From Silanimonas sp. (lineage in GTDB: Bacteria; Pseudomonadota; Gammaproteobacteria; Xanthomonadales; Xanthomonadaceae), in NCBI RefSeq assembly GCF_027530345.1, contig NZ_JAPZQK010000018.1, forward strand, positions 186,001-250,000: a stretch of DNA of 64,000 bases, written 5' to 3'. Below are positions 1 to 64,000 of this stretch, piece after piece. Position numbers and translations under genes: made by a program. The first letter of the stretch is position 1. Each line of letters starts with the position of its first letter. Below the pieces are notes generated by a model. The model had not been told where the DNA came from, did no database searches, and saw only the letters and a program-made list of their open reading frames with translations.

Positions 1-49
1 AATAGGGGCAGATCGCGGACGAATACATCACGACCTCGGCGCGGGACAT
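1..49 (-). CDS. grxC: Glutaredoxin (GrxC-like), N-terminal fragment running off the window start
   Basis: Reverse complement of 1-49 reads MSRAEVVMYSSAICPY, matching the N-terminus of glutaredoxin 3 up to the CPY(C) motif; only 16 codons are visible. Confidence 0.55.
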   Translation of the reverse strand, partial: MSRAEVVMYSSAICPY

Positions 50-178
50 CTCGGCGGCTCCAATTCGGCGCAGGAAGCATGGAACTATGCGGGCGACCCG
101 CGGTCTTTTCCAGCGCGACAGTGCCCCACTTAACGACGGGTTCACCAGCCGCCGCCCCCCTTTCGGCATGCTCCGACG

Positions 179-1771
179 ATGCGCATCACGCCCCTGCTCG
201 CCCTCCCCGCCGCCCTCGCCCTCGCGCTGTTCCCCGGCCCTGCCGCCGACGCGCAGTCGCGGCCGGAGGCACTCCCGCAGATGGGCTCCTCCGCCGCCAG
301 CCTGATCACGCCGGCCGACGAGGCGCGCTACGGCGCGATGCTGATGCGCGAGTTGCGCCGGCAGGACCTGCTCGTCGCCGATCCCCTGATCGAAGGCTGG
401 CTGCAGGGCTTGGGCTTCCGCGTGGCGGCATCGAGCGGCGAGCCAGACCATGGCTACACCTTCTTCATGATGCGCGACCGCCGCATCAACGCCTTCGCCA
501 CCCTCGGCGGCCTGATTGGCATGAATGCCGGCCTCGTGCTCACGGCCGAGCGCGAGGACGAGGTGGCCGGCGTGCTCGCCCACGAAGTGGCGCACGTCAC
601 CCAGCGGCACGTGCTGCGGTCCGCCGAAAAGTCGCAGCAGATGCAGCTGCCGACCATGCTGGCGATGATCGGCGCGCTGGCGGCGGCGTCGCAGAGCAAC
701 TCGCGCTCTTCCGACGACGCCATGCAAGCCGCCGTGGTCGGCGCACAGGCGCTGATGGCGCAGATGCAGATCAACTACACCCGCAGCAACGAATCGGAAG
801 CCGACCGCATCGGCATCGAGACGCTGTCGCGTGCCGGCTTCGATCCGCTGGGCATCGCCGATTTCTTCGGCCGGATGGAACGCGCCTCGCGAGGCAACAC
901 GGGGGGCTGGCAGGCCCCGGAATACCTGCGCACCCACCCCGTGACGACCACGCGTATCGCCGAGGCGCGCGACCGCGCGGCGGCCATGGCCAAACAGGCC
1001 CCCTGGCGGGACGCCGCCGTCCGTGACGAAGGCCACCTGCTGCTGCCGGCCGCCCTGCGCCCCTTGCCGAGTGCCGCGAACGCGCGGCCCAGCGAGTTCC
1101 ATTGGGCCCGTGAGCGCCTGCGCGTGCTGACGGCCCCCACCGCGCGCGACGCCGTCGCCGAGTACGAGAAGAATCCCGTCACCGCGCCCCGCCCCGAGGT
1201 TGCCTACGGCCACGCCTTGGCGATGCTTCGCGCAGGCCACGCGAGCGACGCCGTCACCCGCCTTGAGCGGCTGTTGGCCGTCGACCCGACCAACCTCTGG
1301 TTGCGGCTCGCCAGCGCGGAGGCCCTGCACAAGGCGGGCCGGCCGGTCGAGGCCACCCGCCACTACGAGGGACTGCTGGCGGATAACCCGCAGCACCGGG
1401 CGATCACCCTGAGCTATGCCGAGACCCTGAATGAGCGCGGGGATGCCGGCTCCGCCCGACGCGCCCAGGCCCTGCTTCGCCCGCTGCTGGCCGCCGCCAG
1501 CGGCGACCTGCTGCTGCAACGCAGCTTCGCCCGGGCCAGCGAGCTCGCCGGCGACGCCAACCGGGCCGTCGAGGCGCACGCCGAGGCCGCATTCCTCGCC
1601 GGCCGCGCAGAGGACGCCCTCAAGCAGTTCGACAGCCTCAAGCAACGCGACGACGTCGACTACGTGCAGCGCGCCCGCGTCGAAGCCCGCATGGCCGAGA
1701 TCATGCCGGTGGTGCTGGAGATGCGCCGCGCGGGGCTGCGGCCCGAAGACCAGGCCCGCGAGCGGTCCTGA
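179..1771 (+). CDS. bepA: M48 family metalloprotease with C-terminal TPR region (BepA/YfgC-like)
   Basis: 530 aa, signal peptide-like N-terminus, HEVAH (HExxH) zinc motif, downstream ESEAD motif, Ala-rich TPR-like C-terminal half. Confidence 0.85.
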   Translation: MRITPLLALPAALALALFPGPAADAQSRPEALPQMGSSAASLITPADEARYGAMLMRELRRQDLLVADPLIEGWLQGLGFRVAASSGEPDHGYTFFMMRDRRINAFATLGGLIGMNAGLVLTAEREDEVAGVLAHEVAHVTQRHVLRSAEKSQQMQLPTMLAMIGALAAASQSNSRSSDDAMQAAVVGAQALMAQMQINYTRSNESEADRIGIETLSRAGFDPLGIADFFGRMERASRGNTGGWQAPEYLRTHPVTTTRIAEARDRAAAMAKQAPWRDAAVRDEGHLLLPAALRPLPSAANARPSEFHWARERLRVLTAPTARDAVAEYEKNPVTAPRPEVAYGHALAMLRAGHASDAVTRLERLLAVDPTNLWLRLASAEALHKAGRPVEATRHYEGLLADNPQHRAITLSYAETLNERGDAGSARRAQALLRPLLAAASGDLLLQRSFARASELAGDANRAVEAHAEAAFLAGRAEDALKQFDSLKQRDDVDYVQRARVEARMAEIMPVVLEMRRAGLRPEDQARERS

Positions 1772-1847
1772 CCGGACGCCGAGGCCCGCCCGCCCGGGCC
1801 GCGAGGGCTCGACAAGCCGCGCCGGCGCTGTGACGATTCCCTTTCAG

Positions 1848-1876
1848 TCGTCATGGTCGCGTCACAAAAGTTTTAT
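1848..1876 (+). promoter_or_regulatory. Candidate Pho box upstream of phoB
   Basis: TCGTCAT-ggtc-GCGTCAC-aaaa-GTTTTAT: two GTCA(T/C) half-sites with exact 11-bp period plus a weak third, about 36 bp before the phoB GTG. Confidence 0.55.
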
Positions 1877-1911
1877 CTACTGGCGCCCTGACCCCATGGC
1901 CTGGACATCCC

Positions 1912-2601
1912 GTGCAGAAGCGCATCCTCATCGTCGACGACGAGCCCGCCATCCGTGACATGGTGGCCTTCGCCCTCCGCAAGGGCGAATACGAACCGGT
2001 GCACGCCGGTGACGCCCGCGAGGCGCAGACCGCCATCGTCGAGCGCGTGCCCGACCTGATCCTGCTGGACTGGATGCTGCCGGGCACCTCGGGACTCGAC
2101 CTCGCCCGCCGCTGGCGCAAGGACGAGCTCACCCGCGACGTGCCGATCATCATGCTCACCGCCCGCGGCGAAGAGAACGACCGCGTCTCCGGCCTCGAGT
2201 CGGGTGTCGACGACTACGTGGTGAAGCCCTTCTCGGCCCGCGAACTCCTGGCTCGCATCAAGGCCGTGATGCGCCGTTCGCGCGAGGACGAGGCCGACGG
2301 CAGCGTGCAGATCGGCCGCCTGCGCATCGACGGCGCGGCGCACCGCGTCTACGCCGGCGACGAATCCATCCACGTTGGCCCGACGGAATACCGGCTTCTG
2401 CACTTCTTCATGACCCACGCCGACCGCGTGTACACCCGTGCGCAGCTCCTGGACCATGTGTGGGGCGGGAACGTGTACGTCGAAGAGCGCACCGTGGACG
2501 TGCACATCCGCCGGCTCCGCAAGGCGCTGGAGCCGAACCAGCTGGACGGCATGGTCCAGACCGTCCGTGGCAGCGGCTACCGGTTCTCGGAAACGACGTG
2601 A
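1912..2601 (+). CDS. phoB: Phosphate regulon response regulator PhoB (GTG start)
   Basis: 229 aa; REC (LIVDDE, LLDWMLPG, K in VVKPF) plus winged-helix C-terminus; followed by phoR. Confidence 0.9.
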   Translation: MQKRILIVDDEPAIRDMVAFALRKGEYEPVHAGDAREAQTAIVERVPDLILLDWMLPGTSGLDLARRWRKDELTRDVPIIMLTARGEENDRVSGLESGVDDYVVKPFSARELLARIKAVMRRSREDEADGSVQIGRLRIDGAAHRVYAGDESIHVGPTEYRLLHFFMTHADRVYTRAQLLDHVWGGNVYVEERTVDVHIRRLRKALEPNQLDGMVQTVRGSGYRFSETT

Positions 2602-2617
2602 CGGACGCGCGCGCAGC

Positions 2618-3946
2618 ATGACCATCGGGGCCCTGCTGCGCCGCGCTTGGCGCGCGTCGGTCGCCCGCCTCGTAGCGATCGTCGCGGCCGCGGCCCTGCT
2701 GGGCTGGTGGCTGGACGCCTTCTGGCCCCCGGTCGCGCTGTCCGCCTTCGCCATCCTCGGCTGGCATTACTGGCGCCTGCACCGCCTGCTCGCCCGCCTC
2801 TACCAACGCCGCCGCCTGCGCGACATCGACGGCCGCGGCCTCTGGGACGACCTCGAAATGCTCCTCCACCGCCGCCAGAACGAAGGCCGCGCCCGCACCA
2901 AGCGACTGCTGGGGCTGGTGCGCGGCTACCGGCGCGCCGCCACGCTCATGCCCGATGCGGTGCTGCTCGTCGACCGCGACAGCGGCCGCATCGACTGGTG
3001 CAACCGGCAGGCTCGGGAGCTTCTGGGCCTCGGCCCGCAGGGCAGCGAGGGCACCGTGGGCGCAGTGTTCCCCGATGCGACCGTGCGGGCATGGCTTGAT
3101 GTCGGGCAGACCGATGAGCCTTTGCTCGACCAGGCCTCGCCGCTCGACGCCAACGTGCGGCTGAGCCTGCGCCTGCTGCCCTACTCCCCCTCGCAGTGGC
3201 TGCTGGTGGTGCGTGATGTCACCAAGCTGCTGCGGCTGGAGCAGTTGCGCCGCGACTTCGTCGCCAACGTCTCGCACGAGTTGCGCACGCCGCTGACGGT
3301 GGTGCACGGCTACCTCGACATCCTCGACGCCGACGACTACCCCGAGCTGGGCCCGATGCTCGACGAGATGCGCAAGCAGTCCGCGCGCATGTCGCAGCTG
3401 GTCGAAGACCTCCTGACGCTCTCGAGGCTGGAGGCCCAGGAGGCCCTGGCCCACCGCGAGGTGGTCGCCATGGCGCCGCTGCTGCTGACACTGAAGCGCG
3501 AAGCCCAGGCGATCTCCGCGGGCCGGCACCACATCCACGTCGAGGACAGCGCGAACGTCGACCTGCTCGGATCGACGCGCGAGCTGCACAGCGCCTTTTC
3601 GAACCTCGTGTCGAACGCCGTCCGCTACACCCCGGTCGACGGCCGCATCGACGTCCGCTTCGAACGCAGTGCCGACGGCGGCGTCATGTTGGCCGTGCAG
3701 GACAGCGGCTACGGCATCCCCGCGCAGCACCTGCCGCGCCTGACCGAACGCTTCTACCGCGTTTCCACCAGCCGGGCGCGCGAAACCGGCGGCACCGGCC
3801 TCGGCCTGTCCATCGTCAAGCACGTGCTGAACCTGCACCAGGGGCGGCTCGACATCCGCAGCGAGGTCGGTAAAGGCAGCGTCTTCGCCTGCGTGTTCGG
3901 GCCGGAAGCCGTGGTCGAGCGCGCGCGCGGCACCGACGAGGCCTGA
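2618..3946 (+). CDS. phoR: Phosphate regulon sensor histidine kinase PhoR
   Basis: 442 aa from the ATG at 2618; TM N-terminus, PAS-like region, HELRTPLTVVHGYLD H-box, GTGLGLSIVKHV G-box. Confidence 0.88.
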   Translation: MTIGALLRRAWRASVARLVAIVAAAALLGWWLDAFWPPVALSAFAILGWHYWRLHRLLARLYQRRRLRDIDGRGLWDDLEMLLHRRQNEGRARTKRLLGLVRGYRRAATLMPDAVLLVDRDSGRIDWCNRQARELLGLGPQGSEGTVGAVFPDATVRAWLDVGQTDEPLLDQASPLDANVRLSLRLLPYSPSQWLLVVRDVTKLLRLEQLRRDFVANVSHELRTPLTVVHGYLDILDADDYPELGPMLDEMRKQSARMSQLVEDLLTLSRLEAQEALAHREVVAMAPLLLTLKREAQAISAGRHHIHVEDSANVDLLGSTRELHSAFSNLVSNAVRYTPVDGRIDVRFERSADGGVMLAVQDSGYGIPAQHLPRLTERFYRVSTSRARETGGTGLGLSIVKHVLNLHQGRLDIRSEVGKGSVFACVFGPEAVVERARGTDEA

Positions 3947-4023
3947 GCCCGCCGCGCACCACGGCTTGCCAGCCGCGGCTGCGTCGTTTCCAATCCAGAG
4001 TCTGGTTCACGCAAGGCCGCCCC

Positions 4024-6132
<2,109 letters not shown>

Positions 6133-6133
6133 C

Positions 6134-7654
6134 ATGCCGAACAGCTCGCGCCGCAGCCTGCAGGACGGCGACCTCCTCGCAGCGGTCGACCTCGGCTCCA
6201 ACAGCTTCCACCTCGTCGTCGCCCGCTACACGCTGGGCCAACTGCGCATCGTCGACCGCATCAAGGAGACGGTGCGCCTCGCGGAAGGCCTCGACGTCAA
6301 CGGCGGCCTGCGTCCGGACGTCGTGGCCCGCGCGTTGGATTGCCTCGCCCGCTTCGGCCAGAAGCTGCGCAGCGTGCCGCCGGCGCAGGTGCGCGCCATC
6401 GCCACCAACACCGTGCGGCAGATGCGCAATCCGCAGAGCTTCCTGCTGCCGGCCGAAACCGCGCTCGGGCACGGCATCGAAGTGGTGGCCGGCCGCGAGG
6501 AAGCACGCCTCGTCTACCTCGGCGTGGCGCACGGCCACCCGCCGGGCAAGTCGCGACGCCTCGTCATCGACATCGGCGGCGGCTCCACCGAGTTCATCAT
6601 CGGCGACGGCATGGCCCCGATCGAGCGCGAAAGCCTGCAGATGGGCTGCGTGGCCACCACCAAGCGCTTCTTCGCCAACGGCAAGCTGAGCCGCAAGCGT
6701 TGGAAGGACGCCCAGATCGAAATGGCCGCGGAGTTCCAGCAGTTCGCGGCGCTGTATCGCCAATTGGGCTGGAAGGAAACGTTCGGCTCGTCGGGCACGA
6801 TCAAGGCCATCGGCGAGATCTGCGAAGCGCTCAAGCTCTCGAAGGGTGGCCTGATCACCGACACCGCGCTGGCCGGCCTGACCGACCGCGTGCTCGCCTT
6901 CGACACCCTCGAAACCCTGAAGCTTCCCGGCCTCAGCGCGGAGCGCCAGCCGGTGATCGCGGGTGGCGTGCTGGTGTTGGCCACCGCCTTCGAAGCGCTC
7001 GACATCCGCAAGCTGCACGTCAGCGAAGCGGCGATGCGCGAAGGCGTGCTGCACGACATGGTCGGCCGTGGCGGAAAGGCCGACCCGCGCGAAGAGTCGG
7101 TCGCGGCACTGATGACCCGCTACGCGATCGATACCGCGCAGGCGGAACGCGTGGAAGCGACGGCGCTGGCGCTGTTCGACGAGGTCGAGATGGACTGGGG
7201 CCTCGAGGCGCCGGACCGCCAGATGCTGGCCTGGGCCGCGCGCCTGCATGAGCTCGGCCTCGCCATCGCGCACAGCCAGTACCACGTGCACGGCGCCTAC
7301 ATCCTCGAGAACTCCGACATCGCCGGTTTCTCGCGTACCGAGCAGCAATTCCTGGCCACGCTGGTGCGCAACCAGCGCCGCGCCCTGCGGCTCACCAGTT
7401 TCGAGGGCTTGCCCGACCGCTTGGCACCGGCGGCCCAGCGCTGCGCGATGCTGCTGCGGCTCGCGGTGCTGCTGCACCGCGCCCACGAGGCCGGGAAGAT
7501 CCCCGGCCTGCGCCTGCGGGTGGGCAGCGGCGAACTGCAGTTGAAGCTCTCGAAGCGCTGGCTCGACGCCCATCCGTTGACGCGCGCCGACCTCGACACC
7601 GAGCGCGAGCACCTGCGCGACATCGGCCTGCGTCTTGAGCTGGACGGCGGCTGA
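6134..7654 (+). CDS. ppx: Exopolyphosphatase / guanosine pentaphosphate phosphohydrolase
   Basis: Start MPNSSRRSLQDGDLLAAVDLGSNSFHLVVAR; DIGGGSTEF; begins 1 nt after the ppk1 stop. Confidence 0.93.
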   Translation: MPNSSRRSLQDGDLLAAVDLGSNSFHLVVARYTLGQLRIVDRIKETVRLAEGLDVNGGLRPDVVARALDCLARFGQKLRSVPPAQVRAIATNTVRQMRNPQSFLLPAETALGHGIEVVAGREEARLVYLGVAHGHPPGKSRRLVIDIGGGSTEFIIGDGMAPIERESLQMGCVATTKRFFANGKLSRKRWKDAQIEMAAEFQQFAALYRQLGWKETFGSSGTIKAIGEICEALKLSKGGLITDTALAGLTDRVLAFDTLETLKLPGLSAERQPVIAGGVLVLATAFEALDIRKLHVSEAAMREGVLHDMVGRGGKADPREESVAALMTRYAIDTAQAERVEATALALFDEVEMDWGLEAPDRQMLAWAARLHELGLAIAHSQYHVHGAYILENSDIAGFSRTEQQFLATLVRNQRRALRLTSFEGLPDRLAPAAQRCAMLLRLAVLLHRAHEAGKIPGLRLRVGSGELQLKLSKRWLDAHPLTRADLDTEREHLRDIGLRLELDGG

Positions 7655-7660
7655 GCCTCC

Positions 7661-8773
7661 TCAGCGAACCCGCAAGGACGAGAGCGGCACGCGCTGGTCG
7701 ATCAGCACCGCACCGTCGGCATCCCGAAGGCCCAGTCGCAGTTCGCGGCGGGCCCATTCGATCTCCACGAGGCCGAAGTTCGCCCGGTGGTAGGCCTCGC
7801 CGACGCGGAGCGCGTTGGGCACCGGCACGTGCCATTCCTCGGTGAGCCCGCTCGAGGTCAGGTCGACCATCGGGTAAGGCACGTTCGCATCGAGGCGCGT
7901 GAGTTCGCCGTAGTGCGTGTCCCCTGAGAGGAACACCACGCCCTCGGCACGGGTGTCGCGAATGAGCTGGAACAGCCGCGCCTGGTCGCGCGGGTAGTTC
8001 ACCCACGCCTCCCAGCCCGGGAAGTCCGCCAGCACCTGAAGGCTGGAGCCGATCAGTCGGACCTCAGCCGGCTCGCGAAGCTGGCGCTCCAGCCACGCCC
8101 ACTGCGCCTCGCCGAGCATGGTCGCTTCCGGCGACGGGTCGCGTGCGTAAGGCCCCGGTACCGGACGCCCTGCCCTCGCCTCGCGCCGGCCCCAGCGTTC
8201 GTGCGCTCCGTCGTCCGGGAACGCCGTGTTGCGTGCGATCGGCGTGCGGTTCCAGCGCAGGTCGAGCAGGATCACCTGCACGCGCTGCCCCGGTGGGCCG
8301 AACATCGCACTGGTGTACACGCCCTCGTGCGTTCGACGGGGTGAATCGGCCGGTTCGCCCCAGAAGTCGAAGAAGACCTCGCGCGAGGCGTCCTTCATCG
8401 GGTACTCGGCCCCCGCGTCGTTCTCGCCGTAGTCGTGGTCGTCCCACGTCGCCATCAACGGCGTCGACGCGCGCAGGCGCTGGAAGCCCGGCTGCGCGGC
8501 CAGCGCCGCGTAAGCCTGCTCGAGTTCGCCACGATCCCGCGTGTCGCCGTAGACGTTGTCGCCGAGGAACAGGAAGAGGTCGGGGTCGGCGGCCTGCACC
8601 GCCGTCCAGATCGGCTGCGGTTTGTGCTGCTCGGCGCAGGAACCAAAGGCGATGCGGGTCAGGGCGGGCGCGCTGGCGCTGCCTGCCTCCGGGGCCGCGA
8701 GGGCCACCGGAGGAAGGCAGAGCGCGAGCGCCAAGCCGAGGTGGCGCAGGGCCACCGACGGCAGGCGCCGCAT
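7661..8773 (-). CDS. PhoD-like alkaline phosphatase / metallophosphatase
   Basis: 370 aa, signal peptide, RIAFGSC, FLGDNVYGD, TWDDHDYGEND, LSGDTHYGE motifs of the PhoD-like family. Confidence 0.85.
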   Translation of the reverse strand: MRRLPSVALRHLGLALALCLPPVALAAPEAGSASAPALTRIAFGSCAEQHKPQPIWTAVQAADPDLFLFLGDNVYGDTRDRGELEQAYAALAAQPGFQRLRASTPLMATWDDHDYGENDAGAEYPMKDASREVFFDFWGEPADSPRRTHEGVYTSAMFGPPGQRVQVILLDLRWNRTPIARNTAFPDDGAHERWGRREARAGRPVPGPYARDPSPEATMLGEAQWAWLERQLREPAEVRLIGSSLQVLADFPGWEAWVNYPRDQARLFQLIRDTRAEGVVFLSGDTHYGELTRLDANVPYPMVDLTSSGLTEEWHVPVPNALRVGEAYHRANFGLVEIEWARRELRLGLRDADGAVLIDQRVPLSSLRVR

Positions 8774-11007
8774 CAGAACGAGGCCTCGAGCGTCAGGAAC
8801 ACCTGGCGCGGCGCGCCGGTGACCAGCGTGTAGTTCAGGCCCTGCGGGTCACGAGCGACGAAACCGTTGGTGCCGACGCTGGCGAAGTAGTCCTCGTCGA
8901 ACAGGTTGGTGACGTTGAGCGTGGCCTTCAGGTCCTTGGCGAGGCCGAGGTCGCCGAAGCGGTACGACACCGACGCGTCGGTGACCCAGTAGTCCGGCAC
9001 GCGCGAGTCATTGACGAAGGTGATGAAGCGCTCGTCGGTGTACTTCATGCCGATGCGGGCCTCGACGGCGTCCGCGGCGTAGCGCAGTTCGACGTTGGCG
9101 AGCATCTCCGGCGTGTCGACCACGGTCTTGCCGTCGGTCGGCACCAGGGTCGTGCCGTCGAGGTAGTTCGAGGCGTACTCCGACGAATTCCACGACAGCG
9201 AACCAAACAGCGAGAAGCCACCGCCGAGGCGCCAGTCCATCGCCGCCTCGGCGCCCGAGGTCTCGACGTCGCCGACGTTGGCCAGCACGCTTGGGCAACC
9301 GACGATGCCGGCGCATTGCGAGATGGTCAGCAGGCGGTCTTCGAAGTCCACGCGATACAGCGTGAGCGAGCTCTGGAAGCCCTCATTGCCGTAGCGCAGG
9401 CCGCCTTCGAACGTGGTCGAGGTCTCCGGGCGCAGCGTGCCGCGGATGGCGTTGAAGCCCGTCTGGCTGGCCGAGAACGGACCATTCACGCCAGCGCGGA
9501 AGGCCGCCATGTTCTCCGCGTACGAGCCGAACAGCTCGAAGCCCGGCGCCACTTCGAAACGCAGGCCCAGCTGCGGCAGGAAGCTGTCCTTGGCTTCGAT
9601 GCGACCCTGCGCGCGCGTGCCGCGACGGCTCACGGCTTCGATCTCGGCGTCCAGCGCCTTGAAGCCGGCGTCGATCGTAAAGCGGCCATCCATCAGCGCG
9701 ATGCGGTCGTTGAGGTACCAGACCTGCGTGCGGCTGTCGAAATCCTGCTCGAACACCCGCACGTCCGGGCTGCGGTAGAAGTAGCCGCGGTTCGGCGGGG
9801 TGTCGGCGTTGAGGAAGTAGAAGTTGCGCTGCAGGTTGTGGTCGCTGTCCTCGTGCCACAGGCCGAAGCTCAGCGTGTGCACGCCGAACGGCAGCTCGAA
9901 GCCGGCCGTGAGGCCGCCGCGATCGATGGTGTACTCGGTGGTGCGAAGGCTCAGCGGCAGGGTGGACGAGCTCGGCGAGTACGGGGTCACCCAGTGGCCC
10001 TGGCCTTCGTTCGTGTGGCGATAGACCTGCGCCTTGAAGCTGCCGCCGTCGCCGATGGCGATGTCGGTGTTCAGCGCATAGAGGTTGTCGTCGCGGAGGC
10101 CACGGCCCAGGTAGTAGGCGTCGTCCAGGCTGTTCACACCGCCCGAGAACTGGCCGAAGCCGGCGCGGATGGCGCGCGTCCAGTCACGCGCGTAGTTGTC
10201 CCAATCCATGCCGAGGCGGCGCGCCGACTCCAGCGACAGATCCGCGTAGTCGGTCTCGTTGCGACGCGAGGTGTTGATGAGCGCGCCGAGGCTCCAGGCC
10301 TCGTCGGCGTAGCGGGCCTGCGCGTTGACCTGGCGCGAATCCTGCGCGCCGTAGCCCTTCCATTTCTCGGCATCGTGCTTGGCGCCCGAGAGGAAGGCCG
10401 AGAAGCCGTCGAGGTCACCGGTGTCGTAGCGCGCGAAGGTGCGCAGCGTGTCGTCGCTGCCGACGGTCTGCGCGAGCGTCGCACCGCGCTCGGCCTGCGG
10501 ACCACGCGACGCGAAGCGCACCGTGCCGCCGAGGTTCGACGAGGACGCGGTGTCGAGCGCGCCGCTGCCCTGCGAGACTTCGGCGAAACCGAGGTTCTCG
10601 GCGATCAGCGCGCGGCTGATGTGCAGACCGTTGTGGTTGCCGTAGCTCATGTCGCCGAGCGGGATGCCATCCAACGTGAAGCCCAGCTGGTTCTGGTTGA
10701 AGCCGCGGATGTTCAGGCGCGTCGACCACTCGTAGTTGCCCCACGGGTCAGCCGAGGTGAAGTGCACGCCGGGAAGCTTGCCGAGCAGCTTGAGCGCGCT
10801 GCTGCCGGCGGGCTGGCGGGCGATTTCCTCGCGACCCAGCGCCTGCACCTGGCGGGTTTCGCCGGTGCCGACCACGTTCACTGCGTCGAGGACGGCGGCG
10901 TCATCGCGCACCTCGGGATTGGCGGAAGCGGCCATCGGGGCGAGCGCAGCGGCGACCGCGAGCGCGAGCAGGTGGCGAGGGCGACGGCAGGGGGTGATCG
11001 ACGACAT
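8773..11007 (-). CDS. TonB-dependent receptor
   Basis: Signal peptide MSSITPCRRPRHLLALAVAAALAPMAASA, plug domain, beta-barrel and C-terminal ...FLTLEASF; start trimmed from the ORF-track 11058; overlaps the PhoD-like ORF start/stop at 8773. Confidence 0.88.
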   Translation of the reverse strand: MSSITPCRRPRHLLALAVAAALAPMAASANPEVRDDAAVLDAVNVVGTGETRQVQALGREEIARQPAGSSALKLLGKLPGVHFTSADPWGNYEWSTRLNIRGFNQNQLGFTLDGIPLGDMSYGNHNGLHISRALIAENLGFAEVSQGSGALDTASSSNLGGTVRFASRGPQAERGATLAQTVGSDDTLRTFARYDTGDLDGFSAFLSGAKHDAEKWKGYGAQDSRQVNAQARYADEAWSLGALINTSRRNETDYADLSLESARRLGMDWDNYARDWTRAIRAGFGQFSGGVNSLDDAYYLGRGLRDDNLYALNTDIAIGDGGSFKAQVYRHTNEGQGHWVTPYSPSSSTLPLSLRTTEYTIDRGGLTAGFELPFGVHTLSFGLWHEDSDHNLQRNFYFLNADTPPNRGYFYRSPDVRVFEQDFDSRTQVWYLNDRIALMDGRFTIDAGFKALDAEIEAVSRRGTRAQGRIEAKDSFLPQLGLRFEVAPGFELFGSYAENMAAFRAGVNGPFSASQTGFNAIRGTLRPETSTTFEGGLRYGNEGFQSSLTLYRVDFEDRLLTISQCAGIVGCPSVLANVGDVETSGAEAAMDWRLGGGFSLFGSLSWNSSEYASNYLDGTTLVPTDGKTVVDTPEMLANVELRYAADAVEARIGMKYTDERFITFVNDSRVPDYWVTDASVSYRFGDLGLAKDLKATLNVTNLFDEDYFASVGTNGFVARDPQGLNYTLVTGAPRQVFLTLEASF

Positions 11008-11070
11008 CTGGAACTCCATTGGGGGCCAACCTCCGATCGGAGCAGTGGGCGCGCACACTGGCGGAAAAGC

Positions 11071-11099
11071 GTGACCGCATCGTTGAATTCACGTGACAC
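11071..11099 (-). promoter_or_regulatory. Weak candidate Pho box facing the TonB receptor
   Basis: Minus strand GTGTCAC at 11099-11093 and CGGTCAC at 11077-11071, spaced 22 bp (2 x 11); the middle half-site is poor. Confidence 0.3.
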
Positions 11100-11114
11100 C
11101 CGATTGCCGGTGCC

Positions 11115-11143
11115 GCGTCACGCCAGCGTCATCGCGATGTCAC
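11115..11143 (+). promoter_or_regulatory. Candidate triple Pho box facing the glycosyltransferase
   Basis: GCGTCAC-gcca-GCGTCAT-cgcg-ATGTCAC: three GTCA cores at exact 11-bp spacing, 34 bp upstream of the ATG at 11177. Confidence 0.55.
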
Positions 11144-11176
11144 CGCCGTGCCGCGCATCGCCTTCAGGCTCGCGGC

Positions 11177-12334
11177 ATGGACACGACTGCCGCCCCCGCC
11201 CGCCGCTTCGAACTCGTCACCGAGACCTACCCGCCGGAGATCAACGGCGTGGCGCTCACCGTGCAGGCCCTGCACGATGGGCTGAAGGCGCTCGGGCACG
11301 ACGTGGGCCTCGTGCGCCCCGCCCGCCCGGGCGAGCTCTGCGATGGCTCCCCTGAATTGCTCCGCGTGGACGGCGCACCGATCCCGCGCTATCCCGGCAT
11401 GCGCTTCGGCCTGCCGGCCGGCCGGAAGCTGGCGGCGCGCTGGATGCGCCAACGGCCGGACGCGATCTACATCGCCACCGAAGGGCCGTTGGGCTGGTCG
11501 GCGTTGCGCGCGGCGAAGCGGCTGCGCATCCCCGTGGCCACCGGCTTCCACACGCGCTTCGACGACTACGTGGGCCGCTACGGCGCCGGATTCCTCGCGC
11601 CTTGGGTGTTCGCTTGGCTGCGCCGCTTCCACAACCGCGCCGACGCCACCCTCGTGCCGACGGGCGAGCTGGTGGAACAGCTGACGGCGCAGGGTTTCCG
11701 CCACGCCCGCCGCCTCGGCCGGGCGGTGGATACCGTGCGATTCCACCCGGCCTTCCGCGCCGACGCGCTCCGCGAACAGTGGGGCGTCGGCCCGGATGAC
11801 CTCGCCATCGTGCACGTCGGCCGTCTCGCGCCGGAGAAGAACCTGCCGCTGCTGATGCGCTGCTACGAGGCCCTCAAGGTCGAGAAGCCAACGACAAAGC
11901 TCGTGCTGGTCGGCGACGGTCCGGAACGGCCGGCGCTCGCCGCACAGCATCCCGAGGTGATCTTCGCCGGCACCTTGCGCGGCGACGCCTTGGCCGCGCA
12001 CTTCGCCTCCGCCGACCTGTTCTGCTTCCCGAGCCTCTCGGAAACCTTCGGCAACGTCACGATTGAAGCCATGGCCTCGGGCCTGCCGACGGTCGCGTTC
12101 GATTACGGTGCAGCGCGCGAGCACCTCCGCAACGGTGTGCACGGCGCGGCGCTTGCCTTCGGTGACGAGACGGCCTTCCTCGCGCGCTTCCTCGATGTCG
12201 CCCTCTCCCCGCAGCGGATCGGGATGGGCCAAGCCGCCCGCGAGGCCGTCGAGGGCCTGTCGCCGGACCGCGTCTCGCGCGACTTCGCCGATCTGCTCAT
12301 CCAACTCGCCAACCCACTCGAGAGGGCTGCCTGA
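11177..12334 (+). CDS. GT4-type glycosyltransferase (MgtA/SqdX-like fold family)
   Basis: 385 aa MDTTAAPARRFELVTETYPPEINGVALTVQALHDGLKALGHDV; GRLAPEKNLPLL; ETFGNVTIE EX7E motif. Confidence 0.85.
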   Translation: MDTTAAPARRFELVTETYPPEINGVALTVQALHDGLKALGHDVGLVRPARPGELCDGSPELLRVDGAPIPRYPGMRFGLPAGRKLAARWMRQRPDAIYIATEGPLGWSALRAAKRLRIPVATGFHTRFDDYVGRYGAGFLAPWVFAWLRRFHNRADATLVPTGELVEQLTAQGFRHARRLGRAVDTVRFHPAFRADALREQWGVGPDDLAIVHVGRLAPEKNLPLLMRCYEALKVEKPTTKLVLVGDGPERPALAAQHPEVIFAGTLRGDALAAHFASADLFCFPSLSETFGNVTIEAMASGLPTVAFDYGAAREHLRNGVHGAALAFGDETAFLARFLDVALSPQRIGMGQAAREAVEGLSPDRVSRDFADLLIQLANPLERAA

Positions 12335-12876
12335 TGATGACGCGCTCCGCCCTGGTCCAACGCGAACACCACTGGTGCCTGCAGTTGAATGGCTGGTGCA
12401 CGTACCGCGCCGTGCGCCTCTACTTCAAGGCCGTCAGCCGCTTGGGCGACGGCGTGTTCTGGTACGCGATGATGGCGGTGCTGGCGGTCTTCGGCGGCGA
12501 GGAAGGCCTGCACGCCGCCGCGCACATGGCCGTGGTCGGCGGCATCGCGGCCATCCTCTATCGGCGCATGAAGGGCTTCTTCCGTCGCGCCCGCCCCTGC
12601 CACCGCGACCCGGCGGTGCGGGCCTGGGTGGCGCCGCTGGACGAATTCAGTTTCCCGTCGGGGCACACGCTGCATGCCGTCAGCTTCACGCTCGTCGCGC
12701 TGGCCCACTATCCTGGCTTCGCCGTTTGGCTGATTCCGTTCACCGCCAGCATCGCGGTGTCGCGCGTGTTCCTCGGCGTGCATTACCCGAGCGATGTGCT
12801 CGCCGCCACCAGCATCGGCGCCACCCTCGCCGGGATCGCGCTGTGGGTGGTGCCGGGCGTCAGCTTGCTCGGCTGA
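12334..12876 (+). CDS. PAP2-family membrane phosphatase
   Basis: 180 aa; KGFFRRARP, PSGH and SRVFLGVHYPSD = complete PAP2 tripartite motif; ATGA overlap with the glycosyltransferase. Confidence 0.87.
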   Translation: MMTRSALVQREHHWCLQLNGWCTYRAVRLYFKAVSRLGDGVFWYAMMAVLAVFGGEEGLHAAAHMAVVGGIAAILYRRMKGFFRRARPCHRDPAVRAWVAPLDEFSFPSGHTLHAVSFTLVALAHYPGFAVWLIPFTASIAVSRVFLGVHYPSDVLAATSIGATLAGIALWVVPGVSLLG

Positions 12877-13456
12877 TCGGCCGCAAGCGGAACGTCAGCG
12901 TGTGCGCCACGTCGAGGCCACCCTCGGCTTCCGGCCAGCCCAGCGTGCAGCGCAGGTCGTCGCGACGCACGTAGCCGCGCTTGCCCCACAGCGCCTCGTT
13001 GCCGCGATAGTCCGGCGTACGTCGTGGATCGGAGGTATCGCGGTCCACCGCGCAGAACGCCGTCCAGTCGAAACGCCCCAGCGCCGCCGCGTGGGCTTCG
13101 CGCGCGTCGAAGAAGGCGTGTCCGAGCCCGCGGCCGCGATACTCGGGCAGCAACACCGATTCCCCGAAGTAGAACACCCGCGCGATGTCGATCCCTGCCG
13201 CCTCGAACGGCGCGCGGAAGGCCTCGGCATCGTCGGCCAGCGGCAGGCCGCTCGACGCGCCAACGATGCGTCCGCCATCCATGGCCAGCACGAACAGGCT
13301 GTCGGGCGAACGGACGTACACCTCGAGGTAGGCCCGCTCGTACGCCTCGTTGCCCGCGTACAGGTAGGGCCATTCGCGGAACACGCCGATGCGCAGGCGC
13401 GCGAGGTCGGGGAGGAACGGCCCGACCTCCGCACCGCGGACGATGCGAACCGCCAT
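12860..13456 (-). CDS. GNAT family N-acetyltransferase
   Basis: 198 aa; VLLPEYRGRGLGHAFFD acetyl-CoA binding motif A. Confidence 0.75.
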   Translation of the reverse strand: MAVRIVRGAEVGPFLPDLARLRIGVFREWPYLYAGNEAYERAYLEVYVRSPDSLFVLAMDGGRIVGASSGLPLADDAEAFRAPFEAAGIDIARVFYFGESVLLPEYRGRGLGHAFFDAREAHAAALGRFDWTAFCAVDRDTSDPRRTPDYRGNEALWGKRGYVRRDDLRCTLGWPEAEGGLDVAHTLTFRLRPISRAS

Positions 13457-15297
13457 CAGCCCGCTGCCACGGCCTCGACGCCACCGGCCTTCGCCTTCTC
13501 CGCCGCGATCCAGGCCCGAACCTGCTGCTGCAGCAGGGTCATCGGCAGCGACCCGTTCGTCAGCACCACGTCGTGGAAGGCCGCGAGGTCGAAGCCCTCG
13601 CCGAGTTCGCGCTTCGCTTCGTCGCGCAGTTCGACGATGGTGTTCATGCCGACCTTGTAGGCCAGCGCCTGCCCCGGCATCACGAGGTAGCGCTCGATCT
13701 CGGCGACGACATCCGTCTGCGGCATACCGGTCTTCTCGACCATGTAGTCGATCGCCTGCTCGCGCGTCCAGCGCTTGTGGTGCAGGCCGGAATCGACCAC
13801 GAGGCGGACGGCGCGGAACATCTCGGCCTGCAGGCGGCCGAGGTCGTCCAGCGGCGTCGGTTGGAAGCCGATCTCCGAAGCGAGCTTCTCGGAATACAGC
13901 GCCCAGCCTTCCGAGTAGGCGGTGAACGGCAGCAGCTTGCGGAAGGTCGGCACGCCCTGGATTTTCTGCTGGATCGCGAGCTGGAAGTGATGCCCGGGAA
14001 TACCCTCGTGATAGGCCAGCGTGCGCATGCTGAAGCGCGGGATCTCCTGCACGCTGCGCAAGTTGGCGTAGAACACGCCAGGACGCGAACCGTCCAGCGC
14101 CGGCGGCTGGTAGTAGGCGCCCGGCGAGGTTTTCTCCTTGAACTCGGGGATGCGCTCCACCTTCACCGGCTGCGTCGGGCGCACGTTGAAGTGCGGGCCG
14201 AGACCAGCGTCGATGGTGTCGATCATCGCTTGGTAGTCAGCGAGGATCTGCGCGCGTCCCTCGTCGGTGTCGGGATAGAGCTGGTCCGGGCGCGCAGCGA
14301 TCGTGCGCACACGCTCACCGATCGTGCCCACGGCGAGGCCTTCGCCCTGGAGGATGGCGTCCATCTCGCCTTCGATGCGCGCCACCTCGCGCAGGCCGAG
14401 TTCGTGGACCTGTTCCGGCGTCATGTCGATGGTGGTGTGCACGCGGATCTGGTGCTGGTAGAACGCCTCGCCGTCCGGCAGGGCCCAGACGCCGTGGTTG
14501 CCGGTGGTCTTCGGCAACAGGGCCACGTAGTCGTCGATCCAGCCCTGGTAGGCCGGGTAAACCTGCTCGCGGATCACCGCTTCCGCGTCCGCCAGCAGGC
14601 GCTGCTGTTCGGCCTCGGCGATGGCCTCGTCGGCCTTGGCCATCTTGTCGGCCAGCGCGGTATAGAGGATGTTCTGCTTCGGCTCGGTGGCGACGAAGGC
14701 CTGCATTTCCGCCGTCACTTTCTCCACCACGAAGGTGGGCGGAATGATGCCGAGCTGCTCGCGCTGGGCCATGCCCTCACGCACCTGCGCCGCCACCCGC
14801 GGGATCTCGCGCAGGCGGGCCACGTAGGCCTCGGCGCCGGCGAGCCCGGCCACGCGGTGCTGCGAGGCCATGAAGCTCGGCAGGCTGCTCTGGATGCCGA
14901 ACAACTGGTTGAGCGGGTAGTCATGGAAGCGGAAGCGCTCGCCGTCGGCCTGCGTCTGCAGGAACACCTCGAGGACGTCGTAGCTGAGGGCGTCGTCCAG
15001 CGCCGCGCGGTCGTAGCTGCGCAAAGTGGCGAGGTCGGCCTTCAGCTTGGCCATCTGTTCCTCGCCCTTCGCGAGGGAATAGTCGTCCAGCTCGTCGGCG
15101 GTCCAGTCGATGGACGGCGGCAGCATGCCGAGGCTCGAGATGATCTGCGGGCTCTCGAGCGCGAATTCCGCGAACACCCGCTCGTAGAAGATGCGGATGC
15201 TGACCGGCTTGAAATAGAGGCTGTGCAGAACGAACAACGTCACTGCGAGCAGCAGCAGGAGCGCGCCGCGGAACGTCCAGCGGAACAACTTGGCCAT
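13456..15297 (-). CDS. DUF885 family protein (HExxH-like membrane-anchored hydrolase)
   Basis: 613 aa from MAKLFRWTFRGALLLLLAVTLFVLHSLYF; RTLAYHEGIPGHHFQ and YSEGWALYSEKLA motifs typical of DUF885; ORF-track start (16608) is spurious upstream extension. Confidence 0.85.
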   Translation of the reverse strand: MAKLFRWTFRGALLLLLAVTLFVLHSLYFKPVSIRIFYERVFAEFALESPQIISSLGMLPPSIDWTADELDDYSLAKGEEQMAKLKADLATLRSYDRAALDDALSYDVLEVFLQTQADGERFRFHDYPLNQLFGIQSSLPSFMASQHRVAGLAGAEAYVARLREIPRVAAQVREGMAQREQLGIIPPTFVVEKVTAEMQAFVATEPKQNILYTALADKMAKADEAIAEAEQQRLLADAEAVIREQVYPAYQGWIDDYVALLPKTTGNHGVWALPDGEAFYQHQIRVHTTIDMTPEQVHELGLREVARIEGEMDAILQGEGLAVGTIGERVRTIAARPDQLYPDTDEGRAQILADYQAMIDTIDAGLGPHFNVRPTQPVKVERIPEFKEKTSPGAYYQPPALDGSRPGVFYANLRSVQEIPRFSMRTLAYHEGIPGHHFQLAIQQKIQGVPTFRKLLPFTAYSEGWALYSEKLASEIGFQPTPLDDLGRLQAEMFRAVRLVVDSGLHHKRWTREQAIDYMVEKTGMPQTDVVAEIERYLVMPGQALAYKVGMNTIVELRDEAKRELGEGFDLAAFHDVVLTNGSLPMTLLQQQVRAWIAAEKAKAGGVEAVAAG

Positions 15298-15366
15298 GGA
15301 ACCCCCTCCGTGTGGAAGTCCGCATGCTAGCGCGGGCCACGGGTGCACAGCGCTAGACTGCGCGCC

Positions 15367-16209
15367 ATGAACTACCGCCACGCCTTCCACGCCGGCAACC
15401 ACGCCGATGTCCTGAAGCACGTCACCCTGCTCGCCTGGCTCGACGCGCTCACCGCCAAGGACAGCCCGGTGTTCGTACTCGACACCCACGGCGGCCGCGG
15501 GCACTACGCCCTGGATGCCGAAGCGGCGGAACGCACGGGCGAAGGCCAGGCGGGCATCGGTCGGCTCTGGGGCCGGCATGGTCTGCCCGCGGCGGTGCAG
15601 CGCCTGTGCGAGGTCGTCGGCCGCTCGAACCCCGACGGACGGCTCCGCGCCTACCCCGGTTCGCCGCGGATCGCCCTCGCCGCCCTGCGCCCACAGGATC
15701 GCCTCGCCGCCTGCGAACTCCAGCCGGAAGAAGCCGCGACCCTGAAGGCGAACCTCGCCGGCGATCCGCGCGCCGCCGCCCATGCGCGCGACGGCTACGA
15801 AGCCACCCGGCCCCTGCTGCCGCCGAAGGAGAAGCGCGGCCTGGTGCTCATCGACCCGCCTTACGAAGCCCAGGAAGCGGAGTACCCGCGCGTCCTCGAG
15901 GCCGTTGGCACGGCGCTCGAACGCTGGCCCACCGGCGGCGTGGCGGTCTGGTATCCGATCAAGCAGCGGCGGGCGCTGCACGGCTTCTTCCGCCAGGCCA
16001 CCCTGCTCGCCCCGCGCGGCCTGCTGTGCGCGGAGGTCCTCGTCCGCCCCGACGATTCGCCGCTGCGGCTCAACGGCAGCGGCATGCTGATGTTCCACCC
16101 GCCGTGGAAGCTCGACGCCGCGCTCGCCCCGGCCCTGCCGGTGCTGGCCCGGATGCTTGGGGAGCACCACGCCTCGCACCGGCTGGAGTGGCTGCGCCCG
16201 GCGCCTTGA
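15367..16209 (+). CDS. rlmJ: 23S rRNA (adenine2030-N6)-methyltransferase RlmJ
   Basis: MNYRHAFHAGNHADVLKHV N-terminus and LVLIDPPYE (DPPY) motif. Confidence 0.92.
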   Translation: MNYRHAFHAGNHADVLKHVTLLAWLDALTAKDSPVFVLDTHGGRGHYALDAEAAERTGEGQAGIGRLWGRHGLPAAVQRLCEVVGRSNPDGRLRAYPGSPRIALAALRPQDRLAACELQPEEAATLKANLAGDPRAAAHARDGYEATRPLLPPKEKRGLVLIDPPYEAQEAEYPRVLEAVGTALERWPTGGVAVWYPIKQRRALHGFFRQATLLAPRGLLCAEVLVRPDDSPLRLNGSGMLMFHPPWKLDAALAPALPVLARMLGEHHASHRLEWLRPAP

Positions 16210-16275
16210 CACCGTTTGGCTTGCCGCAGGCCCGGCCAAGGGCGATGCTCGGCCCAACATCACGGAGCCCCCGCC

Positions 16276-17562
16276 ATGGCCGCCCTGCCCCAACGCGTCC
16301 TCATCGTCGAGAACTCCCGCAGTTACGCCGGCATGCTGGCTGAAGCGATGGAGGAACGCGCCGGGCTGCCGGTCGTCCTCGCGCGCACGATGGCCGAAGC
16401 CGAAACGGCACTCGCCGCGAACCCGGACATCTTCCTCGTGCTGAGCGGGCTGGTCCTTCCCGACGCCGCGCAGGACGCCATCATCGACCGCTTCGCCGAG
16501 ACCGGCCTGCCGATCGTCGTCGTGTCGAGCAAGTACGACGAGGCATTGCGTGACCGTATCCTCGGCCGCAGCGTCGTCGATTACGTCATCAAGAGCGCAC
16601 CCGGACACCTCGAGTACCTGGCTTGGCTGGCCCAGCGCCTGGACCGCAACCGCCGCATCGCCGCACTCGTCGTCGACGACTCACCGTCGGCACGATTGAT
16701 GGTCGCCGAGCTGCTGTCGTCCTACGGCTTCCGCGTGCTGCTGGCCAGCAGTGGCGAGGACGGCCTGCTTGCGGTGGATCAGGACCCGGGCATCCGCCTC
16801 GTCATCACCGACCACGAAATGCCCGGCCTCACCGGCGTCGACCTCAGCGCCAAGCTGCGCGAACGTTACGCGCGCGACCGCATGGCGATCATCGGCGTGT
16901 CGGGCGCCAACAAGCCGGAGCTCGTGGCGCGCTTCCTGAAGAACGGCGCCAACGACTTCCTGCACAAGCCGTTCTCGCGCGAGGAATTCTTCTGCCGCGT
17001 CTCGCAGAACGTCGACAACCTCGACCTCATCGGCACGCTGCAAGATCTCGCGACGAAGGATTTCCTCACCGGCCTGTCCAACCGCCGCCATTTCTTCGAG
17101 CTCGCCGAGCGCCGCATCGATGCGCTGCATGCCGCGGGCCGCGAGTGCGCCGTGGCCACGCTCGACATCGATCACTTCAAGAAGATCAATGACACCTGGG
17201 GCCACGACGGCGGCGACCTCGCCCTCAAGTCCGTCGCTCGCGCACTGCAGGCGCACATGCGTGCCGAGGACGTCGTCGCCCGCTTCGGCGGCGAGGAGTT
17301 CGTGGTGCTGGCGGGCGATCTCGATGCCGATTCCAGCCGCGCTTACTTCGAGGCGCTTCGCGAGCGCATCGCCGCCCTCTCGGTGGAGCTGCCCGACGGC
17401 CGCACCTTCTCGCTGACCACCAGCATCGGCGTCTGCCGCCTGCCTGCCAGCAGCGCCAAGGTGCCGATGCATGCCGCGCTCAACGAGTCGGACCGCATGC
17501 TGTACATCGCCAAGGCGGGTGGGCGGAATCGCGTGGAGATGACGGCGTCGACGTCGGCCTGA
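16276..17562 (+). CDS. REC-REC-GGEEF response regulator, putative diguanylate cyclase (PleD-like architecture)
   Basis: Two receiver-like domains followed by RAEDVVARFGGEEF (I-site RxxD plus GGEEF). Confidence 0.9.
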   Translation: MAALPQRVLIVENSRSYAGMLAEAMEERAGLPVVLARTMAEAETALAANPDIFLVLSGLVLPDAAQDAIIDRFAETGLPIVVVSSKYDEALRDRILGRSVVDYVIKSAPGHLEYLAWLAQRLDRNRRIAALVVDDSPSARLMVAELLSSYGFRVLLASSGEDGLLAVDQDPGIRLVITDHEMPGLTGVDLSAKLRERYARDRMAIIGVSGANKPELVARFLKNGANDFLHKPFSREEFFCRVSQNVDNLDLIGTLQDLATKDFLTGLSNRRHFFELAERRIDALHAAGRECAVATLDIDHFKKINDTWGHDGGDLALKSVARALQAHMRAEDVVARFGGEEFVVLAGDLDADSSRAYFEALRERIAALSVELPDGRTFSLTTSIGVCRLPASSAKVPMHAALNESDRMLYIAKAGGRNRVEMTASTSA

Positions 17563-17567
17563 TTCGG

Positions 17568-18254
17568 GTGGCGAAGCCTCTGCCATTCGCGTGGGGCAAT
17601 GCGCGGCGCATTGCACTCGGGGCTATGCTGCTGGCCTCGGTACCCGCGCTCAGCCCGATTTCCAACGAGTGGGCGAGGCAGATTGGTGAAAGGAACGCTG
17701 CTGCCCGGATCGCGCGCGAGCAGGCCGACGCGTCGGGCATGTTTAGTTGCCACGTATCCGAACCAGGGCTCCCCAAGTTCACGCATGAGTTGATGCCGCC
17801 GCCCACGTCGACTTGGGAGATTCTCATCTTCCCGAGCTTTTTCGACAGGATCGTGCTCGGGGTCGATGGACGACGATGGACCGTCAGCACGTACGACCAT
17901 CAGGACCGCACGTCCACGGAAAGCGTTCTCGGGCGACCGACGTGGAACGGCTCGGCAACGCTACCACCCAACGAAAACGACGTTTTCGTGAAGCTCTTCG
18001 ACAGCGCGCTGCGCACGGCATCCTTGGAACCGTACCAGTACCATCACCTCGATGGCACGATGCTGCACGTCCGTGATCGCATGGGCCGCTGCGCACAGCT
18101 GCATTTGCACGGCGCCGGCACACGCGGCGACCGCATCGTGGCCGTGCTGGACGAGCTGGCGTCGTTGCTACTCGCGGCCTCTCAGGCAAACAACACCATC
18201 GATGCGGCCGAACTCAAGCGCGTCGCCCGCGAAGCTCGCCTTCTGACGCGATAA
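17568..18254 (+). CDS. Hypothetical protein with N-terminal hydrophobic segment (GTG start)
   Basis: 228 aa ORF, 5 nt after the DGC stop, terminated by a strong hairpin; no family recognised. Confidence 0.55.
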   Translation: MAKPLPFAWGNARRIALGAMLLASVPALSPISNEWARQIGERNAAARIAREQADASGMFSCHVSEPGLPKFTHELMPPPTSTWEILIFPSFFDRIVLGVDGRRWTVSTYDHQDRTSTESVLGRPTWNGSATLPPNENDVFVKLFDSALRTASLEPYQYHHLDGTMLHVRDRMGRCAQLHLHGAGTRGDRIVAVLDELASLLLAASQANNTIDAAELKRVAREARLLTR

Positions 18255-18288
18255 CGAAAAAACCCGCCTTCCGGCGGGTTTTTTCGTT
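18253..18288. terminator. Bidirectional intrinsic terminator between the hypothetical ORF and pnp
   Basis: AACGAAAAAACCCGCC-ttcc-GGCGGGTTTTTTCGTT, perfect 16-bp inverted repeat with A/T tracts on both sides. Confidence 0.92.
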
Positions 18289-18312
18289 CCAGCTCGGCAG
18301 TGAGGCGAAGGC

Positions 18313-20415
18313 TTAGACGCCCTCGCCCTCGGCCACGGCCTTGATCGACAGGCGGATGCGGCCCTGCTTGTCGACTTCCAGCACCTTGACCTGCACCACG
18401 TCGCCTTCCTTCAGCTTGTCGCTGACCTTCTCGACGCGCTCGTCCGAGATCTGCGAGATGTGCACCAGGCCGTCCTTGCCGGGGGCGATCGTCACGAACG
18501 CACCGAAGTCCATGATCTTGGCGACCTTGCCTTCGTAGATGCGGCCCGGCTCGACGTCCGACGTGATCTGCTCGATGCGCGCCTTCGCGGCCTGCGCGGC
18601 AGCGGCATTCACCGACGCGATGACGATGGTGCCGTCGTCCTTGATGTCGATCTGCGTGCCGGTTTCCTTGGTGATGGCCTGGATGGTCGAGCCACCCTTG
18701 CCGATCACTTCGCGGATCTTGTCCGGGTGGACCTTCATCGTCAGCAGGCGCGGCGCGTAGTCCGAGAGCTCGGCGCGCGGGGCCGAGAGGCCCTTCGCCA
18801 TCTCGCCGAGGATGTGCAGACGACCGGCCTTGGCCTGCGTCAGCGCGATCTTCATGATCTCCTCGGTGATGCCTTCGATCTTGATGTCCATCTGCAGGGC
18901 GGAAATACCCGTCTGCGAACCGGCCACCTTGAAGTCCATGTCGCCGAGGTGGTCCTCGTCACCGAGGATGTCGGACAGCACGACGAAGTTGTCGCCTTCC
19001 TTCACCAGGCCCATCGCGATGCCCGCGACCGGCGCCTTCACCGGGATGCCGGCGTCCATCATCGCGAGCGACGAGCCGCAGACCGAGGCCATCGACGACG
19101 AACCGTTCGACTCGGTGATCTCCGAGACGGCGCGGATCGTGTACGGGAAGCTCTCCATGTCCGGCATGACGGCGAGCACGCCGCGCTTGGCGAGGCGGCC
19201 GTGGCCGATCTCGCGACGCTTCGGGCCCATCATGCGGCCGGCTTCACCGACCGAGTACGGCGGGAAGTTGTAGTGGAACAGGAAGTGTTCCTTCGACTCG
19301 CCTTCGGCGGCGTCGATGATCTGGCCGTCGCGCGCGGTGCCGAGGGTGGCGACCACGAGGGCCTGCGTCTCGCCGCGGGTGAACAGGGCCGAGCCGTGGA
19401 CGCGCGGCAGCACGCCGACGCGGACGGTGATCGGGCGGACGGTGTCGAGCGCACGGCCGTCGATGCGGACCTTGGTGGTCAGCACGGAGTCGCGCATGGT
19501 CTGGTACTCGAGCTCGCCGAACTCCTTCGAGGCTTCACCGGCCGACCAGCCGTTGGCTTCGATCTGCGGGGCGAGGGCGGCCATCACGTCCTTCTTCAGG
19601 GCGCCGATGGCGTCGCGGCGCTGCAGCTTGTCCGTCACCTTGAAGGCGTCGGCAAGGCGCGTGCCGACGGCGGCCTTCAGCGCGGCCACGAGGGCCTCGT
19701 TGCGGGCCGGGGCGGCCCAGGTGCCCCAATCCTTCTGGCCGGCTTCCTTGACCAGTTCGTTGATGGCGTTGATGACCGTGCGGCCGGCGTTGTGGCCGAA
19801 GGTCACGGCGCCGAGCATCACTTCTTCGGAGAGCAGCTTGGCTTCCGACTCCACCATCAGCACGGCGTTGGCCGTGCCGGCGACGACGAGCTCGAGCTCC
19901 GAGGTCTTCAGCTGGGTGGTGGTCGGGTTGAGGATGTACTGGCCGTTGGCGTAACCGACCTTGGCGGCGCCGATCGGGCCCGAGAACGGGATGCCCGACA
20001 GGGCCAGCGCGGCCGAGGCGCCGATCATCGCCGGGATGTCACCCTCGACTTCCGGGTTCAGCGAGACGACGGTCGCGATGACCTGCACTTCGTGGCGGAA
20101 GCCTTCCGGGAACAGGGGGCGGATCGGACGGTCGATCAGGCGTGAGGTCAGCGTCTCACGCTCGGTCTGGCGGCCTTCGCGCTTGAAGAAGCCACCCGGG
20201 ATGCGGCCACCGGCGTAGAACTTCTCCTGGTAGTCGACGGTCAGCGGGAAGAAGTCCATGCCTTCACGGAGGTTCTTGTTGCCGACGACGGTCACGAGGA
20301 CGACGGTGTCCGCCATCTTGACGAGGACGGCGCCACCGGCCTGGCGGGCGATCTCGCCCGTTTCCAGCGTCACTTCGTGCTGGCCGTACTGGAAGGTCTT
20401 CGAATATTTCGCCAC
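18313..20415 (-). CDS. pnp: Polyribonucleotide nucleotidyltransferase
   Basis: 700 aa; two RNase PH cores, KH ([16 protein letters not shown]) and S1 domains. Confidence 0.97.
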
Positions 20416-20496
20416 GTTCTGCTCTCTGGTTGTCTTTCGTTTCAGTCCGGCCGGGGGCCCCTGCCCCCTGGCTCGGTTGCCGCGTTGCCGCGGCGT

Positions 20497-20512
20497 GGGG
20501 TTTTCAAACCCC
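20497..20512 (-). other. rpsO-pnp intergenic hairpin 2
   Basis: GGGGTTT-tc-AAACCCC perfect 7-bp stem. Confidence 0.5.
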
Positions 20513-20520
20513 GAAAAGCA

Positions 20521-20544
20521 GCGCGGCGCATTTCTGCGCCGCGC
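20521..20544 (-). terminator. rpsO-pnp intergenic hairpin 1 (candidate terminator or RNase III site)
   Basis: GCGCGGCGCA-tttc-TGCGCCGCGC perfect 10-bp stem directly after rpsO; short T-rich stretch (tgcttttcgg) on the minus strand. Confidence 0.6.
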
Positions 20545-20554
20545 GGGGTATCAC

Positions 20555-20815
20555 TTAACGACGGAGGCCGAGGCGCTCGATGAGCGTCTTGTAGCGCTCA
20601 ACGTCCTTGTCCTTCAGGTAGGCCAGCAGGCGACGGCGGGTATTCACCATCTTGAGCAGGCCGCGACGGCTGTGGTGGTCCTGCTTGTGGGCCTTGAAGT
20701 GTTCCGTCAGCTGCTCGATGCGGGCCGACAGCAGGGCGACCTGGACTTCCGGCGAACCGGTGTCGTTGGCGCCGCGCGCGAACTGGGAAATGATCTGGTT
20801 GGAATCGATGCTCAT
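20555..20815 (-). CDS. rpsO: 30S ribosomal protein S15
   Basis: 86 aa; [36 protein letters not shown]. Confidence 0.98.
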
Positions 20816-20816
20816 G

Positions 20817-20850
20817 GACGTTCTCGTGATGCGGAAGGCGCAGGAACGTC
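20817..20850 (-). promoter_or_regulatory. Inverted repeat immediately upstream of the rpsO start codon
   Basis: GACGTTC ... GAACGTC 7-bp arms; 1 nt separates the arm from the ATG. Confidence 0.45.
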
Positions 20851-21012
20851 ACTCGTGGACGCACCGCGGTCTTCGCCGGTTTCATGGGGATGCCTCGAAT
20901 GAGGCGCGCGGATTGTAAGCCCGACCGGGCTTCTGAACAAGGTTTTCACAGCAGCGCCCGAATCGCGTTCAGGCTCAAGCCTCACCGGGGCGATCCGCCC
21001 GCGGTGCGAGGC

Positions 21013-21936
21013 TCAGGAGGCCGCGGCCCAGCGGAACAGCCGCTGCGGGTGCACTACGCCGTCGCGGCCCTCGACCAGCCCCACCGCCCGCCCGCTCGGG
21101 GCGAACGCAGCCATCAGGCCATTCGCGGCGTCGAGGCCGGCCAGGCTCTGGCCGTGACCCAGTTTCAGCACTTCGGCGTCGCTGAGGTTCAGGCGCGGCC
21201 AGTCCGTGAGGGCGGACTCCACCGGCATCAGCAGGCTGTCCAAGGCGGCAAGGCCCGGCTCGCTGTTGCGGTCGATGGCCTCGATCTCGTCGAGCGTGAT
21301 CATCGTCGGGGTGCGGAAGGGCTCGGCCCACAGGCGCCGCAGGGCGACCACATGCGCGCCGCAGCCGAGGTCCTCGCCGATGTCGCGCACGAGGCTTCGC
21401 ACGTAGGTGCCCGAGCCGCAAGTGATGCGCAGGCGCAGCGACGCGCCGTTGATCGAGAGCAGCTCGAGCGCATGGACGTCGACCTCGCGCTCGGCGACCT
21501 CGACGATCTCGCCGCGGCGCGCCTTGGCGTAGAGCGGCTCGCCACCCTGCTTCAGGGCGGAATAGATGGGCGGACGCTGGGCGATGCGGCCGATGTAGCG
21601 CTTCAACACGCGTTCGACCGCATGCGCATCGAGCAGCGGCACGGGGCGCTCACGCAGCACCTGGCCGTCCGCATCATCGGTGTCGGTGACGACGCCAAGC
21701 CGCGCCTCGGTTTCGTAGGACTTGCGCGCGCCGAGCATCAGTCCCGCCACCTTGGTGGCTTCGCCGAAGCAGATCGGCAGCAGGCCGGTCGCGAGCGGAT
21801 CGAGGCTGCCGGTGTGGCCGGCCTTCTCCGCACGGAAATGCTTGCGGACGCGCTGCAGCGCGGCGTTCGAACTCAGGCCAGCCGGCTTGTCCAGCAGCAG
21901 CAGGCCATCGAGGGAACGGAAAGGAAGACGGTGCAT
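21013..21936 (-). CDS. truB: tRNA pseudouridine(55) synthase
   Basis: 307 aa; LDGLLLLDKPAGLSSN, KAGHTGSLDPLATGLLP. Confidence 0.96.
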   Translation of the reverse strand: MHRLPFRSLDGLLLLDKPAGLSSNAALQRVRKHFRAEKAGHTGSLDPLATGLLPICFGEATKVAGLMLGARKSYETEARLGVVTDTDDADGQVLRERPVPLLDAHAVERVLKRYIGRIAQRPPIYSALKQGGEPLYAKARRGEIVEVAEREVDVHALELLSINGASLRLRITCGSGTYVRSLVRDIGEDLGCGAHVVALRRLWAEPFRTPTMITLDEIEAIDRNSEPGLAALDSLLMPVESALTDWPRLNLSDAEVLKLGHGQSLAGLDAANGLMAAFAPSGRAVGLVEGRDGVVHPQRLFRWAAAS

Positions 21937-21989
21937 GGGGGGAGTCCTCGATGAGGATCGGCCGCCGCGGCGCCCCGAGGGGCGCGGCG

Positions 21990-22421
21990 TCAGTGGGCGC
22001 CGCGGGACGACGGCGTATCGCCGGGGGCGTCGTCGCTCGAGGCTTCGCCGTTTGCCTCGCGGATCACGGCATCCTGCTTGGCGGCTTCGCGCAGCAGAAG
22101 CTCGATCTTCTCGCCGCGATCGACGGATTCGTCGTAATGGAAATGCAGCTCGGGCACCTGGCGGATGCGCAACATCTTGCCCAACTGCTGGCGGAAGCCC
22201 TTCGAGAGCTCGTTCAGGGCCTTCACGACCTCGAGCGAGCGCTCCGGCTTCAGTGCGGTCACCCAGACCTTCGCGTGCGACAGGTCACGCGTGACCTCCA
22301 CGTCGGAGACGCTCGCGGAGGGCAGCGAATGCTCGCGCACGGCCTCGTGCACCATGACGCCCAGCTCCCGGCGGAACTGGGCCGAGAGACGATCGGTGCG
22401 CGAGAAGGAACGCTTCGGCAT
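21990..22421 (-). CDS. rbfA: 30S ribosome-binding factor A
   Basis: [24 protein letters not shown]... ; start overlaps the infB stop by 1 nt; ORF-track start is upstream of this. Confidence 0.92.
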   Translation of the reverse strand: MPKRSFSRTDRLSAQFRRELGVMVHEAVREHSLPSASVSDVEVTRDLSHAKVWVTALKPERSLEVVKALNELSKGFRQQLGKMLRIRQVPELHFHYDESVDRGEKIELLLREAAKQDAVIREANGEASSDDAPGDTPSSRGAH

Positions 22422-25057
22422 CAGAGCGACCGCGCCACTTCGATGCGCTCGAAGCATTCGATCATGTCACCCGGCTTGACGTCGTTGTACGCCTTCACCG
22501 CGATGCCGCACTCGGTGCCGGAACGCACTTCCTCGACGTTGTCCTTGAAGCGGCGCAGCGACTCCAGTTCGCCCTGGAAGATGACGGTCTGGTTGCGCAG
22601 CACGCGGATCGGCTTCGACTTCTTGACCGTGCCCTCGACGACCAGCGAACCGGCGACGGCGCCGAACTTCGAGCTGCGGAACACGTCGCGGACTTCGGCC
22701 ACGCCGATGATCTCTTCGCGGATTTCCTTGCCGAGCAGACCCGACGCGACCTGCTTCACCTGGTCGATGACGTCGTAGATGATCGAGAAGTAGCGCAGGT
22801 CGAGGCCATTGCCCTCGATGACCTTGCGCGCGGCCGCGTCGGCACGGACGTTGAAGCCGATGACGACGGCCTTGGCCGCGGCGGCCATGACGGCCTCGGA
22901 CTCGGTGATGCCACCGACGCCCGACTGGATCACATTGATCTTGATCAGGTCGTTGGACAGCGCGACCAGCGAGTCACGCAGCGCTTCCACCGAACCCTGC
23001 ACGTCGGCCTTGATCAGCAGGTTGAGCTGCTGCTGGCCTTCGCCCTTGCCCATCTGGGCCATGATGTCTTCCATGCGGCCGGCCTGCTTGACCAGCTTCG
23101 CCTCGCGAACCTTGGCCTCGCGCTGCTGGGCGACGTCCTTGGCGAGGCGCTCGTCGGCCACGACCACGAAGTCGTCACCCGAGTTCGGCACGCCGGAGAG
23201 GCCGAGCAGCACCACCGGGATCGACGGGCCGGCCGAATCGACCTGCTTGCCGCCTTCGTCGAACAGCGCGCGCACTCGGCCGTACTGCGTGCCGCAGACC
23301 AGGTAGTCGCCCTTCGACAGCGTGCCCTGCTGCACCAGCACCGTGGCGACCGGGCCGCGGCCCTTGTCGAGCGAGGACTCGATGACGGTACCCGCCGCCT
23401 TGCCGTCGACCGGCGCGGAGAGTTCCATCACCTCGGCCTGGACCAGGATCGCGTCGAGCAGCGCGTCGATGCCCATGCCCGTCTTCGCCGAGACGCCGAT
23501 GAACGGCGTGTCGCCGCCCCACTCTTCCGGCGTCACTTCGTGCTGGGCGAGGCCGTTGCGCAGGTTGTCGATGTTGATGTTCGGCTTGTCCATCTTGTTC
23601 ATCGCGACCACCAGCGGCACCTGGGCGGCGCGCGCGTGCTTGATCGCTTCGATGGTCTGCGGCATGACGCCGTCGTCCGCCGCGACCACCAGCACCACCA
23701 GGTCGGTGAGCTTGGCGCCGCGCGCACGCATGGCGGTGAACGCCGAGTGGCCCGGGGTGTCGAGGAAGGTGACGACGCCCTTGCCGGTTTCGACGTGGTA
23801 GGCGCCGATGTGCTGGGTGATGCCGCCGGCTTCGCCGGAAGCCACCTTGGTGCGACGGATGTAGTCGAGCAGCGAGGTCTTGCCGTGGTCGACGTGGCCC
23901 ATGATCGTGACGACCGGCGGACGCGTGCTGCGCTCGCCCTGGTCGGCTTCGATGTGCGCGGCCAGCGCCAGCTCGGCGTCATCCTCGGTGGCACGGACGG
24001 CCTTGTGGCCCAATTCCTCGACGACGAGCACCGCGGTGTCGTGGTCGATGGTCTGGTTCAAGGTGGCCATGACGCCCATCTTGAACAGCGCCTTCACCAC
24101 CTCGCCGCCCTTCATCGCCAGCTTGTTGGCGAGATCGCCGACGCTGATGGCTTCACCGACGGCCACTTCACGCATCACCGGCGCGGTCGGGCGCGAGAAC
24201 GCGTGCGGACCGGCGTTGTTGTTGCTGCTGTTGCTGTGGCGCGAAGGTTCCTGGCGGCCACGACCACCCGGCTTGCGCTTGTTGTTGCCCGTGTTGCGAC
24301 GCGCATGCGCGCCTTCGCTAAGGTGCAGCTGGCCACCGACGAAACGGCCACTGCGATCATCTTCCGGAGCACCCTCGACCTTGCCGCCGGGCTTGCCGCG
24401 GCGGTTGGCGGCCTCGCGGGCACGCGCCGCCAGTTCGGCGTCGGCGCGGCTCGGCATCTGGATGACGGGACGCGTCGTCGGACGCGCATCGGCCGGATTC
24501 TCGGCGGCGGGGGCCGCTGCCGGCTCCGCAGCTCGCTCGACCGGGCGCTCGTCGGCGACCGGATCGGTCGCGGCGGCCGGCGTTGCCGAGGGCGCACGAG
24601 CGGCCTTGTCGGCGGCTTCCTGGTCACGGCGGCGACGATCGGCCTCGTCCAGCGCCTTGCGCTCGGCGTCCGAGCGGGCCTGCGACTCGGCCAGCTTGCG
24701 GGCGGCTTCCTCGCGCTCGGCGTCCGGGCCGCTCGGGGCGACATCGGCGCGCTTCACGTAGGTGCGCTTCTGACGGACTTCGACGGCGACGGTGGCCTTG
24801 GTCTTGCCGCCACCGACCGTCAGCTCTTCGACCTTGCGGCGCTGGAGCGTGATGCGGCTGGGGCCGGCTTCCTCGGCGGGTTTTTCATCCTTGCCATGGG
24901 TGCGGCGCAGGAAGCCGAGCAGCTTCATCTTCTCGGTGCTGCTGACCACCTGGTCCGGCCCGGTGAACTGCATGCCTGCGCCGGAGAGCTGCTCAAGCAG
25001 CTTCTCGACGGGCAGGTTCAGCACCTTGGCCAGGGAGCGGACGGTGACCTCGGACAT
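22421..25057 (-). CDS. infB: Translation initiation factor IF-2
   Basis: 878 aa; [24 protein letters not shown] GTPase motifs; long charged N-terminal region. Confidence 0.98.
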
Positions 25058-25127
25058 TCGGAAGGGCTTCCTTGGATGCTTTGCGCGCGGGGCGCTGGAT
25101 TAAACGTACGGTGCGTGCAGGACGGGC

Positions 25128-26615
25128 TCAGGCGAACCAGTGCTTGCGCGCTTCCATGATGAGAGCGGCGGCGCGGGCGTCGTCCATGCCTTCGATGTCG
25201 GCGATCTCGTCGACGGCCATCTCGGCGAGGTCGTCGCGCGTGACGATGCCGCGCGAGGACAGCGCGTAGGCGGTGGCTTCGTCCATGCCTTCGAGCGACA
25301 GCAGGTCTTCCGCCGGCTTGTGCTCCTCGAGGTTCTCCTCGACGGCCAGCGCCTCGGTGAGCAGCGCGTCGCGGGCGCGGGCACGCAGTTCCTCGACGAT
25401 GTCCTCGTCGAAGCCTTCGACGGCCAGCAGCTCGGCGACCGGCACGTAGGCGATTTCCTCGACGGTGTTGAAGCCCTCGCCCACCAGGATGCCGGCGATT
25501 TCCTCGTCGACTTCGAGCTTGTCCATGAACAGCTTGCGCGAATTGGCCTGCTCGGCCTCCGACTTCGCCGAGATCTGGTCCTGCGTCATCACGTTGAGCT
25601 GCCAGCCCGTGAGGCGGCTGGCGAGGCGGACGTTCTGACCGCCCTTGCCGATCGCCTGCGCGAGCTTCTCCTCGGCGACAGCGAGGTCCATCGCGTGGCG
25701 CTCTTCGTCGACGATGATCGACTGCACTTCCGCCGGCGCCATCGCGTTGATGACGAACTGCGCGGAGTTGTCCGACCACAGCACGATGTCGATGCGCTCG
25801 CCGTTCAACTCGTTGCTGACGGCCTGCACGCGCGAACCGCGCATGCCGATGCAGGCGCCGATCGGATCGGTGCGATGGTCATGCGCGAGCACGGCGATCT
25901 TGGCGCGGTCGCCGGCGTCGCGCGCGGCGGCCTTGATTTCGACCAGGCCCTGGCCCACTTCCGGCACTTCGAGCTTGAACAGCTCGATCATGAATTCCGG
26001 CGCCGTGCGGCTGATGAAGAGCTGCGGGCCGCGCGATTCCGAGCGCACCTCGTAGAGGAAGCCGCGCACGCGATCACCCGGACGCAGGGCGTCGCGCGGG
26101 ATCGACTTGTCCTTCGGGATGAAGGCTTCGGCGTTGCCGCCGAGGTCCACGTAGATGTTGCCGCGCTCGGCGCGCTTGACGACGCCGGTGACGAGCTCGC
26201 CCACGCGGTCGCTCCACGCATCGACCACCTGCTGGCGCTCGGCCTCACGGACGCGCTGCACGATGACCTGCTTGGCGGCCTGCGCGCTGATGCGGCCGAA
26301 CTCCGGGTTCTCGATCTGCTCTTCGATGAACTCGCCGACCTCGGCGCCTTCGCGCTCGTCGACCGCGTCCATCAAGCGGATCATCCGGTCCGGCGATTCC
26401 ATCACCACGTCGTCGGCCACGACTTCCCAGCGACGGAACGTCTCGTAGTTGCCGTCCTTCGGGTTGATCGCGACGCGGCAGGCGACGTCCTGCTCCGGGT
26501 AACGCTTCTTGGCGGCGGACGCCAACGCGGCCTCCATCGCCTCGAGGATGACCTGGCGCGGCACGCCCTTTTCATTGGCGACCGCTTCGATGACCAGCAA
26601 CAGTTCCTTGCTCAT
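25128..26615 (-). CDS. nusA: Transcription termination/antitermination protein NusA
   Basis: 495 aa; S1, KH and C-terminal acidic repeat regions; KEL...VIEAVANEKGVPR. Confidence 0.97.
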   Translation of the reverse strand: MSKELLLVIEAVANEKGVPRQVILEAMEAALASAAKKRYPEQDVACRVAINPKDGNYETFRRWEVVADDVVMESPDRMIRLMDAVDEREGAEVGEFIEEQIENPEFGRISAQAAKQVIVQRVREAERQQVVDAWSDRVGELVTGVVKRAERGNIYVDLGGNAEAFIPKDKSIPRDALRPGDRVRGFLYEVRSESRGPQLFISRTAPEFMIELFKLEVPEVGQGLVEIKAAARDAGDRAKIAVLAHDHRTDPIGACIGMRGSRVQAVSNELNGERIDIVLWSDNSAQFVINAMAPAEVQSIIVDEERHAMDLAVAEEKLAQAIGKGGQNVRLASRLTGWQLNVMTQDQISAKSEAEQANSRKLFMDKLEVDEEIAGILVGEGFNTVEEIAYVPVAELLAVEGFDEDIVEELRARARDALLTEALAVEENLEEHKPAEDLLSLEGMDEATAYALSSRGIVTRDDLAEMAVDEIADIEGMDDARAAALIMEARKHWFA

Positions 26616-26650
26616 GCTTGACTCCGCGACAGCGCGACCTGGGGCCGGCT

Positions 26651-27217
26651 TCAGTGGGTTCCGGGTGATTTCGAATTCGGGGTTTCGGCGCGCTTGCGGC
26701 GCGGACGGGGTGCTTTCGGCGCCGCCGTCTCGAGGCCCAGCGCCGCGTAATCCGGCACCAGCCTCGCCTTGTCGATGTTGTCGAACGAGACGGCGAACTC
26801 GCCGCCGTTCTCGAGGCCGATGACCAGGAGTTCGCCTTCGGCGCGCAGGATCGCACCCTGCACCCGGCGACGACCGTCCTGCGGCAGCGCCAGCGCCACC
26901 TTGACCTGTTGGCCGGCGAAGCGGGTCGCCTGCGCGGCGTTGAAGATCAGGCGATCAAGGCCCGGCGACGAGACTTCGAGCGTGTAAGCGCTGGCGATCG
27001 GATCGTTCACGTCCATCACCGCCGACACCTCGCGGCTGACCGCTTCGCAATCTTCGACGGTGACGTGGCGCTCTCCCGAGGCGACGTCGATATACAGGCG
27101 CAGCAGGCCGTGGCTGCGCGAGGGCGCGAACTCGATGCCCTGCAGCTCGAGGCCGAGGCCAAGGCCTTCGACGACGGGGGCGAGCATGGCGGTGAGTTCT
27201 TCGGTCTTGGTGCTCAT
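26651..27217 (-). CDS. rimP: Ribosome maturation factor RimP
   Basis: 188 aa from MSTKTEELTAMLAPVVEGLGLGLELQGIEF; LEVSSPGLDR motif; upstream of nusA. Confidence 0.93.
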   Translation of the reverse strand: MSTKTEELTAMLAPVVEGLGLGLELQGIEFAPSRSHGLLRLYIDVASGERHVTVEDCEAVSREVSAVMDVNDPIASAYTLEVSSPGLDRLIFNAAQATRFAGQQVKVALALPQDGRRRVQGAILRAEGELLVIGLENGGEFAVSFDNIDKARLVPDYAALGLETAAPKAPRPRRKRAETPNSKSPGTH

Positions 27218-27241
27218 GGGCCTGCGCGAAAAAACGGAAAC

Positions 27242-27264
27242 AAAAAAGGGCCGAGAGGCCCTTT
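27242..27264 (-). terminator. Intrinsic terminator/attenuator between tRNA-fMet and rimP
   Basis: Minus strand AAAGGGCC-tctc-GGCCCTTT followed by T tract (cccttttttg). Confidence 0.75.
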
Positions 27265-27357
27265 CCGGTACATCCAATTTCCGGGGGCCGGAACCCCTCG
27301 AGAGGGACTTCCAACCCAGCCTGACGTCGATCCGGAGCAGAGGATACGACGCGAAAC

Positions 27358-27434
27358 TGGTAGCGGGGGCAGGATTTGAACCTGCGACCTTCGGGTTATG
27401 AGCCCGACGAGCTGCCAGACTGCTCCACCCCGCA
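27358..27434 (-). tRNA. tRNA-fMet (CAT), initiator type
   Basis: 77 nt cloverleaf TGCGGGG-TG-GAGC...; anticodon loop CTCATAA on a TCGGG/CCCGA stem with three consecutive G-C pairs; TTCAAAT T-loop; encoded ACCA. Confidence 0.93.
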
Positions 27435-27489
27435 GCAGAGACCGCGAGTATACGGGGTTACCTGCGTCCCACGCAAGCACCATGTTCGA

Positions 27490-28932
27490 TCATGCGAATG
27501 CGGCGCGCGTCCAGGCCATGATCAGGTTGGCGAACACGCCGAGAACCAGCAACGCGATCGCGTTCGTGGCGAACACGAAGCGCAGCGTCGCGTCGCCGTG
27601 GACGACCGCAAGGTCGCGCTCCGGTTCGTCGAAGAACATGACCTTGATGACGCGCAGGTAGTAGAACGCACCGATCACGGCCATCACGACGCCGGCGATG
27701 GCGAGCCACAGCAGGTCGGCCTGGACGGCGGCGCGGATGGCTTCCAGCTTGGCCCAGAAGCCGAGCAGCGGCGGAAGGCCAGCCAGCGACGCCATGACGA
27801 TCAGAATTAGCGTGGCGTGGAACGGGCTCTTCTGCCACAAGCCCTTGTAGTCCGCGATCGACTCGGCCTCGAAGCCCTGTCGCGACATCAGGATGATCGC
27901 GCCGAAGGCGGCGGCCGCCGAGATCGCATAGCTGATGGCATAGAACATCGCGGCCGAATAACCGGTGGGACCGGCGTTGGCGAGCGCCATGAACAGGAAG
28001 CCGACGTGCGAAATCGTCGAGTACGCGAGCATGCGCTTGAGGTTCGTCTGCGCCAGCGCCAGCAGGTTGCCGATCACGAGCGACAGCAGGGCCAGCCACG
28101 CCACCATCTGCGACCATTCCGCCGAAGTGGCACCAAGGCCCGACTCCAGCAAGCGGTAGGCGAAGCCGAAGGCCGCGATCTTCGGCACCGAGCCGATGAA
28201 CAGCGTGATGGCCGTCGGGGCGCCCTGGTAGACGTCCGGAACCCACATGTGGAACGGCGCGGCGCCGAACTTGAACGACACACCAACCAGCACGAACACG
28301 ACGCCGAACAGCAGCAGGCTGCGGTCGCCGAGGCTAGCAGCCGCCTGGTGCACGGCCTCGAGGTCGAGGCTTCCGGTGGCGCCGTAGATCATGGACATGC
28401 CGTACAGGAGCAGGCCGGAGGCCAGCGCACCGAGCACGAAGTACTTCATGGCGGCTTCGGACGAGACCTTGTTGTCGCGATCCATGGCGACGAGGCCGTA
28501 GGAGCTGAGGGCCAGCATCTCGAGGCCGAGGTACAGCGTGACCATGTTGCCGGCCGACACCATGACCATCATGCCGAGCAGCGCGAACAGCACGATCGCG
28601 TAGAACTCGCCGGCCATCAGGCCTCGCTCGGTCAGATACGGGCGGGCATAGGCCAGCGCGAGACCGGTGGTGATGCACATCGCGATCTTCAGCACGTCGG
28701 CCAAGGTGTCGCGGACGAACATGCCGCCGAAGGCCGAGATCGGGTCGCCGGCGAGGCCGCGGCCGACCAGCAGGGCAGTCACCAGCAGCGACAGCAGCGC
28801 GAGAAAGTGGATCAGGCCGCGTCGTTTGGCATCGACGAAGAGATCGGCAAGCAGCAGGCCGAACGCGGCGCCGCAGAGCACAATCTCGGGAAGGACGGGG
28901 ACCAGGTCCGCGGCGGTGGGCAGGGGCATCAT
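27490..28932 (-). CDS. nuoN: NADH-quinone oxidoreductase subunit N
   Basis: 480 aa hydrophobic, last gene of the nuo operon, proton-pumping antiporter-like family. Confidence 0.95.
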   Translation of the reverse strand: MMPLPTAADLVPVLPEIVLCGAAFGLLLADLFVDAKRRGLIHFLALLSLLVTALLVGRGLAGDPISAFGGMFVRDTLADVLKIAMCITTGLALAYARPYLTERGLMAGEFYAIVLFALLGMMVMVSAGNMVTLYLGLEMLALSSYGLVAMDRDNKVSSEAAMKYFVLGALASGLLLYGMSMIYGATGSLDLEAVHQAAASLGDRSLLLFGVVFVLVGVSFKFGAAPFHMWVPDVYQGAPTAITLFIGSVPKIAAFGFAYRLLESGLGATSAEWSQMVAWLALLSLVIGNLLALAQTNLKRMLAYSTISHVGFLFMALANAGPTGYSAAMFYAISYAISAAAAFGAIILMSRQGFEAESIADYKGLWQKSPFHATLILIVMASLAGLPPLLGFWAKLEAIRAAVQADLLWLAIAGVVMAVIGAFYYLRVIKVMFFDEPERDLAVVHGDATLRFVFATNAIALLVLGVFANLIMAWTRAAFA

Positions 28933-28948
28933 CGCGATCAGGTCTCCG

Positions 28949-30493
28949 TCACGGCGTCACGAGTTTGGTGGCCGACAGCTGCGAAACCAGCTGAACCACG
29001 GACGCGTCCATCAGGTCGGTCAAGGGCTTCGGATAGACGCCAAGCAGCAGCACGCCGACGGCGAACAGGCCCAGCACCCAGGCTTCCCGGGCATTGATCT
29101 CGGTGAGCTCGGCCACATGGCTGTTGGCGACCTCACCGAACAGGATGCGCTTCACCATCCACAGCGTGTAGGCGGCACCGAGAATCAAGGTCGTGGCGGC
29201 GATGAAGCCGATCCAAGGCTTGGCCTGGAAGGCGGCCAGGATGACCATGAACTCACCCACGAAGCCCGACGTGCCCGGCAGGCCGGCGTTGGCCATCGCG
29301 AACAGCACGAAGAAGCCGCCGAACCAAGGCATGACGTTCATCACGCCGCCGTAGTCCTTGATCATTCGGGTGTGCATGCGGTCGTAGAGCACGCCGACGC
29401 AGCTGAACATCGCGCCGGACACGAAGCCGTGCGAAATCATCTGCACCATCGCGCCCTGCAGGCCGAGCTCCGCGGCGTCCTGGCGGACGTCGCCACCGCG
29501 CATCAGGCCGAAGGCGATGAAGATGCCCAGCGTCACGAAACCCATGTGGGCGATCGACGAATACGCGATCAGCTTCTTCATGTCCTCCTGCACCAGCGCC
29601 ACGAGGCCGATGTAGGCCACGGCGACCAGCGAGAAGGCGATGACCAGCCACGCCCACTCGGCGCCCGCGTCGGGGACGATTGGCAGCGTGAAGCGGATGA
29701 AGCCGTAGCCGCCGATCTTCAGCATGATCGCCGCCAGCACCACGGAGCCGGCGGTCGGCGCTTCGACGTGGGCATCCGGCAGCCAGGTGTGCACCGGGAA
29801 CATCGGGATCTTCACCGCGAAGGCGGCGAAGAAGGCGAAGAACAACCAGGTCTGCTCGGTGGCCGTGAGCTGCAGCGTGTAGAGGTCCGCCAGCTGGAAG
29901 CTGGCGCCGCCATCCAACCGCTCGCCACTCACGATGTACAGGTAAACCAGCCCCACGAGCATGAATACCGAGCCGAGGAAGGTGTACAGGAAGAACTTGA
30001 GGCTGGCGTAGACGCGGTTCGCACCGCCCCAGACGCCGATCACGATGAACATCGGGATCAGCATCGCCTCGAAGAACACGTAGAACAAGATGGCGTCCTG
30101 CGCGGCGAACACGCCGATCATCAGGCTTTCGAGCACCAGGAACGCCGCGTAGTACTGGTGCACGCGGCGCTCGACCGAACCCCAAGCCCCCATCAGCACC
30201 AGCACGCTGGTGATCGTGGTGAGCAGGATCAGCGCCACCGCGATGCCGTCGACCCCGAGGTGGTAGAAGATGTCGAAGGCCGGGATCCACTCGCGCTTCT
30301 CGACGAACTGCATCGAGGCCGACGACGCATCGAAGCCGGTGTAGAGCGGGATGCTCAGCGCAAGCGTCGCCAGCGCGACCAACAGCGCGAACCACTTCGC
30401 CTGCGTGCCGCGCGACTCACCGAAATAGAGCGTGGCCAGACCGCCCAGGAGGGGCAGCCAGATCAGGGCGCTCAGCAGGGGAAAACCATCCAT
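28949..30493 (-). CDS. nuoM: NADH-quinone oxidoreductase subunit M
   Basis: 514 aa; FPVHTWLPDAHVEAPTAGSVVLAAIMLKIGGYG. Confidence 0.96.
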   Translation of the reverse strand: MDGFPLLSALIWLPLLGGLATLYFGESRGTQAKWFALLVALATLALSIPLYTGFDASSASMQFVEKREWIPAFDIFYHLGVDGIAVALILLTTITSVLVLMGAWGSVERRVHQYYAAFLVLESLMIGVFAAQDAILFYVFFEAMLIPMFIVIGVWGGANRVYASLKFFLYTFLGSVFMLVGLVYLYIVSGERLDGGASFQLADLYTLQLTATEQTWLFFAFFAAFAVKIPMFPVHTWLPDAHVEAPTAGSVVLAAIMLKIGGYGFIRFTLPIVPDAGAEWAWLVIAFSLVAVAYIGLVALVQEDMKKLIAYSSIAHMGFVTLGIFIAFGLMRGGDVRQDAAELGLQGAMVQMISHGFVSGAMFSCVGVLYDRMHTRMIKDYGGVMNVMPWFGGFFVLFAMANAGLPGTSGFVGEFMVILAAFQAKPWIGFIAATTLILGAAYTLWMVKRILFGEVANSHVAELTEINAREAWVLGLFAVGVLLLGVYPKPLTDLMDASVVQLVSQLSATKLVTP

Positions 30494-30512
30494 CAGGGCG
30501 TCCTTGGTCGGT

Positions 30513-32768
<2,256 letters not shown>

Positions 32769-32769
32769 G

Positions 32770-33075
32770 TCAGCCCTTCATCGCGTCGAGTTCAGCCACG
32801 TTGATCGTCCGCGTGTTGCGGAACAGCGTGACGAGGATGGCGAGGCCGATGGCGGCTTCGGCCGCGGCAACCGTCAGGATGAAGAACACGAACACCTGCC
32901 CGTGAACGTCGCCGAGGAAGCGCGAGAACGCCACGAAGTTGATGTTCACCGCCAGCAGCATCAACTCGATGCACATCAGCAGGACGATGACGTTCTTGCG
33001 ATTGATGATGATGCCGGCGACCGACAGCGCGAACAGGATCGCGCCCAGGGTCAGGAAGTGGCCGAGGGTGATCAT
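32770..33075 (-). CDS. nuoK: NADH-quinone oxidoreductase subunit K
   Basis: 101 aa from [36 protein letters not shown]. Confidence 0.95.
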
Positions 33076-33725
33076 GCGTCGCCCTCCTCGCGGCGGACTT
33101 CCGCCGCCATCTTGATCACGCGCACGCGATCCTCCTTGCGGACCGCCGACTGCTTGGCCGGGTCCTGGTGGCGGGCGCCCGGACGACGACGCAACGTCAG
33201 CATCACGGCGGCCAGGATGGCCACGGTGAGCAGGACGGCGGCGACTTCGAACGGGAAGAGGTAACCCGAGAACAAAGCCCGTCCGATCCACTCCAGGTTG
33301 GAGCAGGGCTCGAACGCGGCGACGCCCGCCGACGCGCAGTTCACCGCGGCCGCGGGATCAGCGGAGGGGAACGCGATGTTGCGCTTGCCGGTCGTGACAC
33401 CGAGAAGCACCAGCATCTGGATGAACATCAGGCCCGCGACGGTCGCCGCCACGGGCAGGTAGCGCGCGAAGCCCTCGCGGAGCGGCGCCGTGTTGATGTC
33501 GAGCATCATCACCACGAACAGGAACAGCACCATCACGGCGCCCACGTACACGAGCACCAGGGCAACGCCGAGGAACTCGGCCTGCAGCAGCAGGAACAGG
33601 CAGGCGGTTGAGAAGAACGTCAGCACGAGGCAGAGCACCGCGTGCACGGGGTTCTTGAACAGGATGACGCCGAGGGCCGAAGCCACCGCCATCGCCGCGA
33701 AGAGGTAGAACGCGATCAGTTCCAT
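33072..33725 (-). CDS. nuoJ: NADH-quinone oxidoreductase subunit J
   Basis: 217 aa; [17 protein letters not shown]; 4-nt overlap with nuoK. Confidence 0.95.
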
Positions 33726-33734
33726 CGTCTGTCC

Positions 33735-34223
33735 TCAGCGGAAGGCCGAATCGGCGGCACGGCGCTCGGCGATTTCCGCCTCGAACCGGTCGCCGATCGC
33801 CAGCAGTTGGGGTTTCGTCACCACGTTTTCGCCGCGCTTCTCGAAGTGGTATTCGTGGATATGCGTCTCGACGATCGAATCGACCGGGCAGCTCTCCTCG
33901 CAGAAGCCGCAGAAGATGCACTTGAAGAGGTCGATGTCGTAGCGCGTCGTGCGGCGGGTGCCGTCGGCGCGGACGTCGGAGTCGATGGTGATGGCCAGCG
34001 CCGGGCAGACCGCCTCGCAGAGCTTGCAGGCGATGCAGCGCTCTTCGCCATTCGGGTAGCGGCGAAGCGCGTGCAGGCCGCGGAAGCGCGGCGACTGCGG
34101 GAACTTCTCGTACGGGTAGTTGATCGTGTACTTCGGCTTGAACATGTACACGAGGGTCAGCCATAGGCCCTGGAGGAGTTCCAGGAGCAGCAGGCTCTTC
34201 AGGTAGGCGATCGCGCGATTCAT
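33735..34223 (-). CDS. nuoI: NADH-quinone oxidoreductase subunit I
   Basis: 162 aa; two 4Fe-4S motifs [12 protein letters not shown] and [12 protein letters not shown]. Confidence 0.97.
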
Positions 34224-34244
34224 GGAGTGGCCTCTGCCCTGCCC

Positions 34245-35312
34245 TTACTGGCCGATCTCGAACCAGCCGGCGTAGGCCATGGCGGCCACGACGAAGGTCC
34301 AGACGATGGTGATGGGAATGAAGACCTTCCAGCCCAGACGCATGATCTGGTCATAGCGGTAGCGCGGGAACGTCGCGCGGAACCACACGAAGCTGAAGGC
34401 GAACAGGAAAGCCTTGATGAACAGCCACCACGGCCCGGCGACGCCGAGGACCGGCACCGATTCCGGGAACGGCGAAAGCCAGCCGCCGAGGAAGAACAGC
34501 GCCGCGAGGAAGCTGATCAGGATCATGTTCGCGTATTCGGCGAGGAAGAAGATCGCGAACGCGGACCCCGAATACTCCACGTGGAAACCGGCCACGATCT
34601 CCGACTCGCCTTCGGCGACGTCGAAGGGCGCGCGGTTGGTTTCGGCCACGCCCGAGATGAAATAGATGACGAACAGCGGAAGCAGCGGCAGCCAGAACCA
34701 CTCGAACAGGCCGGCGTCGCCCTTCTGGGCGTGCACGATCTCGGTGAGGTTCATGGTACCGGCGGCGACCAGCACGCCGACGAGCGCAAAGCCCATCGCA
34801 ATCTCGTAGCTGACGACCTGCGCCGCCGAGCGAAGCGCGCCGAGGAAGGCGTACTTCGAGTTCGAGGCCCAGCCGCCGATGATCACGCCGTAGACGCCCA
34901 TCGACGTGAGCGCGAGCAGCACCAGCAGGCCGGCGTCGACGTCGGCGATGACGAGGCCCTCGCCGAAGGGCATCACCGACCAGGCCGCGAAGGAAGGCGC
35001 CAGCGCAATCAGCGGCGCGAGGCGATGCAGGAAGGCGTTCGCGCTCGAAGGCACGATGCTTTCCTTGAACAGCATCTTGAAGACGTCGGCGAAGGCCTGG
35101 ATGACGCCCAAACCCGGCACCAGCTGGCCGATGAACACCGGCCCGTGGCGCACGTGCATCCAGCCGATGACCTTGCGCTCGAGCAACGTGTAGAACGCCA
35201 CGGCGACGGTCAGCGAGATCATCAGCGGGACGATCTTGACGAGCATCCACGCCACCGAACCGGCGGCGCCGAACTCGAGCAGGAAGTCGCGAAGCGGAGC
35301 GAAGAGTTCCAT
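34245..35312 (-). CDS. nuoH: NADH-quinone oxidoreductase subunit H
   Basis: Start [44 protein letters not shown]. Confidence 0.96.
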
Positions 35313-37618
35313 CAGGCACCCGCCTTGGTGATCGTCAGCGCACCATGCGCGGCCAGCGGCGCGGTGGCCGGATAGCCCGACTCGACCCACGCCGTGCCCT
35401 TGGCGATGCGAGCGTTCAGGCGGACCGGCAGGGCGGCATGGCCGTTGGCGTCGGCGACCTTGGCGATGGCGCCTTCGGCGAGGCCGAGAGCCGCCGCGTC
35501 CTCGGGATGCAGTTCAACGCCCTGCCCCTTCGTGAGCGGATGATCGTTGAGGGACGTCGAACGACGGAGCTGGGCATCGATGCGGTAGACCGGCGCGGTC
35601 GCGAGCCGTTCGATACCGGAGGCGGACGCAAGCGACGACAACCCGGTTCCCGAGCCAATGGCCTGAGGGGCCATCGATTCGCGCAGCGCGCCGAGGTCCA
35701 TGTGGCCGAAACCAGCAATGCCCATCGAATCACCGAGGGCGCGCAGCACGCGCCAGCCCGGACGGGCCTCACCGCGCGGCTTGCCGCCCGCGCTGGTGAA
35801 GTGCACGCGACCGTCGAGGTTGGTGTAGCTGCCTTCCGTCTCCGCACCGGCAGCGATCGGCAGGATCAGGTCGGCGACCTGCTTCAGCGATTCGCTGGCA
35901 TACACGGAGAACGCGACGACCTTGGCGGCCGACAGGGCCTTGAGCGCGGCCGTCGCATCGGCGAAGTCGTAGGCCGGCTCGACGTTGTAGAGCACGTAGC
36001 CCGCCTTGGCCTTCGCGAGCTGTGCACCGGCGTCATGGCCACCGACCGGCAGCACGCCGTGCTGCGTGAGACCGAGGGCGTTGGCGCCCTGCGGGACGCG
36101 GTTCACCGCGACGCCCGTCGCTTGCGCGATGGCACGCGCCGCTGCACGCAGGTGCGAGGCGTTGGCGTGGGTCTCGGCGATCTCGCCGAGGACGATCGCA
36201 CCGGCCTTGGCGTTCTTCAGGGCTTCGGCAATGCCGGCGAGCGCCGGATCGTCGATGGCCGCCGCGACACCGCCTGGCAGCGATGCACCGAGCTTGGCCG
36301 CGAGGGCCGCGAGCACGCCCGGCAGCTTCGACGGGGCCACGATCGCCTTGCCGGCGAGCGCGTGCGCGACGGGGAAGTCGACGGGGTTGATCGCGAAGAC
36401 CTTGGCGCCCTTCTTGGTCGCCTTCAGCAAGCGCTGGTGCAGCAGGGGCACTTCGTGGCGGAGGTTCGTGCCGACCAGCAGCACCACGTCGGCCTTCTCG
36501 AGGTCGGCGGCGCTGCGGCCAAACGCTTCCGCCACCGGGGCGTCGGCGAAATCGACGAGGGTCAGGCGGTGATCGAGGTGCGTCGTGCCGAGACCCTTCG
36601 CGAGGCGCGCGAGCGACGCGCCTTCCTCGTTCGAGGTGGAGGCATGCACCAGCACGCCGGTGTCGGCGCCGCTGGCCTTGAGCATCGAGGCGGCGAGGCC
36701 GAGCGCCTCGTCCCAGCCGATCGCCTTCCAGCTGCCGTCGGCCTGCTTGGCGAGCGGCGACGTGGCGCGGTCGTCGCTGTACAGGCCCTCATGCGAATAG
36801 CGGTCGCGGTCCGAGAGCCAGCATTCGTTCACCGCTTCGTTCTCGCGCGGGACGATGCGCAGCACTTCGTTGCGGCGGACGTGCAGGAAGAGGTTCGAAC
36901 CCAGCGCATCGTGCAGGCCGATCGACTCGCGAGCCACCAGCTCCCACGGCCGGGCCTTGAAGCGGTAGACCTTGTTGGTCAGCGCGCCGACCGGGCAGAC
37001 GTCGATGACGTTGCCCGACAGCTCGCTCATCAGCGGCTTGCCGTCGTAGGTGCCGATCTGCAGGTTCTCGCCGCGGTACATGCCGCCGAGTTCGTAGGTG
37101 CCGGCGACGTCGGCGGTGAAGCGGACGCAACGCGTGCAGTGGATGCAGCGCGTCATCTCGGTGGCCACCAGCGGGCCCAGGTCCTCGTCGGCGACGACGC
37201 GCTTGCGCTCGGCATAGCGGCTGACCGATCGGCCGTAGCCCATCGAGACATCCTGCAGCTCGCACTCGCCGCCCTGGTCGCAGATCGGGCAATCCAGCGG
37301 GTGGTTGACCAGCAGGAACTCCATGACGTTGCGCTGCGCGTCGAGCGCGCGCTTCGTCTGGGTGGTGACCTTCATGCCTTCCATCACCGGCGTGGCGCAG
37401 GCCGGAGCGGGCTTCGGCATCTTTTCGACGTCGACGAGGCACATGCGGCAGTTGGCAGCGATCGGCAGCTTCTTGTGGTAGCAGAAGCGCGGGATCGCGA
37501 TGCCGGCGTTGTCGGCCGCCTGGATGATCATCGAGCCCTTCGGCGCCTGCATCGGCACGCCGTCGATCTCGATGTTCACCACGTCGATGGCGGGGGCGGT
37601 GGGGGTGGCGGCGCTCAT
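35312..37618 (-). CDS. nuoG: NADH-quinone oxidoreductase subunit G
   Basis: 768 aa from [25 protein letters not shown]-type, [14 protein letters not shown] and [10 protein letters not shown] Fe-S motifs. Confidence 0.95.
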
Positions 37619-38979
37619 GCGGCCTTCTCCGTGACGACGCCGGCGGCCTGGTCGTCGACCAGGAAACGCTTGTTGACGATGGCGTACTCGAACTCGCTCC
37701 AGAACTGGCGCAGGAAGCCCTGCACCGGCCACGCGGCGGCCTCGCCGAAAGCGCAGATGGTGTGGCCTTCGATCTGGCCGGCGGCGGCCTTCAGCATCTG
37801 CAGGTCGTCCAGCGTCGCCTTGTGTTCGACGATGCGCGTGAGCATGCGGTACATCCAGCCCGTGCCCTCGCGGCAGGGCGTGCACTGCCCGCAGCTCTCC
37901 TTGAAGTAGAAGCGCGCGATGCGATGGCAGGCTCGCACCATGCAGGTGGTGTCGTCCATCACCACGACCGCTCCCGAGCCCAGACCGGAGCCGGCTTTCT
38001 GGATGCTGTCGTAGTCCATGGTGAGGCCGAGCATGACGTCGCCGGGCAGCACCGGCATCGACGAACCGCCCGGGATCACGGCCTTGAGCTTGCGGCCACC
38101 ACGCACACCGCCGGCCATTTCCAGCAGGTCCTTGAAGGGCGTGCCGAGGCGGATCTCGAAATTGCCCGGCTTGGCCACGTGGCCGGAGACCGAGAAGATC
38201 TTCGGGCCGCCGTTGTTCGGCTTGCCGAGGTTGAGGAACCACTCCGCGCCGTTGCGGATGATCGCCGGCACCGAGGCGTAGGTCTCGGTGTTGTTGATCG
38301 TGGTCGGACGGCCGTAGAGGCCGAAGTTGGCCGGGAACGGCGGCTTGTAGCGCGGCTGGCCCTTCTTGCCTTCGAGCGACTCCATCAGCGCGGTTTCTTC
38401 GCCGCAGATGTAGGCGCCGGCGCCCAGCGCCGAGTACATGTCCACGTCGACGCCGCTGCCCTGGATGTTCTTGCCCAGCCAGCCGTTCGCGTAGGCCTCC
38501 TTGAGCGCTTCCTCGAAGTGCTCGAAGGGCTCGTGGTGGAACTCGCCGCGCATGTAGTTGTAGGCGGCCGTCGAACCGGTGGCGTAGCAGGCGATGGCCA
38601 TGCCTTCGATCACCGCGTGCGGGTTGTAGCGCAGGATGTCGCGATCCTTGCAGGTGCCCGGCTCGGATTCATCCGAGTTGCAGAGGATGTACTTCTGCCC
38701 CGGCGCGTTGCGCGGCATGAAGCTCCACTTGAGGCCGGTCGGGAAGCCGGCGCCGCCGCGGCCGCGCAGCGAGCTCTGCTTCACCTGGTCGATGATCTGC
38801 TCGGGCGGGATCTTCTCGGCGAGGATCTTGCGCCAGGCGGCGTAGCCACCCACCTTCAGGTAGTTCTCGTACGACCACGGCTTGTCGAAATGCAGCGTGG
38901 TGTAGACGACCTGGTGCTCCTGCGGCGCGGGGCCGACGGGGCCGGTGGCGTGCGAAGCGTGCGAACCGTGGTGTGCCAT
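37615..38979 (-). CDS. nuoF: NADH-quinone oxidoreductase subunit F
   Basis: Start [41 protein letters not shown]. Confidence 0.97.
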
Positions 38980-38987
38980 CTGTGGCC

Positions 38988-39515
38988 TCACTTCAACTCG
39001 TCGAGGATGGCGTCGACCGAGGCCGGCGTCAGCTTCTCGTGGTAATGGCCGTTGACGACCATCATCGGGGCGCCGGCGCAGGCGGCGAGGCATTCCTCTT
39101 CCACCTTCAGCCAGACGCGACCGTCGGCGGTCGACTCGCCGTTCTTGATGCCGAGCTTCTTCTCGCAATGGCGGACGATGTCCTCGCCCCCGTTGAGCCA
39201 GCAGCTGATGTTGGTGCAGACGGCGACGACGTTGCGGCCGACCGGCTCGAGCGCGAACATCGAGTAGAAGCTCGCGACTTCGTAGGCCCAGACCGGCGGG
39301 ATGCCGATGTACTTGGCGACGGCGGCGATGAGCTCGTCGGTCAGGTAGCCTTGGTTCTGCTCCTGCGCGGCAATGAGCGCCTGGATCACCGCGCTGCGGC
39401 GGCGGTCGGCGGGGAAGCGCGCCAGCCACTCCTCGATGCGGGCGCGGGTGGCGTCCGACAGCGCGACCATCGGGTCGACGTGCTGGCAGGCCTCGAAATT
39501 GCCCGTGGCTTTCAT
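38988..39515 (-). CDS. nuoE: NADH-quinone oxidoreductase subunit E
   Basis: Start [25 protein letters not shown] and CLAACAGAP 2Fe-2S motifs. Confidence 0.96.
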
Positions 39516-40768
39516 CGGTCGATCTCTCCGAACACGACGTCGTAGGTGCCGATCATGGCGACGACGTCCGACAGCATGTGGCCCTTGACGATGGCGTCCA
39601 TCGAGCTCAGGTGGGCGAAGCCCGGGGCGCGCAGCTTGAGGCGGAACGGCTTGTTGGCGCCGTCCGAGACGAGGTAGGCGCCGAACTCGCCCTTCGGGGC
39701 CTCGACGGCGGCGTACACCTCGCCCGCGGGCAGCGAATAGCCCTCGGTGAACAGCTTGAAGTGGTGGATGAGGGCTTCCATGTCGCCCTTCATCAGCTCG
39801 CGCTTCGGCGGCGCGACCTTGTAGTTGTCGACCATCACCGGACCGGGGTTGGCGCGCAGCCACGCGACCGCCTGCTTGATGATCCGAGCCGACTGGCGCA
39901 TTTCCTCGACTCGCACCAGGTAGCGGTCGTAGCAGTCGCCGTTGACGCCCACCGGGATGTCGAAATCGACGTCCGCATAGCAGGCGTAGGGCTGCTTCTT
40001 GCGCAGGTCCCAGGCAATGCCCGAGCCGCGAAGCATCGGGCCGGTCATGCCCCAAGCCAGCGCCTGCTCCGGAGTCACGATGCCGATGTTGACGGTGCGC
40101 TGCTTCCAGATGCGGTTGTCGGTGAGCAGGGTCTCGTATTCGTCGACGCGCTTCGGGAAGTCGTCGGCGAAGGCATCGAGGAAATCGAGCATCGAGCCTT
40201 CGCGCCACTCGTTGATGCGCTTGAGCTCCTTGCCCTTGCGCCAAGGCGACTCGGCGTACTTCGGCATCGCGTCCGGCAGGTCGCGGTACACGCCGCCCGG
40301 ACGGTAGTAGGCCGCGTGCATGCGCGCGCCCGACACCGCCTCGTAGCAGTCCATCAGTTCCTCGCGCTCGCGGAAGGCGTAGAGGAACATCGCCATCGCG
40401 CCGAGGTCGAGGCCGTTGGTACCGACCCACATCAAGTGGTTCAGGATGCGGGTGATCTCGTCGAACAGCGTACGGATCATCTTGGCGCGCGGCGTCGGCT
40501 CGATGCCGGCCAAACGCTCGATAGCCATGACGTACGCGTGCTCGTTGCACATCATCGAGACGTAGTCGAGGCGATCCATGTAGCCGATCGACTGGTTGTA
40601 CGGCTTCGATTCGGCGAGCTTCTCGGTGCCGCGATGCAGCAGGCCGATGTGCGGATCGGCGCGGCGGACGGTCTCGCCGTCCATCTCTAGCACGAGGCGG
40701 AGCACGCCGTGGGCCGCCGGATGCTGCGGCCCGAAGTTCATCGTGTAGTTGCGGATTTCCTGGGTCAT
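39512..40768 (-). CDS. nuoD: NADH-quinone oxidoreductase subunit D
   Basis: 418 aa; [19 protein letters not shown]-terminal DVVFGEIDR. Confidence 0.97.
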
Positions 40769-40771
40769 GGC

Positions 40772-41497
40772 TCAGGCCTTCTTCGCCGCGGCTTCCGACG
40801 CCGCCTGGTGCCAACGCGAGTCCTCGCGCACCACCTTCGGCACGCCCACGCGGGGCTCGACCGACGTGACGGGCTCGTAGACCACGCGCTGCTTCTCGGC
40901 GTCGTAGCGGACTTCGACGTTGCCGATCAGCGGGAAATCCTTGCGGAACGGGTGGCCCACGAAACCGTAGTCGGTGAGGATGCGGCGCAAGTCCGGGTGG
41001 CCTTCGTAGACGATGCCGTAGAGATCGAAAGCTTCGCGCTCGAACCAGTCCAGGCCCGGCCAGACATCAACCAGCGACGGAATGACGGGGAGCGCGTTGT
41101 CGGCGGCAAAGGTGCGCAGGCGCAGGCGCTCGTTGTTGCGGATCGACAGCAGGTGCACGACCGAGGCGAAGCGCTTCGCGGGGCCGACGCCCTGCGGACG
41201 ATTCTCCCAGCGGAAGCGTCCCGGGCCATCGCCCTCGACGCCGCGCGAGAAGCCCTCGCTGCTGACGTCGGTGGTTTCCCACTCGCCTTCGCCGTAGCCG
41301 AGGAAGTCGATGCCCGAGACGTCGACGGCCTGCTCGAAGTGGAATTCCGGCTCGTCGCGCAGCGCGCGGGCGACGTCGACGAAGCAGGAGGGAGCGACTT
41401 CGAGCGTGGTTTCGCCATGCGCTTCGACAATGGCGAGGGCGCGCTCACCGAAGCGGGCGCGGAGACGTTCGGCGAGACGCGGCTTGGCTTCGGCCAT
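40772..41497 (-). CDS. nuoC: NADH-quinone oxidoreductase subunit C
   Basis: 241 aa; [40 protein letters not shown]. Confidence 0.96.
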
Positions 41498-41539
41498 GGT
41501 CGAATTCTGCGTGCGTTGCGTTCTGCAGCGGCGCGCGCG

Positions 41540-42084
<545 letters not shown>

Positions 42085-42094
<10 letters not shown>

Positions 42095-42441
42095 TCGAGC
42101 GCCCCCTTCTTCCATTCGTAGATGAAAGCGAACACCAGGATGCCGAGGAAGCCGGCCATGGCCCACAGCGCGGGCTCGCCGATGTCGCGGTAAACGAGCG
42201 CCCACGGAAACACGAAGGCGATTTCGAGATCGAAGACGATGAAGAGGATCGCGACGAGGTAATAGCGCACGTCGAAAGGCATGCGCGCGTCCTCGAAGGC
42301 CTCGAAGCCGCACTCGTAGGGCGAGAGCTTTTCAGCGTCGGGACGCTTGGGGCCGAGCAGCCAGCCGGCGACGAGAAGCACCAAGCCTAGGCCGGTGGAG
42401 ACGATCAGGAACAGCAGGATCGGCAGGTACTCGCCCAGCAT
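42085..42441 (-). CDS. nuoA: NADH-quinone oxidoreductase subunit A
   Basis: 118 aa; [32 protein letters not shown]. Confidence 0.97.
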
Positions 42442-42519
42442 GCAGGCCCTCGGCTAGCGCCCCGGTGGCGCATTGCGACCGCGCCCCGGGCTGGGACGCG
42501 ATACAAGACTTCGATTGTT

Positions 42520-42604
42520 TGGTGCCCAAAGGGGGACTCGAACCCCCACGACCTAAGTCGCTACCACCTCAAGGTAGTGCGTCTACCAATTCCGCCATCT
42601 GGGC
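42520..42604 (-). tRNA. tRNA-Leu (GAG)
   Basis: 85 nt type II tRNA: GCCCAGA...TTTGGGC acceptor, anticodon loop TTGAGGT, GTTCGAG T-loop, encoded CCA. Confidence 0.93.
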
Positions 42605-42656
42605 TTTTAATGCATGCTCCGTACGACTCGCGGAGCGACGAGATTATATCAGGCCA

Positions 42657-43127
42657 TCAGCCGCCTGACTCGCCTTCCGGCGGATTTTCTGCCGTCGGCG
42701 TCGCGGTTTCCGCGGCCGGTGCCGCAACATCAGCCGCGGCGGGTACCGCCGCCTCCGGCGCCGGAGCAACCGGGACCTCGACCGCCGGGGCATCCGCCGA
42801 GACCGGGGCCGGCGCTGCCGCGTCGGCGGCCGGAGCCGCTTCCGCCATCAGGCCAACGTCATCGGTATCCGACGGCATCAGGCGACCGCCGTGCTTGCTG
42901 GCGTACCACGCCATGCCGAGGCTCATTGCGAAGAACACCACGGCCAGCCACTTCGTCGTGCTCGAAAGGAAGTTGGCCGAACCCGAGGCGCCGAACACGG
43001 TCGCCGAGGCACCGGCACCGAAGCCGCTACCCGCTTGGGCGCCGGCACCGCGCTGCATGAGGATCAGCACGACCATCGCGACGGCGACGAGGACGTAGAT
43101 GACGGTGGCGAGAACGATCAGGTTCAT
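42657..43127 (-). CDS. secG: Preprotein translocase subunit SecG
   Basis: 156 aa; MVVLILMQRGAGAQAGSGFGAGASATVFGASGSANFLSSTTKWLAVVFF; Ala/Pro-rich C-terminal tail. Confidence 0.93.
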   Translation of the reverse strand: MNLIVLATVIYVLVAVAMVVLILMQRGAGAQAGSGFGAGASATVFGASGSANFLSSTTKWLAVVFFAMSLGMAWYASKHGGRLMPSDTDDVGLMAEAAPAADAAAPAPVSADAPAVEVPVAPAPEAAVPAAADVAAPAAETATPTAENPPEGESGG

Positions 43128-43138
43128 GTCTTTTCAGT

Positions 43139-43891
43139 TCACCGCGCCGCGGCTGCGACGATGGCGAGGAAGTCGTTGGCGACCAGCGATGCTCCGCCGA
43201 TCAGTCCCCCATCGACGTCGGGCTGCGAGAACAGCTCGGCGGCGTTGGCGGCCTTCACGCTGCCGCCGTAAAGGATCGGGAGCGAGTCGGCGATTGTAGC
43301 ATCGTGCGCTCGAAGTTCGCTACGCAGGAACGCATGCGCCTCCTGCGCCTGCTCCGGCGTGGCGGTGCGGCCCGTACCGATCGCCCAGACCGGCTCGTAC
43401 GCCAGCACGGCGCCGCGGAAGGCCTCGATGCCACCTCGCTTCAGCACGGCAGCCACCTGCCCCGAAAGCGCCCACTCGGTCTGGCCGGCCTCGCGCTGGT
43501 GCAGGCTCTCGCCGACGCACAGCACGGGCACCAGGCCCGCCCGGCGCGCCGCGAGCATTTTTTCGGCGACGAGGTCGCTCGATTCTTCGTGGAACTGGCG
43601 GCGCTCGGAATGGCCGACCAGCACGTGGGTGGCACCGACGTCCCTCAGCATGGCGCCCGAGGTCTCCCCGGTGAACGCGCCCGCTTCGTGGGCATCGAGG
43701 TCTTGCGCGCCGAAACCGATGCCCTGGCCCGCGAAGCCCGCGATGGACTCGGCGAGATAGGCGATCGGCGGCATCACGAGGCATTGCACGCCTTCCGGGC
43801 GCGGCGCGTCGACGATGGCCTGCAGCAGTGCCTTTGCCGAGGCGCGCGTGCCGTTGAGCTTCCAGTTGCCGGCGACGATGCGGGGACGCAT
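43139..43891 (-). CDS. tpiA: Triosephosphate isomerase
   Basis: Start [33 protein letters not shown]. Confidence 0.96.
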
Positions 43892-43964
43892 GCGGGCTTG
43901 CTCCAAGGTTCCGAGGCGCGGAAGGATAGCAGGCCGCCCACCCGGGCCTCGATGGATTCCTGAC

Positions 43965-44775
43965 ATGCCCACTCCGCTTCGCACCGACCGCTTCGCCCTC
44001 GTCACCGGCGCCTCCAGCGGCATCGGCGCGGAGATCGCCCGCGAGTACGCGCGGCGCGGCAAACCGCTGGTGCTGGTCGCGCGCCGCGCAGACCGGCTCG
44101 AGGCCCTCGCCGCCCGAACTGCGGCCGCAGGTGCGGGTGGAGGTGATCGCCGCCGACCTCGCCGATCCGGCCGCGCCGGCCCGGCTCGTGGCGGACTGCG
44201 AGGCGCGGGGGCTGCGCGTCGACACGCTGGTGAACAACGCCGGCTTCGGCGTGCCGGGACGCTACCTGGCCAAGGACTGGGCCACCCACCAGGCCTCGCT
44301 GCAGGTGCTGCTGGTGGCGGTCTGCGAACTCTCGCACCGCTTCCTGCCGGCGATGGAGGCCGAGGGGCGCGGGCGCATCCTCAATGTCGCCTCGCTGGCC
44401 GGCCTCGTGCCGCCGACGGGCGGGCACACGCTGTACGGCCCGACCAAGGCCTTCGTCATCCGTTTCAGCGAGACGCTGGCCAAGGAAGTCGGGCCGAAAG
44501 GGGTGAACGTGACCGCGCTGTGCCCCGGAATGACCTACACCGAGTTCCACGACGTCAACGGCATGCGGGCCACGGTATCGAAGCTGCCGAAGGGCATCTG
44601 GCTCGACGCCGCGACCGTGGCGAAGCTCGGCGTGGACGCCGTCGAGTCGGGACGGACGCGGCTCATCACCGGGCGCGCCAACCGCCTTATCGCCGCGCTC
44701 TCGAAGTACCTCCCCGACCGGCTCGCTGGTGCGCTGATCGCCGCGAAGGCCAAGGACTTCCGCGACGAGGGCTGA
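43965..44775 (+). pseudogene. Short-chain dehydrogenase/reductase, interrupted by an apparent +1 frameshift (or sequencing error)
   Basis: N-terminal half [50 protein letters not shown] in frame of 43965; remainder [12 protein letters not shown]...NNAGFGVPG...YGPTKAF...DFRDEG in the next frame; removing one C in CCC at 44113-44115 joins them. Confidence 0.85.
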
Positions 44776-44790
44776 GCCCCGCCGCAAACG

Positions 44791-44817
44791 ACGAAGCCCC
44801 GCAGGGCGGGGCTTCGT
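44791..44817. terminator. Hairpin between convergent SDR and oxygenase genes
   Basis: ACGAAGCCCCGC-agg-GCGGGGCTTCGT perfect 12-bp stem; weak T tract. Confidence 0.6.
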
Positions 44818-44837
44818 GGGCAGGACGGAAGCGGCGA

Positions 44838-45770
44838 TCAGGCCAGCTTGATCTCGCGCAGCCGCTCCATCAGATACCCATGGGCGGTGATCGGCTCGGG
44901 GTAGCGATTGGGGTTGTCCGGCGTGATGCAGCCCGGCAGCGTCTCGATCAGGAAATCCGGGTTCGGATGCAGGAAGAACGGCGTCGAATAGCGCGGCTGG
45001 CGGGAGGCATCGCCCGGCGGGTTGACCACGCGGTGCGTCGTCGACGGATAAACGTGGTTGGTCAGGCGCTGCAGCATGTCGCCGATGTTCACGACGATCG
45101 TGTCGGCTTCCGAGGTGAAAGGCACCCATTTGCCCTTCTGGGAGAGCACTTCAAGGCCCGCGGCGCTGGCGCCGACCAGCAGGGTGATGAGGTTGATGTC
45201 CTCGTGCGCCCCGGCGCGGACGTTGGGGATGTCGTCGGCGGTGATCGGCGGGTAGTGGATCGGGCGAAGGATGCTGTTACCGAAGTTGGTCTTGTCGGCG
45301 AAGAACTGCTCCGGCAGGCCGATGTGCAATGCGAGGGCAGACAGCACGCGCGAACCGAGCTGGTCGAGCGTAGTGAACAGGCCGTAAGCCACTTCCTTGA
45401 ACTCCGGGATCTCGCTCGGCCACAGGTTCGCCGGCATCACCTCGGCGTGCTTCGAGTCGCGCGGGATCTCGCGGCCGACGTGCCAGAACTCCTTGAGGTC
45501 GAAGTGCTTCGCGCCCTTCGCCGTTTCGATACCGAACGGCGTGTAACCGCGCGCACCGCCGCTGCCCGGCACGTGGTACGCCTTCTTGGCGGCTTCGGGA
45601 AGCGCGAAGAAGCGCTGGAACACGTCGTAGGCGCGGTCGATCTGCGCCTGCGGGATGCCGTGGCCGCGGATGCCGCAGAAGCCCCACTCGCGGTAGGCGG
45701 CGCCGAGCTCGGCGACGAAGGCCTCGCGGTCGGTGTCGTAGCGGCGGATGTCGAGGGTGGGGATGGCCAT
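44838..45770 (-). CDS. Isopenicillin N synthase-family 2OG-Fe(II) oxygenase
   Basis: 310 aa; [21 protein letters not shown] (HxD), THRVVNP. Confidence 0.87.
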
Positions 45771-45807
45771 GGTCGTGGATCGTCTTGGGAATTCGGGGGG
45801 AGATCAT

Positions 45808-45833
45808 CATGCCGACCCTCGCGGGCCGGCATG
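45808..45833. repeat. Hairpin downstream of glmM (REP-like or terminator)
   Basis: CATGCCG-a-CCC-tcgc-GGG-c-CGGCATG imperfect palindrome in the 45771-45840 intergenic. Confidence 0.45.
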
Positions 45834-45840
45834 ACGCGGA

Positions 45841-47195
45841 TCAAGCCGCGGCTTTCACCGCAGCGGAGAGAGCGTCGAGCACGCGCTGCATCAGGCCCGC
45901 ATCGTCGGCCTCGACGGTGACGCGCACCACCGGCTCGGTGCCGGAAGGGCGAAGGAAGGCACGGCCACGGCCCTGCACGGCCGCCTGGGCATCGGCCAAC
46001 GCAGCCTTGACGCTCTCGGCCTCGGCCGGCTTCACGCCCGGCGCGACCTTCACGTTGACCGTCTTCTGCGGGACCTTGGCCATGCCCGACAGCGCCTGCT
46101 TCAACGTCAGGCCGCGACGGCACAGGACCTCGAGGACCTGAAGCGCGCTGACGATGCCGTCGCCCGAGCTCACGCGGTCGAGGCACAGCAGGTGGCCCGA
46201 GGTTTCGCCGCCGAGGACGGCGTCGTTCTCCATCAGGGCCTGGTGCACGTAGCGGTCGCCCACCTTGGTGCGCAGGAACGCGATGCTGCGCTCGGCGAAG
46301 GCCCGTTCGAGGCCGTAGTTGGTCATCAGCGTGCCGACCACCGGGCCACGGAGGCGGCCGCTCTGCTGCCAGTCGTCCGCGAGGATCCACAGCAGGTCGT
46401 CGCCGTCGCGCACGACGCCATCGCTGTCGACGAACAGCACACGGTCGCCGTCGCCGTCGAAGGCGATGCCGAGCTCGGCACCGGTCTCGCGCACGCGGGC
46501 GGCGAGGAATTCCGGGTGCGTGGAGCCCACGCCGTCGTTGATGTTCAGGCCGTTCGGATCGACGCCGATGGCGTCCACCCGGGCGCCGAGCTCGCGGAAC
46601 ACCAGCGGGCCGAGCTGGTACGTCGCACCATGGGCGCAATCCACCACGATCCGCATGCCGCCGAGGTTGAAGCGGCGCGGCACCGAGCCCTTGCAGGCTT
46701 CGACGTAGCGCGCGACCGCGTCGCGGGTGCGCACGGCCTTGCCGAGCTTCTCCGAGGACACCGTGCTGAACGGATGATCCAGCGCGGCCTCGATGGCCAG
46801 CTCGGTGGCGTCGTCGAGCTTCTCGCCTTCGGCCGAGAAGAACTTGATGCCGTTGTCGTAGTGCGGGTTGTGCGAGGCGCTGATGACGATGCCACCGTCG
46901 GCACCGAGCGAACGCGTCAGGTGCGAGACGGCCGGCGTGGGCATGGGCCCCATCAGCTGGACGTCGACGCCAGCAGCCACGAGGCCAGCCTCCAGCGCCG
47001 CTTCGAACATGTAGTTCGAGATGCGGGTGTCCTTGCCGATGACGACCAGCGGCTTGCGCCAGTCGCCCTCGCCACGCGCAGCACGCAGCGCGTGGCCGTA
47101 GGCGTTGCCGAGGCGCAGGACGAAATCCGCCGAGATGGCGCCCTCGCCCACCCGGCCGCGGATGCCGTCGGTGCCGAAGTACTTCCGCGCACCCA

Positions 47196-47196
<1 letters not shown>
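45841..47196 (-). CDS. glmM: Phosphoglucosamine mutase
   Basis: 451 aa; [36 protein letters not shown]. Confidence 0.97.
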
Positions 47197-48068
<872 letters not shown>

Positions 48069-48110
48069 GGAGGGCCCGGGTGTGGTCAGGGCCGCAAAGT
48101 GTAGCGGAAG

Positions 48111-48141
48111 GCCGGCAGGGGGCCGGAACGCCCCCGCCGGC
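48111..48141 (-). terminator. Strong hairpin after trpA, in the trpA-accD gap
   Basis: GCCGGC(a)GGGGGC-cggaac-GCCCCCGCCGGC, 12 bp with one bulge; no clear T tract. Confidence 0.4.
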
Positions 48142-48147
48142 GCCGGA

Positions 48148-48948
48148 TCAGCTGTCGAGGCCGGCGCGGATCGGCTGCAGGAAGGCGCGTGCCGTCGCCA
48201 CCGGGTCGGCAGCGTCCGCCAGCGCCTGCACCAGCGCGCTGCCGACGATGACGCCGTCGCCATGCGCCGCAAGCGCCTTGGCGGAGGCTGCATCCTTGAT
48301 GCCGAAGCCGATCAGCACCGGCACCGGGCTGTGCGCGCGCAGGATCGCGGCCTTGGCGGCTACGTCGCCAGTGTCGAGTTTGCTGGCGCCAGTGACGCCC
48401 GCGAAGCTGACGTAGTACAGATAGCCCTGCGCGTGCATGCGAAGCGGCCCCAGGCGGGCTTCGGTGGTGGTCGGCGCAACGAGGGCGATCAGGTGCAGGC
48501 CGCGGGCGGTGAACACCTCGCGCACCGGGTCTGCCTCCTCGAGCGGCAGGTCGACCAGCAGCACGCCGTCGACGCCGGCGGCCGCGGCCTCGTCGGCGAA
48601 GCGCTCGACACCGCGCATCTCGATCGGGTTCAGGTAACCCATCAGGACGACCGGCGTGGCGGTATCCGTCGCGCGGAACTGGCGCACGCACTCCAGCACG
48701 AAGCTCAAGCCCACCTTGCGCTCGATGGCGCGCTCGGAGCTCTTCTGGATGACGGGGCCGTCGGCCATCGGGTCGGAGAACGGCACGCCGAGTTCGATCA
48801 GGTCGGCGCCGCCTTCAACAAGGGAGTGCATCACCGGCACGGTCGATTCGCGCGACGGATCGCCGGCGGTGACGAAGGGAACCAGCGCCTTGCGGCCGGC
48901 GGCTTTGAGCGCGGCGAGGCGCGCGTCGATGCGGTTCACGGCGCTCAC
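48148..48948 (-). CDS. trpA: Tryptophan synthase alpha chain (GTG start)
   Basis: [50 protein letters not shown]; overlaps the trpB stop. Confidence 0.95.
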
Positions 48949-50174
48949 AGCGAGATCCCTTCGCGCTTGGCGATGGTGAAGATGTCCTTGTCGCCACGGC
49001 CGGACAGGTTCACCAGCACGCGCTGGTCCTTGCGCATCGTCCGAGCGAGCTTCATGGCCTGGGCGATGGCGTGGCTGCTTTCGAGCGCGGCGAGGATGCC
49101 TTCGGTGCGCGCCAGCAGGTGGAAGGCCTCCATGCACTCGTCGTCGGTGACGCCGACGTACTGCGCGCGGCCGGTGTCCTTGAGGAAAGCGTGCTCCGGA
49201 CCGACACCCGGGTAGTCGAGGCCGGCCGAGATCGAGTGCGTCTCGGTGATCTGGCCATCGTCGTCGCAGATCAGGTAAGTGCGGTTGCCGTGCAGCACAC
49301 CCGGGCGGCCAGCCACCAACGAGGCGGCATGGCGGCCGGTAGCGACACCGTCGCCCGCGGCTTCGGCGCCGATGAGCGCGACATCGCGATCGTTGAGGAA
49401 AGCGTGGAACATGCCGATGGCATTGCTGCCGCCGCCGACGCAGGCGACGACGGCGTCGGGCAGCGCACCGTACTCGGCCAGCATCTGCGCGCGCGATTCC
49501 TTGCCGACCACGGCGTTGAAGTCGCGCACGAGCGTCGGGTACGGGTGCGGGCCGGCGACCGTGCCGATGATGTAGAAGGTGTCGTGAACGTTGGTGACCC
49601 AATCGCGCAGTGCTTCGTTCAGCGCGTCCTTCAGGGTCTTGCTGCCGCTCTCCACCGGCACCACGGTGGCGCCGAGCAACTTCATGCGGAACACGTTCGG
49701 CGCCTGGCGCTCGACGTCGGTGGCGCCCATGTAGACGACGCACTCGAGGCCGAGGCGCGCAGCCACGGTGGCCGAGGCCACGCCGTGCTGGCCGGCGCCG
49801 GTCTCCGCGATGATGCGGGTCTTGCCCATCCGCTTGGCGAGCATCGCCTGGCCGATGGTGTTGTTGATCTTGTGCGCGCCGGTGTGGTTCAGGTCCTCGC
49901 GCTTGAGCAGGATCTGCGCTCCGCCGACCTTCGCCGACAGGCGGGCCGCGTGGTAGATCGGGCTCGGGCGGCCGACGTAATGCTTGTAGTCGTCCGCCAG
50001 TTCGGCCTGGAACGAGGGATCGGACTGCGCGACGCGATAGGCCTCGGCCAGCTCGGCCAGGGGCTGCATCAGCGTTTCAGCGACGAAGCTGCCACCGTAC
50101 GGACCGAAATGCCCGCGGGCGTCCGGGTACTGGTGGAAATCGTCAACGGACGGGGGGATCTGCGATGAAGCCAT
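48945..50174 (-). CDS. trpB: Tryptophan synthase beta chain
   Basis: 409 aa; [38 protein letters not shown]. Confidence 0.97.
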
Positions 50175-50796
50175 CGGCGCGGCGAACCTCTTCGACGAAA
50201 CGAACCATGCGCTCAGCGTCCTTCAGGCCGGGAGCGCTCTCGATGCCACTGGACACGTCGACGCCGAACGGCCGCGACTGGCGGACCGCCTCGAAGACGT
50301 TGTCGGGAGTGAGCCCGCCGGCCAGAAGCCAAGGCTTCGGCAGCGCAGGCAGGTCGGACCAGTCGAACCGGGCACCCTGCCCGCCCTGCTCGCCGGCCTT
50401 GTGGCCATCGAGCAGAAAGGCGTCCACCGAAGGGTAGCGCTTGGCGAGCGATTCCGCAGCGGCCACGCCCTCGCCCATCGCCAAAGTCTTCACATACGGC
50501 AGGCCGAAACGTTCGCAGAACGCGGCCTCTTCACGGCCATGGAACTGCAGCAGCGTCGGGCGCAGCGCACGGATCGCGGCCCGCACGAGCGCCTCCTCCG
50601 GATCCATGAAGAGCGCGACGACCTGCGCCAACGGCGGCACGGCGGCGCGCATCGACTCCGCCTGGGCGGGATCGAGCGCGCGCCGGCTGCCGGGCACGAA
50701 GATGAACCCGAGGGCGTCGACGCCGAGCTCGCCGGCGAGGCGCACGTCGCCGGGTCGGGTCAGGCCGCAGAACTTGATGCGGGTGCGATGGGCCAT
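50143..50796 (-). CDS. trpF: Phosphoribosylanthranilate isomerase
   Basis: Start [39 protein letters not shown]. Confidence 0.95.
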
Positions 50797-50800
50797 GGCG

Positions 50801-51631
50801 TCAGGCGTCGAGGTCGGCGTAAGGCAGGACGGCGAGGGGCCGCGGGCGATCGATCCAACCCTCCGGCAGGCTGACGGCCTCCGGCAAGGCCCAGGCGCGC
50901 GGATAGCGCGGCCCGAGGAAGGCCAAGCCGGCCGCCGGCGCCGTCGGACCGGCGACGGTGCGATCGCGTCCAACGAGCAGTTCGCCGATCCAGGCTTCGG
51001 GCCGCTCGCCGCGCCCCACCACCATCAGGCTGCCGACGATGTTGCGCACCATGTGGTGCAGGAACGCATTGGCCTGCACCTCGACGATGACCTGGTCGTC
51101 CTCGCGGCGCACGGTGATCGCGTGCAGGTCGCGCATCGGGTGTCGGGCCTGGCACTGCGCCGTTCGGAAGGCGCTGAAGTCGTTCTCGCCAAGCAGGGCC
51201 TGCGCCGCCCGGTGCATGGCTTCGGCGTCGAGCGGGCGCGGCTCCCAGCTCAAGTGCTCGCGCATCAACGCGGGGCGCACGCGGCGATTCAACAGGCGGT
51301 AGCGGTAGCGGCGCGCCCGCGCGGAGTGGCGGGCATGGAAGGCCCCGGCGACCGGCTGGGCCCAGAGCACGCGCACCGATGGCGGCAAGCGCGTGTTGGT
51401 CCCCTCGACGAAGGCGCGCAGCGGCCTTTCGACCGTGGTCTCCAGATGGACGACCTGCTGGGTGGCGTGCACGCCGGCATCGGTGCGCCCAGCGCACACG
51501 GCATCGACCTCGTGCTGGAGGATCGAGGCCAGTGCAGCCTCGACCGCACCCTGCACCGAATCACCGTGCGAAAGCCGCTGCCAACCGAGGAAGCCGCTGC
51601 CGTCGTATTCGATGCCGAGTGCGTAGCGCAT
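50801..51631 (-). CDS. truA: tRNA pseudouridine(38-40) synthase
   Basis: 276 aa; [17 protein letters not shown]. Confidence 0.96.
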
Positions 51632-51668
51632 GGCGGAAGGCCGCAGGTCGAACCCTGCGGCCGCAACC

Positions 51669-54116
51669 TCAACCGATCGACTTCAGCAGGCGCTCGGCTT
51701 CCGCACGGGCGGCCGCGCTGCCCTCGGCCAGCACTTCCTCGAGCATGCCGCGAGCGCCATCGACGTCACCGATCTCGATGTAGGCCTTGGCCAGCTCGAG
51801 GCGGGTGTCGTCGAGGCCGGCCTCGTCCGAGGTGGGCAACTCGACGATCGGGCGCTCGGCCGTCTCGCGCTCGTCGAACGCGTGCACGACCGGCGGCGCC
51901 GGCGGCTCGGGCTCGAGGGCAGCAGGACGCGTGCGCAAATCGATGCCGCTGATCGGATTCCACTGCAGCTCGCGGAAGAGCGCGTGGCCCGGGACCAGGC
52001 CCATCCCCATCACCACCACTTCGCGCCAGCGCGGGTCACCGGGCTTCTCGACGTGCACGCGCATCCGCTCGGCCGCCTTGAGGAAAGCGTCGGTGTCGCC
52101 GGTGTTGTAGAGCTGCCGCAGCAGGGCGACATGCGTATCGAGATCCGCAGGCGCCCCGTCGATATTCCGCTCGAGCTCGCGCAGCACCGGATTCGCCGTG
52201 GGCGCCGTGTCGTTGTCGACCGACGGTGCTTCCGGCGCCGGTGCGGCCACAGGCACAGCCTCGGCCTCGACGGCAGCGGCGTTCGACTCCTCGCTGGTGG
52301 AGGCCGGGAGGTTCGACAGGGAATCCTCGTCGTCCGAGAGGCGCGAGCGCGAGCTCGCGGCGGGTGGCACGTTCGGAAGGGGGCGCTTCGCGTCCGTGCT
52401 GCGTCGGCGGCGGAGCAACAGGCCCACGAGGCCACCAACGAGCACCAGGCCACCCGCACCCAGCACCATCGGGTTGCTGTACCACGGCGCCGCCGCGTCG
52501 GTCGGCGCATCCGCCGGGGCAGCGGCCGTCGGCGAGGCCGGCGCCGGACTGGCCGGATCGGTGGCTTCGGCAGCGGGGGCTGCGTCTGGCGTAACGACCA
52601 CGGGGGCGTCCACGGGGTCCGCTTCGACCGCACCGGCAGCGGCGGGCTCGACAGCCCCGGACGCGGCCGGCACCTTCCCGTTCGACGGCGCCGCAGCCTC
52701 ACCCGTGCGCTGCTCGCGCAGAGCCTGCTCCATCGCACTGAGCTGGCTGTCCTTGAGCTCGATCAGCCGCTTCTGTTCGTTGGCAAGCGACTCCTGTTCC
52801 GTGAGACGCGACTGAAGCTCACGCAGCTCGGCCTCGCGTACCGACAGGTCCTCGCGGGCCTGCTCGAGCTGCGCGCGCAGCTCGCTGCCCGAACCACCGG
52901 ACGACGCGCCCGACTGCGCACCGACTGCACCGGCACCTGCAGGCGGCGCGATCTCGAGTCGACCGCTGGCCGGCGTCGACGGCGCGGCCGACGGACGGGC
53001 CGGAACCTGGGCGGTGGCGGCCGGCGGCAACGCCGCCGTCGGCGCCTCGCCCGGGCTCGGCATCGGCGCCGGGGTCGGCGACAGGGCGCGCCATGCGGCC
53101 ATCTGCTCGCGGACACGGTCCTCGGCCTCGGCGCCAGCGAGACCACGGGCCTCGTCGGCCGTCGGAATACGCAGGACGGCGCCTTTGCGGAGCAGGTTGA
53201 TGTTGTCGCGCAGGAAGGCGTCGGGGTTCGCGCGCTGGATGGCCAGCATCATCTGGGCGACGGAGGTGCCCTGCTGGTTGGACGACGCGATCCGCCACAG
53301 GGTCTCGCCCTCGGCCACGGCGTGGCTGCCGGGCGTGGCCGCGGGAATGGCGGCCGGCACGGGCGACGGTGTGGGCGCGGGAGGAGGCGGAGGCGGGGCC
53401 TCCGCGACGACGGGCTGGGGTGCGGGCTCGGGCGGCGGCGGTTGCGCCGCCGCTTCGGGCTGTGGCGCCGGCGCCGCCGGAGGCGGCGTGGCGGCGACCG
53501 GGGCCGGCGTCGGCTCGGGCAGCGGCGCGACAGGCTCCGGCGGCAGCGGTTCGGCGACCGGCGCGGGCTCGGCCTCGGCCACCGGCGGCGCGGGCACCGA
53601 CAGCGGCGGCATCTCGGCGGCGGGCTCCGGCTCGGGCGCAGGCGCCGCGGACGGCGCAGGCGTGGGGGCTGCGGCCACGGTCGGCGCGGTCATCGGCGTG
53701 ACGGTCGCAGCGGCAATGTGCGGCGGATCGACCAGCGCCGTGAATTCGCGCACCACGCTGCCTCGACCCCAGTCGGCTTCGAGCAGGAAGGCGACGAATG
53801 GATCGTCCACGCGGTTCGAAGTCGTCACGCGCACCACCGGTTCACCGCGGGCATTGCGGCCCACGCTGAACTGCAGGTTGGCGGTCACGCCCGCCGGGCG
53901 AGGCAGTCCGACGCGATCGAAGGCCTCCGGCGGCGCGAGGCGCACGCTCAGGGCGTCCAGCTCGCCCGGTCCGACGCCGATCAGCGGGATCTCCGCGACC
54001 AGCGGCTGGTTGAGCTGCGACTTCACTTCGAGCGTGCCAAGGCCCAGCGCATGGGCATCGCTCGCGATGAACGCGAGCGCCATGGCCAGGGGAAGGACCT
54101 TCACCGGGTGTTTCAT
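51669..54116 (-). CDS. fimV: FimV-family pilus assembly/cell-pole protein
   Basis: 815 aa; N-terminal FimV domain ([22 protein letters not shown]), LysM-like segment, TM, acidic C-terminus with LARAYIEIGD-type TPR ([22 protein letters not shown]); conserved asd-fimV-truA context. Confidence 0.9.
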
Positions 54117-54219
54117 GCCTTTCTCCCAAGACGCGGCCGACGGGGTCCCGGCCGAACGTCAACACTTGAAAACCGCCGCAACAGTAAGCCGAATGCCCCT
54201 GATCCGCCAAGGATTTCGG

Positions 54220-55239
54220 TCAGCCGCGCTTCGCCGCCAGCAGCTCGGCAACCTGCACCGCGTTCAGCGCGGCGCCCTTGCGGATGTTGTCGGCCACGAT
54301 CCACAGCGAGAGGCCGCGCGGGTGGGAGATGTCCTCGCGGATGCGGCCCACGTAGACCGGATCGCTGCCGGAGGCGTGCGTCACCGGCGTCGGCCACTCG
54401 CCGTTGGCGGGGTTGTCGACCACCTCGATGCCGGGCGCCTTCTCGAGCAGGGCGCGCGCCTCGGCGGCGGTGAGCTTGTCACGGGTCTCGAGGTGCACGG
54501 CCTCGGAATGGCCGAAGAACACCGGCACGCGTACCGCCGTCGGGTTCACCTGGATGCTGGCGTCGCCGAGGATCTTGCGGGTCTCGTGGACCAGCTTCAT
54601 CTCTTCCTTGGTGTAGCCGTTGTCGGTGAACGCATCGATCTGCGGGATCAGGTTGTAGGCGATCTGCACCGGGAAGCGCGTCGGGTTCGGGTCCTCGAAG
54701 CGCAGCAGGGCGGCGGTCTGCCGGCCGAGCTCCTCCGGGCCCGAGCGGCCGGCGCCCGACGTCGACTGGTAGGTGGCGACGTTGATGCGGGTGATGCCGA
54801 CGGCGTCATGGATCGGCTTCAGCGCGACGACCATCTGCATGGTCGAGCAGTTCGGGTTGGCGACGATGCCGCGCGGGATTGAATCCAACGCCTCCGGGTT
54901 CACTTCGCTCACGACCAGCGGCACGTCGGCGTCCATGCGGAAGGCCGAGCTGTTGTCGATGACGATGGCGCCCGCGGCGGCGAACTTCGGCGCGAACTCG
55001 CGCGAGATGTCGCCGCCGGCCGAGAACAGCGCGAAATCGACACCCGTCGGATCGAAGGTGGCGAGGTCCTGGATGGTGAGCTTGTGGTTGCCGAAATCGA
55101 CCTTGTTGCCGGCGGAACGCTCGCTGGCGAGGGCGATGACTTCGCTCGCCGGGAACTTCCGCTCGGCGAGGATGGAGAGCATGGTTTCACCGACGGCGCC
55201 GGTGGCGCCGACGACGGCGACCTTGAAGCGGTTCGACAT
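54220..55239 (-). CDS. asd: Aspartate-semialdehyde dehydrogenase
   Basis: Start MSNRFKVAVVGATGAVGETML; IVANPNCSTMQMVVAL; STSGAG. Confidence 0.97.
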   Translation of the reverse strand: MSNRFKVAVVGATGAVGETMLSILAERKFPASEVIALASERSAGNKVDFGNHKLTIQDLATFDPTGVDFALFSAGGDISREFAPKFAAAGAIVIDNSSAFRMDADVPLVVSEVNPEALDSIPRGIVANPNCSTMQMVVALKPIHDAVGITRINVATYQSTSGAGRSGPEELGRQTAALLRFEDPNPTRFPVQIAYNLIPQIDAFTDNGYTKEEMKLVHETRKILGDASIQVNPTAVRVPVFFGHSEAVHLETRDKLTAAEARALLEKAPGIEVVDNPANGEWPTPVTHASGSDPVYVGRIREDISHPRGLSLWIVADNIRKGAALNAVQVAELLAAKRG

Positions 55240-55372
55240 GGATTTTCCTCTTGGATTCGTGTGCATTGAGCGTTGCGGGTGCGCGGCGCGACGCGCCGGC
55301 GCATGGCGCGCGGGCACGGCGCCCGCGTCGCGGAATCAGTGGCCCCGGGCCTCGGAAGCGTGACGCCCGAGG

Positions 55373-56494
55373 CTAGGGTTTTCGCTCAAGTTTGCCGCCG
55401 CCCTCGCCCGCCACGCGCGGGGTGATCTCGCCGACGTCACCGCACTGGGCGCGATGGCGCAGGGCCTGGTCCATCAGCACGAGGGCCATCATGGCCTCGC
55501 AGATCGGCGGCGCACGCAGGCCCACGCAGGGGTCGTGGCGTCCGGTGGTGATGACCTCGACGGCGTTGCCGTGCACGTCCACGGTCGGACCCGGCAGGCG
55601 CAGGCTGGAGGTGGGCTTGAAGGCCACCTCGCAGGTGACCGGCTGGCCGCTGCTGATACCGCCGAGCACGCCGCCCGCGTGGTTGCTGGCGAAGCCGTCA
55701 GGGTGCATCAGGTCGCGGTGCTCGGTGCCGAGCTGGCCGACGCTGGCGAAGCCGGCGCCGATCTCGACGCCCTTCACCGCATTGATCGACATCATCGCGG
55801 CCGCGAGTTCGCCGTCGAGCTTGCCGTAGATCGGCTCGCCCCAGCCTGGCGGCACGCCCAGGGCTTCGACGCGGACGCGGGCGCCGACCGAATCGCCGGA
55901 CTTGCGCAGCGCGTCCATGAACGCTTCGAGCTCAGGCACCTGGGCGGCATCCGGCCAGAAGAACGGGCTGTCCTCGACCGCGGACCAGTCCCAGCCCCTC
56001 GGCGTGATCGTGTGCAGCTGACTGACACAGGCGCGCACCGTGACGCCGAAGCGCTCGCGCAGCCACTTCTTGGCGATGACGCCGGCGGCCACGCGCATCG
56101 TCGTCTCGCGGGCCGAACTGCGGCCGCCACCGCGCGGGTCGCGGATGCCGTACTTCTGCCAATAGGCATAATCGGCGTGGCCCGGGCGGAACTGCTCGCT
56201 GATCTTGGCGTAGTCCTTCGACTTCGCATCGGTGTTACGGATCAGCAGGGCGATCGGCGTGCCCGTGGTCTTGCCCTCGAACACGCCGGAGAGGATCTCG
56301 ACCTCGTCGGCCTCGTGGCGCTGCGAGGTGTGGCGCGAGCGGCCGGTGGCGCGGCGTTCGAGGTCGGCGCGGAATTCCTCCGGCGCGATCGCGAGGCCGG
56401 GCGGGCAGCCGTCGATGACGCAACCGATGGCCGGGCCGTGGCTTTCGCCGAACGTGGTGACCGCGAAGAGCTGCCCGAAGGTGTTGCTGGCCAT
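55373..56494 (-). CDS. aroC: Chorismate synthase
   Basis: 373 aa; [39 protein letters not shown]. Confidence 0.98.
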
Positions 56495-56513
56495 GCGCGT
56501 CAGGCGTCCGTGC

Positions 56514-57431
56514 TCAGGGGCGTTGGTTCGCCAGACGGGCGATGTCGGCGTGGTGGGCGACGAGGTCGTCGTGGTGCAGGGCGAAGATGCCCATCTGCCC
56601 CACCTTGAACTCGATCCAAGCGAAGGGGACGTCGGGCAGCAGGCGCTCGAGGTGCTGCTGGCTCTCGCCGACCTCGCAGATGAGCACGCCGTGCTTGCGC
56701 AGGTGCAGCGGGGCGTCGCGGAGGATCTTCAACACCAGGTCGAGGCCGTCGTCGCCGGCGCGCAGGGCCATCTCGGGCTCGTGCGCGTACTCGGCGGGCA
56801 GCGCATCGGTCTCCACGTTGGTGACGTAGGGCGGGTTGGTGACGATCAGGTCGTAGTGACGGCCGGTCAGCGGGCCGTAGAGGTCGCCGTGGTGCAGGCT
56901 GACGTTGCGGGCGTCGAGGCGCTCCACGTTCTCACGGGCCAGCGACAATGCCTCGGGGCTCAAGTCGACGGCGTCGACGGTCCAATCCGGGTTGTAGTGG
57001 CCCATGGCGATGGCGATGCAGCCGCCGCCGGTGCAGATGTCGAGCGCGTCGCGAACCTCGACGTCGCCGATCCACGGCTGGAAGCCGTTGAGGATGAGCT
57101 CGGCGATGGGGCTGCGCGGCACCAGGGCGCGCGAATCGCTCTTGAACGAGAGACCGGCGAACCAGGCCTCGCCCGTGAGGTAGCAGGCCGGCACGCGCTC
57201 GTCGATGCGGCGCTGGAACAGGCACAGCACCTTGGCCTTCTCGTCGGCGGTGACGCGCGACTGGCCGTAGATCGGGTTGAGGTCGTGGGGCAGGTGCAGG
57301 GCGTGGAGCACCAGCTGGGTGCTTTCGTCCATCGCGTTGTCGTAGCTGTGGCCGAAGGTCAGGCCGGCCTCCCCGAAGCGGCTCGCGCCGTAGCGGATGA
57401 GGTCGATGATCGTCTGGAGTTCGGCAGGCAT
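56514..57431 (-). CDS. prmB: 50S ribosomal protein L3 glutamine methyltransferase
   Basis: Start [44 protein letters not shown]. Confidence 0.95.
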
Positions 57432-57533
57432 GCGGCTGGGCACCCGACATCGGGCTTCACGGGACAAGCGCCCGAGTATAGCCAGCGCCCCTATACTTTG
57501 CGGCCTTGATCCTGATGTTTTGGCGGCATTTCC

Positions 57534-58205
57534 ATGTTCAATCGGACCTTTCTCCTGGTGATCGTCGCAGCCGTCTTCGCCGGCCTCGGCCTGCTGGCCG
57601 GCGAGCGCTGGCTGTCGCGCGATGGCGGTTCTGACCTGCCCGCCTTCGAGGCGATCACCCCCTACCCCACGCCGCGCGCGATACCGTCGTTCGAATTGCT
57701 GTCGGCCGACGGCCCGGTCAGCGCGGACACCCTGCGCGGCCGCTGGACCGTGGTGTTCATCGGCTTCGTGTCCTGCCCGGACGTCTGCCCGACCACCCTG
57801 ACCGACATGGCCAAGGCGCAGAAGGCCTGGGAGGCCCTGCCCGAAGCGACGCGCCCCCGCCTGCTGTTCGTGTCGATCGACCCGGAGCGCGACACCCCGG
57901 AACTGCTGGCTGGCTACGCCCGCCACTTCCACCCGGCCACGCTGGCGGCCACGCAGCCTGACCTCGCGGCGCTGGAAGCCTTCACCAGCAGCCTCAGCCT
58001 CGTGTTCCGAAAGGTGCCGCTCGGCGCCAGCTACACCATGGACCACAGCGGCTCGATGGTGCTGCTCGATCCCGAGGTGCGCGTGGCCGGCGTGATCCGT
58101 CCGCAGATGCCCGCCGGTGCGACGGTCGGCAGCGGCGTGGTCGCCACCATCGACCCGCAGGCCGTGGCCCGCGACCTGGCCCGCCTCGCCGGAGCCGCGC
58201 CGTGA
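57534..58205 (+). CDS. SCO1/SenC-family copper chaperone-like protein
   Basis: 223 aa, TM N-terminus, [12 protein letters not shown] (CxxxC), later conserved His in [11 protein letters not shown]. Confidence 0.88.
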
Positions 58206-59044
58206 GCCTGGCGGTCTTCCTCCAGTACGTGTTGCCGCATCGCCTCCTGTCGAGCCTCGCCTACCGGCTGGCGCGCTCGGAGTGGGCGCCGCTGAAACGC
58301 TGGCTGATCACCGCCGTGGTGCGGAAGTTCAACGTCAACCTCGCCGAGGCGGCGAGCCCCGATCCGGAAAGCTACGCGAGCTTCAATGCCTTCTTCACCC
58401 GGCCGCTGAAGCCCGGTGCGCGCGTCGCCGATGCCGACCCGAAGGCGGTGTTGTGCCCGGCCGACGGCAAGATCGCGCAGATCGGCCGCATCGAAGAGGG
58501 CCGCATCTTCCAGGCCAAGGGCCAGCACTTCACCGCCGCCGAGTTCCTTGCCGACGAGGCCAAGGCCGAGGCCTACCGCGACGGCTGGTTCGCCAACGTC
58601 TACCTCTCCCCGCGCGACTACCACCGCGTGCACATGAGCCTGAAAGGCACGCTGGTCGAAACCGCGCACGTGCCGGGCCGGCTGTTCAGCGTGGCACCGT
58701 GGGCCGCGCGCGCCATTCCGCGGCTGTTCGCGCGCAACGAGCGCCTCGTCTGCCACTTCGAGGGCGAGCACGGCCCCTTCGTGGCGGTGATGGTCGGCGC
58801 GATCCTCGTCTCCGGCGTGGAGACGGTCTGGAGCGGCGAGGAGATCCCCGCCTATGCCGACCGCGTGATCCGCAAGGACTGGCGCGGCAAGGGCATCACG
58901 CTGGAGCGCTTCGCCGAGATGGCGCGCTTCAACTACGGCAGCACCGTGGTACTGCTGTTCCCGAAGGCGATGCTCGCCTCGATGGAAGCCATCCCCGCGG
59001 AAGCCCCGGTGGTGCTCGGCCAGCGCATCGGCACGCTGGCCTGA
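58202..59044 (+). CDS. psd: Phosphatidylserine decarboxylase proenzyme
   Basis: 280 aa; [17 protein letters not shown] self-cleavage motif near the C-terminus. Confidence 0.95.
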
Positions 59045-59062
59045 GCCGGACGCTGCAGCCGC

Positions 59063-60403
59063 TCAGTACGGCTGCGGCAGTGCCGCCAGATCCTGCATGG
59101 CCACCATCGTGCGCTTCAGCAGCGCGCGATCAGCGTCCGAAGTGAGGTCCAGCGGACGGGCGTGTACGGACGGGTTGTCCACCAGCCGACGCGGCACGCC
59201 GATGTCCTCGACGCGCGGCGTTTCCCCCTCGTAGCGCAGGACACTCGGCGTCGCGCTGTTGTCGTTGACATTGACGGCCATCACGGCCCCGTCATAGCGG
59301 GCCTGCGCCCGCGGCACCGGCGTATGGGCGATGACGAGCTGGCGCACCCCGAAGTGGGCGAGCACCCGCTCGACATGCGCGGCATCGGCCTGCGCGTAGC
59401 GACCTTCGACCGCCTGGAGCAGACCGCGGTACTGGGTGACGCCATCGGGCAGAAAGACACTGTCCAGGGCCGGTGTCGGCGTGGTGTTCGCGCCGCTCCA
59501 GTAAGCGCGGCTGGCCGCGTTCAGCGCATTCACACTGAGTCCGCGATCCAGCACCGCCGGGCTGATTCCCCCGTGCACGAAGAGCACCTCGCCCAGCTGC
59601 AGGGCGACCGGGCGGGAGCGCAGCCAATCGCCCAGCACGGTGCCGCGCGCGAACGGTTCGGCGTACCCACCCAACGCTTGCAGCGCGTGGCGATGATCGG
59701 GATGGGCGCGCGAGATGTTGGCCGCCAGAACGTACTGCTCGTGGTTGCCCAACACCAGATTCAGGGCACCGCCGGCGTCCGCCGCCTCGCCCGCAAGGCG
59801 GTAGAGCGTCCACAGCACCGCATGCACGTCGCGCGCGCGATCCACCACGTCACCGAGAACCACGAGATGGCCGTTACCGAACGCCCAGCGGCCCTCGGCG
59901 TTCACGATGCCCATGCGCGGCAGCGCCTCGTCGAGGAAGGCCGCATTGCCTTCCAGGTCGCTGAGCACCGCCACCTTGGCCGGCATCGGCAGGACATCCG
60001 GCAGCATCGGCGGCGCGCGAAGCGCAATTCGGTGCGTCGTGCCAGCGCAGGGAACGTCGAGGCTCTCCCCTGCACCGTCGCGTTCCTCCACCCGCCCCTC
60101 GCAGAACCAGTGCGCCCGCCAACGCCCCTCCGGCCCACGCCGCACGATCGGGCCATCCAACCACCCGGTGAAGCGGGCATCCGTCTCTGCCGTTCCGCCG
60201 TAGGCATGGATGGCAATGCCCTGGCTATCGGCCAGCGGCAGGGGCACGTTGATGCGCGAATGCGCACCGCCCTCGGTAATCTCGACGTTCAGACTGGCGA
60301 GCATCCCGCCTGTCAGTACCGCCGGCACGAGCACGGTAATGCCCAGCCCCCAGAGCCAGATTCTGCGCTTTCCTTTCATGCGAACCTCCTTGTGATTGTC
60401 CAT
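59063..60403 (-). CDS. Membrane-anchored calcineurin-like metallophosphoesterase
   Basis: VLSDLEGN, VVLGDVVDRARD, LVLGNHEQY, VHGG metal-binding motifs; start may be MKGKRRIW (60379). Confidence 0.83.
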   Translation of the reverse strand: MDNHKEVRMKGKRRIWLWGLGITVLVPAVLTGGMLASLNVEITEGGAHSRINVPLPLADSQGIAIHAYGGTAETDARFTGWLDGPIVRRGPEGRWRAHWFCEGRVEERDGAGESLDVPCAGTTHRIALRAPPMLPDVLPMPAKVAVLSDLEGNAAFLDEALPRMGIVNAEGRWAFGNGHLVVLGDVVDRARDVHAVLWTLYRLAGEAADAGGALNLVLGNHEQYVLAANISRAHPDHRHALQALGGYAEPFARGTVLGDWLRSRPVALQLGEVLFVHGGISPAVLDRGLSVNALNAASRAYWSGANTTPTPALDSVFLPDGVTQYRGLLQAVEGRYAQADAAHVERVLAHFGVRQLVIAHTPVPRAQARYDGAVMAVNVNDNSATPSVLRYEGETPRVEDIGVPRRLVDNPSVHARPLDLTSDADRALLKRTMVAMQDLAALPQPY

Positions 60404-60420
60404 TCGTCAGCCGCGGCAAT

Positions 60421-61590
60421 TCACGACGCGCGGTTTCTCCACGCCGCCAGCACTTCCGCCTCGCGCTCGGCGCTGATGCCGGCGCGCAGCGGCGCATTCC
60501 GCCGCTCCTCGGGTTGGGCCGCGAACCACGCCTGCGTGGCCTCGACGGTGTCGGCCAAGCTGCGGAACGTGAGCCCGGCAGCGACGGCCTTGGCATGGCT
60601 GCGCGTGTGGAAACCCGCGCTCTCGCCCTGCCCCGGCACCCACACCGGCATATCGCCCCACGGGCTGACCTCCTGCGCCATCAAGAACTCGGTCGGTACC
60701 CAATGGAGCCGCGCACCGGCCGTGGTGCTGGCACGGATGCCGTACAGCAGGCCGGCCATGTCGAGGGCCTCGTCCGGACCGAAGGCGTTGAAGGCGCCCG
60801 TCGCCCCGGCTTCGGCGACACGGACCATCCACTCGCCGAGATCGCGCGAATCGATGTAGCGGATGGGATCGCGTCCGTCGCCCGGGCACAGCACCTCGCC
60901 GCCCTTGGCGAACCGCATCGGCCAGTAGGTGAACCGGTCGGTCTCGTCACCGGGCCCGACGATCAGGCCCGGGCGAATGATCGTGGCGGCGTCGCCGAAG
61001 TGCTTGAGCGTCTCCGCTTCCGTCGCGGCCTTGAGGCCAGCGAACTTGCCCATGTCGGCGCGCAGGCTGGTCATCGTCTCGGCCATCGGATCGCCGTCAA
61101 AGGTCGCCAAGGCCGCCGTCTCGTCCTGGCCCGGCGTGGCGTCGTCGGCGTAAGCCGAGAGGCTCGACACCATCATGTAGCCGCCCACATGGCCCTTCAG
61201 AACGGCGGCGGCGTCGCGGATCCAGTGCGGCACGCTGCTCGGGTTGTCGATGCAGAGGTCCCAGCGGCGACCCTTGGCGACTTCAGCGGCGAGGCTCTTG
61301 TAGTCGTTGACGTCGCGATCGCCGAGCAACTGCTCGACATGGCCGGGCCATTCACGCTGCTTACGGCCGCGGTTGAAGATCGTCACCTCATGGCCGCGCG
61401 ACAGCGCGTAGGCCACCTGGTGCGGGCCCGTGAGCCCCGTGCCGCCGAGGATCAGGATCGAGAGCTTGCGCGTGGCGTTGCGGGTCTCGCCCGGGGCGGC
61501 GCCCGACGATTGGGCGCGGCCCGCACCAGCCAGCGTCACCGCGGCGGCAAGGGCACCGAGTTTCAGGACGTCACGACGTTCGATCGACAT
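60421..61590 (-). CDS. NAD-dependent epimerase/dehydratase with twin-arginine-type signal
   Basis: 389 aa; MSIERRDVLKLGALAAAVTLAGAG; LILGGTGLTGPHQVAYALSRGHEVTIFNRG Rossmann motif. Confidence 0.83.
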   Translation of the reverse strand: MSIERRDVLKLGALAAAVTLAGAGRAQSSGAAPGETRNATRKLSILILGGTGLTGPHQVAYALSRGHEVTIFNRGRKQREWPGHVEQLLGDRDVNDYKSLAAEVAKGRRWDLCIDNPSSVPHWIRDAAAVLKGHVGGYMMVSSLSAYADDATPGQDETAALATFDGDPMAETMTSLRADMGKFAGLKAATEAETLKHFGDAATIIRPGLIVGPGDETDRFTYWPMRFAKGGEVLCPGDGRDPIRYIDSRDLGEWMVRVAEAGATGAFNAFGPDEALDMAGLLYGIRASTTAGARLHWVPTEFLMAQEVSPWGDMPVWVPGQGESAGFHTRSHAKAVAAGLTFRSLADTVEATQAWFAAQPEERRNAPLRAGISAEREAEVLAAWRNRAS

Positions 61591-61683
61591 GGTTCACTCC
61601 GCGTTGGGATCGCCAGGTTGGGGACCCCGCGATCCTCCGCCTTCCCCCAACGGCAAGCCCGTGCCGGAAGTTACACTCGGCCC

Positions 61684-62403
61684 ATGGGCGCGCTGACCGA
61701 CATCCGGGTGTACCTGACGCAGGCACACGCCTGCGGCTATTGGCCCGACCGGCAGGCCCGCGACCTCGTGCTGGACCCACAGGAACCCGCCCTCGCCGCG
61801 GTCTACGAGCCCGCGCTGGCGCTCGGCTTCCGCCGCTCCGGCCGCCACGTCTATCGCCCCCATTGCGGCAGCTGCGGCGCCTGCCTGCCGATCCGCCTGC
61901 CGGTGGCCCGCTTCCAGCCCGACCGCACGCAACGGCGCATCGCCAAGCGCAACGCCGACCTTGTCATGACCGTCGGCCCGGCCCGGCGCAGTGACGAGCT
62001 GTTCGACCTGTACGCGCGTTACCTCGGCGCCCGCCACCCCGACAGCCCGATGGCGGAGCCGACCCACGAGGAGTTCGACCAGTTCCTTATTGGTGACTGG
62101 AGCCCGACGCGCTTCTTCGAATGGCGGCTGGATGGCCGGCTGGTCGCGGTTGCGGTCACCGATGTCACGGCGAACGCGCTTTCCGCGGTGTACACCTTCT
62201 TCGATCCCGCGCAGGAGCACCGCAGCCTCGGCACGCAGGCGATCCTCGGGCAGATCGCATGGGCCGCCGCGACGGCGCGCCCGCACCTCTACCTCGGGTT
62301 CTGGCTGAAAGGCCACCCGAAGATGGACTACAAACGCCGCTTCCAGCCGCTCGAACGGCTTTGGAACGGCCACTGGATTGCTTTCGATGAGGATCGTGAA
62401 TGA
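61684..62403 (+). CDS. bpt: Aspartate/glutamate leucyltransferase (bacterial ATE family)
   Basis: MGALTDIRVYLTQAHACGYWPDRQARDLVLDP; YRPHCGSCGACLPIRLPV; GFWLKGHPKMDYKRRFQP. Confidence 0.93.
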   Translation: MGALTDIRVYLTQAHACGYWPDRQARDLVLDPQEPALAAVYEPALALGFRRSGRHVYRPHCGSCGACLPIRLPVARFQPDRTQRRIAKRNADLVMTVGPARRSDELFDLYARYLGARHPDSPMAEPTHEEFDQFLIGDWSPTRFFEWRLDGRLVAVAVTDVTANALSAVYTFFDPAQEHRSLGTQAILGQIAWAAATARPHLYLGFWLKGHPKMDYKRRFQPLERLWNGHWIAFDEDRE

Positions 62404-63644
62404 GGGTTTTCTTCCGTGCCGCGTTGGCGGCGCTGGGTTTGGCGACACTGATGGCCGGTTGCGCGACACCCCCCGCCATGGTTGATCAATCGGCTCCGCT
62501 GCGCGTCGCCACGTACAACGTTTCGCTCTACGCCGAAGTGGCGGACGGCGTTCGCGCGCGTCTGGCCGGAGGCCACGATGCCAAGGCACGGCACATCGCG
62601 GCGGTGATCCAGCGCCAGCGCCCGGACCTGCTGCTGCTCAACGAGTTCGACTACGACGCGAAGGGCGCCTTGGCCGACGTGTTCCAGCGCGAGTACCTCG
62701 AGGTCGGCCAGCACGGCGAATCGCCGATCCGCTACCCGTACCGCTACTTCGCGCCGGTGAACACCGGCGAGCCCAGTGGCATGGACCTCAACGGCGACGG
62801 GCGCATCGGCGGCCCGGGGCGCCTGCACGGCGAGGATGCCTTCGGCTACGGCCTGCACCCGGGCCAATACGGGATGCTCGTGCTGTCGCGCCATCCCATC
62901 GATGTCGCCTCGGCACGCACTTTCCAGACGCTCTTGTGGTCAGCGATGCCGGGCGCGCGCCGCCCGAAGCATCCAAGCACCGGCCGCTGGTGGCACGACG
63001 ACACGGTGTGGCCGAAGCTCCGGCTCTCGTCGAAATCGCATTGGGACGTGCCCGTGCAGACACCGAGCGGCGTCGTGCATTTCCTCGTCTCGCATCCGAC
63101 GCCGCCGGTGTTCGACGGCCCCGAGGACCGCAACGGCCTGCGCAACGCCGACGAACTCACGCTCTGGCGCCACTACCTCGATGATCGCGACGCCGGTTGG
63201 CTGTGCGACGACCAGGGCCGCTGCGGCGGCTTGCCGGCCGAAGCGCGTTTCGTCATCGCCGGCGACCTCAACAACGACCCCACCGATGGCGACGGCCACC
63301 AGGAAGCCATCATCGAACTGATCGAGCACCCGCGCGTGCTCCGGCACGCTTTTCCAACCAGCGAAGGCGCCGCTCAGAGCGCCCGCGAACGCGGCGGTGC
63401 CAATCTTCGCCATCGCGGCAACCCGGCGCAGGACACCAGCCAGTTCGGCGGTGCCAGCGGCAACCTGCACCTCGACTTCGTGCTGCCCTCGGTGGGCTTG
63501 CAGATCACCGGCAGCGGCGTGTTCTGGCCGCTGAAGGGACAGCTCGGTGCTGACTGGGTCGGTGCCAGCGACCATCGGATGGTGTGGCTGGACCTCGAAA
63601 TGGCCGACATCGCGACGGCGGCGAACGCAGGGCCCGCCCGATGA
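62400..63644 (+). CDS. Endonuclease/exonuclease/phosphatase-family lipoprotein
   Basis: 414 aa; lipobox LMAGC; LRVATYNVSLYAE, PDLLLLNEFDY, VIAGDLNNDP, SDHRMVWLDLE. Confidence 0.82.
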   Translation: MRVFFRAALAALGLATLMAGCATPPAMVDQSAPLRVATYNVSLYAEVADGVRARLAGGHDAKARHIAAVIQRQRPDLLLLNEFDYDAKGALADVFQREYLEVGQHGESPIRYPYRYFAPVNTGEPSGMDLNGDGRIGGPGRLHGEDAFGYGLHPGQYGMLVLSRHPIDVASARTFQTLLWSAMPGARRPKHPSTGRWWHDDTVWPKLRLSSKSHWDVPVQTPSGVVHFLVSHPTPPVFDGPEDRNGLRNADELTLWRHYLDDRDAGWLCDDQGRCGGLPAEARFVIAGDLNNDPTDGDGHQEAIIELIEHPRVLRHAFPTSEGAAQSARERGGANLRHRGNPAQDTSQFGGASGNLHLDFVLPSVGLQITGSGVFWPLKGQLGADWVGASDHRMVWLDLEMADIATAANAGPAR

Positions 63645-64000
63645 GGGCTCGCCTCGTGGCCGCAGCCATCGCGTCCGTCCTGCTTGCCCTGCCTACGATG
63701 GCCCAGGCCGGCGAGCGCGCCCAGCAGCGGCTGGTGGAGCGTCATGCGGAAGCCCTCGCCTTCCCCGCGCTGATCGACCGCTGCCGCACCTTGCCCCAGT
63801 TCCGGGAGGCGCCGTTCGACGCCGAGCTCGCGCAATGGCGACAGCGGCGCGCCGGGACGCTCGCCGAAGCCGCCGCGCTGGTGGAACGCGTCGCCGCCGC
63901 GCAATCGCAGTCCCGCGAGAGCATCGATGCTGCGATCCGCGAGCAGGCCGAGCGCCAGCACGCCGGTGCCGATGCGGAAACGCTCGCCTACACCTGCGAA
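63641..64000 (+). CDS. Hypothetical secreted protein, truncated by window end
   Basis: ATGA overlap with the preceding gene; signal peptide MRARLVAAAIASVLLALPTMAQAGE; open to the end of the window. Confidence 0.6.
   Translation, partial: MRARLVAAAIASVLLALPTMAQAGERAQQRLVERHAEALAFPALIDRCRTLPQFREAPFDAELAQWRQRRAGTLAEAAALVERVAAAQSQSRESIDAAIREQAERQHAGADAETLAYTCE

Follow-up and report, generated by a model that had tools for sequence, protein, structure and literature searches.

Two predicted divergent PhoB promoters between a TonB receptor/PhoD-like phosphatase pair and a conserved glycosyltransferase/PAP2 pair in Silanimonas

The DNA analyzed here, a 64,000-nucleotide stretch of a Silanimonas sp. 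contig (the window), encodes phoB, phoR, ppk and ppx on the plus strand, then a PhoD-like phosphatase and a TonB receptor on the minus strand, and then a glycosyltransferase and a PAP2-family phosphatase on the plus strand. The response regulator gene phoB (1912–2601) matches TIGR02154 at 370 bits, over the cut-off, and the DNA-binding domain of its product aligns closely and without gaps to E. coli PhoB structures. The sensor kinase gene phoR (2570–3946, start approximate) was assigned from TIGR02966, also over the cut-off, and from Pfam. Both partners that a Pho promoter calls for, the cognate PhoB and PhoR, are thus encoded in the genome. The polyphosphate kinase gene ppk1 (4024–6132) matches TIGR03705 over the cut-off, and the ppx-type exopolyphosphatase (6134–7654, start approximate) was named by its sequence and its position after ppk. 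On the minus strand, the start of the PhoD-like phosphatase gene (7661–8773; Pfam PF09423, 79.7 bits) overlaps the end of the TonB-dependent receptor gene (8773–11019; profile matches). The GT4-family glycosyltransferase gene begins with the ATG at 11177 and runs to 12334 on the plus strand; it was assigned from NCBIfam and Pfam, and its nearest NCBIfam models are lipid glycosyltransferases, matched below cut-off. Its stop overlaps the start of the PAP2 gene (12334–12876) by a single base.

The region between the receptor and the glycosyltransferase contains GCGTCACGCCAGCGTCATCGCGATGTCAC on the plus strand at 11115–11143, with three strong half-sites (GCGTCAC, GCGTCAT and ATGTCAC) in 11-bp phase and GTCA cores starting at 11117, 11128 and 11139. 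A Pho box is built from two or more direct repeats of 11 nt that share a conserved 7-nt core (PMC4415409), and a full PhoB site comprises two TGTCA half-sites with 6-bp spacing (PMC6194859). The plus strand carries three strong repeats of this predicted PhoB type, and the minus strand carries a three-repeat site with a weak middle. A sequence-only reading had reported both, the plus-strand triple with its 11-bp spacing and, at 11071–11099, minus-strand GTGTCAC and CGGTCAC flanking a poor middle half-site, and both are present exactly as described. The plus-strand triple is the sole GTCA triple in the window. The 3.37-Mb genome has one other, and the reversed control pattern is absent from it. 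This second triple (contig C60, 197860) was set aside, since its GTCAA cores do not fit GTCAY. When the window was scanned with a half-site matrix built from sites of other genera, the array at 11115 was the top PhoB-type triple at 27.2 bits, followed by a plus-strand site at 1848, before phoB (17.5 bits), and the receptor-facing site at 11099 on the minus strand (17.0 bits). The highest triple in 150 simulated 64-kb windows scored 21.1 bits and none reached 27.2. Past the third half-site lies a degenerate fourth, GTGCCGC (11148–11154, −3.4 bits), so that the Silanimonas array has half-sites 1–3 strong and the fourth decayed. A predicted −10 element, CAGGCT (11165–11170), follows 10 nt past the fourth half-site. 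Rightward transcription would therefore start at or beside the ATG at 11177, and a leaderless glycosyltransferase message is possible.

To analyze conservation, we examined 200 bp upstream of the glycosyltransferase in 80 loci that carry it, nearly all from Lysobacterales and not independent lineages. The strict pattern GTCA-N7-GTCA occurs in 63 of the 80, and in 42 of 54 once near-identical upstream regions are removed. Every other GTCA spacing from 0 to 20 was found in at most 4 of 80, except N18, which is twice the step and occurs in 10; nothing comparable to the N7 signal was seen in the same 80 regions on the opposite strand or with the motif reversed. Score alignment placed four half-sites in 11-bp phase upstream of the gene in every relative, usually two strong GTCAY followed by two weaker ones (GCCAY, then GCAAC or TTCAY). 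A four-half-site score of at least 18.66 was reached in 80/80 relatives, 1/8000 control segments from the same loci and 0/80 reverse strands, although the matrix derives from Lysobacterales relatives and the boxes before their phoB genes, with training sites partly picked for GTCA, so that the scores of training relatives are inflated and partly circular. The window and all Silanimonas-type loci were left out of training and are free of this circularity. The −10 analysis is also less affected, since the hexamer played no part in locating the arrays: 10 nt past the fourth half-site, 77 relatives share [CG]A[AG]G[CA]T, with A at position 2 and T at position 6 in 99% each. This −10 at a fixed 10-nt spacing, with no separate −35, is the arrangement of a Pho promoter. 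The proposal of PhoB control had been staked on conservation of the repeats in relatives, and the N7 pair (63/80) and the four-half-site array (80/80) sustain it. Simulated controls, spacing controls and conservation together rule out a chance origin of the plus-strand array. Separately, two relatives (L055 and L095) have good divergent two-half-site boxes on the reverse strand upstream of the glycosyltransferase, with TAGCTT or TAGCGT 10 nt downstream, which hints at a further divergent gene under PhoB at those loci.

The receptor-facing site reads GTGTCACgtgaATTCAACgatgCGGTCAC on the minus strand from 11099 to 11071, with half-sites GTGTCAC, ATTCAAC and CGGTCAC. Its middle half-site is weak (1.8 bits), and by itself the site is not extreme for a 64-kb stretch; triples of at least 17.04 bits are expected 0.07 times per 64-kb window (150 simulated). 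The outermost half-site, moreover, is not GTCA in two of the relatives bearing the receptor (L018 and L019) and is poor in two others (L020 and L021). The plus-strand array could thus be a real PhoB promoter while the minus-strand site is chance or vestigial and the receptor/PhoD operon is under other control. We consider this improbable in view of what surrounds the promoter-proximal half-site. CGGTCAC (11077–11071) is followed, after exactly 10 nt, by a predicted −10 element, CAGTGT (11060–11055), and in random 110-bp stretches a triple scoring 17.04 bits or more together with the −10 A and T has a frequency of 0.0006. The receptor and PhoD-like genes adjoin the glycosyltransferase in five loci (L017–L021, from Silanimonas and one Lysobacteraceae bin), the glycosyltransferase of one Silanimonas sp. 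(L017) being 95% identical to that of the window. All five keep GTCAY and a CAxxxT hexamer at the 10-nt spacing (CAAGGT, CACCGT, CACCGT, CAGCAT and CAGCAT). When the 80 loci were ranked by their best reverse-strand triple plus −10, the top five were exactly these five. Conservation in relatives therefore covers 80/80 loci on the glycosyltransferase side and 5/5 receptor-bearing loci on the other. Because the outer and middle half-sites vary among the receptor-bearing loci, the receptor-side promoter is probably weaker than the glycosyltransferase-side one. More distant relatives with both gene sets in one locus, such as Arenimonas, run from phoB-phoR-ppk-ppx directly to glycosyltransferase-PAP2, with the receptor match absent.

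Further boxes in the genome bear on the identity of the regulator. The phoB promoter (1848–1881, plus strand) consists of the box TCGTCATggtcGCGTCAC (1848–1865), a 10-nt spacer and the −10 TCTACT (1876–1881), and this geometry recurs ahead of phoB in nearly all relatives whose locus retains the gene. Additionally, oprP-pstS of the same genome has a GAAAT/GTCAT box upstream with TAGGCT 10 nt downstream of it. Searching the genome blind for half-site-N6-GTCAY-N10-xAxxxT returned 8 matches, compared with 1 in the control direction. They include oprP-pstS, the TonB receptor of the window, an Oar-like outer-membrane protein and a gene fusing a PstS-family protein to OmpA; the remaining ones lie within or at the end of coding sequence. 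Head-to-tail repeats are recognized throughout the OmpR family, and in some relatives the opposite strand close by encodes a further PhoB/PhoR-like pair (30–41% identity). A different member of the family that binds GTCA direct repeats might therefore be imagined to use both sites. However, the same box stands before phoB in nearly all relatives with phoB in the locus, and before oprP-pstS and a PstS-like gene, which makes a regulator other than PhoB very unlikely.

Other genomic sites were recorded alongside. The PstS-family periplasmic binding protein-OmpA fusion gene (contig C51, 119453, minus strand) lies about 10 kb from the pst operon, and its Pho-like array is followed by a −10 after 10 nt. 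The Oar-like protein, which has a carboxypeptidase-regulatory domain (contig C32, 64148, minus strand), is preceded by GTCAT-N6-GTCAT with TACGCT 10 nt downstream. Near the pst operon, a minus-strand GTCAT/GACAT/GTCAC triple (L100:5310; C51, near 129309) faces a response-regulator/GGDEF/EAL gene divergent from oprP-pstS; a −10 sought at 10 nt is absent from this site, which therefore possibly serves repression or a different start. A strict search for two GTCAY in the genome (14 places) was discarded as a regulon list, as most of the inspected places fall within coding sequence or abut it.

The PAP2 gene adjoins the glycosyltransferase gene in all 80 relatives. Among 17 further gammaproteobacterial homologues with 42% identity or more, 13 share the arrangement, and several have strong upstream arrays. 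The glycosyltransferase has the group 1/4 domains PF13692, PF13439 and PF00534 expected of an Agt-type enzyme. Against curated lipid-glycosyltransferase models it stays below threshold, the best being NF053787 at 137.7 bits with a cut-off of 480. Its two best matches, a GlcNAc-phosphatidylglycerol synthase model and an alpha-monoglucosyl-diacylglycerol synthase, both below cut-off, use lipid acceptors. P. aeruginosa has Pho-boxed glycosyltransferases of phosphate starvation that produce glucosyl- and glucuronosyl-diacylglycerol (PMC8528852). By analogy, the pair most likely makes phosphorus-free glycolipids, a glycosyl-diacylglycerol formed from PAP2-derived diacylglycerol. PAP2 could also act on another lipid phosphate: its matches include SepP, an undecaprenyl-diphosphatase, and PgpB, with similarly weak scores. 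A PhoB-controlled pair that modifies LPS, an undecaprenyl carrier or some other envelope glycan instead of supplying glycolipid membrane substitutes would fit these PAP2 matches, but it sits poorly with the lipid-acceptor enzymes at the head of the glycosyltransferase matches and with the P. aeruginosa glycosyl-diacylglycerols, and we regard it as rather unlikely. As a tentative extension of the glycolipid reading, the PhoB-controlled pair may represent a phosphorus-sparing lipid pathway of its own in Lysobacterales and some other gammaproteobacteria. Diacylglycerol would then come from PAP2 instead of PlcP, and the pair would be driven from an unusually rigid promoter of four half-sites for two PhoB dimers. 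Literature searches on Lysobacter, phosphate starvation and glycolipid gave no match, and a search of the Xanthomonas phosphate literature did not find a Pho-box study of the glycosyltransferase/PAP2 operon. An LpxH-like metallophosphoesterase gene elsewhere in the genome (contig C55, 63611) follows an acyltransferase-like gene and is a possible PlcP counterpart.

Because of the two arrays with their −10 elements, the boxes before phoB, oprP-pstS and the PstS-OmpA gene, and phoBR-ppk-ppx next door, we are confident in reading the intergenic region as two divergent class-II PhoB-activated promoters, rightward for the lipid pair and leftward for a phosphorus-scavenging pair. Common PhoB control of both operons, as the sequence-only reading had proposed, is what we infer from the conserved arrays, the −10 spacing and the boxes before phoB and oprP-pstS. 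Under phosphate limitation, PhoR would phosphorylate PhoB, and PhoB∼P would occupy the 11-bp-phased half-sites head-to-tail. PhoB promoters lack a −35 and rely on a sigma4 contact instead (PMC4496699). At both predicted promoters PhoB would accordingly recruit sigma70 region 4 to the −10, 10 nt downstream. Rightward, induction of the glycosyltransferase and PAP2 would most likely convert phosphatidic acid to diacylglycerol for glycosylation, sparing membrane phosphorus. Leftward, the TonB receptor and PhoD-like phosphatase would be switched on to scavenge phosphorus, a role that the pair fits.

The mechanism of PhoB is already known, and the new facts, a lipid operon as a member and an order-wide four-half-site architecture, are modest. 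The geometry of site and promoter in Lysobacterales (11-bp half-sites, 10-nt spacer, xAxxxT) is nevertheless usable to predict the phosphate regulons of the order. It points to a conserved candidate operon for membrane lipid replacement in phosphate starvation. It also draws attention to a second operon, encoding a TonB receptor and a phosphatase, which Silanimonas and a handful of near relatives carry between the ppx and glycosyltransferase genes.

Compared with the class-II PhoB promoters of E. coli (pstS, phoA, phoB and ugpB), the predicted promoters share 11-bp head-to-tail GTCA half-sites, the lack of a −35, a −10 at fixed spacing past the last half-site and the presence of PhoB/PhoR genes. 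They differ in that the Silanimonas sites have GC-rich linkers, keeping the GTCAY core with G/C flanks, and in having, for one operon, four half-sites in phase as the rule across the order; the window has three strong ones and a degenerate fourth. The PlcP-Agt genes of P. aeruginosa (PA3219-PA3218 and PA0842; PMC8528852) are likewise Pho-boxed glycosyltransferase genes with a predicted diacylglycerol acceptor and a link to phosphate limitation. In contrast to that system, the partner in Silanimonas is a PAP2 phosphatase and not PlcP, while the LpxH-like metallophosphoesterase is encoded elsewhere in the genome.
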